The notes beneath the pieces are model-generated. The model had not been told where the DNA came from and made no database searches. It saw only the letters and a list, made by a program, of their open reading frames with translations. A stretch of DNA of 64,000 nucleotides, from positions 1,984,001-2,048,000 of the forward strand of contig NZ_CP065383.1 of the NCBI RefSeq assembly GCF_015775515.1. Direction: 5' to 3'. The position numbers were made by a program, and so were the translations under genes. The stretch is from Atribacter laminatus. GTDB lineage: Bacteria > Atribacterota > Atribacteria > Atribacterales > Atribacteraceae. Of this stretch, positions 1 to 64,000 are shown piece after piece; positions within the stretch are counted from its first letter, which is position 1; each line of letters begins with the position of its first letter.

Positions 1-1
1 T

Positions 2-235
2 CTTCAGAAAGATGGGAGTTGGATGCACGATGCCCTGGCTCTGGCTTTTACCATTGATCGCTCATTAGTTAAAACCAGAAAATTATTTGTAGAAATCGAA
101 ACCAAGGGAATTTGTACAACTGGTCTCACCCTGGTGACCGACCAAAAAGATAGAAGCAATGTTGAGGTTGGGGTTTCACTTGATGAGAAACGATTTCTTC
201 CATTTTTTTTGGAACGGATCTGTCGTCAAACTTAA
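2..235 (+). CDS. Ribonucleoside hydrolase, C-terminal part (cut by window edge)
   Basis: The frame is open from the window edge and reads LQKDGSWMHDALALAFTIDR, the hallmark C-terminal block of inosine/uridine-preferring nucleoside hydrolases (IUNH/RihA-type). In that family the His-Asp pair of the MHD motif lies in the active site and binds the Ca2+/ribose. The following VEIETKG and the C-terminal FLERI segment also match the family's last strand and helix. Such enzymes split ribonucleosides into base and ribose in the cytoplasm for nucleoside salvage. Only about 77 residues, roughly the last quarter, are present, so base specificity cannot be judged. The start lies outside the window. Confidence 0.8.
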   Translation, partial: LQKDGSWMHDALALAFTIDRSLVKTRKLFVEIETKGICTTGLTLVTDQKDRSNVEVGVSLDEKRFLPFFLERICRQT

Positions 236-249
236 AAAATATAAAAGTC

Positions 250-535
250 AGTAAATTGGGAAATTCCCCTTTTGTCTCTCTTTGCTAAGGGGGAAGATTG
301 AATTCTAAGTAAATATTATCATCCTCATCTGTTGTTAGGAAGGTGGTTTGGAAGACTATCAAGTAGATACATCTAATGGCTGGATAAATCAAACCACAAA
401 GAATGATTAAAAATTTAGTGGTGCAATAAATTGCGTCCATATTTAATGTAGCGACATGCCACGGCATGTCGAATCTTGGGTTTTCATCCTCATCTGGTGC
501 AGCTATGCAGCATGAAGGTCTTTCCTGATAATCAA
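250..535. repeat. Mosaic intergenic repeat block 1
   Basis: No gene. The gap carries pieces that recur elsewhere in this window: a TTTGCTAAGGGGGA-type element near 285, a GCGACATGCC..GGCATGTCG inverted repeat near 450 (also near 2975), and a CTGGTGC..GCAGCATGAAGGT palindromic element near 496-525 (also near 2860, 10245, 10450 and 10808). A minus-strand frame through this block is an artefact of the repeats. Confidence 0.7.
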
Positions 536-589
536 AAAAGCGCATGGTATAATGACCAAGAAATAACTGAAAGGAAAGGAGAGATTGAT

Positions 590-1324
590 CTGTCTCAAAC
601 CATATTTTTAAAAAATAGAGTGGCTATAGTAACAGGTGCCAGTCGGGGAATAGGAAGGTCAATAGTCAAATCCTTAGCCGATGAAGGAGTTCACTTGGCA
701 CTGGTTGCACGTTCGCTGGAAAAGATGAAAACCCTAGAACAAGAAATCCAAACCAAAAGGATAAAAGTTCGCATTTTTCCGGTTGATATTGCTGACCCAG
801 ATGTTCCCGAAGAAGTTGTTAAAGAAACCATCGAGGAATTTGGAAGATTGGATTTTCTTATCAACAACGCGGGGATAGCTCTCTCCAAACCCGTGGTTGA
901 AACTACCGTCGAGGAATGGGATCGACAAATGATGGTCAACGCTCGAGCTCCCTTTTTATTCTCTCGAGAAGTTATTCCTTTTTTAAAAAAATCTGATATA
1001 CCATCAATAATAAATATTTCCTCGGTGGTTGGCTATAAAGGATACGTTCTTCAGGGAGCCTATACAGCATCAAAGCATGCTCTCATGGGAATGACCAAGG
1101 TGTTAGCCCAGGAAGTGCACCAGGATGGTATTCGAGTCTATGTGATAGCTCCAGGAGGAGTCGATACCGATTTGGCTTGGAATATGAGACCAGATCTCGA
1201 TCGATCTATTCTCATCTCACCTCAAGAAATTACCGACCTAATTCTCTATCTCCTTAAACACCGAGGAAACGCTATGATTGATGAGATCAATGTTCGTCGG
1301 GTTACCAACCAGCCCTGGAAGTGA
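590..1324 (+). CDS. Short-chain dehydrogenase/reductase (SDR), probable CTG start
   Basis: Classical SDR of about 244 residues. It has the cofactor-binding TGASRGIG loop near the N-terminus, NNAG in the middle, the catalytic Ser (NISSVVG) and YxxxK (YTASK), and a PGGVDT segment, so it should be an NAD(P)-dependent oxidoreductase. The substrate is unknown. An in-frame ATG exists at 476, but the first 38 codons from there run through a dispersed intergenic repeat. AGGAG at 577-581 is instead well placed for a CTG at 590, giving an N-terminus (SQTIFLKNRVAIVTG) normal for the family. The gene converges with hydF and overlaps its 3' end by 23 bp. The CTG start is inference. Confidence 0.85.
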   Translation: MSQTIFLKNRVAIVTGASRGIGRSIVKSLADEGVHLALVARSLEKMKTLEQEIQTKRIKVRIFPVDIADPDVPEEVVKETIEEFGRLDFLINNAGIALSKPVVETTVEEWDRQMMVNARAPFLFSREVIPFLKKSDIPSIINISSVVGYKGYVLQGAYTASKHALMGMTKVLAQEVHQDGIRVYVIAPGGVDTDLAWNMRPDLDRSILISPQEITDLILYLLKHRGNAMIDEINVRRVTNQPWK

Positions 1325-2525
1325 AGAGAAGGTCGAATTCTGGAAAAATTTTTAATACTCGGGGAATTAACCCCTGAACATAGGCAATAAAAACGCCGTA
1401 ATTAGTGATTGCCACTCCCGATTCCCGAGCAGAATGAAGACGATACAGCATTTCCTTATGATTGATCATGCATCCTCCGCAGTGTATAATTAGCCGATAT
1501 TCATTGATGTTTTCCGGAAAGTCATTACCAGCGGTAATATCAACTTCAATACCAAAGCCAACTCTTTGTCGAAGCCAGCGGGGTATTTTCAATCGTCCAA
1601 TATCATCAGCCTGAGGATGGTGGGTACAAGCTTCAGCTATCAGAACTTTGTCCATCGGCTTGAGAGAGTCAATCACCTGAACTCCTTCAACCAGAGTGGT
1701 TAAGTCTCCTTTGTTTCGAGCGAATAAAATCGAAAAACTGGTCAAAGGTTGATCAGGAGGGAGGACAGCGGCTACTTTGTGAAAAACCTGAGAATCGGTG
1801 ACCACCAAACGAGGGGGATATTTTTGCTTATTCAAAATTTCGGCTAATTCACTTTCTTTGGCAATGATGGCTGAAGCTCCGGCATCTAATATTTCACGTA
1901 TGGTTTGGACCTGGGGGAGGATCAGCCGCCCCTTGGGAGCACCGAGGTCAATCGGGACAACTAAAAGTACTACGTCTTTAGGCTGAATTAAATCTTTGAT
2001 CAAGGGTTTTTCTTCATACTGACGTTTTAGGATTTCAACCAATGAATTTTTTAATAATTCGATGCCTTTTCCGGTTTGAGCATCGATTTGAAAAAGAGGG
2101 ATCTGAAACTGATCGAGTTCTGAATTCTGGAGAGTTTTCCCATTGGTTTTGTTTTGAACCCCAATGGTGAAAATTTTGTTTTCTTTGAGCAAGGCGATCA
2201 GTTCTTTTTCAAAGAAAAAATCTCCCCCCTGGTTATCCCAAACCAATATAGCGATATCACAACGGCGAAGAATTTCCAATGATTTCTTTTTTCTTAATTC
2301 ACCTAAAAACCCTTGGTCATCCAATCCAGCAGTATCGATAAAAACTACCGGTCCAAAAGGTAAGAATTCAATAGATTTGAAAACCGGATCGGTAGTGGTT
2401 CCTGGCTCACTGGAAACAATGGCAACTTCTTGATTGGTCAGAGCATTGATCAGTGATGATTTGCCGACGTTTCTCCGGCCAAAAATACCGATATGGGGTC
2501 GAAGGCTTCGTGGAGTTCCGTTCAT
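1302..2525 (-). CDS. hydF: [FeFe]-hydrogenase maturation GTPase HydF
   Basis: HydF is the scaffold and GTPase on which HydE and HydG products assemble the 2Fe subcluster before transfer to the hydrogenase. The protein is 407 residues, normal length. It has a P-loop GRRNVGKSS at 16-24, a G2/G3-like TTT and DTAG, and an NKxxG-like G4. The C-terminal [4Fe-4S] ligands form a C-x-H (C300, H302) plus C-x2-C (C349, C352) pattern typical of HydF. The ATG has a GGAGGT six bases upstream. It is separated from hydG by a 567-bp repeat-filled gap, so it may have its own promoter although it lies on the same strand as hydG and hydE. No hydrogenase structural gene is in the window. Confidence 0.95.
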   Translation of the reverse strand: MNGTPRSLRPHIGIFGRRNVGKSSLINALTNQEVAIVSSEPGTTTDPVFKSIEFLPFGPVVFIDTAGLDDQGFLGELRKKKSLEILRRCDIAILVWDNQGGDFFFEKELIALLKENKIFTIGVQNKTNGKTLQNSELDQFQIPLFQIDAQTGKGIELLKNSLVEILKRQYEEKPLIKDLIQPKDVVLLVVPIDLGAPKGRLILPQVQTIREILDAGASAIIAKESELAEILNKQKYPPRLVVTDSQVFHKVAAVLPPDQPLTSFSILFARNKGDLTTLVEGVQVIDSLKPMDKVLIAEACTHHPQADDIGRLKIPRWLRQRVGFGIEVDITAGNDFPENINEYRLIIHCGGCMINHKEMLYRLHSARESGVAITNYGVFIAYVQGLIPRVLKIFPEFDLLFTSRAGW

Positions 2526-2589
2526 AACTTAACCTCCAATTATTTCTATCCTGTAAATACTGAAATGAGTAATAAATGATTAAAAAAAT

Positions 2590-3060
2590 AAGAAAGGCAT
2601 ACCTCCCTTAAATCTCTCCTTGATGGAGGAATAAATACAACAATTCCTCTCCTTGGAGGGGTGCCGCTTTCGCGGCAAGGAGGGTGCTTTTGGTTTTTTT
2701 GGTTACCCTGAGATAATGAGAAAGTAACAAAAAAATTTTGCTAAATGAGATTGCCACGTCACTCCGTTCCTCGCAATGACGGAGCAGTAAAAACTCAAAT
2801 CCCTCTTACCCCCTTTGCTAAAGGGGGAAATGATCGACATATAATTTTTTCATTGTCAACTGGTGCTACTAAGCAGCATGAAGGTCTATCCTGAAAACCC
2901 ACGGGCATGATAAATCAAGCCCCTACAAAAGAATATAAAATTGTAGGGGCATAATGTAATGTTCATGATTAATGTAGCGACATGCCATGGCATGTCGAAT
3001 CTTGGGTTTTAATCCTCATTCTCAACTTCTCCCATCAAGGGAGAAGGAAAAAATGATCAG
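2590..3060. repeat. Mosaic intergenic repeat block 2 (between hydF and hydG)
   Basis: No gene. Pieces in order: CTCCTTGGAGGG elements with a GCCGC..GCGGC hairpin (2625-2690), a GATTGCCACGTC..CGCAATGACG element (2748-2782), a CCCCTTTGCTAAAGGGGGAA element (2805-2830), the GGTGCTAC..GCAGCATGAAGGT element (2860-2900), the GCGACATGCC..GGCATGTCG element (2965-3000), and a TCTCCCATCAAGGGAGAAGG hairpin (3025-3050). Each piece recurs in other gaps of the window. Confidence 0.75.
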
Positions 3061-3092
3061 AAGGAAATTTTAAAAAATTGCATCGTCTCCGG

Positions 3093-4526
3093 TTAAAAAT
3101 ATAAATCTCGTTCGCCATTTTCGATGAGCCTTAGGCGTTCCTCGGTTAGTTTTCTCACTTGTAAATTGGGAATGGCTTCAAGATGTTCCTTGATAGTTAA
3201 TTCACCAATTTTTTTAGTTTCTTCTGAAGCATAATCTTCTAAAAATTCCTTAAAAGTAAGGATGGCATTGGGCTGACACACATTTTGAATCTGTCCGGAT
3301 TTTGCCAAAGGCATGAAACGATCTCCAGTTCGACCTTTACGGTAACAAGCGGTACAAAAGCTGGGAATATACCCCGATTGGCATACACTCCTTAGGACTT
3401 CATCAGGGCTGCGGTGGTCTTCTACTTGAAATTGAGGAGAATCCTGAATTATTCCAGCCCTTTCCTTTATTTGATCATATTCTTCCCGATACCCGCCAAC
3501 ACCGGTACAAGAACCAGCACTAAGCTGAGAAATCCCCAGCGAAGCTAACTCATCTCGAAAAGAGGCTTTTTCCCGGGTGGAAAGAATGATCCCGGTGTAG
3601 GGTACTGCCAGACGGAGCACGGCAATAATTTTGCGGAATTCATTGTCATTGACTAAATGCTGAGAGAGGAGTGAATCAACTCCCAAAGCTGGTCGTAAAC
3701 GAGGTACCGAAATAGTGTGCGGGCCAACTCCGAAAATTTCTTCGAGATGAAGGGCATGCTGCAGCAACCCGAGAACTTCAAATTTATAATTATAAAGACC
3801 AAACAAAACTCCAGCACCAACATCATCGATGCCGGCTTCCATGGCTCGATCCAAAGCAGTGGCATGATAATCATAATCGCTTTTTGGTCCCTGAGGATGC
3901 ATATATTGATAGGTTTCACGATGGTAAGTTTCCTGGAAAAGAATGTAGGTTCCAATTTTAGCTTCTTTCAATTTTCGGTAGTTATTGATGGTGGTGGCGG
4001 CGATATTGACGTTGATCCTTCGAATACTTCCTTTTCCCTCATTGACTCCATAAATGGTATGAATGGTTTCAAGAATATACTCCAAAGGACAGTTTACCAG
4101 ATCTTCCCCGGCTTCCAAGGCTAATCTTTTGTGGCCCATGGATTCGAGAATTTTTACTTCTTCGACGACTTCTTCTTGACTTAAACGACGACGGTGAAAC
4201 TCGTTGTCTTGTTGATACCCACAATATCGGCAATTATTAATGCAGTAATTACTAATATAAAGAGGAGCAAAAAAAACTAATCTTTTTCCGTAAATTTTTA
4301 ACTTAATTTCTTTGGCAACATGATAAATTTCTTCTAGTATTGCTGGATCATCGGTTTGGAGGAGGATGGCGCATTCTTCAGGAGAAAGGCCTTGAGCCAT
4401 TCGAGCTTTCTCGATGATATCCATAATTTCTTTTCGATGACGATTTTTCCCCTTTTCTAATAAATCCTCAATACTTTTTTCGTCAATAAAATCAGCTTTT
4501 TTTCTTTCATTGAGAACCAAAACCAT
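3093..4526 (-). CDS. hydG: [FeFe]-hydrogenase maturase HydG (tyrosine lyase)
   Basis: Radical-SAM enzyme that cleaves tyrosine to supply CO and CN- ligands for the H-cluster. The 477 residues carry the SAM cluster motif C95-x3-C99-x2-C102 and the HydG-specific C-terminal motif C391-x2-C394-x22-C417 that binds the auxiliary cluster with the dangler iron. The C-terminal motif separates HydG from the related thiazole synthase ThiH. A strong AGGAGG precedes the ATG, and the gene overlaps the end of hydE by 20 bp, so the two are translationally coupled. It acts in the cytoplasm with HydE and HydF. Confidence 0.96.
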   Translation of the reverse strand: MVLVLNERKKADFIDEKSIEDLLEKGKNRHRKEIMDIIEKARMAQGLSPEECAILLQTDDPAILEEIYHVAKEIKLKIYGKRLVFFAPLYISNYCINNCRYCGYQQDNEFHRRRLSQEEVVEEVKILESMGHKRLALEAGEDLVNCPLEYILETIHTIYGVNEGKGSIRRINVNIAATTINNYRKLKEAKIGTYILFQETYHRETYQYMHPQGPKSDYDYHATALDRAMEAGIDDVGAGVLFGLYNYKFEVLGLLQHALHLEEIFGVGPHTISVPRLRPALGVDSLLSQHLVNDNEFRKIIAVLRLAVPYTGIILSTREKASFRDELASLGISQLSAGSCTGVGGYREEYDQIKERAGIIQDSPQFQVEDHRSPDEVLRSVCQSGYIPSFCTACYRKGRTGDRFMPLAKSGQIQNVCQPNAILTFKEFLEDYASEETKKIGELTIKEHLEAIPNLQVRKLTEERLRLIENGERDLYF

Positions 4527-5601
4527 GATAAGCCTCCTTTTTAGTTAAAGAATATTTTTTTATTTTTACCGCGTGGCCATAACTCATCGAAATAGTCCGA
4601 TTCATTTCTTTCAAGAGTTTTTTCAGATTGTTCATGCTTTGTTTAGGATCTTCGATGATGTCGATTTTTTGAGGATAGATGGAATATTGATCGCGAACTG
4701 TTAGAGGCGTGAAATTAGGCATGATGACGTTTGCTCCCGATCCTAAAGCTAAGCGACGAGCATCATCATTTACCGTACTAATAGCGGTGGTAGCCGGAAG
4801 ATGAATGGTTGGAAGAACGATTCGGGTAATAGCCAGAATTTTTAAGGTTTGTGAGAGAGAACCAGCCGAATAACATCCCAGTGGTGTGTCGGGATGGGGA
4901 AGAAAAGGCCCAATACCGGCCATTTCAACATTTAATTTTTTCATAAGGAGAACATCATCAATCAGTGATGTTAAAGTTTGGCCAGGAAGCCCAACCATAT
5001 TTCCCGAGCCAATTTGATAGCCGAGATCCTTTAAATCCATCAAGCAATTGATTCGATCTTGAAGGTTTTTCCCCGGTCTTATTTTCTGGTAAAGAATTGG
5101 GTCGGCGGTTTCATGTTTTAATAAATAGCGGTCAGCCCCAGCATTCAGCCAGATTTGGTAACTCTGATGGGGGTGTTCTCCTAATGATAAGGTAATCGCT
5201 ACGTCAAAATGCTTTTTAATGAATTCGATGACGTGTGCAATATCATAAGGTTGATAAAACCGGTCTTCTCCTGATTGAAGGACGATGGTTTTTAATCCGT
5301 ATCTAACTGCTGTTTGGACCGATTGGTAAATTTCCTGATTGGTTAAGCGATACCGAGATATTTTGTGGTTTCCTGCCCGTAATCCACAGTAGAGACAATG
5401 ACAGGAACAGTAATTGGAAAACTCAATAATCGCCCTGAGGTGAACTTCATCACCAACCTGCTTTTTACGAATTTGATTGGCGTATCTTAGAAGAGCAGGA
5501 AGTTCAAACTCGCCTAAATCAAACAGTTGTCGAAGAGATTCTTGATTAAAATTTCCCGGTTCTTTGGTTAGCATAGGCTGGTTATCTATTGCTTCTCTCA
5601 C
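4507..5601 (-). CDS. hydE: [FeFe]-hydrogenase maturase HydE
   Basis: Radical-SAM protein that makes the organometallic precursor of the H-cluster dithiolate. The SAM cluster motif is C65-x3-C69-x2-C72 (CSCHCLYCG), followed by a BioB-like barrel with QSGED, a GMVGLPGQT segment and PNFTP near the end. The length of 364 residues is usual. The start is a GTG with AGGAGG placed just upstream. The gene is second in the operon: the small ACT-like regulator precedes it by 12 bp and hydG overlaps its end. The second, non-essential cluster motif of some HydE proteins was not seen. Confidence 0.95.
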   Translation of the reverse strand: MREAIDNQPMLTKEPGNFNQESLRQLFDLGEFELPALLRYANQIRKKQVGDEVHLRAIIEFSNYCSCHCLYCGLRAGNHKISRYRLTNQEIYQSVQTAVRYGLKTIVLQSGEDRFYQPYDIAHVIEFIKKHFDVAITLSLGEHPHQSYQIWLNAGADRYLLKHETADPILYQKIRPGKNLQDRINCLMDLKDLGYQIGSGNMVGLPGQTLTSLIDDVLLMKKLNVEMAGIGPFLPHPDTPLGCYSAGSLSQTLKILAITRIVLPTIHLPATTAISTVNDDARRLALGSGANVIMPNFTPLTVRDQYSIYPQKIDIIEDPKQSMNNLKKLLKEMNRTISMSYGHAVKIKKYSLTKKEAYHGFGSQ

Positions 5602-5613
5602 TCGTTTCCTCCT

Positions 5614-5865
5614 TTATCGAGTGACCAAGGTACTTTTAACTTTGATACCGGGAATTTGTCCCAAACGGCCGGTCAAAGCTCCAATTTCATCGGTACTTCC
5701 GTCAACAATAATGGAGATAATTGACAATGATCTCTCGTGATAGGGGAGCCCCATTCGACCGATAATGACTTCGTTAAATGTACTAAGAAGTGAGTTGACC
5801 TGAGGAACTTGTTGCCGGTCTTCGATAATGATACCAATGACACCAATCCGTTTTTCGGAAACCAT
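5614..5865 (-). CDS. TM1266-type iron-only hydrogenase system regulator
   Basis: Small protein of about 83 residues with the beta-alpha-beta pattern of ACT/NikR-C-like domains: KRIGVIGIIIEDR, then NEVIIGRMGLPY, then LSIISIIVDGSTDEIGALTGRLGQIPGIKVKS. This is the TM1266 family, found beside hydEFG in many fermenters and named as a putative regulator of the [FeFe] hydrogenase system. Its exact role is unproven. GTG at 5874 and ATG at 5865 are both possible starts; the ATG is preferred because AGGGGTGA lies at the right distance. It heads the hydE-hydG operon, downstream of the structured leader. Confidence 0.88.
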   Translation of the reverse strand: MVSEKRIGVIGIIIEDRQQVPQVNSLLSTFNEVIIGRMGLPYHERSLSIISIIVDGSTDEIGALTGRLGQIPGIKVKSTLVTR

Positions 5866-5969
5866 ATCTATCACCCCTGGAAACTTATCTTTGCTGATAA
5901 CCTATGCCGGAGGAGGGATAGTTCGGTATCGTAAGAAGAAAAAAAGAGGCAAAAAAGGATTTATCCAAT

Positions 5970-5998
5970 AAAAAAGCCTGTTTATTAATCAAACAGGC
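5970..5998 (-). terminator. Intrinsic terminator of the leader RNA
   Basis: On the minus strand an 8-bp stem (GCCTGTTT at 5991-5998 as read in reverse, pairing with AAACAGGC) and a 7-nt loop are followed directly by a run of six U. It lies about 105 bp before the start of the TM1266-type gene, so it would either end a small RNA or act as a conditional terminator in the operon leader. Confidence 0.85.
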
Positions 5999-6117
5999 CA
6001 AATGGATTCAAGGTTAAACTTCGCTGCCCCTTGACCACAGGACCGTTCGCCCGTTTGCCTCAGGTATACGATATCTTTTCATCCCATCCGGTTAGAAAAA
6101 CTTCCTTCCGGTCAGGT
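5970..6117 (-). ncRNA. Structured leader RNA or small RNA upstream of the hydrogenase maturation operon
   Basis: About 148 nt from a predicted start near 6117 to the U-run at 5970. Visible pairing on the minus strand: a hairpin closed by CCGG/CCGG with an inner GGAA/UUCU helix near its 5' end, a closing helix AUGGGAU/AUCCAU around the middle domain, and an inner UCAAGG/CCUUGA helix capped by a purine-rich loop. The intrinsic terminator follows. Promoter, compact fold and terminator just before an operon are the layout of a riboswitch or attenuator, but I cannot match it to a known class. It could equally be an independent small RNA. No reading frame is apparent inside. Confidence 0.6.
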
Positions 6118-6123
6118 GTCTTA

Positions 6124-6152
6124 AATATACTACAAATTTGAAGAATTTTCAA
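6124..6152 (-). promoter_or_regulatory. Sigma-70-type promoter for leader RNA and hydrogenase maturation operon
   Basis: Read on the minus strand: TTGAAA (6147-6152), a spacer of exactly 17 bp, then TATATT (6124-6129). This is near-consensus and would start transcription about 7 nt downstream, near 6117. Confidence 0.75.
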
Positions 6153-6244
6153 CAGATCGAGGATTTTAAGTGGATAATTAAAATTAAGAACCTTGTTTTA
6201 CTTAAAAAAGATTGAGAAGTGAGTTGTATAGTAAAAAAATACAC

Positions 6245-6290
6245 CATCGAACTCACCTTCTCCTTTTTATAGGAGAAGGTGAGAATGGAA
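6245..6290. repeat. Short hairpin repeat (CACCTTCTCC type)
   Basis: Perfect 11-bp stem CACCTTCTCCT (6254-6264) / AGGAGAAGGTG (6271-6281). The same kind of hairpin recurs near 3030, 10360, 29275 and 47285. There is no U-run, so it is better read as a repeat than as a terminator, although it lies just past the end of the next minus-strand gene. Confidence 0.6.
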
Positions 6291-6316
6291 ATGAAAAAGC
6301 AACGAGAAACCGCTTT

Positions 6317-6652
6317 TTAAACTTCGTTACAAACCGGTTGGAATTTTTGAATGAGTGTATTGAGAGTCTTTTTTCTAATTAAGGCTTCGGCATCTGGCAT
6401 TTTCAATTGGGTGATAAAGAGGTTTTTTTCTGATCCGGCTTGTTTTGTCCAGCAAGAATATTTTATGTGAGAGCGAAAGAAAGTTTGATCACTTAAATTT
6501 TCACATTCACCAAAAAAGAGCACCAGGTATGGCTTAGGTTTCACTTTAGGGTCATGAGCCAGTACTGCATAGATGCAGGGTTGTTTGGGTGGTTGCCATT
6601 TCCCAAAGGGGGTCGGCTCGTCAAAGATATGGTCACCAAATTGAATACTCAT
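6317..6652 (-). CDS. Small protein resembling a GIY-YIG-like fold
   Basis: 111-residue soluble protein. The order of elements is like a GIY-YIG domain: a PCIYAVLAH strand where GIY would be, a YLVLFFGECENL strand where YIG plus the catalytic Arg region would be, a basic/aromatic middle (HIKYSCW), a Glu-containing helix (DAEALIRKKTL) and a terminal QPVCNE like the family's qP.cN ending. The canonical GIY and YIG triplets and a clear catalytic Arg are not present, so nuclease activity is doubtful. GGAGGG precedes the ATG. It is monocistronic. The function is unknown. Confidence 0.6.
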   Translation of the reverse strand: MSIQFGDHIFDEPTPFGKWQPPKQPCIYAVLAHDPKVKPKPYLVLFFGECENLSDQTFFRSHIKYSCWTKQAGSEKNLFITQLKMPDAEALIRKKTLNTLIQKFQPVCNEV

Positions 6653-6930
6653 AATTTCCCTCCTTTAAGCTTGAACCACATCTTAACAGAAAAAATGGTT
6701 CTTTTTAGTTTTTTTTAATCTTTTGACTTCAAAGGTTTCAATAAAGAATAAATCGGTGTTGGTTAGGGAAAAATGGTTATGCAGTTCTTGAAGAAAAATA
6801 ACTTTCACTCTGACTTCAATCATTTATGAAAGCGTTACTGCTTATTTAAAGGAATGAATTGAATATATTTTACTCTAAAATACCTTTCTGAACAAGAATT
6901 TAATTTCATCCCTAAAATAACAGCTTTAAA

Positions 6931-7512
6931 TCATTTACGTAAAGATTTAAAAGATGATAAGCCAGGAAAATTTAACCAGCTTCCCTTACGAGGGAAGATA
7001 CCTTCATTTATTTGCCTCACATCTTCTAAAGAATAAAAAGCCTGAGGATTAAATTGATTAATGAATTGAATAACCTCGCGAAGGTCCTTTCTTTTAATAA
7101 TGACAAAAACAACTGTGACTGGTCCCTCGGATCCTTGACCGGAAATACAGGTTACTCCGATATTGCGATTTCGGAGTTGATCTAGGAGCAGTTTAATGTC
7201 TTTGTTGGTTATGATTCGGACAATAGTATGTCCCATCGCCAACCTTTCTTCGAACCACATTCCGACATAATTCCCGGCAGCAAAACCACTGGCATAAGCG
7301 AGAAAGTAGGAAACTTCGGTCAAATTCATCATTATCTGCCGAATAGCTAAAAGCCAAATTATAACTTCAAAAAAACCAACTATAGGAGCTATATTTTTTA
7401 AGCCCCGAGAAACCATAATAATTCGCAGTGTTCCTAAGGTTACATCCGCCATACGGGCTAAAAAAATAAGTGCCGGAAACAATATATAGTAAATAAATAC
7501 CGAATCGTTCAT
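6931..7512 (-). CDS. UPF0316 / DUF2179 membrane protein
   Basis: 193 residues. The N-terminal half has about three membrane helices (FIYYILFPALIFLARM, an IAPIVGFFEVIIWLLAI segment, and YFLAYASGFAAGNYVGMW) with the ADVTLGTLRIIMVSRG signature of the UPF0316/YebE-like family. The C-terminal half (about 100-180) is a soluble DUF2179 domain with GVTCISGQGSEGPVTVVFV, related to the ligand-binding domain of YitT-type proteins. The role is unknown; a nucleotide-sensing membrane protein is a guess. GGAGGG precedes the ATG. Confidence 0.9.
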   Translation of the reverse strand: MNDSVFIYYILFPALIFLARMADVTLGTLRIIMVSRGLKNIAPIVGFFEVIIWLLAIRQIMMNLTEVSYFLAYASGFAAGNYVGMWFEERLAMGHTIVRIITNKDIKLLLDQLRNRNIGVTCISGQGSEGPVTVVFVIIKRKDLREVIQFINQFNPQAFYSLEDVRQINEGIFPRKGSWLNFPGLSSFKSLRK

Positions 7513-7674
7513 TTTATTCCCTCCGAAAAAAGAAAAAGCTGTCTTTTGTATTATGATTAAGTATGAGAATTAGTTTTTTCTAATTTTATTTCTTTTTTAT
7601 TATATGACATAATTTAAGAATTAAAAAATTTCCTGCAATTATAAAAAGATTTTGCAGAGGCTTGATTTATCATA

Positions 7675-7950
7675 CCCGTTCTAAATCCGTCATTGCGAGG
7701 AGTCTGATCGTTTTTTGATTAGATGACGTGGCAATCTCATTTAGCCAATCTTTTTTGTCCTTTTCCAAGGATAAGCAATAAAAAAATTAAAAAATAAAGA
7801 CACCCTCCCCGCTGCAAAGCTCCACCCTCCAAGGAGGGGAATTGTTATGTTCATTCCCTCATTAAAGGGGGGACTAAGGGGGGTGTGCATTTCTCATTTT
7901 TGTTTGATCACTTTTCACTGTTTCCGGTATTTTCAGGATAGACTCTAATA
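7675..7950. repeat. Mosaic intergenic repeat block 3
   Basis: No gene in 7513-8076. The repeats include a GTCATTGCGAGGAG..GACGTGGCAATCTC element (7689-7737), CCACCCTCCAAGGAGGGG (7825-7845), an AAAGGGGGGACTAAGGGGGG element (7865-7885) and a TTTTCAGGATAGAC element (7930-7950). The rest, 7513-7670, is AT-rich with no visible feature. Confidence 0.7.
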
Positions 7951-8076
7951 CCACCATGTCATTTCTCATCGTAGTGTTTATCAATAATAAAAACCTATGG
8001 AACCGATAACCGAAAGGATTTATAATAAAATTATAAAAAAGAAACATAAATCCATATTTTGATATGGGGGAGATAG

Positions 8077-8595
8077 ATGATGAATGCTTTAATAATTATC
8101 GATTTGCTGAATGATTTTATGCGACCCCAAGGGGCTTTATATATAGGTGATCATGTTCAACCGCTAATTCAATTTTGCCAAGAACTCATTAACCAGAAGA
8201 GAAAAGAAAACTACACTATTATTTATTCTTGTGATACACACTGGGAAAACGATGAGGAATTTTTACTTTTCCCACCTCATGCAATTCGAGGAAGTTGGGG
8301 ACAAAAAATCATCGAAGAAGTAAAGCCACAAGAGGGAGAATTTATTATACCGAAACGGCGATTTAGCGCTTTTTTTGGCACTGAACTGGACTTGCTCCTT
8401 CGGGAAAAAAAGGTCGAAAAAGTAGAAATCGTTGGTGTTTTAACCAATATCTGTGTTCTTTATACCGCAGCCTGGGCGCAAATGCTCCATTATCAGGTTG
8501 CAGCTTATCGTCAGGGATTAACATCAAATGACTTGCAAGCACATGAATTTGCCTTAAAAGAAATGAAAAATACCTTAGGAATTGAAATACTTTAA
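8077..8595 (+). CDS. Nicotinamidase/isochorismatase-family cysteine hydrolase
   Basis: 172-residue protein of the isochorismatase-like hydrolase superfamily. The catalytic triad is visible as D9 (ALIIIDLLNDF), K93 (IPKRRFSAF) and C126 (LTNICVLYTA), with the cis-peptide region VGVLTN before the cysteine. A CDTHWENDEEF segment is placed like the metal-binding DxH of nicotinamidases. Nicotinamide deamidation for NAD recycling is the most likely reaction, but other amidases in the family share these features. GGGGGAG precedes the ATG pair. It stands alone, 57 bp before the TPR gene. Confidence 0.85.
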   Translation: MMNALIIIDLLNDFMRPQGALYIGDHVQPLIQFCQELINQKRKENYTIIYSCDTHWENDEEFLLFPPHAIRGSWGQKIIEEVKPQEGEFIIPKRRFSAFFGTELDLLLREKKVEKVEIVGVLTNICVLYTAAWAQMLHYQVAAYRQGLTSNDLQAHEFALKEMKNTLGIEIL

Positions 8596-8652
8596 AACAA
8601 TTGAATAAAAGAAAGTTGCGAATACCATTATTTTATAAGGAGGAGCGGGTAT

Positions 8653-10122
8653 TTGATAAATTTCAAATCCTACTTTTTTTTTGGAATCATCCTGGTATTT
8701 CTTGGATTCATGGTTTCAGTTGGATATGGAGCACAACCAATCACCCTTCTAACTGTTCGATATGGTTCTTATTCTGAAGAACAAAAAACCAGAGTGGCGT
8801 TTGATTTTTCAGCTGATCTTCCACATTTTAGCTACAATACTGATTTGGAAAAGGGTGAAATACAATTCATTTTTGAAAATACTCAGGCTGCTAAAGGAAC
8901 GCTTAAAACCTTTCTCATTCAAGACGAAAGAGTTGATAATCTTTCTGTAAAAGAAACCGAAAAGGGTATTGAAGCTACTTTTGTTTTGAAGGTACCATGC
9001 GAAATAACCGAGGGGAATATACAAAAAACCACCTTATATTTTGACTTAACAAAAAATTTAACCTTAGCAGATAGTTCGACATCGTTATCGGAAGAACCAA
9101 CTGGTTTTGGAAAAATAACCGGTAAAATTTATGACAATCTAAGCGGAAAAACAATTTCTGGAGTGAAGATCAGCATTGTTGATCAGAACCAGCAAACAAT
9201 ATCAAACGATAACGGTTCCTATTTTTTCCAAAATATTCCTGTGGGCAAAGCGATATTAGATTTTTCTCATCCCGAATATAATAATGAATCCAGAATGGTT
9301 GCTATTAGCGAAAATCAAGAAACCTATTTGAATATCGCTTTAAAACGAGTTGAAGGCCTTGCTTCGCCAACCCCAACAGCAAAGCCAATTTTGACAACTC
9401 CAGCACCAGATTCTATTCCTTCCACTCCCACGATTGACCTTTTTTATAATCAGGAAGCGTTAGAACTCTTTCAACTTGGAGAATATCATTTTCAATCCAA
9501 TCATTTTGAAGAAGCAATCGATGCTTATCAAAAGGCAATCGAGCGTGAACCTACCTTTGCCGAAGCTTATTATAAGTTAGGGATTTCCTTGGGAAAGCTA
9601 GGGAAACCAAAGGATGGAATTTTAACTCTCGAAAAAGCACTTTCTTTAGATCCTTATAATGCTAGTGTTTATAACGCCTTAGGGGCAATGTATGGAATGC
9701 TACAGCTATATGACCAAGCTATAGAACAGTTTGAAAAAGCAGTTGATATTGATCCCCAATTATCTTTGGCATATAACAACATGGGAATCCTTTTTGGAAA
9801 ACAAGGAGATCACAAACGAGCTCTGGAAGTATTAAAGCTGGCTGTTCAAATTGATCCTGAATCGGCTGAAAGCCAAGGGGCTTTGGGTGTTGCTTACGCT
9901 ATGGCTGGGCAACCTCATAACGCTATTAAGCCACTGCAAGAAGCTGTTCGCATCGATCCCAATTATGCCAAAGCTCATTTTAATTTAGGGATTACCTATC
10001 TGTGGTTAGGGGATTTCCTTCGGGCAAAAGAACAGTATGAAATACTAAAAAAATTGAATACTGAGATGGCTCAAGATTTATTGATTGAGCTTCAATCTAT
10101 GGAGGGAGCTATTGAGCAGTGA
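8653..10122 (+). CDS. Exported TPR protein with carboxypeptidase-regulatory-like domain
   Basis: 489 residues from a TTG start with AGGAGGAG eight bases upstream. Residues 1-27 form a signal peptide or anchor (basic start, FFFGIILVFLGFMVSVGYG). Residues 30-140 are a beta-rich region with RVAFDFSADLPHF, like AMIN or similar cell-envelope domains. About 155-237 is a CarboxypepD_reg/CNA-B-like beta sandwich (ITGKIYDNLSGKTISGVKI, NGSYFFQNIPVG). A Pro/Thr-rich linker follows, then at least five or six TPR units from about 273 to the end (EAIDAYQKAIEREP, QAIEQFEKAVDIDP, RALEVLKLAVQIDP). It is likely an envelope-located scaffold for protein contacts. No enzymatic motif is seen. Confidence 0.85.
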   Translation: MINFKSYFFFGIILVFLGFMVSVGYGAQPITLLTVRYGSYSEEQKTRVAFDFSADLPHFSYNTDLEKGEIQFIFENTQAAKGTLKTFLIQDERVDNLSVKETEKGIEATFVLKVPCEITEGNIQKTTLYFDLTKNLTLADSSTSLSEEPTGFGKITGKIYDNLSGKTISGVKISIVDQNQQTISNDNGSYFFQNIPVGKAILDFSHPEYNNESRMVAISENQETYLNIALKRVEGLASPTPTAKPILTTPAPDSIPSTPTIDLFYNQEALELFQLGEYHFQSNHFEEAIDAYQKAIEREPTFAEAYYKLGISLGKLGKPKDGILTLEKALSLDPYNASVYNALGAMYGMLQLYDQAIEQFEKAVDIDPQLSLAYNNMGILFGKQGDHKRALEVLKLAVQIDPESAESQGALGVAYAMAGQPHNAIKPLQEAVRIDPNYAKAHFNLGITYLWLGDFLRAKEQYEILKKLNTEMAQDLLIELQSMEGAIEQ

Positions 10123-10440
10123 GGGTGAAGTTCGAACATGGAGGGGAATTGTTCAATATATTTTCCCAAAGAGGGGGGATTCAGGAGGGTGTGCCTTTTT
10201 CATTTTGTTTTAATCACTTTTCATTATTTTTAATTTTAGGATAGACCCTCATGATGCTTTAGCAGCACCAGATGAATATGAAAATAAGTTGTCCCCTCAC
10301 CCTGACCCTCTCCCACGGAGGGGCGAGGGAAAAAAGAACAAAAAATTCAGAGTTCCTTCTCCCTTGATGGGAGAAGTTGAGGATGAGGGTGGATTTTTAA
10401 ACTGTTCACGATTTACACTTCACAGTTCACGGTATTTTCA

Positions 10441-11260
10441 GGATAGACCCTCATGCTGCTTATGCAGCACCACATGAGGATGAAAATGCCTTCCCAGGAA
10501 TCGTTTCCCCCCTTAGCAAAGGGGGTAAGGGGGATTTGAGTTTTTTTCCTGCTCGGTCATTGCGAGGAGCGTCTTGTGCGACGTGGCAATCTCTACCATC
10601 CACTTAGTCATTCTGAGGAGTCCGGTGTCTTCTGCCGGACGACGTCAGAATTTCATCCTTTAAAGTATTTATAAAGAAAAAAAAACTAAAAAGATGAGAT
10701 CCTCACGCCCTCAAAAAGCGAGGGCTCAGGATGACCGATTAAAGGCACACCCCCCTTTATCCCCCCTCAATGGGGGAATTTATAAGATGGTATCTTCAGG
10801 ATAGACCCTCATGCTGCTTATGCAGCACCACATGAGGATGAAAATGCCTTCCCAGGAATCGTTTCCCCCTTTAGCAAAGGGGGTAAGGGGGATTTGAGTT
10901 TTTTTCCTGCTCGGTCATTGCGAGGAGCGTCTTGTGCGACGTGGCAATCTCTACCATCCACTTAGTCATTCTGAGGAGTCCGGTGTCTTCTGCCGGACGA
11001 CGTCAGAATTTCATCCTTTAAAGTATTTATGAAGAAAAAAAAACTAAAAAGATGAGATCCTCACGCCCTCGAAAAGCGAGGGATCAGGATGACGGAGGGG
11101 TTGGATGGAGATCCTCACGCCCTCAAAAAGCGAGGGCTCAGGATGACCGAGGGGTTGGATGGAGATCCTCACGCCCTCAAAAAGCGAGGGCTCAGGATGA
11201 CCGATTAAAGGCACACCCCCCTAACCCCCCTCAATGGGGGAATTTATAAGATGGTATTTT
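10441..11260. repeat. Direct tandem duplication, 358-bp period
   Basis: The segment starting GGATAGACCCTCATGCTGCT at 10441 starts again at 10799 and is nearly identical through the AAAAAACTAAAAAGATGAGA stretch and up to the GGGGGAATTTATAAGATGGT end, with only scattered substitutions. The second copy is longer because it holds an internal 54-bp tandem expansion. Confidence 0.85.
11055..11215. repeat. 54-bp tandem repeat, about 2.8 copies
   Basis: Units start at 11055, 11109 and 11163 (AGATCCTCACGCCCTC..GGGCTCAGGATGACC). Each holds an inverted repeat, GCCCTC with GAGGGC around AAAAAGC. The third unit is interrupted after GATGACC. One unit is present in the first copy of the 358-bp duplication (10695). 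Confidence 0.8.
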
Positions 11261-11379
11261 CAGGATAGATCCTTATCCCAAATCAAAACTACAGATATTT
11301 CACTAATACTATATTTTTAAAGTGTATTGTAATGCGTGAGAATCTCATCTTTTCTTATTCCTTAATTCAAGACTTTAAT

Positions 11380-12090
11380 TCAAAGCGATTTTGGTTTATG
11401 ACTCGTAAGATACTGCTGGGTCCAAGGACAGGAGGCAATGCAGATTCCACAGACAGTTCCTTCAATTCCAACTGGTTTGGAAAGTTTAATAATAGTTTCT
11501 AAGCAAGTAAAGGCATTAAAGAAATTTTCACGGGGATGATTTATGTCCCAATTATTTCCTAATGGAGCATGGCCCGGACAACTATCAACGCATACCATAC
11601 AATCACCACATTGACTTTTATTGTTAGGTTCTGCAGTCGGCAGGGGGCAATCAGTAAGCACCGAGGTAAGACGTATAGCACTTCCGTATTGCTTGGTGGT
11701 GAGGAGGGCTGATTTTCCAATCCAACCGAGACCGGCACGGGTAGCTATTGTTTTATGAGGCAAAAAAGTTGTTAGAGTTTTGCGATTGAAATTCTCAGTT
11801 GTCGGCTCGAGAGGAAATGATTTATATCCATGATTAAATAGTAATTTTGCGGCAAATTTTCCCAAATCGGAAAGAAAAAGATTCACTCTTTTGTATTCTT
11901 CGAAATAGTCTGCAGTAGGTCCATTGTTAATTTTTGCAATTATAGCTGGGTTCAGGGCAACTGCTATTGAAATAGCATAAGGAAATGATTTGGTAATATC
12001 AGGAGAAAGACCACTTAGATCAGCAAAACCAACCAGAGAAGCTCCTTCTTCTAAAAGTGACTGAGTTATTTTTTCAACGTTAAATTTCAT
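11380..12090 (-). CDS. QueG-like double-cluster 4Fe-4S protein
   Basis: 236 residues. The N-terminal part (EGASLVGFADLSGL, FPYAISIAVALNP) resembles epoxyqueuosine reductase QueG and reductive-dehalogenase-like B12 proteins. GLGWIGKSALL is the conserved QueG-type loop. Two ferredoxin-type clusters follow (CGDCMVCVDSCPGHAP and CGICIASCPW). It is shorter than QueG (about 310-380) and lacks the HEAT-like C-terminus, so true queuosine synthesis is unlikely. An electron-transfer or corrinoid-related reductase role is an inference, supported mildly by the divergently placed UroD-like genes. A CAGGAGCG precedes the start codon. The gap 12091-12407 between it and the UroD-like gene shows no further feature beyond AT-richness where divergent promoters would lie. 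Confidence 0.75.
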   Translation of the reverse strand: MKFNVEKITQSLLEEGASLVGFADLSGLSPDITKSFPYAISIAVALNPAIIAKINNGPTADYFEEYKRVNLFLSDLGKFAAKLLFNHGYKSFPLEPTTENFNRKTLTTFLPHKTIATRAGLGWIGKSALLTTKQYGSAIRLTSVLTDCPLPTAEPNNKSQCGDCMVCVDSCPGHAPLGNNWDINHPRENFFNAFTCLETIIKLSKPVGIEGTVCGICIASCPWTQQYLTSHKPKSL

Positions 12091-12407
12091 TCATAATCGC
12101 TCCTGTTTGTTTTAATTAGACTTTGTTCTATTCCTTTTTTCCAATTATAACCTTTAAACTGATTCATTGGTTTAATTAATGAAGTCCTTCCATAAATTTT
12201 TTATTTCGGAAATCATTAATTAATTGGATATGGAGATGAGATTGAAAAGAAATATGTTATAGTAAACAAGAGAATAGCTTGTTATTTCGCACTTTTTAAC
12301 CGGAAGTTGATGAAGTTTAATATTTCTTTTTCGGTAGGACATTGGTTTATTTTTTATGAGCAGTTCGTATATCAACTTGAAACCAAAGACAAAAAGGGGA
12401 AAAATCA

Positions 12408-13550
12408 ATGAATGATATGACCTCAAGAGAGCGTTTTCGAAAAGCATTAAATCATCAAGAACCCGACCGTGTTCCCATCGATGTTGGTCAAGATTTTCAT
12501 AATGGAATCCACGAAGTTGCCTATCGAAATCTTCTTGCCTATTTGGGAGAAGAGGATGATATCCGGTTATATGATCGGATTCAACATTTGGCGGTTTGTA
12601 AGAAAAGCATTTTAGAGAGGTTGCATGCTGATACCCGGTATGTATTTGCCAGTGCTCCTTCCAATTGGCAATTAAAAGTTCACGCTGACTCCTCTTGGGT
12701 TGATGAATGGGGAGTCGTACGAAAAAATGTTGGGCTATACGACGAGAGCATCCAGTGTCCTTTGGCAGGTGCATCAATTGACGAAATTAAAAATTACCAA
12801 ATGCCTGATCCGGTTGATCCTACTCGTTTTGCTGGTTTGAAAGAAAGGGCGAAAGAACTTTACGAAGGAACCCAATATGCCATTATTGGCGGTAGCGCCG
12901 CTTCACTATTTTACCTTTCTTCCGAATTGATGGGTTTTCAGGAATACATGGAACGTTTGGCTCTCGAACCTCAAGTTATAGAAATCCTGGTGGATCGCAT
13001 TTTAGAATGGGAAATACAGTTTTTTGAGAAGTACCTGGAGCAAGTTGGTAAATATGTCGAATTGGTTTGGATGGGCGACGATTGGGGAATGCAGTCAGGT
13101 CCGATAATGAACCCAAAAATATTTAAAAAAATATTTATGCCTCGTTATAAAGAATTTACTCATTTTGTAAAATCCAAAACCCAAGCAAAAATTGCTTTGC
13201 ATTCATGCGGATCAGTCCTTTGGGCTATGGAAGACTTATATGAAGCTGGAATTGATGTCATTCACCCTTTGCAAGCGACTGCCTTTGATATGGGGGATCC
13301 GGAAAAAATCAAAAAGAGATTTGGCAATAAACTGGTTTTCTACTCCAACCTTTCCAATCAATCCATCATTCCCCATGGTACTCCCGAAGAAGTGACAAAA
13401 GAAGTCCGGGAAAAGATCAAAGTCTTAGCTCCAGGCGGGGGCTATATCATTTCCGGGGGTCACAATATTCAGGCAGACGTTCCGCCCCAAAACATCCTTG
13501 CCTTATTTGATACTGCCTATCAGGAAGGTCATTATCCGATCCAAATTTGA
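12408..13550 (+). CDS. Uroporphyrinogen decarboxylase-fold protein (methyltransferase-type), copy 1
   Basis: 380 residues of the UroD/MtaA/CmuA superfamily: N-terminal SRERFRKALNHQEPDRVPID, a central GDDWGMQSGPIMNPKIFKKI block, and a zinc-ligand-like IALHSCGSV. It ends with GGGYIISGGHNIQADVPPQN. In anaerobes members of this type usually transfer methyl groups between methylated substrates, corrinoid proteins and thiols; haem synthesis UroD is unlikely because the second copy and no haem genes are nearby. No corrinoid-binding protein is in the window, so the substrate stays open. AAAGGGGA precedes the ATG. It is followed by the paralogue at 109 bp. Confidence 0.85.
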   Translation: MNDMTSRERFRKALNHQEPDRVPIDVGQDFHNGIHEVAYRNLLAYLGEEDDIRLYDRIQHLAVCKKSILERLHADTRYVFASAPSNWQLKVHADSSWVDEWGVVRKNVGLYDESIQCPLAGASIDEIKNYQMPDPVDPTRFAGLKERAKELYEGTQYAIIGGSAASLFYLSSELMGFQEYMERLALEPQVIEILVDRILEWEIQFFEKYLEQVGKYVELVWMGDDWGMQSGPIMNPKIFKKIFMPRYKEFTHFVKSKTQAKIALHSCGSVLWAMEDLYEAGIDVIHPLQATAFDMGDPEKIKKRFGNKLVFYSNLSNQSIIPHGTPEEVTKEVREKIKVLAPGGGYIISGGHNIQADVPPQNILALFDTAYQEGHYPIQI

Positions 13551-13658
13551 GATAAGGGCAATTAAAACCAATGTAAAGCTATACTGGAAATTATTCAAGC
13601 TATTAGTCACGAAAACTTGTTATAAATCTGAATAAATCAATAGGGAGGAGATAAGCCA

Positions 13659-14801
13659 ATGAATGCACGGGAAAGACTCATCACCACCTTTCAGGGAAAA
13701 AAAGCCGATCGAGTGCCAGTTTCACCGTTTATTTTCTTAAATAATATATATGAAATGTTTCAATATAAACCGGATATTGACCATTTTCTTAGTCCTCAGG
13801 ATTTTGATGTTGCAGAAAAATTTGTTGCCCATCATGACTACTTTGGTTTTGATGTGCTTTTTTCACCTGGACTATTATGGGACTCATATATTCCCGAAAC
13901 CTCGGAAAATTGGGAGGTTACTATAACCAAGGAGGGTGATGCCGACTCTCAACTCCGAACCACCCTGGTCAAGACCCCTGAAGGAAATTTAACCCAGGTC
14001 ATGCGCTTCAATCGGAGTTCAACCTACATGGTCGTATTAGCAGTTGAAAAATATATCATTGAGAATAAGCAGGATTTTGAAATATTTGCCAAATATGCTC
14101 CCCCAGCTCGGTTTATCGATTGCGAGTTGATCAGTAAAGCTCGAAAAGTGGTTAAGGATAAAGGTCTGGTTAACGTCGCAACTCATGGTGCTTTTAATAC
14201 TCTGAATCAATTTCGAAAATTAGAAGACGTGATGATGGATCCGGTGGTAGATGAAGGGTTTTACCGAGCCATGATGGAATTTTTCCTGGACTGGAATATG
14301 GCTCATCTGCGGGAAGTCATTGCCGCTGGTTCCGATTCAGTCGAAATCGGTGGCAATTTAGCTACCAGCGGAGTGGGGCCTCGATTTTTCCAGGAATATG
14401 TCATGGAGTACGAAAACCGACTCTGTCGGCATATTCATGAAGCCGGAGCTTTTGTCGTGTACCACAACTGTGGAGATGCCCAAAAAATCATGCATTTATA
14501 TAACGACCTGGATATCGATGTGTGGGGATATGTAACTACTCCTCCATTTGGAGATGTGAATCTTGATGATGCCTTACGGATTATTCGTCCCAATATGGCT
14601 CTTCGAGGAAATATCGATCAGGTTGAATTCCTACGTCAAGCATCACCCCAAGAAATAAAAGAAAAAGTCAAATGGCTGCTTGATAAAGTAAAACCACGAG
14701 GAAACTGGATTCTCTGTACCAGCGACTTTTTCTTCGATGAAACACCTTATGAAAATATCCAGGCTTTTGCTGATGCTGGTCTTGAATATGGAAAATATTG
14801 A
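13659..14801 (+). CDS. Uroporphyrinogen decarboxylase-fold protein (methyltransferase-type), copy 2
   Basis: Same length as the gene before it (380 residues) but clearly diverged in sequence. NARERLITTFQGKKADRVPV is the family start, and FVVYHNCGDAQKIM is the metal-ligand region with His and Cys kept. DVNLDDALRIIRPNMALRGN and WILCTSDFFFDETP form the C-terminal substrate-side loops. AGGGAGGAG lies eleven bases before the ATG. The pair plus the downstream mutarotase-like gene look like one operon. Two unequal UroD-fold subunits could form a complex or act on related substrates; this is inference. Confidence 0.85.
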   Translation: MNARERLITTFQGKKADRVPVSPFIFLNNIYEMFQYKPDIDHFLSPQDFDVAEKFVAHHDYFGFDVLFSPGLLWDSYIPETSENWEVTITKEGDADSQLRTTLVKTPEGNLTQVMRFNRSSTYMVVLAVEKYIIENKQDFEIFAKYAPPARFIDCELISKARKVVKDKGLVNVATHGAFNTLNQFRKLEDVMMDPVVDEGFYRAMMEFFLDWNMAHLREVIAAGSDSVEIGGNLATSGVGPRFFQEYVMEYENRLCRHIHEAGAFVVYHNCGDAQKIMHLYNDLDIDVWGYVTTPPFGDVNLDDALRIIRPNMALRGNIDQVEFLRQASPQEIKEKVKWLLDKVKPRGNWILCTSDFFFDETPYENIQAFADAGLEYGKY

Positions 14802-14891
14802 TCGAATCCAATCAACTAACCATCAAGAAAAGTGAAATGCTTTACATGCTTTGAATGGATTATCAATTTGTGACGAGTGGGGTTTAAGAGA

Positions 14892-15998
14892 ATGGACAAA
14901 CCGGTCTATAACAATTTTTATCACTATAACCGTAATTACGGTTGTCGGGTACAGGAAATAATTTGGAATGGCTTTAAAACTCTTATCATTGAAAACGAGA
15001 AGTTGCGAGTTAGTATTTTAGTTGATAAAGGGACGGATATTTTTGAACTGCTTTATAAGCCCATGGATATTGATTTTATGTGGCGGAGCCCACTTGAAGT
15101 AAACACCTTGAATCCAAATTTACCAACCAAGAGTTTCGATGTGGGAAATTATATGGATACGTATGAAGGCGGCTGGCAGGAAATCATCCCGAATATCAGC
15201 ACCCCGAGCAATTACAAAGGGGCAGCGATGGGTTTTCATGGGGAATTGGTTTTATTGCCCTGGAAATATGAAGTTATTACCGATACACCCTATGAGGTAA
15301 AAGTTTTATTGAAAGTCAGAATGAAGAGGGCACCTTTATTAGTAAAAAAGTATATCACTCTCAAATCCAACGAATCCCTTCTGGAGTTCGAAGAGATCAT
15401 TCAGAACGAAGCCGATGAGGAATACCAATTCATGTGGGGGCATCACCCAACCTATGGAATACCCTTCCTCGATGAAAATTGTGTTATTGATCTCCCTCAG
15501 GGTGTGATTGGTCAGGTTTATCAGGAGGATTTTTCTGGAACCAGTATTTTTCCAGCCAACAAAGAATTCACTTGGCCTTACCTGAAAGACTTGCGAGGAA
15601 ATCAGGTAGACCTCAGCCGAACCATGACCCCGGAAATGAAGACGGCATTTAATATTTATATTAAAAATCTGAAAGATGGTTGGTATGGGATCACCAATCT
15701 ATCCAAAGGGATTGGCATTGGTTTTCAATGGGATGTCAATATTTTTAAGTATCTGTTGATGTGGTCGGTCTATCGCGGTTTTTATGGATTCCCTTTTTAT
15801 GGCAAAACCTACAACCTGGCTTTGGAACTCTATTCTGCCATTCCCGATGATTTGGATGAAGTTATCCGGCTCAATCGTGCACTGTGCCTGAAACCAGGTG
15901 ATGAACTACACACCATTTTTCATACCATCGTTTATCAATCTTCATCCCGAATCCAAGGTTTTAACCAACAGCACCAACCGATTCTTCTTGACGAATAA
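14892..15998 (+). CDS. Galactose mutarotase-like protein (DUF4432-type)
   Basis: About 368 residues of all-beta galactose-mutarotase-like fold. Conserved-looking blocks are LRVSILVDKGTDIFEL, YEGGWQEIIPN, FHGELVLLPW, MWGHHPTYG with two His as in aldose epimerases, and LALELYSAIPDD. It probably binds or epimerises a sugar. GTG at 14877 is also open, but ATG at 14892 gives the more usual MDKPVYNNF start. It follows the two UroD-like genes at 90 bp, which suggests a shared pathway, perhaps breakdown of a methylated or modified sugar; that link is speculative. Confidence 0.75.
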   Translation: MDKPVYNNFYHYNRNYGCRVQEIIWNGFKTLIIENEKLRVSILVDKGTDIFELLYKPMDIDFMWRSPLEVNTLNPNLPTKSFDVGNYMDTYEGGWQEIIPNISTPSNYKGAAMGFHGELVLLPWKYEVITDTPYEVKVLLKVRMKRAPLLVKKYITLKSNESLLEFEEIIQNEADEEYQFMWGHHPTYGIPFLDENCVIDLPQGVIGQVYQEDFSGTSIFPANKEFTWPYLKDLRGNQVDLSRTMTPEMKTAFNIYIKNLKDGWYGITNLSKGIGIGFQWDVNIFKYLLMWSVYRGFYGFPFYGKTYNLALELYSAIPDDLDEVIRLNRALCLKPGDELHTIFHTIVYQSSSRIQGFNQQHQPILLDE

Positions 15999-16032
15999 AT
16001 GCAGCTATTGTAGTATTTTGATTTGCATGGAT

Positions 16033-16108
16033 GCCGGTGTAGCTCAGCAGGTAGAGCAGTTGATTCGTAATCAACAGGTCACCAGTTCGAATCTGGTCGC
16101 CGGCTCCA
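16033..16108 (+). tRNA. tRNA-Thr (CGT anticodon)
   Basis: Full cloverleaf: acceptor GCCGGTG/CGCCGGC (one G-T pair), D-arm GCTC/GAGC, anticodon stem GTTGA/TCAAC with loop TTCGTAA (anticodon CGT at 16066-16068, reading ACG), variable loop AGGTC, T-arm ACCAG/CTGGT with TTCGAAT. Discriminator T at 16105 and an encoded CCA at 16106-16108. Confidence 0.96.
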
Positions 16109-16130
16109 GAAGACTTATTTATAATCACCT

Positions 16131-16553
16131 CTAATCCGTATCCTGGATGAATTGCCAGGGAATACCAAATTTATCAATTAGCATTCCATAGCATTTGCTA
16201 TAAAAGGTTTCTTGTAAATCCATCAAGATTCTTCCACCATTTTTCATCTTACTAAACAACGATTTAACCTCATCTAAATCTTTACTTCTAATGGTAAGAA
16301 CAATGTTATCTCCTTGGTTGACTTGCATATCAGGAATTGTATCCATAAACATCACAACAGTGCCAAAAATTGTAAGGCTGGCATGCATGACTAAGTTTTT
16401 GGTTTCTTCGGTCACCGGCATTTGGGAATTAGGCGGAGCCTCTCCGTAGGTCATGATGTTTGGTTCTTCTAAATCAAAAATCTGAGCATAAAACTTTAAT
16501 GCCTCTCGGCAGTTTCCGTTAAAATTAATAAAGACATCTAAAGGCATTTTCAT
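16131..16553 (-). CDS. VOC/PhnB-like glyoxalase-fold protein
   Basis: About 140 residues of the PhnB/3-demethylubiquinone methyltransferase-like branch of the VOC superfamily: PLDVFINFNGNCREALKFYAQIF, then MTYGEAPPN, HASLTIFGTVVMFMDT, and the C-terminal YGMLIDKFGIPWQF. The family is mostly of unknown substrate; metal sites of true glyoxalases are not all evident. A GTG at 16559 is also open, but ATG at 16553 or 16547 sits better after AAAGGTGGG. It starts 20 bp after the end of the methyltransferase gene, so it is probably cotranscribed with it. Confidence 0.85.
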   Translation of the reverse strand: MKMPLDVFINFNGNCREALKFYAQIFDLEEPNIMTYGEAPPNSQMPVTEETKNLVMHASLTIFGTVVMFMDTIPDMQVNQGDNIVLTIRSKDLDEVKSLFSKMKNGGRILMDLQETFYSKCYGMLIDKFGIPWQFIQDTD

Positions 16554-16572
16554 TCCCACCTTTTAAATATGT

Positions 16573-17481
16573 TTATTTTTTTGTTCCCCAGGAAAAAATT
16601 ACATCACAGGTGTTTTTAGAAATATTATTCTTCTGAAAATAGGTACGAACTTTCTCTGTTTCATTGCTCCTGAGCTCGGGAGGCAATCGATGATACCACC
16701 AAAGCCCAGATGTAGAAGCAAAAAAGTCAAATAATTTCCCTCCATTCTCAAATTCATCGATCCAGGTCAATCGCTTGGTTTGTATTTTATCTAAGTTTGC
16801 TTTTATAAGAAACATCCTCACCTTTTTTTCATCTCGCGGCCAATATTCAAAGCGATGAGTAAAATAGTAACGCTTATTCATTGATTTCACCAGTGCTTCG
16901 ATAGGTTCTACAAGATGATCAGGACCATGTATGGATAGTGCAAGGGTGCCACCGGGACGAAGTATCCGAGCTAATTCGGAAATCGCTTCTTGCTGATTGG
17001 GGACCATCCCTAAAACCATATTACAAAAGACAATATCAAAGGAGGAATCACGAAAGGAGAGTTTCTCAATATCACCTTCATAAAAGGAGATTACATCATC
17101 AGGATATCCATTATCAATACTTTTTTTCTTGCACTTTTCTAACATTAACGGAGATATATCAACACAACTAATTTTCTTGGCGGCTTTTTCTAATACCATG
17201 AAAGAAAGAATCCCTGTCCCGCAACCAACATCGACAACTCTTTTTCCTTTACAGTCAATTTCTTGAAGGAGAATGTTTGCTATTTTCTCGTAATGAAAGG
17301 TTGATAATTCATCATATTGATGAATATAATCGGAGAATTTGCCATTATAGCCATCTTTCATTTTCTCTTTCATAGCTGAAGAATCCCGAGCATTCCCAGT
17401 TATCCAAGCAATAATGCCGCTCATCGTTGTCATAAGCCTTAAAGGGAATGCCATCTTACCAGTATAAAATAGGGTTGGCAT
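16573..17481 (-). CDS. Class I SAM-dependent methyltransferase
   Basis: 302 residues. The Rossmann-type SAM site is clear: KRVVDVGCGTGILSF (motif I), then ISCVDISPLMLEK, YEGDIEKLSF and IVFCNMVLGMVPNQQEA, LRPGGTLALSIHG. The hydrophobic N-terminus (FPLRLMTTMSGIIAWITG) and the C-terminal HRLPPEL region may shape the substrate site. A small-molecule or lipid methyltransferase of the UbiE-like group is likely; the substrate is unknown. GGAGGGG precedes the ATG. Confidence 0.85.
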   Translation of the reverse strand: MPTLFYTGKMAFPLRLMTTMSGIIAWITGNARDSSAMKEKMKDGYNGKFSDYIHQYDELSTFHYEKIANILLQEIDCKGKRVVDVGCGTGILSFMVLEKAAKKISCVDISPLMLEKCKKKSIDNGYPDDVISFYEGDIEKLSFRDSSFDIVFCNMVLGMVPNQQEAISELARILRPGGTLALSIHGPDHLVEPIEALVKSMNKRYYFTHRFEYWPRDEKKVRMFLIKANLDKIQTKRLTWIDEFENGGKLFDFFASTSGLWWYHRLPPELRSNETEKVRTYFQKNNISKNTCDVIFSWGTKK

Positions 17482-17696
17482 TTTCCCCTCCTTAGGAGCA
17501 TTTACTATCTATATAATGCTTACACTCAACAGTGGCAATGGAGTGCAGAAAGTTAATGATACCCTTTGAATTAATCCACATTGCCACCTATGACAATAAA
17601 TTGGTTCAAACCGATAATGACTCACCCTTTATTCGCTATTTCAAAAGATGAATTAATAGAAACACCTATCGAGTTAACTGGGAACAGATTAACCCC

Positions 17697-18500
17697 TTAT
17701 CGCGGACTCCTAGTTGGCCATGGTGTCGGGGTTGGAGGTGGATAGATATCAGTTTTTTCACAGCGAATAGTAGCTATGAAACAGGCAGATTTTTCTGAAT
17801 AAGAAAAGGTACCACCAAGACCAACAGGGTCGAAGCGCCAACGTCCGGGGAGGTGAGTATTATTCGCTGAACCATCTCTTTCAGTGATATTAAAGAAGAT
17901 AGGATAAGAACCATCCCAATTGGTTTTCTTACAGCTCCAATTTTCCCAGTATTGGGAAGCACCAGCACACTGAGCAGACCGGATTGCTTCTACAACTAAA
18001 TTCTTAGACACGCTTTTGGGATTGATATCACAAAAGAATCCAATATCGATGTTTCCATTAGCTACAATGGTATAAGGTTCTGGACCTTTGATTACACGAA
18101 CAGTAATTGATTTCGTAAAAGTGCATTTCCCTGAAAATGTCACTTTCCACTCTCCTGAAACGTGGGGCATCACGGTCGCATATCCTTCTGAAATGGGAAA
18201 GTCAAACACTTCTCCCCCGGGTCCAATGACATGGACATTGCTGGTTAAAGAAGCATCAGCTTTCCAAAACAACACGATTTCTTCTCCATCGCAAATAGTT
18301 AAATTATTGTGACAATCTTCGAGTCCGGCTTGAACCGAAGCGGGAGCATATTCTTTAATAACGGCGCAAAACTTGGTGTTATCAATAGAACAGGGGTCAA
18401 TTTCTCCTGGGCAACCAGCTACTATGAGCATCAATCCACCAATAAACAAGCTGAGGATGGCAAAAAGGAATATTTTACTCCTTGTTGGACTCCTTTTCAT
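17697..18500 (-). CDS. Predicted lipoprotein with Ig-like domain
   Basis: 267 residues. The signal peptide (MKRSPTRSKIFLFAILSLFI) leads to a lipobox VAGC with Cys30, so it should be a membrane-anchored lipoprotein. The mature part has about ten cysteines, probably disulphide-bonded. A beta-rich region around 70-135 (EEIVLFWKADASL, GEWKVTFSGKCTF) looks like an immunoglobulin-type fold. It ends in a Pro/Thr-rich tail. No known family was recognised. GGAGGAGG precedes the ATG. The flanks 17482-17696 and 18501-18714 carry no visible gene. Confidence 0.75.
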   Translation of the reverse strand: MKRSPTRSKIFLFAILSLFIGGLMLIVAGCPGEIDPCSIDNTKFCAVIKEYAPASVQAGLEDCHNNLTICDGEEIVLFWKADASLTSNVHVIGPGGEVFDFPISEGYATVMPHVSGEWKVTFSGKCTFTKSITVRVIKGPEPYTIVANGNIDIGFFCDINPKSVSKNLVVEAIRSAQCAGASQYWENWSCKKTNWDGSYPIFFNITERDGSANNTHLPGRWRFDPVGLGGTFSYSEKSACFIATIRCEKTDIYPPPTPTPWPTRSPR

Positions 18501-18714
18501 TTCTTCCTCCTCCTTGAAAAAAAGATTTAATCAAAAGAGTATTTTTCTTGGCAGGTTAGAAACAGCATAGAAATTGCTGTGTGAGCTAAGTAAGAGTTTT
18601 TGAGTGTTTTTCATTATACTCTTTTTTTTATATTTTCAATAGATACCACCATAAGCAATGTTTTTAAGCTCATGCTCTCTTTTTTGAAGCTCGTTACGCT
18701 GTCAAAAAAAAGCA

Positions 18715-19455
18715 TTAAACCCGTTGAAGAATAAAGAAGGCATAACCGTAACTTTCTTCGGAGCAGTGAAAAATTTTGATTTCCTTGATAATATCGGCAG
18801 CGAAGTCTCTTACCGATGAATCAGGGTGATCAAGCAAGTTTTTCGCTCGAGGTTCAAGAATATCGTAATAATCTTTTACCCAAGTTTCTTTGGGAAGAAT
18901 AAATGTTTCAAGTACCTGATAACCGGCAGTTTCGGCAATTTCACAAATTTGTTTTATAGTATGCATATCCGGATAAACGGATAAAAAGAATTCCTTTACC
19001 GTATTGGGAATCTTATTATGAAGCCAAGATAATTCACTAACAACGACAAAGCCAGATGGATTTACTACTGATGCCCAACTTTTTAACGCATTGGAAAAGC
19101 CAATAGTATAGGCAGCTCCTTCCGACCAGAGGAGATCGATTTGCGGGAATATAGAAGGAATATCCTTCATGTCCATGCAGTGAGTCTGTATAAGATGATC
19201 GATTCCAACTTTCTGAGCGCATCGGGCTAATTCATTTAAAAAGGGTTGATGAGTATCGATAGCATGAATTAAAGCGTTAAGTTCTTTGGCCAGAATTAAG
19301 GTTTGGCGACCGGTCCCGCACCCAGCGTCAACAACAACTGAAAACTGTTGTGTCGGTAGGCGACGAAGAGCTCGCAAAGTATAAGCGTCATCTCCTGGCC
19401 CTTGCTTTTTCAGTCCTCCAAAAAAAAGATCAATAATCTCGGGAGTGAAGTTCAT
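18715..19455 (-). CDS. Class I SAM-dependent methyltransferase
   Basis: 246 residues. Motif I is VVVDAGCGTGRQTLILA, followed by IHAIDTHQPFLNEL and an acidic HCMDMKDIPS, then LLWSEGAAYTIGF in the motif IV position. A long C-terminal half could bind the substrate. The ATG overlaps the stop codon of the cysteine-rich gene upstream by one base (TAATG), so they are translationally coupled. The substrate is unknown. Confidence 0.85.
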   Translation of the reverse strand: MNFTPEIIDLFFGGLKKQGPGDDAYTLRALRRLPTQQFSVVVDAGCGTGRQTLILAKELNALIHAIDTHQPFLNELARCAQKVGIDHLIQTHCMDMKDIPSIFPQIDLLWSEGAAYTIGFSNALKSWASVVNPSGFVVVSELSWLHNKIPNTVKEFFLSVYPDMHTIKQICEIAETAGYQVLETFILPKETWVKDYYDILEPRAKNLLDHPDSSVRDFAADIIKEIKIFHCSEESYGYAFFILQRV

Positions 19456-19841
19456 TATTTTGCCACCTTATAATATTTTTTATGATGAACACAAAAAATA
19501 CTGTCTTCCTTCATCCATCTTTCTTTTTCATGTTCTATAAATTTTCGGATTCCAAATTCCTCAATAAATTGTAAATTTTCTAACATGCTCATTTGGTATT
19601 TGGTTCGGTATCTTTTATCCAAATTTTTCAATCTGGTACAGGGGAATTTTTCGCATTTACTTGAGCAGTATTTTAATTGTTTCTGTTGAAGAATCTCACA
19701 GTTTTTAATGATACATTTCCTACAGGAATTTAAGATATTTTCATCATTTTCCCGACAACCAAGGCATCTATTTTTTTCTCTCAAATAACCAATACATAGA
19801 CTGCAATTCATCCCACAAGGAGCAATTAAGTTTGATTTCAT
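19455..19841 (-). CDS. Cysteine-rich DUF3795-type protein
   Basis: 128 residues, eleven or more cysteines in paired motifs: APCGMNCSLCIGYLREKNRCLGC, SCRKCIIKNCEI, YCSSKCEKFPC. The start PCGMNC and the pattern match DUF3795, a zinc-binding-like family common in anaerobes and often beside methyltransferases or acetyltransferases. The function is unknown. It is the first gene of a two-gene operon with the methyltransferase. Confidence 0.85.
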   Translation of the reverse strand: MKSNLIAPCGMNCSLCIGYLREKNRCLGCRENDENILNSCRKCIIKNCEILQQKQLKYCSSKCEKFPCTRLKNLDKRYRTKYQMSMLENLQFIEEFGIRKFIEHEKERWMKEDSIFCVHHKKYYKVAK

Positions 19842-20084
19842 AGAAGATCCTCTTTTTTAAAAATTATATTTATAATAACCTTTGGTTTTAAAATTGGAAA
19901 GCTGCTCTTGAGAGGTTTTCCAATGAGCAATAAATTAAATATTGCACCCCAATTCTTTATAAATCAAAAACCGAGTGATATAATTTTTTTTACTCAATAA
20001 GATTACCATCAGATAACTCACTCTTTTCCTACGATACTATCTTCCTTAAAAACCGATACAAATTTAATCAGGGAGGGTAAGGGA

Positions 20085-20363
20085 ATGTTATTTGTCGTTT
20101 TAAGCAATTCAAAAAATGGGACCTGTAAGGAGAGAATAGCCCGTCGAATGCAGTGGAAAAATCCAGAAGGGACTAATTTGATAGCTGAATATTGGCTGAC
20201 GACTGAATTTCCCAACGTAATCCAAATCGTTGAAACTGATAATGCTCAACTTTTATTGAGTGCCGTTGCTGAATGGGATGATGTATTTGATATCAGCATT
20301 TATCCGGCGATTACAGGAGAAGAAGGAATGAGGAATGCCCAAGAGATGATGAAAAATTTGTAA
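20085..20363 (+). CDS. DUF3303-like small protein
   Basis: 92 residues with ferredoxin-like alpha/beta order: MLFVVLSNSK, PEGTNLIAEYWLT, NVIQIVETDNAQLLLSAVAEWDDVFDISIYP. This matches the DUF3303/GYD-like dimeric alpha-beta barrel type. The role is unknown. GGGAGGGTAAGGG precedes the ATG. The gene is followed by a strong hairpin. Confidence 0.75.
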   Translation: MLFVVLSNSKNGTCKERIARRMQWKNPEGTNLIAEYWLTTEFPNVIQIVETDNAQLLLSAVAEWDDVFDISIYPAITGEEGMRNAQEMMKNL

Positions 20364-20385
20364 TGTTAATGTTGAATGTGTAACA

Positions 20386-20424
20386 TTACTTCCCCTGTAA
20401 GGAAACTAATTACAGGGGAAGTAA
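20386..20424 (+). terminator. Strong hairpin after DUF3303-like gene
   Basis: Perfect 15-bp inverted repeat, TTACTTCCCCTGTAA (20386-20400) and TTACAGGGGAAGTAA (20410-20424), loop of nine. The downstream U-run is poor, so termination may be weak or bidirectional. Confidence 0.6.
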
Positions 20425-20522
20425 ATGATGGTTTCTTTATCAAGATAATAAACAACAGGATATAATGAAAAGGGTCTGGTTTAAGTTGTGACAAATTGAG
20501 AGATACAAGGAGAGAGACGAAA

Positions 20523-21206
20523 ATGCAAAAAATCGATCAAGCAGAAATACGCACTATCGACATCACAAGTACCATTATTCCGCCGGAAGAGCCATTTGGT
20601 CCTGATCAAATTTCCACTCGGGTTATAAACGAATCATTGATATATCCTTTAAAAAAATATCAGTCGGCCATTGATGATTCCACTTATTTAATGGTAACCC
20701 TCAAAAGTCATCTCGGTACTCACGTTGAATGTCCCAATCATTTGCTTCCAAATGGAAAAGACATTACAGAATTTCCTGTTGAAACCTGGTTTGGAAGAAT
20801 GGTGTTTTTTAAATTTGATCTTCCCCCACAAACGCCTATTACCCGAAGCCACTTAATAGAAATGGACCAAGGAAGGTTAAAAGGAAAGGATATTGTTCTT
20901 CTCCATAGTACGGCAACCAAAAAAGATGAAGTCCCTCAATTAACTCCGGAAGTTGGACACTACTTTCTTGAGAAAAAGGTTAAAATGGTAGGGTTTGATA
21001 CTTCAATCGGATTTGCCTTGCCGGCAAAGGGGAATACTCATGATATCTTGCTGGAGAACAACGTTCCCCTGCTTGAATGGGTTATCAACTTGGATAAGCT
21101 TCAACAGGATGTTTCCTATCTGATATCATTACCGGGATTGAAGGTAAAAGGCATGGATGCATCACCAGTTTGGGCGGTGGTGCTAGAAGGGATGGAAGTT
21201 AGGTAG
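20523..21206 (+). CDS. Cyclase-family hydrolase (kynurenine formamidase-like)
   Basis: 227 residues of the putative cyclase / KynB-like family. The metal motif HLGTHVECPNHL is near residue 68-79, with Glu in place of the usual Asp in HxGTHxD. The C-terminal part has DTSIGFALPAKGNTHDILLENNVPLLEWV, close to the family's second His motif. It should be a divalent-metal hydrolase of amides or cyclic compounds. A TTG at 20496 is open, but AAGGAGAGAG sits just before the ATG at 20523. Its 3' end overlaps the convergent alanine-rich gene by 8 bp. Confidence 0.85.
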   Translation: MQKIDQAEIRTIDITSTIIPPEEPFGPDQISTRVINESLIYPLKKYQSAIDDSTYLMVTLKSHLGTHVECPNHLLPNGKDITEFPVETWFGRMVFFKFDLPPQTPITRSHLIEMDQGRLKGKDIVLLHSTATKKDEVPQLTPEVGHYFLEKKVKMVGFDTSIGFALPAKGNTHDILLENNVPLLEWVINLDKLQQDVSYLISLPGLKVKGMDASPVWAVVLEGMEVR

Positions 21207-21663
21207 CTTTTTCCAAATCGAGTAAATGCTCCAGTTGCCATTGACGTTCCTTGACGGTATTTGTATAAGCTTGGTTTAGATTGGAAGAATAGAACACAGC
21301 CTTAGCAGCATACGATGCAGCGTGGACTGCATGACTGGCAACATGAGCTGTTGAAGCTGCCTGACCGGCAGCGCGAGCAGCGAATTTAGCAGCTTGATTA
21401 TTCGTTTCCCGTGCTGCAGCATGAGCGGCGAAGGCAGCTAGACGGACATCATGCACAGTAATTTCTCCACGAATCCAGGCTCGTCCTGCTTCGATGGTTT
21501 TTCGCGGTCGATTGTCATTAACATGAATATCTTCAAAATTTGGCAGGACTCGTTGAGCGCAATCGGTTGCCCAGATTACCAGGGTTTTATGGTTCTGGTT
21601 GTTCGCCAGCTTAAGAATCGACATTTTTAATTCCAAAATATCTTTAAATTTCATTTTTTTCAT
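21199..21663 (-). CDS. Imm5-like putative immunity protein, alanine-rich
   Basis: 154 residues. The start KTLVIWATDCAQRVLPNFE and the long Ala/His-rich helical block (AAFAAHAAARETNNQAAKFA, AASYAAKAVFY) match the family annotated as putative immunity protein (Imm-5-like). The end ERQWQLEHLLDLE is typical too. No toxin partner, Rhs gene or secretion gene is beside it, so it is an orphan here and the immunity role is only the family's label. The gap 21664-22067 shows no gene or clear signal. Confidence 0.75.
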   Translation of the reverse strand: MKKMKFKDILELKMSILKLANNQNHKTLVIWATDCAQRVLPNFEDIHVNDNRPRKTIEAGRAWIRGEITVHDVRLAAFAAHAAARETNNQAAKFAARAAGQAASTAHVASHAVHAASYAAKAVFYSSNLNQAYTNTVKERQWQLEHLLDLEKAT

Positions 21664-22067
21664 TTATAAAACCTTCTTTTGTAAAAACACGAGAATGTTC
21701 AAGAAGATTATTCTTCGCCTCATAGCTATTCTTCATTGTGAAATATTATAATTCATTCATGAAGCCTACCTTCCCAAGGGTATTATCTTTTTCTGTTTTA
21801 CGTTGCAATTCGTGGAATAGAAACACCCAAGCTAACCCTCATTTGAGAAGGATTTACTTCAATTTTCTTATAAATCTATAGTTATCCGTTTGTTACTCTT
21901 AAGTAAAACTTGAACTTGAAAAAAGATTTGAGTATGTATTTGACATCAATCAACGCGGCTTTAATAGATACTTGGACAATATGTAAGGAATCTGGTTGAA
22001 AATATATTTTCCAGGTAAAATAATATAAAAAAATTATAAGAGTTTTTTGAAAAAGTTGGAGGGAATA

Positions 22068-22766
22068 GTGAAAATCACCGTCATCCATGGGCAGTCACAC
22101 CGGGGAAGCAGTTATCATATTACACAACAGATTTTTGATAAAATTTCGAATACCAATAAAGAAATCTATGAATATTTTATGCCCAATGATACGCCAAGCT
22201 TTTGTGTAGGTTGTTATCAATGCATTATGAAAAGCGAATCCGCCTGTCCTCAGGCGGAAAAAGTACAAAACATTGTTGCTTCTATGGAAGCATCCGACCT
22301 CATCGTGATCAATTCTCCAACCTATTGTCTTGAAATGACTGGACAGTTGAAAACTTTTTTCGACCATCTTGGTTATATGTGGCTTTCTCATCGTCCCAAA
22401 CCAGTAATGTTTCAGAAGATTGGTATTGCTATTTCAACAGCCGCCGGAGGTGGATCGAAGAAAGTGGCCAAATCTATAGCAAAACAGCTATTTTGGATGG
22501 GAGTTCCTAAAGTTTATCGGTTGAATAAAAATATAAAAGGTTCTACCTGGCAGACGATATCTAACAAAATGAAAGAGTCAATAGACAAGGAGACTACCAA
22601 GCTCTCCCGAAAAGTGGAGGCAAACATAGGGATAGTTCGTCCTGGGTTAGGGCTAAGATTTTTGTTTACCATAATGAGATCGATGCAAAAATCAAACAAT
22701 TGGAATGAGGTTGATAAGAATTATTGGAAGGAAAATGGCTGGCTGGATAAGAAAAGGCCGTGGTAA
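22068..22766 (+). CDS. NADPH-dependent FMN reductase / flavodoxin-like protein
   Basis: 232 residues with an FMN-binding start, VKITVIHGQSHRGSSYHITQ, the two-cysteine segment CVGCYQCIMKSESACPQ seen in iron-sulfur flavoprotein-like reductases, and INSPTYCLEMTGQLKTFFDHLGYMW for the isoalloxazine side. A TTG at 22047 is open, but GGAGGG four bases before GTG 22068 makes that start likely. It is a cytosolic flavin reductase; partners are unknown. Confidence 0.85.
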   Translation: MKITVIHGQSHRGSSYHITQQIFDKISNTNKEIYEYFMPNDTPSFCVGCYQCIMKSESACPQAEKVQNIVASMEASDLIVINSPTYCLEMTGQLKTFFDHLGYMWLSHRPKPVMFQKIGIAISTAAGGGSKKVAKSIAKQLFWMGVPKVYRLNKNIKGSTWQTISNKMKESIDKETTKLSRKVEANIGIVRPGLGLRFLFTIMRSMQKSNNWNEVDKNYWKENGWLDKKRPW

Positions 22767-22894
22767 GGAGAAAAAAATCAAATATTTATTGCCTTGTGTT
22801 TTTTAAATCATATATCGAAGCTTGATTTATTAAACCTTCAAATGGATTGACAGAATGGATGCCATGATGCAACCTATTTGCATAGCGACTCCTA

Positions 22895-24166
22895 TTATCT
22901 CAGCTTATATCCCGGAAGATTTTTCATCAGTTCTTTTGCCATATCTTGCATATACGGATCGATATGAGAAAAGTATTTTCGCAATCCACTGCATAGGTAA
23001 TTCAACCCGGTTTCACCATCAGGGGTTTTGAGAAAACGGTTTTTAGGGCATTCTCCCCGACAAGCAAAAAGATAAGGACACTTCCGACACCATTGGGGGA
23101 GGGATTTTTGTTTGGATAATCCGAAATTACTTTGATTGGTGGAGTACACCAAATGACTCAAGCCCTCAGTAATATGACCTAAACGGTATTCAGGATAAAC
23201 AAAATGATCGCAAGAATAAATGCTTCCATCGGCTTCCAAAGCCAAAGCCTGCCCGCACGTTTCAGCAAAAACACAAAGCGAACTTTGCATCCCCATCCAC
23301 TGACCTAATGCACATTCGAATAAAAAAACAAAAGCTTTTCCTATGTCTCGCTTATACCATTCATCAAAAACTCGGCACAAAAAATAGCCGTAGTCGTCTG
23401 CATCAACCGACCAATCGGTGACGAATGAATCGGGATACCCAGGTCGGGCTTCCATAGAATCATAATCAGGCAGGAGATTTTGGTCCCAGTGTTGAGGAGC
23501 AACGGTACGGAATTCTTTGGGTTCGACCAATGGGATAAACTGAATTCGGGTGGAACCGATCTCTTGTCTCAGGAATCGATACACATCCAAAGGGAACTTG
23601 GCATTCTTTCGGTGAACCACGGTAAGGGTATTGAAGGGTATTTCAAACTTCTTTAAAAGCTTGGCAGCTTTTACAATCTGTTGCCAGGTTGGCTGCTTGG
23701 AGGCATCAATCCGGTAGCAATCGTGGAGCGGTTGAGGTCCATCAATACTCAGGCCAACCAAAAAATTGTTTTCCTTTAAAAAACGACACCAATTTTCATC
23801 AATGAGTATACCGTTGGTTTGAAGGTCATTTTCAATTTTCTTCCCTGGAGGGCAGTATTTTTTCTGAAGGTTAATGGCTTTCTGAAAAAATTCAAGGCCA
23901 AGAAGAGTGGGTTCTCCTCCTTGCCAGGTAAAAACGACTTCAGGGACTTCCTGAGCATTGATGTATTGCCGGATATATTCCTCTAAATTATCGTCAGAAA
24001 TTGCTTTGGTGCTTCCGATGAGATCCTTTTTACTTAAGTAAAAACAATATTCACAACGGAGATTACATTGGGCACCGATGGGCTTGGCCATAAGGTGAAA
24101 AGTTCGTTTTGGGGTTGGTGATAAGATGAATTTATAGGTTTGATTGGAGTTCACATAGCCTCCCAT
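22895..24166 (-). CDS. Anaerobic sulfatase-maturating enzyme (radical SAM, SPASM)
   Basis: 423 residues. Radical-SAM motif C34-x3-C38-x2-C41 (CNLRCEYCF), a TWQGGEPTLLG motif, LSIDGP, and a C-terminal SPASM region with CxxC pairs (FAETCGQALALEADGSIYSC, QWCRKCPYLFACRGECPKNR). This is the anSME pattern. The enzyme converts a Ser or Cys in sulfatases to formylglycine without oxygen. It lies 130 bp after the sulfatase gene on the same strand, matching that role. ATG 24166 is used here; GTG 24154, preceded by GGAGG, is an alternative. Confidence 0.93.
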   Translation of the reverse strand: MGGYVNSNQTYKFILSPTPKRTFHLMAKPIGAQCNLRCEYCFYLSKKDLIGSTKAISDDNLEEYIRQYINAQEVPEVVFTWQGGEPTLLGLEFFQKAINLQKKYCPPGKKIENDLQTNGILIDENWCRFLKENNFLVGLSIDGPQPLHDCYRIDASKQPTWQQIVKAAKLLKKFEIPFNTLTVVHRKNAKFPLDVYRFLRQEIGSTRIQFIPLVEPKEFRTVAPQHWDQNLLPDYDSMEARPGYPDSFVTDWSVDADDYGYFLCRVFDEWYKRDIGKAFVFLFECALGQWMGMQSSLCVFAETCGQALALEADGSIYSCDHFVYPEYRLGHITEGLSHLVYSTNQSNFGLSKQKSLPQWCRKCPYLFACRGECPKNRFLKTPDGETGLNYLCSGLRKYFSHIDPYMQDMAKELMKNLPGYKLR

Positions 24167-24237
24167 TTATCGGTAGATCTTTATACGATTCCTTGTTGCT
24201 CTTTGCAGTTATTATAATCTTAAATTATCAATTCTCA

Positions 24238-24266
24238 CACAGGAGGGAGACGAATTCCCTCCTGTG
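24238..24266 (-). terminator. Hairpin between sulfatase and maturase genes
   Basis: 11-bp perfect stem, CACAGGAGGGA (24238-24248) / TCCCTCCTGTG (24256-24266). There is no good U-run, so it may be an mRNA-stabilising or partial-termination hairpin setting the sulfatase to maturase ratio. Confidence 0.5.
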
Positions 24267-24296
24267 ATCGGAAAAAAGAAGGAAAGTATCTCCTCC

Positions 24297-25940
24297 TCAA
24301 TCGCCTAATATATCTTTAGGAGGATATTTTTGGAAAGTAGCTAAATGACTTTTCATCGGTCCTAAAAATATATCCGAGTAAATGACCTTACGAAGAAAAA
24401 AGTTATGGTTTTCCTTTGGATCAAGATAGAGATTAAATGCTTTTCCAAAATAATAGTTCATAATGTATCCCGAAAATCCCCCCTGGAGACAATTATCCCG
24501 GTCATCATCGGATTCGGCTAACATCATGTACTTATATTCACCAACTCGTACTGCCGAAAAGTTTCTACCCAACCAGTAGTAAATATATTTACGATTGGAT
24601 TGCCCGTTATTGGAGAGTAAGAAAGAGGTTTGGTCAATGCCGTCGATATAACGGTCGGTTGGCATCTGATCTTTGGCACCACTTAAAGCAAGAGAGGTGT
24701 TGAATAAATCGGCAAGGTCAAACAGCCCATCGGATATTCTCCCGGGCGAGATCATGTCTTTCCAATAAAATATACCCGGCACTCGCATTCCACCTTCCCA
24801 GGTCGATCCTTTCGCACCCCTAAAGGGGCTGAAGCCGCTATCCGGCCAGAGCTCCATTTCAGGGCCATTATCGGAAGTTATGAAAATTATGGTATTTTCC
24901 AACTGACCAGTTTCTTCCAGGGCACTTACCAGTCGTCCCAGGATATAGTCCAGCTCAATCATGACATCCTTGTAAGGATATTTAGCGGGAGATTTTCCCA
25001 AGAATTGAGGATTGGGGTAATTGTCGAAATGAGCGCCTCGGGTGCAGTGATAGAGGAAAAAGGGTTGGTCGCTATTTGCCATATTTTTAATAAATTCCAC
25101 CGAGTAATCAGCCCATTTTTCGTCGAGGATCGAACAGGTAGGGATATCGATTTCGGCAATTGGTTCGACTTCACCGCCTTTTTTAGCGTGAACCCAGTTT
25201 TTCTCAAAGGCTAAATTTCTTATCATTTGAGTTCTTTCCGGGCTCAAAGCTACGTCCGGGTTGAAATAAGGATCACGCCATTCGGTATAGTAATCCGATA
25301 CGCTTAAAAATCCATAAAAATCATCAAATCCCACATTTTGGGGTTGTGAACCTTTATTTTCTCCAACATGCCACTTCCCAACTGCCTGGGTCACATAACC
25401 AGCTTCACTCAGGATCTGAGGAAGGGTGATTTCTCCCTCTAATCCTCCGGTTTCATCTTTACCGCTTGGCCGTAAAATACCATGCCGCATAGGAAGACGC
25501 CCGGTGAGAATGGTAGCTCGAGTAGGAGAGGATGAAGGTTGAGCATAAGCAGAAGTCAATTGAAGACCTTCTCGGGCTAACCGATCCATATTGGGAGTCG
25601 GTGCTCCAGCCATAGCACCTCCGCCATATACCCCTAAATCTCCCCATCCCACATCATCCATAATGAAGAAAAGGATGTTTGGTTTTTTTCCAGTTTTTTC
25701 TTCAAAAGCGATCAGTTTATCAAGAGCCTCTTTTTCTTGGTCGGGATGAGGTATGACTGGTTCCAGATTTGGAGCGACTTGCACCGTTTTCTGAACCAAG
25801 GCATCTTCAAGGTCTGCTGCTGACGCCGACCCTACCAGCAGCAGACAACCGGCGGCACCAAAAAGTGAAGCGGCTGTTTTAAGACGAAAGGCTTTTTTTC
25901 TATCAAAATAATCATTGTTATTTGACGAAATACTGACCAT
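24297..25940 (-). CDS. Exported arylsulfatase, serine type
   Basis: 547 residues. The N-terminus has a long basic region and a hydrophobic stretch ending ASLFGAAGCLLLVGSASA, a Sec-type signal peptide. The sulfatase domain begins at NILFFIMDDVGWGDLGVYGG with metal-binding Asp pair. The formylglycine signature is SSPTRATILTGR, with Ser137 in the position to be oxidised, so it needs an anSME-type maturase, which is the next gene. VGKWHVG and SDNGPEM are further active-site blocks. The substrate, perhaps a sulfated polysaccharide, is unknown. AAGGAGGGA precedes the ATG. Confidence 0.93.
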   Translation of the reverse strand: MVSISSNNNDYFDRKKAFRLKTAASLFGAAGCLLLVGSASAADLEDALVQKTVQVAPNLEPVIPHPDQEKEALDKLIAFEEKTGKKPNILFFIMDDVGWGDLGVYGGGAMAGAPTPNMDRLAREGLQLTSAYAQPSSSPTRATILTGRLPMRHGILRPSGKDETGGLEGEITLPQILSEAGYVTQAVGKWHVGENKGSQPQNVGFDDFYGFLSVSDYYTEWRDPYFNPDVALSPERTQMIRNLAFEKNWVHAKKGGEVEPIAEIDIPTCSILDEKWADYSVEFIKNMANSDQPFFLYHCTRGAHFDNYPNPQFLGKSPAKYPYKDVMIELDYILGRLVSALEETGQLENTIIFITSDNGPEMELWPDSGFSPFRGAKGSTWEGGMRVPGIFYWKDMISPGRISDGLFDLADLFNTSLALSGAKDQMPTDRYIDGIDQTSFLLSNNGQSNRKYIYYWLGRNFSAVRVGEYKYMMLAESDDDRDNCLQGGFSGYIMNYYFGKAFNLYLDPKENHNFFLRKVIYSDIFLGPMKSHLATFQKYPPKDILGD

Positions 25941-26418
25941 GGTTCCCTCCTTAAAATGGTATGATTTAAATGCTTTTTAAATTTGATTCACGAATCAATA
26001 AAAAACTACACTCCTCTCATTATAATGGTTTATTGTTTAAATATATTGAGGAAAAATATATTCATAATTTGTATTATCGGTATAAATAAGTGTTTGATTA
26101 GGAATGATGCAGTCTCAAATTTGAATTTATCACTTGGAATAATTGGGTTAAAGAATATAAGTGTAAAAAATTTCCGAGCTTTTTAATGTTGAAATTGTGC
26201 TCAATTTAAAAAAATAATGTTAATTTAAAAGCTATTGAAGGGTATTTTTATTGATTTGGCAGTTATTATTAACTTTAAACATTTCTCAAACTCTAATAAT
26301 TGAAAATTCAATGTTGATTTTTTGATATGTTCTTAAATAATATATTATTTGGAAAATGAAATTAAATTTTTAAAATACAAGAAGTAGAACGGTAAAGAAA
26401 AGAAGGGGAGAGAGCCAG
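25941..26418. other. AT-rich intergenic region
   Basis: 478 bp, very AT-rich, between the divergent sulfatase and ferredoxin-type genes. It must hold two divergent promoters, but several TATAAT-like hexamers make a choice unsafe. A 67-codon plus-strand frame lacks a ribosome binding site and family likeness. Confidence 0.6.
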
Positions 26419-27276
26419 ATGAGTACCGAAATATTTTACTTTTCAGGGACGGGGAATTCTTTGTACGTTGCCAAGGAACTGCAAAAGCGTATTCCAGATA
26501 CTCAACTTATTCCGATGGTAAAGCAATTATCTAAAGAGGTTATAAAAACTGAAGCAAAAGTTGTAGGCTTTGTCTTTCCGGTACATGCCATGACCCTCCC
26601 CATACCGGTGAGGAAATTTCTTAGAAAAATTGATCTGAAAACTAGCCAATATGTTTTTGCGGTTGCTACTCGGTTGGGCTTGGTATTCAATGATTTTAAA
26701 AAAGTTGACCAGCTATTGAAAAAGCAAAGAAAGCGATTGGATTCACATTTTCTGATTAATATGTATAGTAACGACGTAAAGTTTGAGAATTATCAAACGC
26801 CAACTCCACAAGAAATTCAAAAAATTGAGTCTAAGGTTAATGAACACTTGGATGCTATTGCTAAAGTTATCCTTAATCGAGAAAGAAGTCTTGAGAAAGA
26901 TACTGATTATTTAATTGGCTTACCTTATAACCGGTTTTTTAATTTCTTCTTGGAACGGTTAGTGGTATTTGCCCATGGTTTTTCTGAGTATATCGGTGGG
27001 GTGAATTATTTTTACACAGATTCTCGTTGCAACGGTTGTGGAATATGCTCCCGAGTTTGCTTGTCTCAAAAAATCAGGATGATAGATAAAACCCCGGTAT
27101 GGGATAAAAAAGTACTTTGCTACATGTGTTATGCTTGTGTCAATTTCTGTCCAAAACAGGCAGCTCAGATAAAAGGTATTCCGGGAGTTATCAAATCCTA
27201 TTCTCAAGCCAATGGCCGGTATCCCCACCCTTATGCAACAGTCAAAGCCCTGGAAGATCAGAAATTAAGAGTATAA
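26419..27276 (+). CDS. EFR1-type flavodoxin-ferredoxin fusion, copy 1
   Basis: 285 residues. The flavodoxin-like N-terminus has the phosphate loop FSGTGNSLYVA and GFVFPVHAMTLP. The C-terminus has a ferredoxin domain with CNGCGICSRVC and CYMCYACVNFCP; the first motif's last Cys-Pro is changed to CLSQ, but four Cys per cluster can still be found. This is the EFR1-family layout: probable electron carrier in the cytoplasm, redox partner unknown. AAGGGGAGAG precedes the ATG. A second, diverged copy is at 43601-44494. Confidence 0.85.
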   Translation: MSTEIFYFSGTGNSLYVAKELQKRIPDTQLIPMVKQLSKEVIKTEAKVVGFVFPVHAMTLPIPVRKFLRKIDLKTSQYVFAVATRLGLVFNDFKKVDQLLKKQRKRLDSHFLINMYSNDVKFENYQTPTPQEIQKIESKVNEHLDAIAKVILNRERSLEKDTDYLIGLPYNRFFNFFLERLVVFAHGFSEYIGGVNYFYTDSRCNGCGICSRVCLSQKIRMIDKTPVWDKKVLCYMCYACVNFCPKQAAQIKGIPGVIKSYSQANGRYPHPYATVKALEDQKLRV

Positions 27277-27294
27277 ACCTACGACCTTTTCCGC

Positions 27295-27640
27295 AAAGAA
27301 GATAAAGAGGGATTTGAGTTTTTTACTGCTTCTTCATTGCGAGGAACCCGGCGATGTGGCAATTTCATCCAACTTCTCAGTTATCCTGAGGCTTCGTTTT
27401 ATGAATCCGTGAGGATCTCATCTGACGCTGAAGGTGTCATCCTGAGGCTTCGTTTTTCGAAGCCGTGAGGATCTCATCTTTTGTTCATATTTCTTTTCCT
27501 TTTCTCGGGATAATCATTAAAGATATAAAAGCACCCTCCACGTTCGTAAAGCACCCCCCACGTAGGGAAATTGTTGAATTCATTCTTTATCTTTTTTTGT
27601 TTCATCACTTTTCATTTATTCTGGTCTTTCAGGATTGTAA
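27295..27640. repeat. Mosaic intergenic repeat block 5
   Basis: No gene. Contains TCATTGCGAGGAAC..GATGTGGCAATT (27335-27367), two ATCCTGAGGCTTCG..GTGAGGATCTCATC hairpin elements (27383-27422 and 27438-27480), and CACCCTCCACG / CACCCCCCACG elements (27530-27560). Confidence 0.7.
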
Positions 27641-27765
27641 GCGGTAAATTTTAACTCCTAAGAAAGGAACGAAAAAGAGAAATACCATTTTACAGAGATG
27701 ATACAATAGATAGAGAAGTTTTTAATGCGTGAATAAAAGTTACTTTGAAATGAGGAGTAAAAAAA

Positions 27766-27975
27766 TTGAACTACCAAAATCAACAAGATGATAGTAAAAA
27801 ATTAGTTTGTGAGGAAAGAAAAGTCGAGAAAATATCCCTTCATTTATCTACTTTGGAAACACTTCGTGAAACTTGGTTTGCCCTTGGGTTTAAAAAGGGT
27901 GCAATGATAGGGAAAGAAGCCAGTGATGAAGAAATAAAGAGATGCTATCTTAAGATTCGTGGCACAGCAAAATGA
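27766..27975 (+). CDS. Small hypothetical protein, TTG start
   Basis: 69 residues, charged and probably helical: EERKVEKISLHLSTLETLRETWFALGFKKG. No family was recognised. A GAGGAG lies a little upstream of the TTG. A WFALGFKKG patch suggests a short helix-turn-helix-like or binding role, but this is weak. It converges with the peptidase gene. It may not be real. Confidence 0.4.
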   Translation: MNYQNQQDDSKKLVCEERKVEKISLHLSTLETLRETWFALGFKKGAMIGKEASDEEIKRCYLKIRGTAK

Positions 27976-27996
27976 TTTATCTTTAAGTTAAATTTT

Positions 27997-28809
27997 TTAT
28001 CTTCTAACGAATTCCAAGAATTCATTTTGAAATTCAGAAAAAGCAATATTAAAAATCTTCTTGAAAACTACATCATGATTGGTATTAGTAAAAAGCCCGG
28101 TCATATATTGGTGGAATTTTTCTTCTCCATATCTTTCTATCAAATAATCAACGATATAGGCAAATTCAGAATATAAAAAAGCGATCTTATTTTCCACATT
28201 CATTTGAATATCCTCTTCCTGGCTGGTTTTGTAAAACTGCGGAGGGAAATAATTACCCTCTCGGATTAATTCATAAACCTGACTTTTACTGGGATATATA
28301 GAAGTTCCCGTTTGTTCAGCAGTATACATGGCAATGCCTTCCATAAGCCATTTTGGATATCGAAAATCAGCGATTAATCCCATATTTTGATTCAAAAGAA
28401 TATGGGAAAGTTCATGTTTGAGATATATTTCCAAGGAAATGACTCCTTTTTGCGCTTCATCAATTGCCCAAGGTGAAGCCATTAAACTTCTGTCTGGATA
28501 GGCAATGAACCGAGCATTGGTTCTCGCTCTTTTTAAATAGGAATTTTCATCGGAAAAAATAAATATTTTCGGCTTTTTTGAAAATCTGAGATCATGGGAA
28601 GACTCGACGATTTTAGGATAGGAATCAATAACCTGGTAATCTTGAAAGGTGCTACCGTTTTGAATATAGACAATAGTGTTTTCCTGTTCGTACTTTTGAA
28701 ATCCAAAGGCCACAGGAGAGAAGGGAAATAGCCTTCCAAAGAGGAAGAGATAAAGGAGGACAAAAAAGACAGCAACTGGAATGATGATGTAGATATATTT
28801 CCGTTTCAT
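27997..28809 (-). CDS. Membrane-anchored zinc metallopeptidase, peptidase MA-like
   Basis: 270 residues. Residues 4-28 form a membrane anchor (YIYIIIPVAVFFVLLYLFLF), so the body faces outside. The zinc motif HELSH (LKHELSHILLNQN) and the downstream Glu in KWLMEGIAMYTAEQTG fit the gluzincin peptidase MA-type. The C-terminal half has a helical EKFHQYMTGLF segment as in that family. The substrate is unknown; cell-wall or exported-protein turnover is a guess. Confidence 0.8.
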   Translation of the reverse strand: MKRKYIYIIIPVAVFFVLLYLFLFGRLFPFSPVAFGFQKYEQENTIVYIQNGSTFQDYQVIDSYPKIVESSHDLRFSKKPKIFIFSDENSYLKRARTNARFIAYPDRSLMASPWAIDEAQKGVISLEIYLKHELSHILLNQNMGLIADFRYPKWLMEGIAMYTAEQTGTSIYPSKSQVYELIREGNYFPPQFYKTSQEEDIQMNVENKIAFLYSEFAYIVDYLIERYGEEKFHQYMTGLFTNTNHDVVFKKIFNIAFSEFQNEFLEFVRR

Positions 28810-28989
28810 TTTTATTTTCAGCCTCTTTTTTTTATATATTATTAGAAAATTATGAATTCGTTCTCTGCAAAACTACAATTCTTTATAAGCCGAATGTCAG
28901 CAACTCCTAATTACTGGATTTCGATTTACTTCATAGCGGAATTGCGGGTTTTTCCTATTTCCCTTCAATTCAAGATTTGCAGGATATTT

Positions 28990-29310
28990 GAAGGGAAAAT
29001 CTTCATCTTTGTTGAGCAGGTTAGACCTTCATGCCACATTGTGGCACTAGATGAAGATGAAAATGATAGCCCCCCTCATTCAGACCCTCTCCCACTGAGG
29101 GGCGAGGGAAAAATTAGTTCCCCCCTTGAGCAAAGGGGGTCAGGGGGATTTGAGTTTTTTGGAAACCAATCGAATCCCTCTCGTTCTCCCTTTGTCCAAA
29201 GGGAGAGGAATAAAAAAGATTGAGCTCAAGAGATTGCCACGTCAATCCGTTCCTCGCAATGACGAATTAGAGTTCCTTCTCCCTTGATGGGAGAAGGTAA
29301 GGATGAGGGT
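28990..29310. repeat. Mosaic intergenic repeat block 6
   Basis: No gene. Includes GACCTTCATGCCAC..GTGGCACTAGATGAAGATG (29025-29060), CAGACCCTCTCCCACTGAGG (29080-29105), CCCCTTGAGCAAAGGGGGTC (29120-29142), GATTGCCACGTCA..CTCGCAATGACG (29230-29265) and TCTCCCTTGATGGGAGAAGG (29277-29296). Each has relatives in blocks 2, 4 and 7. Confidence 0.75.
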
Positions 29311-29412
29311 GAAAGTCCTAATTAAAACCAGGCTTGGAATTTCATAATAATTCTTGGGGAAAAATTTGTGCCATTATTAGGTGTGACGAGGGAAATAAAA
29401 TTATAGATTGTT

Positions 29413-29451
29413 GAGTCAGGTGAGAAGATATTATTCCTAAACACCTGACTC
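29413..29451 (-). terminator. Probable terminator of the AraC-family gene
   Basis: 10-bp stem GAGTCAGGTG (29413-29422) / CACCTGACTC (29442-29451), directly past the stop codon of the minus-strand regulator. The following bases are A/T-rich on the exit side. Confidence 0.6.
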
Positions 29452-29458
29452 GGGTATT

Positions 29459-30460
29459 TTATAACGGTTTTACACCGACACAGATATCGACGATTGATTT
29501 CCCTTCGGGATGGGTTTTCGGATCGTTGTAATACATCTCAAAGCAAGGTCGATCATCGGGTTGGTAGCCACTCTCAGGAAGCCAAGTGCCGTAAACCCAA
29601 TCCCAGGCTTCCTGGTATTCATCATCGCTTAACTCAAAACGAGCCATGGCATACTTGCCGGCAGGAAGAACCATCTTGCCGATTTCTCCGTCAACGACTG
29701 TGTCGGCGGGAACAGAGACACAAACACTAACCCGCAGTTTTGATTCATCGGTAATGTCCGGATTGTCGTGATAGATGATGATAGTTTTAGTATCGGGAAA
29801 GCGCAATAAATTGCGGGAGCCTGCCCACTGGAACAGCTTGTTAAAAAGCCCTTCAAAGAGCTGACCGTCGCCTTTGTATGGACCAACATAACGCACGTAA
29901 GCCAGCGTCATTTCCGGAAGCTCCTTTACTTCAACAACCCTATTCACATTTTCCATCAATTCATACCTCCATATCTGAGTATTGTCTGCATACTCAATAT
30001 AGACGTTTGACGGAACACTTGCTTTTCCAGCATTGCGAAGCTGTTGTCCCTGCTTGCTATCTTCTTTTCCGAGATTGCTTTTGCTTATAGAAGCGGCATG
30101 GCTCTGATCACGCCAATTGGTCGCTGTACACCCAAAATACTGCTTAAAGCTTTTCGCAAATGAAGCTGAGCTGGCAAAACCACATTCTAGGGCAATATCA
30201 ATTACTGGCTTAGCGGGATCGTTAAGAAGCATGGTGGCTCCTTTTTCCAGCCGCAGCCTCTGGATAAATTGGAAGAGGGTTTCCTCAGTAAAGATATGAA
30301 AGATCCTGTGGAAGTGGTATTTTGAAAAACCAGCAACAGAAGCAATCTCTTCCAGGGTAAAATCCCTGTCAAGATTACCTTCAATATAATCTACAGCTAA
30401 ATTTATCCTGCTCCAGTACTGTGTAGCCATCTTGGAGCGTTTGGCTTGTTCAGCCTTCAT
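29459..30460 (-). CDS. AraC-family regulator with GyrI-like effector domain
   Basis: 333 residues from ATG 30460 (AAAGGA upstream; a TTG at 30529 is also open). Residues 15-115 hold two helix-turn-helix units of the AraC type (DFTLEEIASVAGFSKYHFHR, KPVIDIALECGFASSASFAK). After a linker, residues about 165-330 form a GyrI-like/Rob C-terminal-type domain (PEMTLAYVRYVGPYKGDG, MVLPAGKYAMARFELSDD). That domain binds small hydrophobic molecules in known members, so this is likely a drug- or metabolite-responsive activator. No efflux pump is next to it. The 336-bp gap to the insertion sequence shows nothing clear. Confidence 0.9.
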   Translation of the reverse strand: MKAEQAKRSKMATQYWSRINLAVDYIEGNLDRDFTLEEIASVAGFSKYHFHRIFHIFTEETLFQFIQRLRLEKGATMLLNDPAKPVIDIALECGFASSASFAKSFKQYFGCTATNWRDQSHAASISKSNLGKEDSKQGQQLRNAGKASVPSNVYIEYADNTQIWRYELMENVNRVVEVKELPEMTLAYVRYVGPYKGDGQLFEGLFNKLFQWAGSRNLLRFPDTKTIIIYHDNPDITDESKLRVSVCVSVPADTVVDGEIGKMVLPAGKYAMARFELSDDEYQEAWDWVYGTWLPESGYQPDDRPCFEMYYNDPKTHPEGKSIVDICVGVKPL

Positions 30461-30796
30461 AGAAGGAAATCCTTTCAAGTTGTGCCCAAAAGATATGTAG
30501 AGATTAACGAAAAAAGAAAACGCATCCAAAAGTGAAGTTCAAGCATTGCCAAGAAACCACTTAGATCCACGAAAGGAAAATACACCTCGAGAAAATAAAA
30601 GCATTTTTTGAAAAAAGTGTCAAAGTAAATCTAGGTTTGTATCCATTTCATTTTTTATAAATCAAGACCATTATTCTTCCTATTTAATGCTAAACTCCAA
30701 TAGCCATATTGATGTATTTTCTTTTCCAATGCTATAAGTGCGTAATCGAGTTATAACTAAAGAATATTTTTATTTGACGAGATAACGTATACTAAA

Positions 30797-30841
30797 GTTC
30801 GCAATTTCGCACCTTGAAAAAAGCCACCGGAGACTCCAAAA
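30797..30841 (+). repeat. Left terminal inverted repeat of the IS
   Basis: GTTCGCAATTT at 30797-30807, followed by ACCGGAGACTC at 30825-30837 or so; both elements match the reverse complement of the right end. Confidence 0.8.
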
Positions 30842-30885
30842 TGAAGGTTGTACGAAACAAAAACTTCATCGAGGAGGAATATCCG

Positions 30886-32080
30886 ATGGCTCAAAATAAT
30901 CATACACCATTTCTCAAAAAAATGCTCCTTGAATTCATGACTGAACCTGATCCGCTTTATGCAATGCTCGAGTGGTTGACCAATGAACTCATGAAACTGG
31001 AAGCTCAAAAACAAAGTAGGAGCTCACAAGGGAGAACATTGCCCAACCCGAACCACCCATTTCTCTGGAACCCGAGTCAGACGATTTGATACGAGGTTAG
31101 GAACCATCTACCTTCTGGTTCCAAAACTAAGGAAAGGAGGCTATATTCCTTTTTTTGTGACCGAAAGGAAACGCTCGGAGCAAGCCCTCCTCCAGGTGGT
31201 TCAAGAAGCCTTCATCAATGGTGTCTCCACCCGAAAGATGGAGCGCCTTGCTCAAAGCTTAGGGATTGAGTCCCTCTCTGCTGGTCAAGTATCAGAAATC
31301 ACCAAAGACCTCAATGAACAAGTGGAATGGTTCCGTACCCGTCCTTTAGAAAAAGAATATCCAGTCATTTGGGTTGATGCCCTCTACGAAAAGGTTCGCT
31401 GTGAAAGACACATCATCAGCATGGCCATTGCTGTCGTTCAGGGTCTGACAAGTGAGGGAAACCGAGAGATCCTGGCGGTCGAACCCATGTTTGCTGAATC
31501 AGAAGACACCTACACTCATCTCTTTGAACAGCTTAAAAGACGAGGAGTGGAAACAGTCTGGCTGTGCATCTCCGATGCTCATACTGGACTGAAAAATGCC
31601 ATTCAGAAATGTTTCCTAGGATCAAGTTGGCAACGGTGTAAAGTACACTTTATGCGAAATATATTAGTCCATATCCCTCATAAAGAAAAAGAATCTTTTG
31701 CCGCGAAACTGAAACAAATATGGTACCAGCCTGACCAAGAGTGTGCCAAGCAATATGCCCATTTAATCATCCAGGAATACCGAGATCGCTTTCCTCAAGC
31801 CATTGCTCTTTTAGAGGAAGGACTGGAAGACTCGTTACAATTCCTGGCTTTCCCTCACCTTGACCAACGAAAGATCTCCTCGACCAATTCGCTCGAGCGA
31901 GTTCATAAAGAGATTCGTCGCCGCACCCGAGTGGTAGGGATCTTTCCTACCACTGATTCCTATCTCCGGTTGGTCACCAGTTATCTCATTGAGTATACTG
32001 AAGATTGGGTGAGTAGTAAAAAGTACATTAGTTCTGAAGCCATTACCAAGCAACAAGTAGAGCTTCTAAAGATAGCCTAA
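30886..32080 (+). pseudogene. IS256-type transposase, frameshifted
   Basis: Part 1 starts at ATG 30886 after GAGGAGG and reads MAQNNHTPFLKKMLLEFM..LEAQKQ, the usual start of IS256 transposases. The frame then closes at 31089. Homology continues one frame over, from about 31045 (THFSGTRVRRFDTRLGTIYL, LVPKLRKGGYIPFFVTERKR), and runs to 32080. The catalytic DDE residues are visible in the second frame: WVDALYEK, CISDAHTGLKNA and SLERVHKEIRRR..VGIFP. The single shift near 31045 probably inactivates the gene; a programmed shift is possible but unusual in this family. Confidence 0.8.
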
Positions 32081-32111
32081 AAAAAGAAAAGAAAACAAAA
32101 AGAAAGAAAGA

Positions 32112-32160
32112 GGCTGTGGATAGATGGACAACCCTGCGGGTTGACCACGGATCCACAGCC
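32112..32160 (+). terminator. Nested hairpin after the transposase
   Basis: Outer stem GGCTGTGGAT (32112-32121) / ATCCACAGCC (32151-32160) encloses an inner hairpin CAACCC TGC GGGTTG. Probably an IS transcription stop or a structural element of the IS. Confidence 0.6.
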
Positions 32161-32340
32161 CGACGACTCATGAATAGTTATTCACTAAAATACCAGAAAG
32201 AATTGACCAAATAGAAAGATTGTATTCTTCTCTTTGTTTATTTTCCATATTCATAAAAAGGAGGTGAATAAATCGAGTCATTTTTCAAAGAGAGATGGCT
32301 TTTCATTCAAGTAAGGTCATCTCTGTGTTTAAAAAGAGTC

Positions 32341-32370
32341 TCCGGTGTTTGCTAAGAGTAAATTGCGAAC
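32341..32370 (-). repeat. Right terminal inverted repeat of the IS
   Basis: AAATTGCGAAC at 32360-32370 is the reverse complement of the left end; GAGTCTCCGGTG just inside matches the inner element. Confidence 0.8.
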
Positions 32371-33000
32371 ATTATTTGACACATACTTTGACGATATAAT
32401 ATAGATAGTTAATAATAACAACTATTTATGGAAAAAAGAGGAAAATATCTATATAATGAAGATATGATCTCAGCTTCGGAGGGGAAGCGGTGGTCTCGAA
32501 TATATTATTGTAAGTTTAATATTACTGGGCATTTATACGAATTCCCCCCCCTTTTTTATCCTGGCCTTTTTATCAATAATTACGAGAATAACATTAGTGA
32601 TTAAAAATTATCCAATAAATAATTCAAAGAAAGAGCTATTTAAACCCGGAGTAAACGGTGATTAATCTTATCCGTTCCTATCTATACATTATCTTCAACC
32701 ATAATTAATTAAGGAATGCTCGAAGTTTTTTTCGAAAGTTACTCTCTACACCCTGTTGAATAAGCCGTAAAAGGAGTATTTCAATATAAAAGAAATGGAC
32801 AGGATTAAATGAAGACGGTGCTGTACTGTTACAAATTGTGTATAGTGTAAACAAGTCGGTTTTGGCTTTAAGTATTTTTGGTATCGAATTAATGAGGTGA
32901 GTGCTCATATGAATTAAACAATAGATACCAAACCGGCACGCCTGTCGTTTATATCATATTTTAAGTTAAATTTGAATTCTTAATTTGAAAGGGAAAAAAA
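32371..33000. other. Intergenic region before hsdM
   Basis: 630 bp with no supported gene. A minus-strand frame of 67 codons near 32705-32908 (ending ESNFRKKLRAFLN) has no start signal and may be a decayed transposase or nothing. A TATAAT-like hexamer occurs near 32395 and A-rich sequence leads into hsdM. A promoter for the restriction locus must be here but I cannot fix it. Confidence 0.5.
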
Positions 33001-34548
33001 ATGGAAAAGAAAGGAAATGGTGCTAATCTCGGTTTTGAAAACCAGATGTGGGCTGCCGCCGACAAACTCCGAGGGCATATGGACGCCTCCGAGTACAAGC
33101 ATGTGGTGCTCGGATTGATTTTTCTCAAATACATTTCCGACGCCTTCCAGGCTAAGCATAAGCAGCTTGAAGCGACGATGGATACCGACTATACCGATCC
33201 AGAAGACCGTGATGAATATTCAGCAGCAAACATCTTTTGGGTACCGAAGGAAGCCCGCTGGACTAACCTCCAAGCCAACGCCAAGCAACCGACCATCGGC
33301 AAACTGATTGATGATGCGATGATGACAATTGAGAAAGAGAATCCAAAACTCAAAGGCGTTCTTCCTAAAGATTATTCTCGTCCATCTCTAGATAAATACC
33401 GCTTGGGTGAACTTATCGATATCATTAGTAAGATCGGCCTTGTAGACGATGAATCCCGCTCCAAGGATGTTCTAGGCCGGGTTTATGAGTATTTCCTCGG
33501 ACGTTTTTCAGCCGCTGAGGGCAAAGGTGGTGGTGAGTTCTATACACCCCAGTGTGTAGTTAAATTACTTGTCAGAATGATTGAGCCTTATAAGGGTCGC
33601 GTATTTGACCCGTGCTGCGGTTCAGGGGGCATGTTCGTCCAAAGCGAGCGTTTTGTGGAAGAACACGGCGGTCGATTAGGCGATATTGCCATTTACGGCC
33701 AGGAATCTAACCCCACTACCTGGCGGCTGGCCATGATGAACCTGGCCATAAGAGGATTGGACGCCGACCTTGGCGGTCAACCTTCGGATAGTTTCCACAA
33801 CGACCTACACAAAGATTTGCGGGCGGATTTTGTCCTCGCCAATCCACCTTTCAACATGAGCGATTGGGGTGGCGAACGTCTTCGTGAAGATGCTCGCTGG
33901 AAATATGGCGTTCCTCCGGTGAACAATGCCAATTTCGCCTGGATCCAGCACTTCATTCATCATCTTTCACCTACAGGAGTAGCTGGCTTCGTTATGGCAA
34001 ATGGTTCTATGTCAACCAACACCAGTAGCGAGGGAGAAATACGCAAAAACATCATCGAAGCCGATCTGGTGGACTGCATGATCGCCCTACCCGGACAACT
34101 CTTCTACACGGTGCAGATCCCGGTATGTCTATGGTTCCTAACTCGCAACAAGAAAAACGGCAAGTTCCGTGATAGGAGCAGACAGACTTTATTTATAGAT
34201 GCCCGCAAAATGGGTTCACTCATTGATCGGATTCACAAGGAGCTTTCCGACGAAGAGATCGAAAAGATTGCCGGAAATTACCATGCCTGGAGAGGCGAAA
34301 GAGATTCCGGGACTTACGAAGATGTGCCGGGCTTTTGCAAAAGTGCCACAACCGATGAGATAAAAGAGCATGGTTATGTGTTGACCCCGGGTCGATACGT
34401 GGGCGCAGCCGAGGTAGAAGATGATGGCATTCCTTTTGAGGAAAAAATGGCCGAACTCACCGCCACGCTCTACGAGCAATTCGCCGAAGCCGACCGACTC
34501 GAAGCCATTATCAAAAGAAATTTGGAGGTTTTGGGGTATGGGGAGTGA
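33001..34548 (+). CDS. hsdM: Type I restriction-modification DNA methyltransferase subunit HsdM
   Basis: 515 residues, normal length. N-terminal helical HsdM_N domain ([25 protein letters not shown]), then the N6-adenine methylase core: [22 protein letters not shown] motif [13 protein letters not shown] and catalytic NPPF (VLANPPFN). It methylates adenine in the bipartite target chosen by HsdS, and with HsdR restricts unmodified DNA. The 3' end overlaps hsdS by 11 bp. The codon use and GC here are visibly higher than in the flanks and in the inserted rloC-like gene, consistent with transfer. Confidence 0.95.
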
Positions 34549-36013
34549 GTGGCAGGAAGTCTCATTGGGAGACATCTTCAAAGTGAAACATGGTTTTGCA
34601 TTCAAAGGTCAATTCTTCACTGATACAAGAACATCAACGATTCTCGTAACGCCTGGTAATTTTGCTATTGGAGGAGGATTTCAAAACCCAAAACCGAAGT
34701 ATTATAAAGGCGAAATCTCTGAAGAATATATTCTTAAACCAGGCCAAGTTATCGTAACAATGACTGATCTTAGCAAGGAAGCGGATACTTTAGGTTATGC
34801 TGCTATAGTCCCAGACGACGGTAACATTTGGCTTCATAATCAACGAATAGGATTACTTGAGTTCAAAGATTCTTTTCCCACTGATTCAGTTTTCATTAAC
34901 TATCTCCTTAGAACCAACGAATATCGATCTTGGATAATTGGCTCAGCATCTGGCACTACTGTAAAGCATACATCACCAAGCCGTATTCATGCTTTTAAAT
35001 GTAAAATTCCGCCGATTAACGAACAACGAGCCATTGCCCATATCCTCGGATCGCTGGATGACAAGATCGAATTGAACCGCAGGATGAACAAAACTCTGGA
35101 GGCCATAGCCCGCGCCATTTTCAAATCGTGGTTTATTGATTTTGATCCTGTAATTGATAATGCATTACAGGCAGGTAATCCGATACCTGATTCGATGGCT
35201 GAACGCGCGGAAATGCGGCGACAAATATTGGATCAAAATCAACCCTCATCCTCCAGCTTCATCTCCCAAAGGGCGAAGAATAGGAAATATAGTGGAGGTT
35301 TTGATTTTTCCGGTTTGGGTGAAATTTCTATAGATGAAATCTATGGATTATTCCCTGACAGTTTCCAAGATTCAGAGTTGGGTCCGATTCCGAAGGGGTG
35401 GGAGGTTGTTCCATTATCTGAATTTTTGAACATCATTGGTGGTGGGACACCTAAAACAAAAGTAAAAGAGTACTGGGGAGGTAATATCCCCTGGTTTTCA
35501 GTTATTGATGCGCCCAGTGAGACAGATGTATTCGTTATTGATACAGAGAAGCATATAACACAGCTTGGGGTTGAAAGATCATCGACCAAAGTACTACGAA
35601 AAGGAACAACAATAATTAGCGCCAGAGGTACGGTAGGGAAGTGTGCTCTTCTTGGACGTCCAATGGCAATGAATCAATCTTGCTATGGTATTCAAGGCAA
35701 AAACGGAGAAAGTGATTATTTTGTCTATTTCGTGATCAAGAGGCAAGTTTCAGACCTACAGAGAAGTGGGCATGGATCAGTTTTTAATACGATTATACGA
35801 GATACTTTCAGAACCATTCGAATTATACTACCACCAACTAAGTTAACTATTTTATTAGAGGATACAGTTCATGAATTAATGGAATTAATGCTTTCAAACT
35901 TATTTGAGAATTTAACTCTTGCCTCTCTTCGCGACATCCTTCTTCCCAAGCTCATCTCCGGCGAACTGCGTGTACCAGATGCCGAGAAGTTCGTTGAGGA
36001 GGCTGGGGTATGA
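34538..36013 (+). CDS. hsdS: Type I restriction-modification specificity subunit HsdS
   Basis: 491 residues from ATG 34538 (TTGGAGG upstream). It has two target-recognition domains: TRD1 (about 1-180, [17 protein letters not shown]) and TRD2 (about 285-440, [20 protein letters not shown]). They are separated by the central conserved helix ([32 protein letters not shown]) and closed by the C-terminal helix ([21 protein letters not shown]). The ORF upstream of 34538 only overlaps hsdM. The stop overlaps the start of the rloC-like gene (ATGA-type), so that gene is translationally coupled to hsdS. The last 70 bp recur as a decayed copy at 38429. Confidence 0.95.
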
Positions 36014-38421
36014 TCAAGAAGATAAAGTTCATTGGTAACCTTGCCGTCTTTAAAGATTTTGTATGGGATAATGAAGCATACGACTCAAATGGCAATATTG
36101 AGACTTTTAAAGATATAAATATCATCTACGGTAGAAATTATTCAGGCAAAACCACTCTTTCACGAATTTTGCGCGGAATGGAAACGGGGAAGCTTTCCGA
36201 AAAATTTGAAAACCCATCATTTAAAGTTGTTTTTGCTGATGGGACAGAAATAACAGAAAGTATCCTAACACAACATGGTAAAAAGATTCGAGTATTCAAC
36301 GAAGATTTCGTTAGGGAAAATTTACGATTTATTGTAAATCCTGACGATAACATAGAATCCTTTGCAATATTAGGTGAAAAAAACAACAAAATCGAAAAAG
36401 AAATCGAAGAACTCGAAAGTAAGCTTGGTACAAATGAAGAGGGGGAAGAAACCGGTTTATATGCGGAGTTGAGAGAAGCCAGCAAAGATTTTAAAAATGC
36501 GAAACAAGACTATGAAAGTGCGAACGATGCCCTGTCTAAGCAATTGAGTGAAAAAGCAACTGATAAAAATATTGGGATTAAATATAGGCCAGAGCGTTTT
36601 GGTGATCAAAACTATAATATACAGAAGCTTCAAAAAGATATTGAAAAAGTTCGAGATACTAACTATAAACCGCCAAAAGATGAGCAAATTATTCAAAGTG
36701 AAAATCTTATTACTGAAAAGACATTACAACCTGTATCACCCTTTTTTGCGCCAAGTCTCAATTTTTCTGCTCTGGTGATTGAAGCTGAATCTTTTATAAC
36801 CAAGAAGATCAGTGAATCTGAAAAAATTGAAGAACTGGTAAAAGATGCAGTTTTAAACCGTTGGGTCAAAGAAGGCCGCATCTACCATAAAGAAAAGCGC
36901 AATAAATGCGCTTTCTGTGGTAATCCAATCACTGAAGACCGGTGGTTGAAACTAGAAAAACATTTCGATAAAGAGTCCGAACAACTTGAAAAAAATATTG
37001 ATGCTCTGATTAACAAGATTGAGAAAGAAAAAAGCATTGTATCCTCTGCACTATCAATTAACAAAGCACTTTTTTATTCAAAATTCCACGGAAAACTTGA
37101 CGAACTGAATAACAATCTAAAAGAAGCAGTTGACAACTACACAAAATCTCTGGATTTAATGATTGATAAACTAAAGAACAGGAAGAGTGACATTCTGAAC
37201 CAGAAATCGTTTGTAAGACCAGATGATACCTCTGGCGATCTGCTATTTGCTTGGAATTCATATGAAGCAATACGGAGTGAATCAGACGGGTTTTCAACCT
37301 CGTTAAGCAGTCAGCAGACGATTGCAAAAGAGGCTTTGCGAATAAAGGAGGTTTCAGACTACCTCCTTATAATCCAATACGAAGAGAGGTTCTCTTCCAT
37401 TGAAAAACTAAAAGCCAAGCTAGAAAAGGTCGAGCATCGAAAAAACCAAATTAAAGGAGAGATCCATCTGAAAGAAGAACGAATCTTATCGTTGAGAAGA
37501 AAACTTAGTGACGAGGAAAGGGGGGCAGATAAAGTCAATGAATATTTGAATAATTTCTTTGGACATAGCTTTCTTTCGCTTGAGGCCCAAAAGAATAAAA
37601 TGGTTGGAGAGGGGTCAAAACAAATCTGTTATGAAATAACCCGTGATGGTAAAAAAGCATATCACCTGAGTGAAGGTGAATGTAGTCTTATAGCATTTTG
37701 TTACTTTATTGCTAAACTAAATGAAATCGACACGAAAAATTCAAAACCGATAATCTGGATTGACGATCCGGTATCATCACTCGATGCAAATCATATCTTC
37801 TTTGTTTATAGTTTGATAAACGCTGAGATAGTTTCTAAAAAAAGATTTGAGCAACTTTTTGTGTCAACACATGACCTTAATTTTCTTAAATACCTAAGAA
37901 GATTGTGTGGAAAATATGTTAGTGTAAATGGGAAAGAGAAAGATTATCAAAAGTGCTATTTTGTTGTAGTCCGATATGGTAATGCTTCAACCATTTGCAA
38001 AATGCCAAAGTATCTAAAGGAATACGCAACCGAATTCAACTACCTTTTTCAACAAATACACAAATGCGCAGAAATCGATGTTGTTAACGACACCAATTAT
38101 ACAACTTTTTACAACTTCGCGAACAACGCTAGAAAGTTTCTAGAAATTTACCTCTACTACAAGTATCCTGATAAAGGAATGAGCGACGATACATTACGCT
38201 GCTTCTTTGGTGAAAAAATGATACCCGCAATTTTAACAGATAGAATTAATAACGAGTATTCTCACTGCGCAGTTCTCGAGAGAGGAGCAACACCAATTGA
38301 AGTACCAGAGATGCAAGCTGCAGCACGGTTAATTATTGAAAGGTTAAAAAGGGATAGAGAACAGTATTCTTCTTTGTTGAGAAGTATTGGGGAGGACAAA
38401 GTACCAGAGATGCAAGAATGA
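36010..38421 (+). CDS. RloC-like anticodon nuclease (AAA_13/PrrC-type ATPase with zinc-hook-like CxxC)
   Basis: 803 residues. ABC/Rad50-type ATPase split by a long coiled coil: Walker A YGRNYSGKTTLSRIL near the start, signature HLSEGECSL, Walker B IIWIDDPVSSLD in the second half, and a CAFCG at 300-303 in the middle of the coiled coil, as in the zinc hook of RloC. The C-terminal region keeps a candidate nuclease triad, R708-x3-E712 and H752 (NARKFLEIYLYY; NEYSHC), in the R-x3-E...H order known from PrrC. Known relatives cut tRNA when a linked type I enzyme is blocked by phage. The gene sits between hsdS and hsdR, is coupled to hsdS, and is AT-richer than hsdM and hsdR. Confidence 0.85.
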   Translation: MIKKIKFIGNLAVFKDFVWDNEAYDSNGNIETFKDINIIYGRNYSGKTTLSRILRGMETGKLSEKFENPSFKVVFADGTEITESILTQHGKKIRVFNEDFVRENLRFIVNPDDNIESFAILGEKNNKIEKEIEELESKLGTNEEGEETGLYAELREASKDFKNAKQDYESANDALSKQLSEKATDKNIGIKYRPERFGDQNYNIQKLQKDIEKVRDTNYKPPKDEQIIQSENLITEKTLQPVSPFFAPSLNFSALVIEAESFITKKISESEKIEELVKDAVLNRWVKEGRIYHKEKRNKCAFCGNPITEDRWLKLEKHFDKESEQLEKNIDALINKIEKEKSIVSSALSINKALFYSKFHGKLDELNNNLKEAVDNYTKSLDLMIDKLKNRKSDILNQKSFVRPDDTSGDLLFAWNSYEAIRSESDGFSTSLSSQQTIAKEALRIKEVSDYLLIIQYEERFSSIEKLKAKLEKVEHRKNQIKGEIHLKEERILSLRRKLSDEERGADKVNEYLNNFFGHSFLSLEAQKNKMVGEGSKQICYEITRDGKKAYHLSEGECSLIAFCYFIAKLNEIDTKNSKPIIWIDDPVSSLDANHIFFVYSLINAEIVSKKRFEQLFVSTHDLNFLKYLRRLCGKYVSVNGKEKDYQKCYFVVVRYGNASTICKMPKYLKEYATEFNYLFQQIHKCAEIDVVNDTNYTTFYNFANNARKFLEIYLYYKYPDKGMSDDTLRCFFGEKMIPAILTDRINNEYSHCAVLERGATPIEVPEMQAAARLIIERLKRDREQYSSLLRSIGEDKVPEMQE

Positions 38422-38428
38422 TCCTCCA

Positions 38429-38506
38429 ATTCCTCCTTCCAAAAATCATCTCCGGCGAGTTATGAGTCCCGGATGTGGAAAAGTTCGTTGAGGAGGCCTG
38501 GGCATG
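38429..38506 (+). pseudogene. Remnant of an hsdS 3' end
   Basis: Reads FLLPKIISGEL, stop, VPDVEKFVEEAWA, against the intact hsdS end [24 protein letters not shown]. At DNA level TCATCTCCGGCGA and AAGTTCGTTGAGGAGGC are shared exactly. It is a decayed duplicate of the last 70 bp of hsdS placed just after the rloC-like gene. Its GAGGAGG still supplies the ribosome binding site of the next gene, exactly as the real hsdS tail does for the rloC-like gene. Confidence 0.85.
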
Positions 38507-39325
38507 AGCAGCCTAAAGGTTATTGAGAAAAGGGTCTTTGAAGACCTATTCGGAATGGTAAGTGGATATGTGCTTGACTTTTCGAACAACACATTTGCTG
38601 AGTTCTTTCGCGAAACCACCAATATTAACATCTACTCACAAAAATATGCGTTCAATGGCGATTCCAAAGCCAAACGCTTAAGAGCGTTTTGGGAGACCGA
38701 ATCTGACACAATGGTTGGCAAGGTTCTTTCAGAACTACTGGAGCTCTGGAGATACAACACTTCACGAAATGACAGCGCTGACTACTCAAAGCAATACGAG
38801 CAGGCATTGGAGATAGTCTCCAGGTTGACTGGTAAGCAACCTGATATTAAGGTTACGGAATATGAATTCTTGCTACGACGATATGAAAACTTTTCCGTCA
38901 GAGATCTTCCAATTGCTCCCAACCTAATACCGGTGCTCGAATCCCGTTTAGCCGAGGTAGAGTATTGCCTGGAATCAGCCCCATTGGCGACAATCTTTCT
39001 GTGCGGAAGTATCCTGGAAGGTATCCTATTAGGTGTGGCATTGGAAAGACCGAGGGATTTCAATCAAGCCAACAACTCTCCGAAAGACAGAAACAACAAA
39101 GTCAAGTCGTTCCAGGAGTGGACGCTGGCCCAATTTATTGATGTTGCCCACGGACTGGGGATTTTAGAACTAGATGTTAAAAAGTTTAGCCATGAACTGC
39201 GATATTTTCGAAATCACATTCATCCCTATGAGCAAATCGCATCGAAATTTACACCCAACAAGCATACCGCAGAAATCTGCTTTCAAGTTTTGAAGGCGGC
39301 TATCGCCGATCTGTCGGGAAGATAA
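38504..39325 (+). CDS. HEPN-like defence-island protein of unknown function
   Basis: 273 residues. The N-terminal half begins EKRVFEDLFGMVSGYVLDFSNNTFAEFFRE, a block I associate with abortive-infection-like proteins beside restriction systems. The C-terminal half (about 140-273) is helical, with ECLESAPLATIFLCGSILEGILLG and ELRYFRNHIHPYEQ. The latter holds R233-x4-H238, the spacing of HEPN ribonuclease motifs, in a context like DUF4145/HEPN proteins. A stand-alone HEPN effector or toxin-like role is inference. The ATG follows the GAGGAGG of the hsdS remnant. The gene is bordered by an hsdS remnant upstream and an hsdR remnant downstream. Confidence 0.65.
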   Translation: MSSLKVIEKRVFEDLFGMVSGYVLDFSNNTFAEFFRETTNINIYSQKYAFNGDSKAKRLRAFWETESDTMVGKVLSELLELWRYNTSRNDSADYSKQYEQALEIVSRLTGKQPDIKVTEYEFLLRRYENFSVRDLPIAPNLIPVLESRLAEVEYCLESAPLATIFLCGSILEGILLGVALERPRDFNQANNSPKDRNNKVKSFQEWTLAQFIDVAHGLGILELDVKKFSHELRYFRNHIHPYEQIASKFTPNKHTAEICFQVLKAAIADLSGR

Positions 39326-39417
39326 AAGTGGCGTGAAGGTACGGTACATTCAATCTCCATTTGCGTGATGATAGACAGGATAAGTTGAATATGAATTGGA
39401 TTAAAGAAAAAATCTTT

Positions 39418-39581
39418 GAAAAAAAACCACAGTCAATTGGTTCTAATCCTTGGACTGGGAAAACACCTTTGGACCAGATATTAGTACCACTGGTCCTGTC
39501 TGTTAACTCGAAGATTATGACCTGGTTATCCTGGTGGGAAGGTTTCGATCAGTTTTTGAGAACATTAATCAAAACATCCTA
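39418..39581 (+). pseudogene. Remnant of an hsdR 5' end
   Basis: In one frame it reads KKTTVNWF, stop, SLDWENTFGPDISTTGPVC, stop, LEDYDLVILVGRFRSVFENIN. The intact hsdR N-terminus reads [50 protein letters not shown]. The DNA match is unmistakable although two stop codons have formed. The overlapping 73-codon frame in another register is therefore not a gene. It marks the place where hsdR once began, about 850 bp before the present hsdR. Confidence 0.88.
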
Positions 39582-39615
39582 ATAGATGATTTTGAGTTTT
39601 TAAGGAGGTCCTGCG

Positions 39616-40266
39616 ATGACGGAACAAAATGGTCAACGTGGACTGAGTAGGCGAGCAATTGAAAATACAAATTCTGAGGGATTGATCCCGAAACACGGTG
39701 GTTACAGGAAGCTTAAGAGTTTTCAGATCGCGCAACTTGTATATGATGTTACAGTGCGCTTTTGCGATTGCTATATTGATCGATTTAGCCGGACAAAAGA
39801 TCAGATGGTGCAAGCAGCAAGGTCGGGGGTACAAAATATTGCCGAAGGTAGTAAAGCGTCAGGTACATCGAAAAAGACCGAGCTGAAATTGACCAATGTA
39901 GCCAGGGCAAGCCTTGAAGAGCTGCGTTTGGATTATGAAGACTTTTTGAGGCATCTAGGTCTGCCCCAGTGGGGGTGGGAAGATCCTCGAAGAGCGGAGC
40001 TAATTAATCGTCGCTGTAACTCTGTAGAGGAAGTTGCGAAGTGGATTAAAGAGGTGCATGAAAGGATCAATAAAAAAGGTCAGTCCACGAGGTCCACTAA
40101 GTCCACCTATCCTGAAATCACTGCCAATGCCGCTTTGGTTTTGATCACAGTTGCTTGCAGCCTACTGGACCGTCAGTTGGTAGCACAAGCAGAAGCCTTT
40201 GAAAAAGAAGGAGGATTTACCGAACGCCTCTATCAAAGAAGAATCCAGGCTCGGAGGAGACAATGA
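39616..40266 (+). CDS. Four-helix-bundle protein with suffix domain (23S-IVP-like)
   Basis: 216 residues. The centre (about 33-145) is a four-helix-bundle domain as in 23S rRNA intervening-sequence proteins: [61 protein letters not shown]-terminal extension ([38 protein letters not shown]) matches the suffix version of the family, which is often found near type I restriction genes. The function is unknown; it may bind RNA or a complex. AAGGAGG precedes the ATG, and the stop overlaps the hsdR start by four bases (ATGA). Confidence 0.85.
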
Positions 40267-43200
40267 CCACCATAACCGAAACCACCCTCGAACAAACCGC
40301 TCTCGATTGGTTTGAATCCCTAGGTTGGAAAACCGCCTTTGGACCAGAAATCAGTCCCGATGGACTGGCCTGTGAACGTGAAGATTATGACCAGGTCGTC
40401 CTGGTGGGAAGGCTTCGGACAGCTCTTGAGAACATCAATCCGAGCATTCCGGTGGGTGCTATTGATGAGGCGGTCAGGAGAATCATACGGACCGAATCGC
40501 CCAGCATGATCGAAAACAACCGGCGTTTCCATCGAATGCTTACCGATGGTGTGGATGTCTCGTTTCTGCGGGGTGGAAGAGAAGTCCACGACAAGGTCTG
40601 GCTGTTCGATCTTGAAGACCTGGAAAATAACGACTGGCTGGTTGTTAATCAGTTCACGATTATCGAGGACCGCAGAAACCGGCGGCCCGACATAGTGGTT
40701 TTTGTCAATAGCTTGCCCTTGGGGTTAATTGAGCTCAAAAATCCCGCCGATGAAAAGGCAACCATCCGTCATGCCTTCAACCAACTTCAGACCTACAAGA
40801 GAGATATCCTAAGTTTGTTTATCTATAACGAGTTTCTAATTGTGTCCGACGGCTTTGAGGCTCGAAGTGGGACGTTGACCGCCGGATGGGATCGATTTAT
40901 GCCCTGGCGTACCATCGACGGCAAGGAAGTGTCCCCACGTGGTTCTGTAGAACTCGAGGTGCTGCTCAAGGGAGTTTTTGAAAAGCGGCGGTTTCTCGAT
41001 TTGGTATTAAATTTTGTCGTATTCGACGATGACGGCGCCACTATTGCCAAGAAAGCGGCAGCCTATCATCAATTTCATGCCGTGAACAAAGCGGTTGAAT
41101 GCACCTTGTCGGCATGTGGTATCACGGCTAAACCTGGTTTGTTGTATGCTCGGTATCCAAAATTTGACGAGCTTAACCCTTTTAAAGTTCGTGAGAAGGA
41201 GATTGCTTACGGTCCTGGTACCGAACACTTCGGTGGTCGCCGCATCGGGGTGATCTGGCATACCCAGGGAAGCGGCAAGAGTCTTTTGATGGCTTTTTTT
41301 GCCGGTAAGATAATCCGTCATCCAGCTATGGAAAATCCAACCTTACTTATGATAACCGACCGGAATGACCTGGACGACCAACTTTTCGACACGTTTTCAT
41401 CCTGTCGCGATCTGTTACGTCAGACACCAGTTCAAGCCGAAAACCGTGAGCATTTGAAAGAGTTGCTTCAGGTTCCCGCAGGCGGGGTAGTTTTTACAAC
41501 GATTCAGAAATTTCTGCCTGACGGTAAGGGACAGCAATACCCCGAGTTATCCACTCGCCGGAACATCGTAGTCATTGCCGATGAGGCACACCGCAGCCAG
41601 TACGATTTCATTGATGGGTTTGCACGCCACATGCATGATGCGTTGCCGAATGCCTCCTTCATAGGGTTTACTGGCACACCAATCGAGCGAGACGATCGCA
41701 GTACGCCAGCGGTCTTCGGTGATTATATAGATAAATACGATATCCTCCGCGCAGTTGAGGATGGGGTTACAGTGCCGATTTATTATGAAGGCCGCTTGGC
41801 GAAGATTGATTTACGAGAAGAGGAAAGACCGACAATCGACCCCGAGTTTGAAGAAATCACCGAAGGAGAAGAAGAATCTTACAAGCAAAAATTGCGCACC
41901 AAGTGGGCCGCCCTGGAAGCGATGGTCGGAACGGAAAAGCGAATTGCGCTTGTTGCGGAAGATCTCATTCACCATTTTGAAAACCGACTGCAAGTATTAG
42001 ATGGGAAAGCCATGATTGTCTGCATGAGTCGTCGAATCTGTGTGGACACGTACAATGCCATTATAAAGCTCAGACCTGATTGGCATAGCGATGATGACGA
42101 CAAGGGTGTAGTGAAGATCGTCATGTCCGGTTCCGCATCGGATCGTGCTGAATGGCAGCCCCACATCCGTAATAAACAGCGACGTGAAGCGCTGGCCAAA
42201 AGATTCAAAGATCCGGCAGATGCAATGAAAGTAGTGATCGTACGGGATATGTGGCTAACCGGATTCGATTGTCCTTCACTGCACACCATGTACATCGACA
42301 AGCCGATGCGGGGTCACGGCCTGATGCAGGCGATAGCCCGAGTCAACCGAGTATTCAAAGACAAACCGGGTGGATTGATTGTTGACTATCTCGGCTTGGC
42401 GGACCAGCTGAAACGAGCCCTTGCAGATTACACCGAAGCGGGCGGCCGTGGTAAGGCTGTGGTTAACCAAGAAGAAGCTGTTAAGGTAATGATGGAGAAG
42501 TATGAGATTGTCGTTTCTATGTTTAATAATTTTGATTACGTCTCTCTTCTTAAAACTGAGCCAGCAAAACGTATCGCTGGTATTGCGAATGCTATGGAAC
42601 ATATCCTTCAACTGGAAGATGGCAAGAAGCGTTATTTGACAGAGGTCACGGCATTGTCGAAAGCATTTGCTCTCGCTGTTCCACATGAGCAAGCTCTTAA
42701 AATTCGTGATGAAGTTGGATTTTTCCAAGAAGTCCGAGTTGGGCTGGTGAAAGCAACAGTTGAAGGCGAGGGGAAGAGCCCTGAAGAGATGGATACTGCG
42801 ATTCGTCAACTCATATCGCGGGCTATAACCTCAGATGAGGTCATCGACATTTTTGCGACAGCAGGATTGAAGAAACCTGATATCTCGATTCTCTCAGACA
42901 AATTCCTTCAGGAAGTGCAACAGCTTCCACAACGAAATCTTGCGGTGGAATTATTGAGAAAGCTCCTGAATGATGAGATTAAGACACGGTCCCACAAGAA
43001 TGTTGTTCAAGCACGCTCCTTTGCAAAGATGCTGGAGAAAGCTATACGAAAATACCAAAACAGAACGATAGAAGCTGCACAAGTGATCGAGGAACTCATC
43101 AAACTTGCCAAAGAAATGCGCGAAGCTCATCAGCGTGGTGACAACCTTGGTATGAGCGATGATGAAATTGCTTTCTACGATGCATTAGAGGTGAACGACA

Positions 43201-43436
43201 GTGCGGTTAAAGTTTTAGGGGATGAAACGCTGAAAATGATAGCTCAAGAACTGGTTAAAGCCGTCAAACGGAGCGTAACCATAGATTGGACGGTACGCGA
43301 AAATGCTCGTGCTAAGATTCGAGTGATTGTGAAACGAATTCTGCGTAAATACGGGTATCCACCAGACAAACAGGAAAAAGCGACTTTAACTGTTCTGGAG
43401 CAAGCCGAGGTACTCTGTAAAGAATGGGTAAAGTAA
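40263..43436 (+). CDS. hsdR: Type I restriction endonuclease subunit HsdR
   Basis: 1,057 residues, full length. N-terminal PD-(D/E)xK nuclease ([22 protein letters not shown], with D and ExK). Then a superfamily 2 translocase: Walker [16 protein letters not shown] box [11 protein letters not shown], motif III GFTGTP, and motif [13 protein letters not shown] long helical C-terminus should bind HsdM. It moves DNA past the bound complex and cuts at a distance. It is translationally coupled to the four-helix-bundle gene. The 5' end has a decayed paralogue upstream at 39418. Confidence 0.96.
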
Positions 43437-43600
43437 CAAAAACGTTATTAAAAAGTTTCCGTACCTTCTTACCAAAATTGAAAGTTACCTTAAATGGTAA
43501 ACTCTATGGAATTATATTCAGCAAAAGGATACCCACCAATATTGAAAACGGATACGGAAAAATCAATGGAAAATAGTCAGGGGGGGGAATTTATCCTTTT

Positions 43601-44494
43601 TCATTTCAGGCCGGTCTTTTGCCAATACATATCCGATAGTTTGACATCGGGATGATGATACCTTTTCCCGGTCGAAGTTGCGTAGCCGAACTGAATTGAT
43701 GCATTGGGGCACCATTGCAAGCAAGCAAAACACTGTTCGCAGTGATGCTGCCAGACAGGCCGACCATTCACCATTTCAATGTTTTCGACCGGACAGACCT
43801 TAGTGCAAATTCCACAACTCTGGCACTTGTGGTCGGATGTAAAGCCATGGTCTAGCAGTTGTAAACTTTCCTGGAAGGGAAGATTCGTTTTTTCCTTGAA
43901 GCCACCTATCTTTAACCAGGTGGATTTTTGCAGAGTTTCTCTAAGATTTAGAAAATCAACAAGGTGTTCTATCGCCTTCGCCATGACTTCAAGTTTTCTT
44001 TTTTGTCTGGACTGAACTACTCGACAAATATCATCCAGCTTAAGCCTCCAATTATTATAGAATTCTTGCTGTTTTTTCGGGTTTATTTCTTTGAGGACGA
44101 AGGATCGGAAGAAATTCTTGAGCTTCAATGAGGGTATTACATAATTGTAGGGCATTCGGACAGAAAAACCCGCCGCCAGAGAGCCATTTTTTTCATGAAG
44201 CATTTTATCCAGGTATTCCAAGGAAATACCCGAACTTCCTCCGTGGGTACAAACCGCGAAGATATATTTGCTGTTCAGGTCATTCATCAGATCCACAAAC
44301 CGTTTAACAATAAAAGGGACTCCCTGGTTATATACTGGGTATACGATTCCAATTGATTCAGCATCGGATGTGATTTCCTCCCGGTGGATAAGCGAAGGGA
44401 TCGGGACTAGATTTGCCCCGATTATTTCAGCGATATCCCTGGCTACAACCAGCGAATTCCCAGTTCCAGTGAAAAAATAAATGACCTTTCTCAT
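43601..44494 (-). CDS. EFR1-type flavodoxin-ferredoxin fusion, copy 2
   Basis: 297 residues. FMN loop FTGTGNSLVVARDI, GIVYPVYNQGVP and CTHGGSSG in the flavodoxin half. The ferredoxin half has two full clusters, CQSCGICTKVCPVENI and CEQCFACLQWCPNASI. Both clusters are canonical, unlike copy 1 at 26419. It is an electron carrier with unknown partner. A GGGGG run precedes the ATG. The insertion point of the defence island lies just upstream in the map, so this may mark a return to the native chromosome. Confidence 0.88.
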   Translation of the reverse strand: MRKVIYFFTGTGNSLVVARDIAEIIGANLVPIPSLIHREEITSDAESIGIVYPVYNQGVPFIVKRFVDLMNDLNSKYIFAVCTHGGSSGISLEYLDKMLHEKNGSLAAGFSVRMPYNYVIPSLKLKNFFRSFVLKEINPKKQQEFYNNWRLKLDDICRVVQSRQKRKLEVMAKAIEHLVDFLNLRETLQKSTWLKIGGFKEKTNLPFQESLQLLDHGFTSDHKCQSCGICTKVCPVENIEMVNGRPVWQHHCEQCFACLQWCPNASIQFGYATSTGKRYHHPDVKLSDMYWQKTGLK

Positions 44495-44852
44495 AAAACC
44501 CCCTTTTAATCTCCTTGGTTTCCGTGGAAGAATATCACGTTCAGCAATAATATTTTACACCGTGGTTTTCGTTTTAATACTCTCCCTGGGTATCCTCTTC
44601 AAAGGATTAGTAGAGGTTATTTCATATTCATCCATCAGTGGGAAAGACAGAAGCTTCAGGATTTTCCCGTGTGTCTAGTATCCTCAGCTGAGTTCATAAA
44701 TCATTACAGTCAATTTTTATAACAATTTTTTTATATTTTCTATGCGATAATAATTGATTAGTGACAGTAAAATTTGGATCACAGCATAGGTATCGTTTCA
44801 AAAAACCTGAAATGTTTAAAATTTGTATCTTGAAAAGGTGAGGGACAAAAAG
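44495..44852. other. Intergenic region without supported gene
   Basis: 358 bp between divergent genes. A plus-strand frame of 65 codons contains a hydrophobic stretch (FYTVVFVLILSLGILF) but overlaps the 5' end of the minus-strand gene and has no ribosome binding site. A remnant of a membrane protein gene is possible. Confidence 0.45.
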
Positions 44853-45671
44853 ATGATGTTGAATAAGACAATGGAAGGGAAGGTCGCTATCGTTACCGGA
44901 AGTGCTTCGGGAATAGGTGAAGCTGCAGTGAAAATCTTGGCTGAGAATGGATGCAGGGTTGCAATGCTGGATAACGACAAGACACGCTTGGAAACGGTGT
45001 TGCGTGAAGTCCAGACTCTTCAGGAAGAATGTTTTGCTGTTGGTGGTGATGTAACCGAAGAAAACACTGTTATTGATTTTTTCAAGGAAGTTATCCAAAA
45101 ATGGGGGAAGCTTGATGTTCTAGTCAATAGCGCTGGACGAGATTCTCTTGCTCCACCAGTATCTGAAGTAACCCTGGAGGAGTGGAATAAAACTATAGCA
45201 GTCAACCTGACCGGGGTATTTTTATGTTGTCGAGAAGCTTTTAAAATTATGGAAAAGCAACCGACTGGTGGTAGAATCATCAACCTTGGATCGACTTCAG
45301 CTAAACTTGCCTCCAGCCCTGGCCACAGTCCGTATCGAGCCTCAAAGCATGGAATGATGGGTTTCAGTGAAAACATTCTTTTAGAGGGTGTCAAAAAGAA
45401 TATTGCCGTAACGGTTATCAATCCCTCTCACGTCAAGACCCCCATGACCGAAATCATCGACAAAGGACTCTATGCCGAAGGATTACCGTCCTACTTAGAG
45501 GGATGGTTGGATCATGAAGAAGCCGAAAAGGGGATCTACGCCAATTGTATCGATGTCGATTATGTAGCTAAAATCCTTTTATACATAGCTTCTCTACCAC
45601 CCGAAATTACCATTCCCCAATTTTCGGTGTATCCAACTTTTAAGGCGCACCGGTACGGCATGAGGGCGTGA
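44853..45671 (+). CDS. Short-chain dehydrogenase/reductase (SDR)
   Basis: 272 residues. Cofactor loop TGSASGIGEA, MLDNDKTRLE after the second strand (favouring NAD+), NSAGRDS, catalytic Ser (NLGSTSA) and YRASK with Tyr and Lys. INPSHVKTPMTE follows. AGGTGAGGG lies eight bases before the ATG at 44853; a TTG at 44823 is also open. It is unrelated in detail to the SDR at 590. It is perhaps cotranscribed with the AlkD-like gene 66 bp downstream. The substrate is unknown. Confidence 0.9.
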   Translation: MMLNKTMEGKVAIVTGSASGIGEAAVKILAENGCRVAMLDNDKTRLETVLREVQTLQEECFAVGGDVTEENTVIDFFKEVIQKWGKLDVLVNSAGRDSLAPPVSEVTLEEWNKTIAVNLTGVFLCCREAFKIMEKQPTGGRIINLGSTSAKLASSPGHSPYRASKHGMMGFSENILLEGVKKNIAVTVINPSHVKTPMTEIIDKGLYAEGLPSYLEGWLDHEEAEKGIYANCIDVDYVAKILLYIASLPPEITIPQFSVYPTFKAHRYGMRA

Positions 45672-45737
45672 AAGGAAAGAAAAACCGAGGAGGAGAGAAA
45701 GGAGAGGGGGAGAGAAAGATGAAGAAGGAAAGGAACT

Positions 45738-46433
45738 ATGATGAAAAGCATACATGAAGAATTCAAAAAATTGAGCGATCAGGAACGTGCTGCGCACTTA
45801 CAAAAATACTTCAAGACTGGGAAAGGTGAATATGGAGAAGGGGACGTATTTTTAGGTTTGAGAGTTCCCACGATTAGAAACATCGCTAAAAAATTTAACA
45901 CTTTATCCATAGATGAGGCTGAAGAATTTCTCCAATCACCCTATCATGAAAAACGTTTATTTGCCCTTTTTGTGCTCATCGATCTTTTTAAAAAAACGAA
46001 AGAGGAAGATAGAAAGAAAATCTATATTCTCTATCTCAAAAACACCAAGTTTATCAACAACTGGGATTTAGTCGATGCATCTGCTGGACCGATTGTTGGT
46101 GCTTATTTGTTCAAGCGTGATATAGAGCCAATTTACGAGCTGGCACAGTCAGAAAACCTATGGGAACGCAGAATTGCCATAATGGCTACATCGTATTTTA
46201 TAGTTCATAACCAATTTTCCGACACTTTGAAGATTGCTGAAATGCTTCTCAATGATACGGAAGATCTTATTCATAAAGCAGTAGGTTGGATGTTGAGAGA
46301 GATTGGGAAGAGAAATTTAGAAATTGAGGAAAGTTTTCTAAAAAAGTATTACCATAACATGCCCCGGACGATGTTGCGTTACGCTATAGAAAAATTTCCC
46401 GAAGAAAAACGGAAAAGCTACTTAAAAAAGTAG
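45738..46433 (+). CDS. AlkD-family DNA alkylation repair protein
   Basis: 231 residues built of HEAT-like helical repeats: LQKYFKTGKGEYGEGDVFLG, LRVPTIRNIAKKF, NTKFINNWDLVDASAGPIVG and a final HNMPRTMLRYAIEKFPEEKR. This order is diagnostic of the AlkD/AlkC-type glycosylase family, which removes positively charged alkylated bases without flipping them. The Trp/Asp of NNWDLVD are the catalytic-groove residues. AAGGAAAGGA precedes the ATG pair. Confidence 0.92.
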   Translation: MMKSIHEEFKKLSDQERAAHLQKYFKTGKGEYGEGDVFLGLRVPTIRNIAKKFNTLSIDEAEEFLQSPYHEKRLFALFVLIDLFKKTKEEDRKKIYILYLKNTKFINNWDLVDASAGPIVGAYLFKRDIEPIYELAQSENLWERRIAIMATSYFIVHNQFSDTLKIAEMLLNDTEDLIHKAVGWMLREIGKRNLEIEESFLKKYYHNMPRTMLRYAIEKFPEEKRKSYLKK

Positions 46434-46643
46434 GAATCAACCAGGGAAGTTTCTCAGTATAAAACAATTGGCATCTTCAAGTCCAGAGATGCGAAAAACC
46501 AGAAACTTCCTATTTATATCACTTATCTATAGGTTCAAGATGGAAAAAACCCAAATATCTTGTCTTTTTCTCCTTAAGCCTTTATTATCAGTAAATTAGC
46601 AAAAAGAATATGAAGTCAGATTAATTACAGGGTGAGCGAGAAT

Positions 46644-47009
46644 ATGCAAATAAAAACGATAAAAAAGAATGACATTAAAATTGCCTCTGTCAATAGCGAT
46701 GAGATACTTATAAGCGATGTTCAGTCAGCATTGGATTTTATGGCCACAGTCCAGTATGAGGCTGGGTGTAATCGCATTATATTGAATAAGCCGGCGATTG
46801 TTGAGGACTTTTTTCACTTAAGTACCAAAATTGCTGGTGAAATTCTACAGAAGTTTGTAAATTATCGCGTAAAATTTGCCATTATAGGTGATTTTTCTGC
46901 CTATACCAGTGTAAGCATGAAAGCCTTTATCCTTGAATGTAACCGAGGAAAAGATATTTTTTTCTTACCAGATGAAGAAAAGGCCGTCGAAAAATTAAGT
47001 ACGGTTTAG
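46644..47009 (+). CDS. DUF4180 protein
   Basis: About 121 residues: KIASVNSDEILISDVQSALDFMATVQYEAGCNRIILNKPAIVEDFF, then GEILQKFVNYRVKFAIIGDFS and a terminal FILECNRGKDIFFLPDEEKA (quoted in parts). This is the DUF4180 pattern, a STAS-like alpha/beta fold often met beside stress or regulator genes. The function is unknown. GTG at 46632 is open too; ATG 46644 has AGGGTGAG at a better distance. Confidence 0.85.
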   Translation: MQIKTIKKNDIKIASVNSDEILISDVQSALDFMATVQYEAGCNRIILNKPAIVEDFFHLSTKIAGEILQKFVNYRVKFAIIGDFSAYTSVSMKAFILECNRGKDIFFLPDEEKAVEKLSTV

Positions 47010-47129
47010 TTTTGCACTCAAACTGGTAGATCGAGATGGTAATCAACTAATAAAGACATTATTCTTTTTGTTTAACGCACCAATTGAAAATTCCCTTAAT
47101 ATTGAAATCGAGAAAAGAAAAAAAACTTA

Positions 47130-47420
47130 TGAGTGTTTGGTCATTCTGAGGAGGCCGGTGTTTTCACCGGACGACGTGAGAATCTCATCTTTTTCAATAC
47201 CACAATTCAACACATAATAAAAGATGAATCATGAGATTGCCACGACCTCAACAAACCAGGTCTCGCAATGACGACTTAAAGTTTCTTCTCCCTCAATAAG
47301 AGAAGGTGAAGATGAGGGTGAAAGCCCAGGATCCGATATGTACCATGGTATGTAACTACAAAAAGCAGACGCAATAAATTACTCCCCCTACAATTCTTAA
47401 GGCTTTTGTAGAGGCTTGAT
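47130..47420. repeat. Mosaic intergenic repeat block 7
   Basis: No gene in 47010-47548. Contains TCATTCTGAGGAG with a CCGGTGTTTTCACCGG hairpin (47143-47190), GATTGCCACGACC..TCTCGCAATGACG (47233-47273) and TCTCCCTCAATAAGAGAAGG (47287-47306). These are the same families as blocks 2, 4 and 6. Confidence 0.75.
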
Positions 47421-47548
47421 TTATCAATTTTCGAATAGTTATACAGTACATGGTTTTTTTAAAAAGAACATATTCATGAAGTATCTTGGCAATAACAACT
47501 ATTACTTTTTTGAAACATTATAATTTTAAAAAAGGAGGGGATAAATAT

Positions 47549-48124
47549 ATGGAAATTACCATCAAACCACTATCAAAAGAATTAATTATCGATTTTTTCT
47601 ACTTCTTTGATGACATCGCATTTACGGACAATCCTGATTGGTCAGACTGTTTCTGCTGTTTCTACCATTTTGGTGGAAGTGATGAGGAGTGGATGAGGAG
47701 AACAGCGGAAGAGAATCGTCAAACTGCTGAAACGATGATTCAGACAGGAAAGATGAAAGGATATTTAGCCTATAAAAAAGAAAAACCAATTGGATGGTGC
47801 AATGCGAACGATAAAAAGAACTTTGCCAGGTTAACTAAAATAAAGGAAGTATGGGGAGAAAAAGAGGAAAGAATCTGTTCAATCGTATGTTTTCTCATTT
47901 CTCCAGGAAATAGAAAAATGGGAATTGCGAGCAGAATGCTGGAGCAAATATGTAAAGATTATGCATTATCTCAATATGATTATTTAGAGGCTTACCCAAG
48001 AAAAGGGAATTTATCCAGTGCTGAACAATATCATGGCCCAGCATCTATGTATCTTAAAGCTGGATTTGCCCTATATAGAGAACTTGAAGGATATGACATT
48101 ATGAGGAAAAAATTAAGCGAATGA
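47549..48124 (+). CDS. GNAT-family N-acetyltransferase
   Basis: 191 residues from ATG 47549 with AAAGGAGGGG upstream. SIVCFLISPGNRKMGIASRMLEQICKDY (quoted in parts) holds the acetyl-CoA loop in the form NRKMGIAS, followed by the usual helix. The N-terminal region with DWSDCFCCFYHFGGSDEEW is of the kind seen in anaerobe GNATs that act on small amines or antibiotics. The substrate is unknown. Confidence 0.85.
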   Translation: MEITIKPLSKELIIDFFYFFDDIAFTDNPDWSDCFCCFYHFGGSDEEWMRRTAEENRQTAETMIQTGKMKGYLAYKKEKPIGWCNANDKKNFARLTKIKEVWGEKEERICSIVCFLISPGNRKMGIASRMLEQICKDYALSQYDYLEAYPRKGNLSSAEQYHGPASMYLKAGFALYRELEGYDIMRKKLSE

Positions 48125-48231
48125 TAATGGTACCAAATACTGTAAATTATATGTTTTACTGTCATTAGAACAACATTTGTTCAAAAATATACTTTTTTAA
48201 AGAAATATAAAATCCTATTGGAGAATAAGAA

Positions 48232-48900
48232 ATGTTGCCACGGATAATTATTCATAATGCCATCAGTCTTGATGGGCGAATCGACTGGTTAAACTTTGAT
48301 TTCGGTTTATTCTATGGATTCATCTCTCGTTGGAATGAAGATGCAAACATGGTCGGGAGCAATACACTTTTGAAAGGATTTGAAGAACTAAACCAAGATC
48401 AAAATGAAACCCCAGAAGAGATGGAGCCAGGCTCAAATGATCAAAGGCCATTACTGATTGTACCTGATAGCCAAGGAAGAATAAGAAGCTGTAAGCTTGT
48501 TTTAATACAGCCCTATTGGCGGGGAGTAGTAGTGTTATGCTCCGAAAAAACACCTAATGAATATTTGTATTATTTGAACGGATCAAGGATCGAATATCTC
48601 ATGGTGGGGAAAGAGCATGTCAACTATAGGTCTGCTCTACAAAAGCTTTATGATCAATACCAGATTAAGACCATACGGTTAGATAGCTGTGGAACCCTCA
48701 ATGGAATTCTTTTGAGGGAAGGATTGGTTGATGAAGTGAGCATCCTTATTAACCCAAGCCTGGTGGGTGGAACCACACCCCAATCATTTTTTAAGGCTTC
48801 AGACTTAACCAGCTATGAAGGGGTTATTAAGCTGAAGTTGTTAAGTGTAGAAAAAGTAACTGAGGATATCGTTTGGCTGCTCTATGAAGTAATAAAATGA
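48232..48900 (+). CDS. RibD C-terminal / dihydrofolate-reductase-like protein
   Basis: 222 residues of the RibD C-terminal (pyrimidine reductase) fold: RIIIHNAISLDGRIDWLNFD, VGSNTLLKG, LLIVPDSQGR, then IKTIRLDSCGTLNGILLREGLVDEVSILINPSLVGG (in parts). It is a probable NADPH-dependent reductase. No deaminase domain or riboflavin gene is beside it, so a true riboflavin role is unproven. GGAGA lies ten bases before the ATG. Confidence 0.85.
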   Translation: MLPRIIIHNAISLDGRIDWLNFDFGLFYGFISRWNEDANMVGSNTLLKGFEELNQDQNETPEEMEPGSNDQRPLLIVPDSQGRIRSCKLVLIQPYWRGVVVLCSEKTPNEYLYYLNGSRIEYLMVGKEHVNYRSALQKLYDQYQIKTIRLDSCGTLNGILLREGLVDEVSILINPSLVGGTTPQSFFKASDLTSYEGVIKLKLLSVEKVTEDIVWLLYEVIK

Positions 48901-49194
48901 TCAAAATCCAGTTAATACTGGTTTCACAATGCCTGCATAGGTAGTAGTTTTCGTTAGTAGAGGTGTTACACTCCAATGCTTAAGCCAAGATTCGAAAAAA
49001 AAACAATATTTAACTTCTTTCGACTCTAAAGATCTTAGCCAATACTGTGGTAACCAAAAGAAAAACCAGGTCAATAAGATTACCAAAAAGGGAATCGATA
49101 AATTTTCGTCGACCTGTAATGATGTAAAATTCCTGGGGGATCGACAGAACCTCAAAGAGCTCATGATAAAACTAAAATAACTGCATCATTAAAA
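48901..49194. other. Intergenic region upstream of CRISPR leader
   Basis: An 87-codon minus-strand frame reads with a hydrophobic LVILLTWFFFWLPQYWL segment, but has no ribosome binding site and no family likeness. No other feature seen. Confidence 0.4.
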
Positions 49195-49293
49195 CAAAAT
49201 TGAATCCAATTCCCAATCAATTTTTAATAAAATCATGATATAATAACAAAAAAGGCCGTTTTTTTAAATGCATTTATAGAGCCAAATGAGCGA
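49195..49293 (+). promoter_or_regulatory. CRISPR leader
   Basis: AT-rich stretch just before the first repeat, with ATGATATAATAAC around 49238 as a possible -10 box. The last repeat at the other end of the array is degenerate, which is the usual sign of the leader-distal end and supports a leader on this side and plus-strand transcription. Confidence 0.65.
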
Positions 49294-50724
49294 GTATTTA
49301 GCCTACCTATAAGGAATTGAAACTACCACTTGCTAATTTTCGGGAGATCCATTAGCAAGTATTTAGCCTACCTATAAGGAATTGAAACTAAACTGATTTT
49401 GGATATGTTCGAATTTCTTTAATTTCGTATTTAGCCTACCTATAAGGAATTGAAACTTTTTTTCACGCTCCTTTAATCTCATTAATTTTTATGTATTTAG
49501 CCTACCTATAAGGAATTGAAACCTTTATTGATCCTGTTTTGGATTACCAAAACAGGATGTATTTAGCCTACCTATAAGGAATTGAAACAAATAGTTTCGA
49601 GTAAAATCTTTCGTAACTGCGACAGTATTTAGCCTACCTATAAGGAATTGAAACTTCCATTGACCGGAGACGTAGCCAAGGGATTTGTCGAGTATTTAGC
49701 CTACCTATAAGGAATTGAAACTACGGTTTATTGCATCCCCACAAAAAATTGTTTTGAGTATTTAGCCTACCTATAAGGAATTGAAACTGAAATGCCCGGT
49801 TAATGCCGGGCATAAGGGTAAATAGTATTTAGCCTACCTATAAGGAATTGAAACTAACAGCGGTCTTCAAAGCCCCCGATTAAATAAGATCCGTATTTAG
49901 CCTACCTATAAGGAATTGAAACTCTTCTATTGGATAGACATCGATAAATTTTTCTTGTTGTATTTAGCCTACCTATAAGGAATTGAAACATCACATCGTC
50001 TTCGTCGAAATATTTCCCATGTTCTTGTATTTAGCCTACCTATAAGGAATTGAAACTTACCTATTCCGATGATGACTATACCGAAAAATCAATGTATTTA
50101 GCCTACCTATAAGGAATTGAAACTCGGATAGTCCGGCATTAAATTTCCTCCAGCTCGAGTATTTAGCCTACCTATAAGGAATTGAAACTAGGTACTCATT
50201 GGAAAAAACGTTGAAACACTGCATTGTATTTAGCCTACCTATAAGGAATTGAAACGTTCGTTTGGGTTATAAATACGGGCATAATTATCAACAGGTATTT
50301 AGCCTACCTATAAGGAATTGAAACAATACTTGCAATTCATCCCTTTTTAAGTTTTTTCGTAATATTTAGCCTACCTATAAGGAATTGAAACAATCTACTA
50401 CATATTGTGGCATGAGATTGCACTAACATAGTATTTAGCCTACCTATAAGGAATTGAAACAGTGCTAAAATTCAACTGGAAAATGATATACTAGAGTATT
50501 TAGCCTACCTATAAGGAATTGAAACAATTATGCTGACTACTGCGGGGATATGGTCATTCGTGCGTATTTAGCCTACCTATAAGGAATTGAAACTTGGGAT
50601 CATCGGTTTTATCTACCTTCTCGGTGTCGTATTTAGCCTACCTATAAGGAATTGAAACCCGGATATTTTGATAGTTGGGAAATAGCAACGGTAAGTATTT
50701 AGCCTACCTATAAGGAATTGAAGC
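49294..50724 (+). CRISPR. CRISPR array, 22 repeats, 21 spacers
   Basis: The repeat is 30 bp, GTATTTAGCCTACC then TATAAGGAATTGAAAC, repeated at 49294, 49359, 49427, 49493, 49559, 49625, 49692, 49758, 49825, 49893, 49960, 50027, 50094, 50159, 50226, 50295, 50362, 50431, 50496, 50564, 50629 and 50695. Spacers are 35-39 bp. Repeat 17 begins with A instead of G, and the last ends GAAGC. The 3' ATTGAAAC is the typical 5' handle processed by Cas6 for type I-B and III systems. All spacers look different from one another. Three spacers are perfect hairpins. Confidence 0.98.
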
Positions 50725-50752
50725 CTCAATTATTATGAAATGAGGTGAAAGA

Positions 50753-50917
50753 ATGGCAAGAAAATGTGATCAATGCAATGGAACTGGTCGCTGTAACCAC
50801 TGTAAAGGATCGGGTAAGAAAAACTATCCAGGATATGGAAAGCCCAGTGATGATCCCTGCGTCTGGTGTAATGGGAGCGGAGTCTGCCAATGGTGTCGAG
50901 GGAGAGGTGAGCGTTGA
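50753..50917 (+). CDS. Small stand-alone DnaJ-type zinc-finger protein
   Basis: 54 residues: MARKCDQCNGTGRCNHCKGS, then GKKNYPGYGKPSDDPCVW, then CNGSGVCQWCRGRGER. Four CxxCxGxG motifs (CDQCNGTG, CNHCKGSG, CVWCNGSG, CQWCRGRG) are exactly the set found in the central zinc-binding domain of DnaJ, here without J domain or substrate-binding part. GAGGTGAAAG precedes the ATG. It begins 28 bp behind the last CRISPR repeat on the same strand, so read-through of the array transcript could express it. The function is unknown; it could be a chaperone-like or RNA-binding accessory. Confidence 0.75.
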   Translation: MARKCDQCNGTGRCNHCKGSGKKNYPGYGKPSDDPCVWCNGSGVCQWCRGRGER

Positions 50918-50978
50918 AAGTTCCCAAAATATTTAATCAGAAGAGCTAAAAAGCCAGGATTGAGAGGAAAAAATTAGA

Positions 50979-50994
50979 CCTCTTTCATAAGAGG
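50979..50994. terminator. Small hairpin between convergent genes
   Basis: CCTCTT (50979-50984) / AAGAGG (50989-50994), loop TCAT. It lies between the zinc-finger ORF and the convergent csx1-like gene; flanking T-rich bases exist on the right. Confidence 0.45.
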
Positions 50995-51037
50995 CGAGGA
51001 TCTTTATTTGGATTAAATCTTTTAATTTTCTTTACTA

Positions 51038-52747
51038 TTATTGGTCGAGCAAAAATTTTTCTCCTAAGACAAATGGGTTGATTTTTTGCTCTTCCTGAGA
51101 ACGCTTATCAATCAGAGCAAAACGCTTGGTGTTAAATACTCCATAATTATGAGCAATGTCAAGCAACCGCTCTATTATATATTGCATAGCAGTTGTCCCA
51201 CCGGTAATGCAACCTTCAATACAATCATATTCACTTAGGAAGTGATCGATAGATGACTGGTTTCCATTTAGAGATTCAACTTTATGGTTTTTTAATTGGT
51301 TTACCGGAATAAAATCAGTATGAGCATCGCCTAACAATAAAGTAAATATATTTTGATCAAGAATTTTTTTACTTTTTCGAATTTCATTAAGAGCGGATGA
51401 TAGTAGCGGTTGAGTTTCTTTAGAAAAAAGTATCAATAGATCATCAAATCGACTTAAAAGCGCTGCTGAATACAAAACTCCCGGCGATAACCCTAACGGA
51501 ACAATGACTAATTTTTTCCGTACATTCAAAGGAAAAGTTTTAATTAAATCCTCCTTTAGCAAGCAAACGACCTTGGAGCAGAGTTCATTTACTTTATCTT
51601 TCTTCCCTTTAATTCCAATGGTTTGATCTTTAAAACCAGCATGAGCAAATTCATTCCTTTGGTTTCCAATTGAGCTCCAAAGATCACCGATTTCTTTGAG
51701 GACATTATCTGGTCCGATACCCTCTCGAGATCGCTTTGACATACCATTGAGAATTCTTCGAGCTCGCTCACGAGTTTTGTTGTATTCCAACCAATTTCCC
51801 ATATTACGGGTTTTGATCAGCCAATTTATCATCAGTTCTCCCAAGATAATGAGACAATGGTCAGGATTTCCATGTCGGTTGTACCATTCGGCAATTTTAT
51901 ATTCTCGAAGCAACTCATCAGTATTGAGTTGAATTTGTTTTTTTTCTTTTAATTTTATAGTAAAATCTGCTAACTCTTCAGATATCTCACGGAAAACCAG
52001 AGCTAAGAGACCCTCAAAAGAACTTTTATCAGACTTAAAATCAACTTTTTGAAGAAGATGATTTACATCCAGACCCATTTCTAAGGGAAGACAGAAAGAT
52101 GTTGAGAGACTCAGTTTTTGAAGCGGCTCTTTTAAATTAGAGAGCTTATAACCAACTTCTTTGTTGTTTTCACGCTGAAATATCCGAGAGGATTCTCGAC
52201 AAGCAATTTCCCAAAGCGGTTGTATGCTGCCGGTTTCTCGGAAAGTCTGCACGGCATGGAACCAAAAAGCCATTGAGAAGAGGGGAGTGAGGTCTATAAT
52301 GGGATTGGATTCTTTTCCTTCTTCAAAAGCTCCGTAGTAAATACCATCAATGCTGACATTTTTAAAGGCTCGCAAAAACAGAATTGAAACAAAGTAAACA
52401 AAAGGGAGACTTCGAAAAGAGTGGGTGACATCGAGAATGACGCGTTCGCCCTCTTTGACTATTTCAGTGAGAATAAGAACAATTTGAAAGATGGATTCTT
52501 CGTCTTCAGCATAGGGAATGGAAACCATTTCCAGGTTGTGGTAGCCGTATTGGTCGAACTGAGTTTGCAAATCCGAAAAGAATTGGGCGGTTGCTGGGGT
52601 AACTAAGAGTAAAAATTTTTCATCTTTTGGAATATCAAGTAGTTGAGCAAGGACCAAAGTTGAAAAACATCCTGAGCATTTTCTTTCTTGAAAGACGTAA
52701 CAAGTTTCCTGGTACTTACCAGCTTTACCGATCGAGGTGACGATCAT
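51038..52747 (-). CDS. CARF-HEPN effector, Csx1/Csm6-type, with extra C-terminal CARF-like domain
   Basis: 569 residues. The N-terminal CARF domain of the TM1812/Csx1 type has ILDVTHSFRSLP (D106 onward). A helical middle ends with a HEPN ribonuclease motif R364-x4-H369 (GNQRNEFAHAGF). The last 170 residues look like a second Rossmann-type CARF-like domain: KLVIVPLGLSPGVLYSAALL, DDLLILFSKET and a CITGGTTAMQYIIERLLD loop near 513. Known Csx1/Csm6 proteins bind cyclic oligoadenylate in CARF and cut RNA by HEPN. The second domain could add a sensor or a ring-nuclease off switch. It starts two bases after csm5, so it is the last gene of the III-A operon. Confidence 0.85.
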   Translation of the reverse strand: MIVTSIGKAGKYQETCYVFQERKCSGCFSTLVLAQLLDIPKDEKFLLLVTPATAQFFSDLQTQFDQYGYHNLEMVSIPYAEDEESIFQIVLILTEIVKEGERVILDVTHSFRSLPFVYFVSILFLRAFKNVSIDGIYYGAFEEGKESNPIIDLTPLFSMAFWFHAVQTFRETGSIQPLWEIACRESSRIFQRENNKEVGYKLSNLKEPLQKLSLSTSFCLPLEMGLDVNHLLQKVDFKSDKSSFEGLLALVFREISEELADFTIKLKEKKQIQLNTDELLREYKIAEWYNRHGNPDHCLIILGELMINWLIKTRNMGNWLEYNKTRERARRILNGMSKRSREGIGPDNVLKEIGDLWSSIGNQRNEFAHAGFKDQTIGIKGKKDKVNELCSKVVCLLKEDLIKTFPLNVRKKLVIVPLGLSPGVLYSAALLSRFDDLLILFSKETQPLLSSALNEIRKSKKILDQNIFTLLLGDAHTDFIPVNQLKNHKVESLNGNQSSIDHFLSEYDCIEGCITGGTTAMQYIIERLLDIAHNYGVFNTKRFALIDKRSQEEQKINPFVLGEKFLLDQ

Positions 52748-52749
52748 CT

Positions 52750-53880
52750 TTAAGCTTTAACTCCTTTATCTTGTTTGATTAAACTCCATCCGGTAGGCAG
52801 ATAATGATTCTCCAGAGTATGTACTGTCCAACGGGTGGTAGGAAATTCCTGAACCGATTTGATTCTCCTCCAGTTACTTTTGTAAATTTCTTTTTCTTCG
52901 TTGGATAAAAAGTAGCCAATAGAATTAAAATAATAGGTTTTTCCAAAGCCAATTCTAAGCAGAGAACCTCCTTGTTTTATTTTATTCTTATTTTCGTTTA
53001 AAAGACGAGTATATTCCTGAACGAGTGATTTATTTTCTTCCAAATGTAGTTTCTGGTTTAATCGCTCAATTTCATCTATAAGGAGAAGGCGTGAATATTC
53101 CCAGATAGCCTTAAGAATGGTAGCTGTCCCTTTAGCAAAAAACTCCTTCCAATATTCAGGAATATTTGCTTTCTCGTAACCAGGCAAGATATTGATTTCA
53201 AATTTCATTTCAGTGCCTGGATAGAATCCTAAAAGAAGGGTGGGAATTGCACTTCTTGAGCCTCCTTTTCGTTCTAAAGCGTATACCCGAAGTGATTCTA
53301 GAGGGGATGGAGAGGTATCGGTTACCTGGAGAAAACGGAGGGCATCATTTTCAGGAAGATACTGAGACCGATAACCAGGTAAACAAAAAATATCTGAACC
53401 ATAGTAGAGCTGACGAGGCGAATTGGGGAGATGGGGAGTTGCTCCATATCCCAATCTTCCATTATTTTGTTTTTTAATGTAGTCAAACATCAATGCAGTC
53501 CGAATGGCGCCTTTAATTGAGGACCCTGGTATGTAGGGTCTTCTTCCAGTTAAAGTAGGCAAAAAAAGTGACCAGCTTCGAAAAGTCATTGAATCGGGAA
53601 AAGCGAGGGGGAGAATTGCCTTAGAAAAATTATGAGGGGAAAGGTTGTGTTCTTCAAAAAAAATAGCCAGCGATCCCCGCTGAGAAGCAGCAATCGAAGC
53701 AATCTCTTTTACTAAATACCGTGTACTTTCACCCTGATCCATAAGCCATTGGTTTAGTTTTTCCTGATCAATGAAATAGATAACTCTTCTTATCCTGTCA
53801 TGAATATAGTCGGTTATGGCAGATGCATTTTCTCCATTCCGGACACAAAGGGGAGTGAGGATTTGTAATGACAGCATCAT
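52750..53880 (-). CDS. csm5: Type III-A CRISPR complex subunit Csm5
   Basis: 376 residues. RAMP/Cas7-type protein: MMLSLQILTPLCVRNGENAS start, RRPYIPGSSIKGAIRTALMF glycine-rich motif, and ALRFLQVTDTSPSPLESLRV typical of Csm5, which caps the crRNA 3' end. An ATG at 53913 is open, but ATG 53880 overlaps the csm4 stop (ATGA) and has AAGGAGG upstream. It is cytoplasmic, part of the Csm effector. Confidence 0.92.
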   Translation of the reverse strand: MMLSLQILTPLCVRNGENASAITDYIHDRIRRVIYFIDQEKLNQWLMDQGESTRYLVKEIASIAASQRGSLAIFFEEHNLSPHNFSKAILPLAFPDSMTFRSWSLFLPTLTGRRPYIPGSSIKGAIRTALMFDYIKKQNNGRLGYGATPHLPNSPRQLYYGSDIFCLPGYRSQYLPENDALRFLQVTDTSPSPLESLRVYALERKGGSRSAIPTLLLGFYPGTEMKFEINILPGYEKANIPEYWKEFFAKGTATILKAIWEYSRLLLIDEIERLNQKLHLEENKSLVQEYTRLLNENKNKIKQGGSLLRIGFGKTYYFNSIGYFLSNEEKEIYKSNWRRIKSVQEFPTTRWTVHTLENHYLPTGWSLIKQDKGVKA

Positions 53881-54911
53881 AATTCTTGACCTCCTTTTCG
53901 TCCAAACGGCCATCCCATTGCCTTTCCATAAGCAATAGCTCTTTTATCAGAAAGCGGTGAAACCTCCAGATTCTTTCCCCAAAAAGGAATTTTAACTAAT
54001 GATCCTTCTCCCAATACATAATGAGACTTCTTTCTTTTGCCAATTGGTTGATTCCAAAAGAGAAATCCTTCTCTTTTGAGTAGCTCATAGGATATAAGCT
54101 GATCCATTTCTTCTCGTCTGGGGACTGAAGAACTCAAGAGCATCATGATGGCACCTTTTTGAGGAAGAGGAAATAATTCATATTCCCAAGATGCAAAAGT
54201 TCCTTTTCCACTTGCTCGTTCTCCTCCTAAACCTTCTTCAATGAATAAATTAAGAGTCGAAATGAGATCGGCTGAAAGGGATCCTTCTATCAGGAAGAAA
54301 AGAAAAGGAGTAAGAGATCTATCTAACGTAATTTTTTGAGGACAAAATTCCATTTCCGCTTGGTAATAAAGATCAAGAGATTTTGCATTGGTTCGGCTAA
54401 TTGGAACTTTTGGTTCCAAAGTAGTCCTGAAAAAATGACCATTTTCTTCATACCAGGAAATGCTTTCTTTAGAAGTGATACAAAGTTGTGGATTAAGAAG
54501 GTTAAATTGATCAGGATCGAGAAGATTAATCTGAAATATTTCTTTTTCTGCATCAAAAGTTTGAAAAATTTTCGACAATGCAGCAGCTGACAGCCAAGAA
54601 ATTCGTTTCTGTTTCTTGCGCTGAGTTGGATCGGAAAGTTCAAGAAATCGACCCTTAGGTCGAGGGAAAAATAAAATATCCCGTTTCGCTTTTTCTTCTT
54701 GGACTCGTAAACCATAAAATACCGACGAAATGCACAGAGAATCCACTAAAGGAATAAAGCGTTCCTCCCCATGGAGCTTAATACCTACATTAACTAATGC
54801 TGAATAGAGGGTATCGGAATGAACCAGATCTTCTATCCGATCCATTCGCCCCTTTCCAATTCGCATTCGAAAGTTATCGGAAGGAATTAATTTTATCACT
54901 TGGAAGGTCAC
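53877..54911 (-). CDS. csm4: Type III-A CRISPR complex subunit Csm4
   Basis: About 344 residues. Cas5-like RAMP subunit that binds the crRNA 5' handle beside Cas10. FRMRIGKGRMDRIEDLVHSDTLYSALVN (in parts) and the glycine-rich loop GLGGERASGKGTF are typical of Csm4. GTG 54920 and GTG 54911 are candidate starts; 54911 is chosen because GGAGAGG lies eight bases before it. The upstream stop of csm3 overlaps the longer version. Confidence 0.92.
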   Translation of the reverse strand: MTFQVIKLIPSDNFRMRIGKGRMDRIEDLVHSDTLYSALVNVGIKLHGEERFIPLVDSLCISSVFYGLRVQEEKAKRDILFFPRPKGRFLELSDPTQRKKQKRISWLSAAALSKIFQTFDAEKEIFQINLLDPDQFNLLNPQLCITSKESISWYEENGHFFRTTLEPKVPISRTNAKSLDLYYQAEMEFCPQKITLDRSLTPFLFFLIEGSLSADLISTLNLFIEEGLGGERASGKGTFASWEYELFPLPQKGAIMMLLSSSVPRREEMDQLISYELLKREGFLFWNQPIGKRKKSHYVLGEGSLVKIPFWGKNLEVSPLSDKRAIAYGKAMGWPFGRKGGQEL

Positions 54912-54916
54912 GGAGA

Positions 54917-55675
54917 TCACCTCTCCAAGTGTGATAAAAGAGCTTGAATTAATTCGCTCGCGTCAAAATCAGTATCGGTTTTTTCGAGGAGAGTTATTGG
55001 AAGATTATTTCCCAGGTATTCCGATTTTCTTTTCAGTGAAAAAGTAAGATTCTGGAAACGAACCTTACCCGAACCTCGAGTGCCACTGCCACCTAAATAC
55101 TCATCCTCGACCATCCTAATCCCCTTTATGAAGAAACGAATAATTTGGTCGATTTGATCCCGATCATTATCAAAGATATTTAAAACCATTTCAAAGTTAA
55201 AGTTTGTACCAGCTGGAACTCTTTCTAAAGTACGAGGATTTGAGGCGCTTCCTTTAATTCGGTCAATTATATTTTCCATTTTTTCTTCAGTAAAGACCTT
55301 TTCTTCAACGAGTGCAGGAAACTTTTTTTCGAAATCTTCAATATCAAACCAAGCATCGCGAACACACAAACGGCTTAAGGTTTTCTTATCATCATCTGAT
55401 GAATGACTGCCAAAAAGGAGGCATACCAAACATTTTCCACAACCACAAGGGCCACCCTCATTACGCGTTCCTTTTTTACCTTCAGCCCGCTCCAGGGTAC
55501 AGCGCATTTTTCCTTTTAATGAAGAACCAGGGATATAAGGGAAACCATTGACGGTTTTAATAACCGGATTGTCCATTCCACCAATTTCACCAGTTTCTCG
55601 AGATCCACCAATATGAAGACCAGTCTGAACTGCTATTTTTCCGTTAAGAAAGAGTTTTCCTAAAAATTGACTCAT
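54917..55675 (-). CDS. csm3: Type III-A CRISPR complex subunit Csm3 (target RNase)
   Basis: 252 residues. Cas7-type backbone subunit that cuts target RNA every six nucleotides. The catalytic Asp position is present at D35 (GGMDNPVIK), followed by GFPYIPGSSLKGKMRCTLER. A cysteine-rich segment (GGPCGCGKCLVCLLFGS) is the usual Zn site, and YLGGSGTRGSGKVRF closes the fold. AGGGAGGGAG precedes the ATG. The active-site residue suggests intact target cleavage. Confidence 0.95.
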   Translation of the reverse strand: MSQFLGKLFLNGKIAVQTGLHIGGSRETGEIGGMDNPVIKTVNGFPYIPGSSLKGKMRCTLERAEGKKGTRNEGGPCGCGKCLVCLLFGSHSSDDDKKTLSRLCVRDAWFDIEDFEKKFPALVEEKVFTEEKMENIIDRIKGSASNPRTLERVPAGTNFNFEMVLNIFDNDRDQIDQIIRFFIKGIRMVEDEYLGGSGTRGSGKVRFQNLTFSLKRKSEYLGNNLPITLLEKTDTDFDASELIQALLSHLER

Positions 55676-55691
55676 CGTACTCCCTCCCTAA

Positions 55692-56171
55692 TTATTTGTT
55701 AGAATAATATTTATGATAAGCAACCATTGCTTCGGCGCATTTTTGGATACCTTTATAACCTGCCCGGTCTTCATTTGATTGTAAGGCTAATATGGAATCA
55801 CTGAGAAAAGTAATGACTAATCCGACTGATTCTCGGACTCGGATGTCCTCTCGACCAACAATATAAGCTAATCGTGGGACAGCAAGTAGAAGCTCTCTTC
55901 CATCTTTTGCATTTTTTATGATTTCAAAAATTTTTCGTATTTTAGTTGAATTGACGTTTTTTGCCCGCTCTCTTATAAAATCTTTTAATTGCAGATTGAA
56001 AATTTTAAAATCATCCATACCCATTCGCTCAAACTGCAATACATTTTCAGGGTAATGAGCAGTTTTAAAAAATTCCTGGAGGGTTTTCCGCCACTGTTCT
56101 TCTGGTGAACTCTCTTTCCCATAACTTTGGTTGAAATTAGGTGCTTGTCTTCTTCCGGCACTCATATTCAT
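55692..56171 (-). CDS. csm2: Type III-A CRISPR complex small subunit Csm2
   Basis: 159 residues, mostly helical: VNSTKIRKIFEIIKNA and LLLAVPRLAYIVGRE are typical Csm2 blocks, with a disordered N-terminal 30 residues. The subunit lines the crRNA-target duplex. GGAGGAAGG precedes the ATG; csm3 follows after 16 bp and cas10 precedes by 47 bp. Confidence 0.93.
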   Translation of the reverse strand: MNMSAGRRQAPNFNQSYGKESSPEEQWRKTLQEFFKTAHYPENVLQFERMGMDDFKIFNLQLKDFIRERAKNVNSTKIRKIFEIIKNAKDGRELLLAVPRLAYIVGREDIRVRESVGLVITFLSDSILALQSNEDRAGYKGIQKCAEAMVAYHKYYSNK

Positions 56172-56218
56172 TCTTGCCTTCCTCCTTTTTATAAATAGAA
56201 AACAATTTATATATTATT

Positions 56219-58612
56219 TTAAACCATGGCTTTTCTGGTTTTCATCTCGGCAAACCGGTTGGCAACCAAAATAAGACGAGGGTTCTTAATTTTTTGGTCT
56301 CTGAAAATATTGTTTAAAATAATTTCTTCTATCAGATCAGCGATTCCCCTATCATTTCGAAGATGATAGAGAAAATTCCAGATTGCTGGAGGTTTGATAA
56401 TTTTTTGGTTGGATTGGTCTATGAGAGGATTAAAATCATTTAAAGAATTGGATATTTTATGAATCAATGCTCGGCTGGAATTGCCTTGGTTGATGGTATG
56501 GGCAATTTTTTCTCCCAATTCCCAGGCGATTTTCAACTCTGACCAAGTTAGAGTTTCATTGAAAATAGTCACTTTATCTTTAACAGTAGTATCTTCTCCT
56601 GGATAGAGATAGGTTTTCGAAGCGACAAGAGCTTCTTCTGCTAAAGAACCAGTCCGTATGACCGGATAATCATAGGGAACACACACAATTCCACCTGAAA
56701 GGGTATACATAGGGTTCTTGCCGGTATATTCTTGAAAGGATTCTCTTATTTTTCTGGCAAAGTCGACAGCAGCTTCCCAATTTCCTACTATAAATAAATC
56801 ATCTCCACCCACAAAGACCGGATAAATTTTGGTTTGATCCGGATCGTACTTTCGAATAAGATGCACCAGGTAGAAATTAAAAAAGAGCTCAATTCGTCTC
56901 GAAAGAGTCCGAATGCGAGAAAACGAGGTAGCTTCTCTGGAACGTTCTTTCTCTTTGCTGGTGATATTAGAGAATAGTTTTCCCAGATTGTCAAGATCCA
57001 TTTTAAGATAAGCAAGTCTGGGGCTTCCGGTTTTCTTATCGTTGTTCTCGGAATGAAGGCTGGTTAAAGCAATTTGATCAAAAGTCTTATTGGGGAAAGA
57101 AAAGCTTCCGGATAGGAATCCATCCAAGAGAGATTGATCTGGACCATGAAGGTCCATATTTTCCAACCGATAAATTTTCTCCTCAGTTTTAATTTTTGAT
57201 AAAGAAGCTACAAAGCTAATTGTATATCCAAGTGAAGCAAAGAAATCAGAAACGGAAGAATGAGAAAACCGTTGATCTGGGGATACTCTTTTTTCAACAA
57301 GATATTTGGCATTTTTCAAGGTTTCAGTAAGTTCAACCAGTGTCCGGCAAATTGGGCAAAGAACTTCATCGTGATCAGAATAGGGAGTTCCTTTGCGCCC
57401 ACATGAAATGCAATGTTCCCGTTCCTGAATTATTTCATTCTTTGGAACAAAGAGTTGATCATAGAGGTCTTCTTTGATTTCCCAAAAACGCCGCTGTTTT
57501 TCTTTAATCATCATATCGTGGAGTTTTTCAAGGGTGATCGGAAATGAAAAAATGCCTTCCAAGTTGGTTTTCACCGATGAAAGAGTAAAAGCAATTTCTC
57601 CCTGGTGGAGGTCCCAAAGTGTAGATGAAACCTTCTTTCGGATTTGAATCATTTTTTCTTCGCAGGAACAAGGCAGAAGGAGCTGGAAATTTCCTCCTCC
57701 CACATAGAGGATATTGGCTGGAGTTAACTGACATTGATCTAAAATATATTTTGCGATATATCGAGGAATGAGGTCTAAATATACCGATCGCCCTTTGAGG
57801 CTTCGAGCTGCTTTTTTTGATGGAATATTAAAAATGAAATTTTGTGTTCCGGAAAGATCACCCTCAACAACTAAAAAAATATCTTTAAAACCGATAGCAC
57901 CATCTTTCTGCTCAATCCATTTTTTAATTTCTTGGAAATCGTTGGTTTCAAGAAGGTCTTGCTTCCAATCAATATAAAGAGCATGAGCAAGAGCTGCGGT
58001 GACCCGTGAATGGTCGTAAAGCGATATATCAGTTTTAAATCGCGTGGTTTGGGCTGGAATAGAGGAGAAATAAATTTCAAGGATTCCTATAAGTTTTTCA
58101 AGAGAATCAACCATTGGAAAATCGGTTAGCATCTGATCCATAAGTAATTTATAATTTGTGGTTTCTACTGTGTCTTTTGTGGTGGGCATAAGCGTTTCAT
58201 AGTCAAGGGGTTTTAAGGAGTAATAAAGAGGCTTTGAATTTTCACCATTTTGAGAAAAAATTGAAAGGAGGGGGACTTTGTAATACATCTGAAGATTTTC
58301 TTCATCTTCTTCCCATTCTTCATCTGAAATCCAATCTGCTATCTGGAGAATGAGTTCTTCTGGAGTACGAGGATTGTGATGGAAAAGGACGAGTTTCTCA
58401 ACTTCTTTAGTGAAAAGGTCTTTTAATCGTGGATTTAAAAAAGAGCTTTGGGCACTCCTGAGGGTTTGGATTAAAAAAGCTGAATATTTGGCATGCGCAT
58501 GGTTTACTTTCTCTTTACGGAGCTTTTCAGGTAAATCGAAATAACGGCATCTTTCAAGAGCTTTTCCAACATCATGAAGTAAAGCTCCAAGGACGAATTG
58601 TTCTCCATTCAT
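56219..58612 (-). CDS. cas10: Type III-A Cas10/Csm1
   Basis: 797 residues. N-terminal HD nuclease with GALLHDVGKA (H13, D14) and HAHAKYS. A zinc ribbon lies in the middle (CISCGRKG, CPICRTLVEL). Two Palm domains follow, with the active GGDD at 602-605 (VFVGGDDLFIV). The intact GGDD predicts cyclic oligoadenylate synthesis on target binding, feeding the CARF-HEPN effector; the HD site predicts ssDNA cleavage. GGAGGG precedes the ATG. First gene of the minus-strand III-A operon. Confidence 0.96.
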   Translation of the reverse strand: MNGEQFVLGALLHDVGKALERCRYFDLPEKLRKEKVNHAHAKYSAFLIQTLRSAQSSFLNPRLKDLFTKEVEKLVLFHHNPRTPEELILQIADWISDEEWEEDEENLQMYYKVPLLSIFSQNGENSKPLYYSLKPLDYETLMPTTKDTVETTNYKLLMDQMLTDFPMVDSLEKLIGILEIYFSSIPAQTTRFKTDISLYDHSRVTAALAHALYIDWKQDLLETNDFQEIKKWIEQKDGAIGFKDIFLVVEGDLSGTQNFIFNIPSKKAARSLKGRSVYLDLIPRYIAKYILDQCQLTPANILYVGGGNFQLLLPCSCEEKMIQIRKKVSSTLWDLHQGEIAFTLSSVKTNLEGIFSFPITLEKLHDMMIKEKQRRFWEIKEDLYDQLFVPKNEIIQEREHCISCGRKGTPYSDHDEVLCPICRTLVELTETLKNAKYLVEKRVSPDQRFSHSSVSDFFASLGYTISFVASLSKIKTEEKIYRLENMDLHGPDQSLLDGFLSGSFSFPNKTFDQIALTSLHSENNDKKTGSPRLAYLKMDLDNLGKLFSNITSKEKERSREATSFSRIRTLSRRIELFFNFYLVHLIRKYDPDQTKIYPVFVGGDDLFIVGNWEAAVDFARKIRESFQEYTGKNPMYTLSGGIVCVPYDYPVIRTGSLAEEALVASKTYLYPGEDTTVKDKVTIFNETLTWSELKIAWELGEKIAHTINQGNSSRALIHKISNSLNDFNPLIDQSNQKIIKPPAIWNFLYHLRNDRGIADLIEEIILNNIFRDQKIKNPRLILVANRFAEMKTRKAMV

Positions 58613-58984
58613 TGACGTCCCTCCTTGAAGAATTTAACAACTTTTATTGTTTATTATACATATAAATATATATTAAGTAAAAATATAAAAATTTAAAAAA
58701 TATATTATTTTATTTGATTTAGGATATACTAAAAAAGGGTTGTAGGATATGCATTTATCAGGTGATATGAATATTTTTCATCTATTGGTGATCGTATTAA
58801 TTTAATTTTATAGCTATCTACGATTCAAAAAAATGTAACTAACCTTGATTTTTCCTACTTGGATATAGAATGAGTTTCTATCTCAGTTATTATTCATAAA
58901 TGTTAATTGCTGTACCGAATGAATATTATTTGTTAAAATATTTTATGTTTTTATTGATTTAAGTGAAGAAGGAGGGAATATTCA
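58613..58984. other. Divergent promoter region between III-A and I-B operons
   Basis: 372 bp, extremely AT-rich, no reading frame of note. It separates cas10 (minus) and cas6 (plus) and must hold both promoters; many TATAAT-like hexamers prevent a firm choice. Confidence 0.6.
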
Positions 58985-59722
58985 CTGAGAATTAAAATTA
59001 ATTTACAATCTCAACACCCAATTTCCTTGCCTATTCATCACAATACTCACCTTCAGGGTTTTATATATTCTAATCTCAATGATGGCTTAGCAGATATGCT
59101 TCACAGCCAAGGGTATCAATTAGGCAATAGGAACTTCAAATTGTTTACCTTTTCTCGTCTGATGGGGAAAATGAGTTTTAATCCAGAAAAAGATTTCACT
59201 TTTTATCCCCCAGTTTCCTTGATTATTTCCTCACCAAAAGTCAATATTTTAGAGAATTTAGCCCAATATTTAGTTAGGAAGAAGGAGCTATTTTTAGGAA
59301 AAAATAAAGTATGGGCTGAAAGTATAGAAGTCATGGTCGATAAAAAGCTAACTTCTGAAGTAAAAATCATAATGACTTCACCAATAGTTATGTATAGCAC
59401 TTTGTATCGTCATGATGGGAAAAAGAAAACCTACTATTATAATCCTTGGGAAAAAGAATTTTCGGAGAAGCTTCGCGACAATCTACTTAAAAAATTTACC
59501 CTCATAAGTGATACAAACCCCAGTCAAGACTACCAATTCCACATCACTCCTTTGCTTGTAAACAAAAGCCATGAAAAGATCATATTTTATAAACAAACCG
59601 TCATTCATGGTTGGATGGGGCAATACCAGCTATCAGGGAGTCCAGAACTAATAGGAGTTGGTTACAACGCTGGGTTAGGATGCAAAAATTCAGCCGGGTT
59701 CGGGTGTTTTGAGATTCAATGA
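58985..59722 (+). CDS. cas6: CRISPR endoribonuclease Cas6, probable CTG start
   Basis: 245 residues from CTG 58985. The stretch RIKINLQSQHPISLPIHHNT upstream of the first conventional start (TTG at 59027) is a normal Cas6 N-terminus, and AGGAGGG lies eight bases before the CTG, so translation probably begins there. The C-terminal glycine-rich loop GVGYNAGLGCKNSAGFGCFE is the Cas6 RAMP signature. It cuts the array transcript within the repeat and leaves the AUUGAAAC handle. Being the only cas6 in view, it may serve both the I-B and III-A complexes. Confidence 0.92.
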   Translation: MRIKINLQSQHPISLPIHHNTHLQGFIYSNLNDGLADMLHSQGYQLGNRNFKLFTFSRLMGKMSFNPEKDFTFYPPVSLIISSPKVNILENLAQYLVRKKELFLGKNKVWAESIEVMVDKKLTSEVKIIMTSPIVMYSTLYRHDGKKKTYYYNPWEKEFSEKLRDNLLKKFTLISDTNPSQDYQFHITPLLVNKSHEKIIFYKQTVIHGWMGQYQLSGSPELIGVGYNAGLGCKNSAGFGCFEIQ

Positions 59723-59740
59723 GGAAGGAGGTGAGAAGTC

Positions 59741-61528
59741 ATGCTCGAAACCATTAAAGAATTAGGTGAATGGAATATCAATGAAGAAGAAAAAGAAATT
59801 CTTTCAGTTTTAGTTGAAAACCCATTTCCGCAGCAACAACCAAAAAAGGAATATGTTTTTTTGGCGATATGTATTCAAAATCAGCTCTTTGAAAAGGTAA
59901 TTATTGAAGAATTCGAACCAAGTAGAGTCATGAAATATCTCTACCGCAAAGGAGCGGCAAACGGTCCTGATTTTACTCCCTGTGCAAAACTAACCCATCC
60001 AAGAAAAACTTGGAATATGAAAATCCGTGGATGGTTTGAAAAAGTCCAAAAGAACCAAATTGATTTAGAAACCGAAGATATATATTTCATTACTTATATC
60101 CTCAAAGAAATGCAAGATAAAGAGCCTCTCATTTTATCCGAAGTAGAAAGATTAACCCAAGGATTTACTGCAAAAACCAATTGCCTCATTTCAATAAAGA
60201 TTGATGGGAAATATATTGGCGAGTACTCATTATTTAAAAAAATGTTGCTCAGGCTGGTTAATGAAAAATTCGATACAATATCTACTTCTAATCAAACCTG
60301 TTCTATCTGCGGAAATATTCGAGAAAAGGTATATGGAAATGCTAGCTCTTATGCCTTTTATACAATTGATAAACCTGGTTTTATTGTGGGGGGATTTGAA
60401 GAACAATTATCCTGGAGAAACTTCCCACTTTGTTCAGAATGCATATTAGCCATTGAGGAAGGTAAAAAATACCTTCAACAGAATTTGATGTTTAACTTTT
60501 ATGGACTTCAGTATTTTTTAATACCACGATTCCTTTTGGGTAAGAATTTTGTTAAAAGTGAAACATTACAAGCACTAAAAGGAAATCGAACCATATCTCT
60601 ATCGAATATAGAACGAAAAAAATTCCTTATAACCGAAGATGATATCCTTGATGTCTTGGTCAATGAAAATGATGTTTTAAATTTTAGTTTTTTGTTCCTT
60701 CGAAAGTCACAATCAGCCGAGAGAATTCTTCTGGTTATTGAAGATGTTTTTCCTTCCCGATTAAAAAGAATTTTTGAAGCTAAAAAAAGAGTAGATCAGC
60801 TATTTGACGACGAAAATTACAATTTTTCTTTTATCAGGCAATTTTTTGGAAAAACTGAACCTGAAAAGAAAAACGCTGATCTTAATGGCTATTTTTTGAA
60901 CATCATTGATTCGGTTTTTACTGCAAAGCTTATTAATAAAACATTTTTATATCGTTTTTTCATGAAAGATGTTCGAAGAGCATTTCAACGGGATGAATAT
61001 TTTTCTCTAATAACCAAAAAAGCTTTGTGTAACTTAATATTTTTTCAATATTTGAAGATTATTTCCTTTGATTGGAATGGAGTTGAATGTCTGATGGGTC
61101 AAAATCAATCTATTGATAATTTGTTTGATAAATATGGGGAATTTATGCGTGACTCCGTCAAGAGAGGAATCGTTTTAACCGGAGTTTTAACCGAGTTGTT
61201 GCTTAGAAAGCAATATCACGACCGGAAAGCCAAGCCTTTTATGAAAAATCTCAAGGGACTTCGAATGAATGAAAAAGATATTCGAGGCCTTATTCCCAAG
61301 GTTCAAAACAAGCTCAGTGAGTATGATTCTTTCGATCAAGGAAAAAGAATGATTGCAACTTTGGCAACTGAATATTTAATGAGTGGAGGAGATGATTGGA
61401 ATATGTCAGTTGATGAAATCAATTTTTTCTTTGCAGCTGGCATGAATTTAACTAGTGAAGTTGCAAAAATCATTTATCAAAAAGAATTACCCGAGGAGGT
61501 ACAAGAAAATGACCCAACCAATCAATAA
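59741..61528 (+). CDS. cas8b: Type I-B Cascade large subunit Cas8b (Csh1-type)
   Basis: 595 residues of the TM1802/Csh1 family. Around 185-240 it has a zinc site with TCSICGNIREK and LCSECILAIEEG. The long C-terminus is helical. In the complex it recognises the PAM and contributes to DNA-strand opening. GGAAGGAGGTGAG precedes the ATG. It is 18 bp after cas6 and overlaps cas7 by 20 bp. Confidence 0.9.
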   Translation: MLETIKELGEWNINEEEKEILSVLVENPFPQQQPKKEYVFLAICIQNQLFEKVIIEEFEPSRVMKYLYRKGAANGPDFTPCAKLTHPRKTWNMKIRGWFEKVQKNQIDLETEDIYFITYILKEMQDKEPLILSEVERLTQGFTAKTNCLISIKIDGKYIGEYSLFKKMLLRLVNEKFDTISTSNQTCSICGNIREKVYGNASSYAFYTIDKPGFIVGGFEEQLSWRNFPLCSECILAIEEGKKYLQQNLMFNFYGLQYFLIPRFLLGKNFVKSETLQALKGNRTISLSNIERKKFLITEDDILDVLVNENDVLNFSFLFLRKSQSAERILLVIEDVFPSRLKRIFEAKKRVDQLFDDENYNFSFIRQFFGKTEPEKKNADLNGYFLNIIDSVFTAKLINKTFLYRFFMKDVRRAFQRDEYFSLITKKALCNLIFFQYLKIISFDWNGVECLMGQNQSIDNLFDKYGEFMRDSVKRGIVLTGVLTELLLRKQYHDRKAKPFMKNLKGLRMNEKDIRGLIPKVQNKLSEYDSFDQGKRMIATLATEYLMSGGDDWNMSVDEINFFFAAGMNLTSEVAKIIYQKELPEEVQENDPTNQ

Positions 61529-62426
61529 TCGTTCGGAAATTTTATTTCTTTATGATGTAAGCTGGGGCAATCCCAATGGTGACCCGGTTGATGAAAACAA
61601 ACCACGAATTGATGAAGAGACTAGTCGTAACATTGTAACCGACGTGAGGTTGAAGAGAACCGTAAGAGATTACCTTCATGATTACCGAGGTTTGGATATT
61701 TTTATTAAAGAAATACGAGATGACAATAAAAAATTGGTTACCAAAGAAAATAGAATGGAAAAATTCAAAAATCAAAATGAAGAAGTGATCAAACAATGCA
61801 TCGATATCCGACTTTTCGGAGCAACAATAGCTATTAAAGATTTTACCTTAGCACTAACTGGACCGGTGCAATTCAAATTTGGAAAATCGCTCCACCGAGT
61901 AGTGCCAGCATTTGTCAAGGGAACAACTGTTATGCCTTCTGGTGAAGATAGAGCCCAAGGTACTTTTACCGAACGATATGTTCTTCCCTATTCCTTGATT
62001 GCTTTTTACGGTGTAGTCAATGAAAAAGCTGCTCAAAACCAAGGATATTCTTTGGCAACTGATCAGGATATTCAACTTTTATTAGAAGCTTTATGGAATG
62101 GAACAAAAAATCTTATTTCAGTTTCAAAAGCTGAGCATCAGCCCCGAATGCTTATATGGATACAGTATCAGTCTGACAAATATCACATTGGTGAGCTTGA
62201 CAATATGATTCAATTTGTCCATGAAAAACGTGATGAAGAAATTCGCTCCATAAAAGAGGGGACAATAGAAATCAATCAATTAGCTCAGGTTTTGCAAAAG
62301 AGAAAAAATGAAATACATACTATTGGTTATCAAATTGATGATCAAATCAAATTAACTATTAACGGAGAAAATACCACCTTTCCAGAAGTATTTTCTGACT
62401 ATCCCCTTAAACCATTTCATTTTTAA
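61509..62426 (+). CDS. cas7: Type I-B Cascade backbone subunit Cas7 (Csh2-type)
   Basis: 305 residues from ATG 61509 (GAGGAGG upstream; the frame is open to 61455). SEILFLYDVSWGNPNGDPVD and RIDEETSRNIVTDVRLKRTV (in parts) are diagnostic for Csh2. GTFTERYVLPYSLIAFYGVV follows. It polymerises along the spacer part of crRNA. Confidence 0.95.
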   Translation: MTQPINNRSEILFLYDVSWGNPNGDPVDENKPRIDEETSRNIVTDVRLKRTVRDYLHDYRGLDIFIKEIRDDNKKLVTKENRMEKFKNQNEEVIKQCIDIRLFGATIAIKDFTLALTGPVQFKFGKSLHRVVPAFVKGTTVMPSGEDRAQGTFTERYVLPYSLIAFYGVVNEKAAQNQGYSLATDQDIQLLLEALWNGTKNLISVSKAEHQPRMLIWIQYQSDKYHIGELDNMIQFVHEKRDEEIRSIKEGTIEINQLAQVLQKRKNEIHTIGYQIDDQIKLTINGENTTFPEVFSDYPLKPFHF

Positions 62427-62438
62427 ATGGAGTAGGAT

Positions 62439-63188
62439 ATGAAATATTTAGCCTTTGACATTTATGGGGACTATGCTCATTTCAAGAAATTCTATACTAC
62501 CTCATCTCCGTTAACCTTTTCTTTTCCGCCTCCACCAACTATTGGAGGCATGATAGCTGCTATTTGTGGAATTGATAAAAAAAATTATTTAGATATTTTA
62601 TCATTTGATAAATGTCAATATGCAATTCGTATTCTAAGTCCAATTCAAAAAGTACGCATGGGCCTAAATCATATCAACACCAAGGGAAATGCTTGGCAGT
62701 TGATAAGCAAGAAGAATCATGAACCAAGAACGCAGATTCGTACCGAATTCCTAAAGTCTCCAAGATATCGAATTTATTTTTCTCATGATGAAAATGAAAT
62801 TTATCAAAAAGTTCGTTCCCATATTTGTAACCACTGGACCTATTACACCTTTTCGCTTGGTCTTTCGGAATTGATAGGAGATTATTCTTGGGTTGGAGAA
62901 TTTGAAGGAAAGGTAATAAGCTTTGAAGACCATTTTTCAATAGATTCGGTTATTCCAATTGCTCAAATCAATCTTAGTGAAATGAAAATTGAAGAAGGAA
63001 AAAGATATTTTCGTGAAAGAATACCGGTTTATATGGATAATAATCGGATAGTTAAAAGTTATGAAGAAGTGTTATTTGAGTCAAATGGGAATAATCTCAC
63101 ATTTAAAAAAGGAAAGTGTAATGAATTAGAGAATGGAGAAAAAATTGTTACCTTCTCAACTTTATTCTCATCCCGGGAAACTTCTTGA
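62439..63188 (+). CDS. cas5: Type I-B Cascade subunit Cas5
   Basis: 249 residues. MKYLAFDIYGDYAHFKKFYT, SSPLTFSFPPPPTIGGMIAA and a YYTFSLGLSELIGDY block match Cas5h. It holds the crRNA 5' handle. ATGGAGTAGGAT is upstream of the ATG. Its 3' end overlaps the cas3 start region by about 56 bp. Confidence 0.93.
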   Translation: MKYLAFDIYGDYAHFKKFYTTSSPLTFSFPPPPTIGGMIAAICGIDKKNYLDILSFDKCQYAIRILSPIQKVRMGLNHINTKGNAWQLISKKNHEPRTQIRTEFLKSPRYRIYFSHDENEIYQKVRSHICNHWTYYTFSLGLSELIGDYSWVGEFEGKVISFEDHFSIDSVIPIAQINLSEMKIEEGKRYFRERIPVYMDNNRIVKSYEEVLFESNGNNLTFKKGKCNELENGEKIVTFSTLFSSRETS

Positions 63189-63654
63189 AGAACATTTAAT
63201 TTCAACACAAAAGCTAATCGTTCATTATTTAAGTGAAATGCCTGACGATTTGGCAGAATCAGCTTTAGGAATAACTGCCAAAATCGTCGGGTTAACTCAT
63301 GACTTAGGAAAAGCTACTGACTTTTTTCAAAAACATTTAAAAGGTGAGCGAGTTCCTAAAAAGCTGTCACGTCATTCGCTATTTTCCGCTTTGATAACCT
63401 ACCATATACTCAAAGAACAATTCCAAAATAATGAAATGCCTATGCTGGGTTATATGACAGTACTACGCCATCATGGAGACCTCGAAAATCCTGAAACGGA
63501 AGCTTACCTTGAAGATGAAGAAATAGATTTGGTTAAAAAACAGATTGACAATATCGACCAGGAAAAATGGTCAATTCTAATTGACAACCTCTATAAATAT
63601 GGTCTTCCGACCATTCCTACTGTTTATTGTCTTATGATAAACCCAGTAGTATGA
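63133..63654 (+). pseudogene. cas3: Cas3, N-terminal HD part, truncated
   Basis: 173 residues. HD-nuclease residues are all in place: YSHPGKLLEEH, LTHDLGKATDFF, SRHSLFSALIT and LRHHGDLEN. A full Cas3 continues for several hundred residues into a helicase, but here the frame ends at 63654 after ILIDNLYKYGLPTI, and the next 340 bp hold no helicase sequence in any frame. Either an insertion split the gene and the rest lies past the edge, or this is a stand-alone HD gene whose end has been altered. ATG 63133 or TTG 63145 is the start. Confidence 0.75.
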
Positions 63655-64000
63655 TGTTTTAGACCCATCGAGTGCACCAAATAAATCCACTAGGTGCATA
63701 CGTTAACTCCATAGCTATATATGACGGTTTAAATGAACCACAATAGCTATAAGCCCACTTTTCCGAATCATGAGTTTTACTGTTCTGAGAATAGTACTCT
63801 TTGATGGGTAGTTTGAAGGAACAAGATTAAGATTTCTATAGAACACCAGATGCCGAGGCTGTGGAGAGCGTGAACAACGTGTTTTGGTCGTCCACGAAGC
63901 GGAGGGTTGTCCACAAGAGGTCGGTACTATCCATCAGCCTCTTTAACCGGCAGACATAAATACACTCTTAATTACTTAGTTCTGGCTCAATTTTTAATCC
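63655..64000. mobile_element. Possible insertion element interrupting cas3 (partial)
   Basis: Sequence unlike the cas operon: higher GC, a TGCACC/GGTGCA hairpin at 63673-63698 near its apparent left end, and a stretch at 63850-63948 that reads CRGCGEREQRVLVVHEAEGC, then PQEVGTIHQPL and a stop, like the tail of a transposase-associated protein. The subterminal hairpin and the tail hint at an IS200/IS605-like element, but no transposase core is visible and the right end is outside the window. Confidence 0.35.

Follow-up and report, generated by a model that had tools for sequence, protein, structure and literature searches.

A symmetric, covarying hairpin in the leaders of H-cluster biosynthesis genes, a probable OFF-switch RNA

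The window, a 64,000-nucleotide stretch of the Atribacter laminatus genome analysed as a whole, has on its minus strand a leader RNA followed by genes in the order TM1266-hydE-hydG-hydF. The first-pass annotation had placed here a near-consensus promoter with a 17-bp spacer, a structured leader of about 105 nt, and an intrinsic terminator, all ahead of a TM1266-type gene, hydE, and hydG. The promoter and the terminator hairpin with its T-tract were found as described, family searches agree with the gene order, and the leader is indeed structured, its length being ~118 nt and not ~105. The features are as follows.

6124-6152, minus: sigma-70 type promoter, TTGAAA (6152-6147), 17-nt spacer, TATATT (6129-6124); consensus scan
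start near 6117, minus: leader RNA, ~118 nt, between promoter and terminator
6079-6117, minus: motif copy 1, ACCUGA-CCGG-AAGG-loop-UCUAA-CCGG-AUGGG; matched by covariance models R1 and R3
6116-6114/6085-6083 and 6111-6108/6091-6088, minus: helices P1 and P2 of copy 1, respectively
6027-6064, minus: motif copy 2, CCUGA-GGC-AA-(ACGGG..CCUGU)-G-GUC-AAGGGG; manual decomposition
5990-6057, minus: predicted antiterminator, CAAACGGGC (6057-6049) with GCCTGTTTG (5998-5990); MFE fold
6013-6008, minus: CCTTGA.., partner of GGTCAAGG in a second pairing of the predicted antiterminator; MFE fold
5970-5999, minus: intrinsic terminator, GGCCTGTTTGATTAATAAACAGGC + TTTTTT, hairpin at 5999-5975; consensus scan and stepwise folds
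5614-5874, minus: TM1266-family gene (PF21699, TIGR03959); family search
4507-5601, minus: hydE (TIGR03956)
3093-4526, minus: hydG (TIGR03955)
1302-2525, minus: hydF (TIGR03918)

The case for the leader rests on comparison, because the consensus scans perform at chance level in this region (seven promoter matches against 6.6 expected, and three terminator matches against 2.5 expected) and the folding z-score of the leader is a modest -1.84. The leader is present once in the 3.1-Mb single-contig genome. Four other species of the genus have it at 95-96% identity; the promoter is kept in these four relatives, and the terminator stem shows a compensatory change from T-A to C-G among them. Beyond the genus, a shared short hairpin was first recognised by eye in TM1266 leaders L026-L029, which come from further families of the Atribacterota, and in many of the 80 loci taken from other phyla. 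This motif is a hairpin of ~37 nt with the consensus YCURA-N4-RARG-loop-UCURA-N4'-(A)RAGG, the first position being C in the CCURA version. The half-site YCURA-N4-RARG is present twice per hairpin and pairs with itself, and the halves follow a common profile (r = 0.85, column-permutation p = 2.5e-4). Hence, the hairpin carries two copies of one purine-rich internal loop, facing opposite ways and separated by 4 bp. The internal loops are conserved, while the central 4-bp helix P2 that they flank is free to vary in sequence, and the terminal loops are variable.

The window leader comprises two motif hairpins in tandem. Copy 2 is divergent, with a longer inner helix and a weak R3 match (6065-6024, E = 0.96), and it is assigned largely by analogy with L037 and L025, where the hairpins have the same arrangement at a spacing of 48-52 nt. 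Overall, pairs spaced by 47-52 nt are seen in L025, from a different genus of the same family as the window genome, in L037 from Desulfoscipio, and in three Bacillota genomes. Other arrangements were observed as well. Three genomes (G455, G580, and G556) have paired motif matches 400-540 nt apart, and a Syntrophomonas locus (L042) has two separate motif-plus-terminator leaders at 1152-1188 and 1769-1805, one ahead of TM1266 and the other between TM1266 and hydG.

Covariance model R1 was built from ten sequences, nearly all clostridial and none of the window lineage. Its seed was restricted to sequences of equal architecture, because MAFFT put the 5' arm in the wrong place when loops of differing length were aligned together. 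Blind to the lineage, R1 returned a single match at E ≤ 10 in the whole 64-kb window, at 6117-6079 on the minus strand (E = 0.0019), and it also matched the leader of a sister species (E = 0.007). Model R3 was built from 58 sequences aligned after a further round, R2, and scores copy 1 at E = 4.4e-7 with a near relative in its training set. A strict regular-expression form of the symmetric motif was dropped as a search tool, being too insensitive. Over the 58 sequences, the covariation score of P2 is 0.502, compared with 0.152 for shuffled and 0.237 for the best slid version, in alignments that after seed A3 were all fitted to the model, which favours the model. The four P2 pairs carry many double changes, and RNAalifold recovers P2 by its own folding on the alignment fitted to the model. 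Covariation of P2 was already seen in the hand-collected sequences, with the variants UUGC:GCAA, GAAC:GUUU, CCGC:GCGG, and UUAC:GUAA; a further variant, CAGA:UCUG, came from the model searches. The P1 pairs show no double changes; P1 is conserved and not covarying, and it is offset by one extra A in many sequences. The motif is thus, as expected of a riboswitch, a conserved and covarying aptamer-like element.

We then inspected how the motif relates to the signals behind it. A script search found a terminator after the motif in 54 of the 62 leaders. The 3' half of the motif pairs with its own terminator arm at -11.9 kcal/mol as against -9.6 kcal/mol with the arms of other leaders (permutation p = 1e-4). 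For the window transcript ending in the terminator loop, the predicted antiterminator is the MFE structure, and 12 of 2000 shuffled arms were as good; in stepwise folds, the full transcript forms the two motif hairpins plus the terminator. Judged from sequence and predicted folds, the expression platform is therefore exclusive with the motif fold, in the manner of a riboswitch. Some leaders of hydG (L150, L152, and L154) and of ECF genes (L280-L282) have no room for a terminator, and there the 3' strand of the motif is itself the Shine-Dalgarno stretch. The two kinds of platform share their logic, and the folded motif should hence correspond to the gene being off.

Motif searches covered 291 clostridial and 249 further Bacillota genomes, 540 in all. 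Genes were named by family searches or by blastp against the window proteins and reference proteins of these loci, and the names of NifHDK-like proteins and hydrogenase subunits are our reading of the sequences. The motif lies ahead of TM1266, hydE, hydG, aspA, an ECF S-component gene, an SsuABC-like transporter, or a nitrogenase-like operon in 46 of the 51 tabulated loci; in L146, outside these 51, it precedes TM1266 and an ECF gene. A TM1266 leader is followed by hydF in L151, the motif precedes aspA-hydF in L156/L198, and a locus in G161 has the order TM1266, ECF S-component, hydrogenase subunits. Ammonium for the bridging ligand of the H-cluster can come from AspA, which is itself linked to hyd operons (PMC11736057). 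In L193 (G174:C59, motif at 869, reversed strand), a genome in which HydG was not detected, the motif precedes a nitrogenase-like operon encoding NifH-, NifD-, and NifK-like proteins, a FecBCD-type transporter, and a HydE-like protein. Two importer types are found repeatedly in the regulon alongside H-cluster genes (L194, L195, L196, L197, L200, and L280), namely an ABC importer of SsuABC/NMT1 type and a family of ECF S-components. Among the 198 Desulfobacterota genomes, three TM1266 leaders contain the motif. In several Atribacterota families, TM1266 is present with no leader directly ahead of the gene, which counts against the explanation favoured below.

Some matches were rejected. Five R3 matches in Bacillota (L287, L290, L294, L296, and L297) lie within or beside unrelated genes and were judged false; about five false matches were expected in the larger Bacillota draw. 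Three Desulfobacterota matches (L301-L303) were rejected on the same grounds, and these rejected matches are together about as many as expected at the E cut-off. A 27-nt match of 93% identity between motif copy 1 (window positions 6109-6083) and L006 (G004:C267:3511-3537) is the coding start of aspS and was taken as chance.

The first-pass annotation had found no known class for the leader, and the Rfam 15 search of the window leader and those of its relatives agrees, with nothing above the gathering threshold and L10_leader as the best match of leader type (20.8 bits, with 44 needed). It had further proposed control of the hydrogenase maturation operon, to be refuted if the helices were not conserved upstream of hyd genes in relatives; the comparison supports this reading, since in several phyla the same genes are preceded by the helix in conserved and covarying form. 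Like terminator-type riboswitches and attenuators, the element is a 5' leader in which an aptamer-like fold and an antiterminator exclude each other, and some members act on the Shine-Dalgarno sequence instead; neither its sequence nor its structure, however, fits any Rfam family. Autogenous RNA-binding repressors, such as ribosomal proteins, PyrR, and TRAP, offer another likeness, as the gene of the putative regulator is here often directly behind the leader site, the RNA binding of TM1266 being putative. The guanidine-II (mini-ykkC) riboswitch, tandem aptamers of which have been described (PMC9481103), also consists of small tandem hairpins with twofold character. However, it conserves the terminal loops of two hairpins, whereas our motif conserves two internal loops of one and has variable terminal loops, and no guanidine-II match was found by Rfam in the window or its relatives. 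PMC9481103 reports a tandem Wco (tungsten cofactor) riboswitch upstream of certain hydrogenase genes; it too is a leader RNA, at times tandem, near a hydrogenase gene, but differs in size and consensus, and has no match in the window or relatives. The open literature searched described no RNA motif ahead of H-cluster genes; subscription papers, preprints, and a 2017 survey of 224 candidate RNAs lay outside its scope, so a prior description is possible.

Taken as a whole, the motif, its covariation, the gene association, the terminator and Shine-Dalgarno overlap, and the complementarity support a class of cis-acting leader RNA that probably acts as an OFF-switch for H-cluster biosynthesis genes, a judgement that concerns the class and not the identity of the effector. 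When the hairpin or hairpins form, the downstream terminator would form or the Shine-Dalgarno sequence would be hidden, and expression would stop. When they do not form, the motif strand would pair with the 5' arm of the terminator and transcription would continue. A trans-acting effector may stabilise the folded hairpin. Attenuation is a known kind of mechanism; as an RNA class, the element seems new. That the hairpins are fortuitous, next to an ordinary promoter and terminator with no regulatory RNA, would suit the chance-level scans and the low folding z-score, but covariation, the blind R1 match, and the gene association contradict it and make it highly improbable.

As to the effector, the leading candidate is the TM1266 protein itself, which, with somewhat less than an even chance, would act as a feedback RNA-binding repressor. 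To our knowledge, the only role proposed so far for TM1266 is regulation of the iron-only hydrogenase system. The protein consists of a NikR C-terminal-like sensor domain standing alone, with no DNA-binding domain, and PDB 2NZC is its Thermotoga homologue. TM1266 is favoured mainly because the hairpin is a twofold repeat of a half-site and because of the position of its gene, and in addition because the motif tends toward genomes that contain it. Among the 291 clostridial genomes, TM1266 is present in all 22 with the motif and in 175 overall, an association biased by seeds drawn from TM1266 leaders; HydG is found in only 15 of these 22. In a local test around hydG at E ≤ 0.01, the motif occurs in 11 of 33 TM1266-bearing versus two of 33 TM1266-lacking genomes (p = 0.011), and with TM1266's own leaders left out, in seven of 33 versus two of 33 (p = 0.15). 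In two draft genomes, G120 and G299, hydG has a good motif, but a search relaxed to E ≤ 10 detected no TM1266. On a more tentative footing, TM1266 may be an RNA-binding protein made of a lone NikR-type sensor domain; it would recognise the twofold-symmetric duplex of internal loops and shut down the entire H-cluster regulon at the transcriptional or translational level, dedicated importers and the nitrogenase-like operon included, in several phyla.

The same OFF logic would hold if the hairpin were a small-molecule riboswitch that binds a metabolite or metal tied to H-cluster assembly, for example a cofactor taken up by the ECF or SsuABC-type transporter, an iron species, or a pathway intermediate, possibly two per hairpin. 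Expression platforms of typical riboswitch type, two unrelated importer types within the regulon, the closely spaced tandem copies, and the two motif-bearing genomes in which TM1266 was not detected all suit such a switch. Nevertheless, the element is very small, with no junction or pseudoknot, its conservation is limited to the two repeated internal loops, and it is associated with TM1266. We regard a riboswitch as only slightly less probable than control by TM1266. Alternatively, some other RNA-binding protein could recognise the hairpin, or attenuation could work with no effector at all, through kinetics or temperature. Short symmetric hairpins commonly serve as protein sites, and nothing in the data singles out one effector; the regulon, however, is narrow and restricted to H-cluster-linked genes, which argues for a dedicated, pathway-specific signal and leaves this explanation unlikely. 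A protein effector is no less likely than the sensing of SAM, tyrosine, iron, or a redox signal that the earlier annotation had suggested. The presence of importers in the regulon hints at a compound taken up from outside, which could be a ligand of either the RNA or TM1266. The bridging ligand of the H-cluster is made on lipoyl-H-protein, and lipoate would thus be the first candidate.

The chemistry of [FeFe]-hydrogenase maturation is well studied, and the literature searched gave no account of its regulation at the RNA level in bacteria. The element defines a regulon that names genes working together in H-cluster supply, namely aspA, the ECF S-component gene, the SsuABC-like importer, and the nitrogenase-like operon. 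It opens the function of TM1266 and the nature of the imported compound to direct tests, and could serve for tuning hydrogen-producing strains.

Other features of the window were recorded. The gap between hydG and hydF (2526-3092) holds repeat-like sequence (e.g. TTGATTTATCATGCCCGT and GTCATTGCGAGGA) that appears again at 7680-7920 and looks like dispersed repeats. Short in-frame repeats (HPEPSLFEGVRISIQPL) at 11044-11249 are readable on both strands and are probably a dispersed DNA repeat, not a gene. A CRISPR array with repeats of the Rfam CRISPR-DR2 type lies at 49294-50658 on the minus strand.
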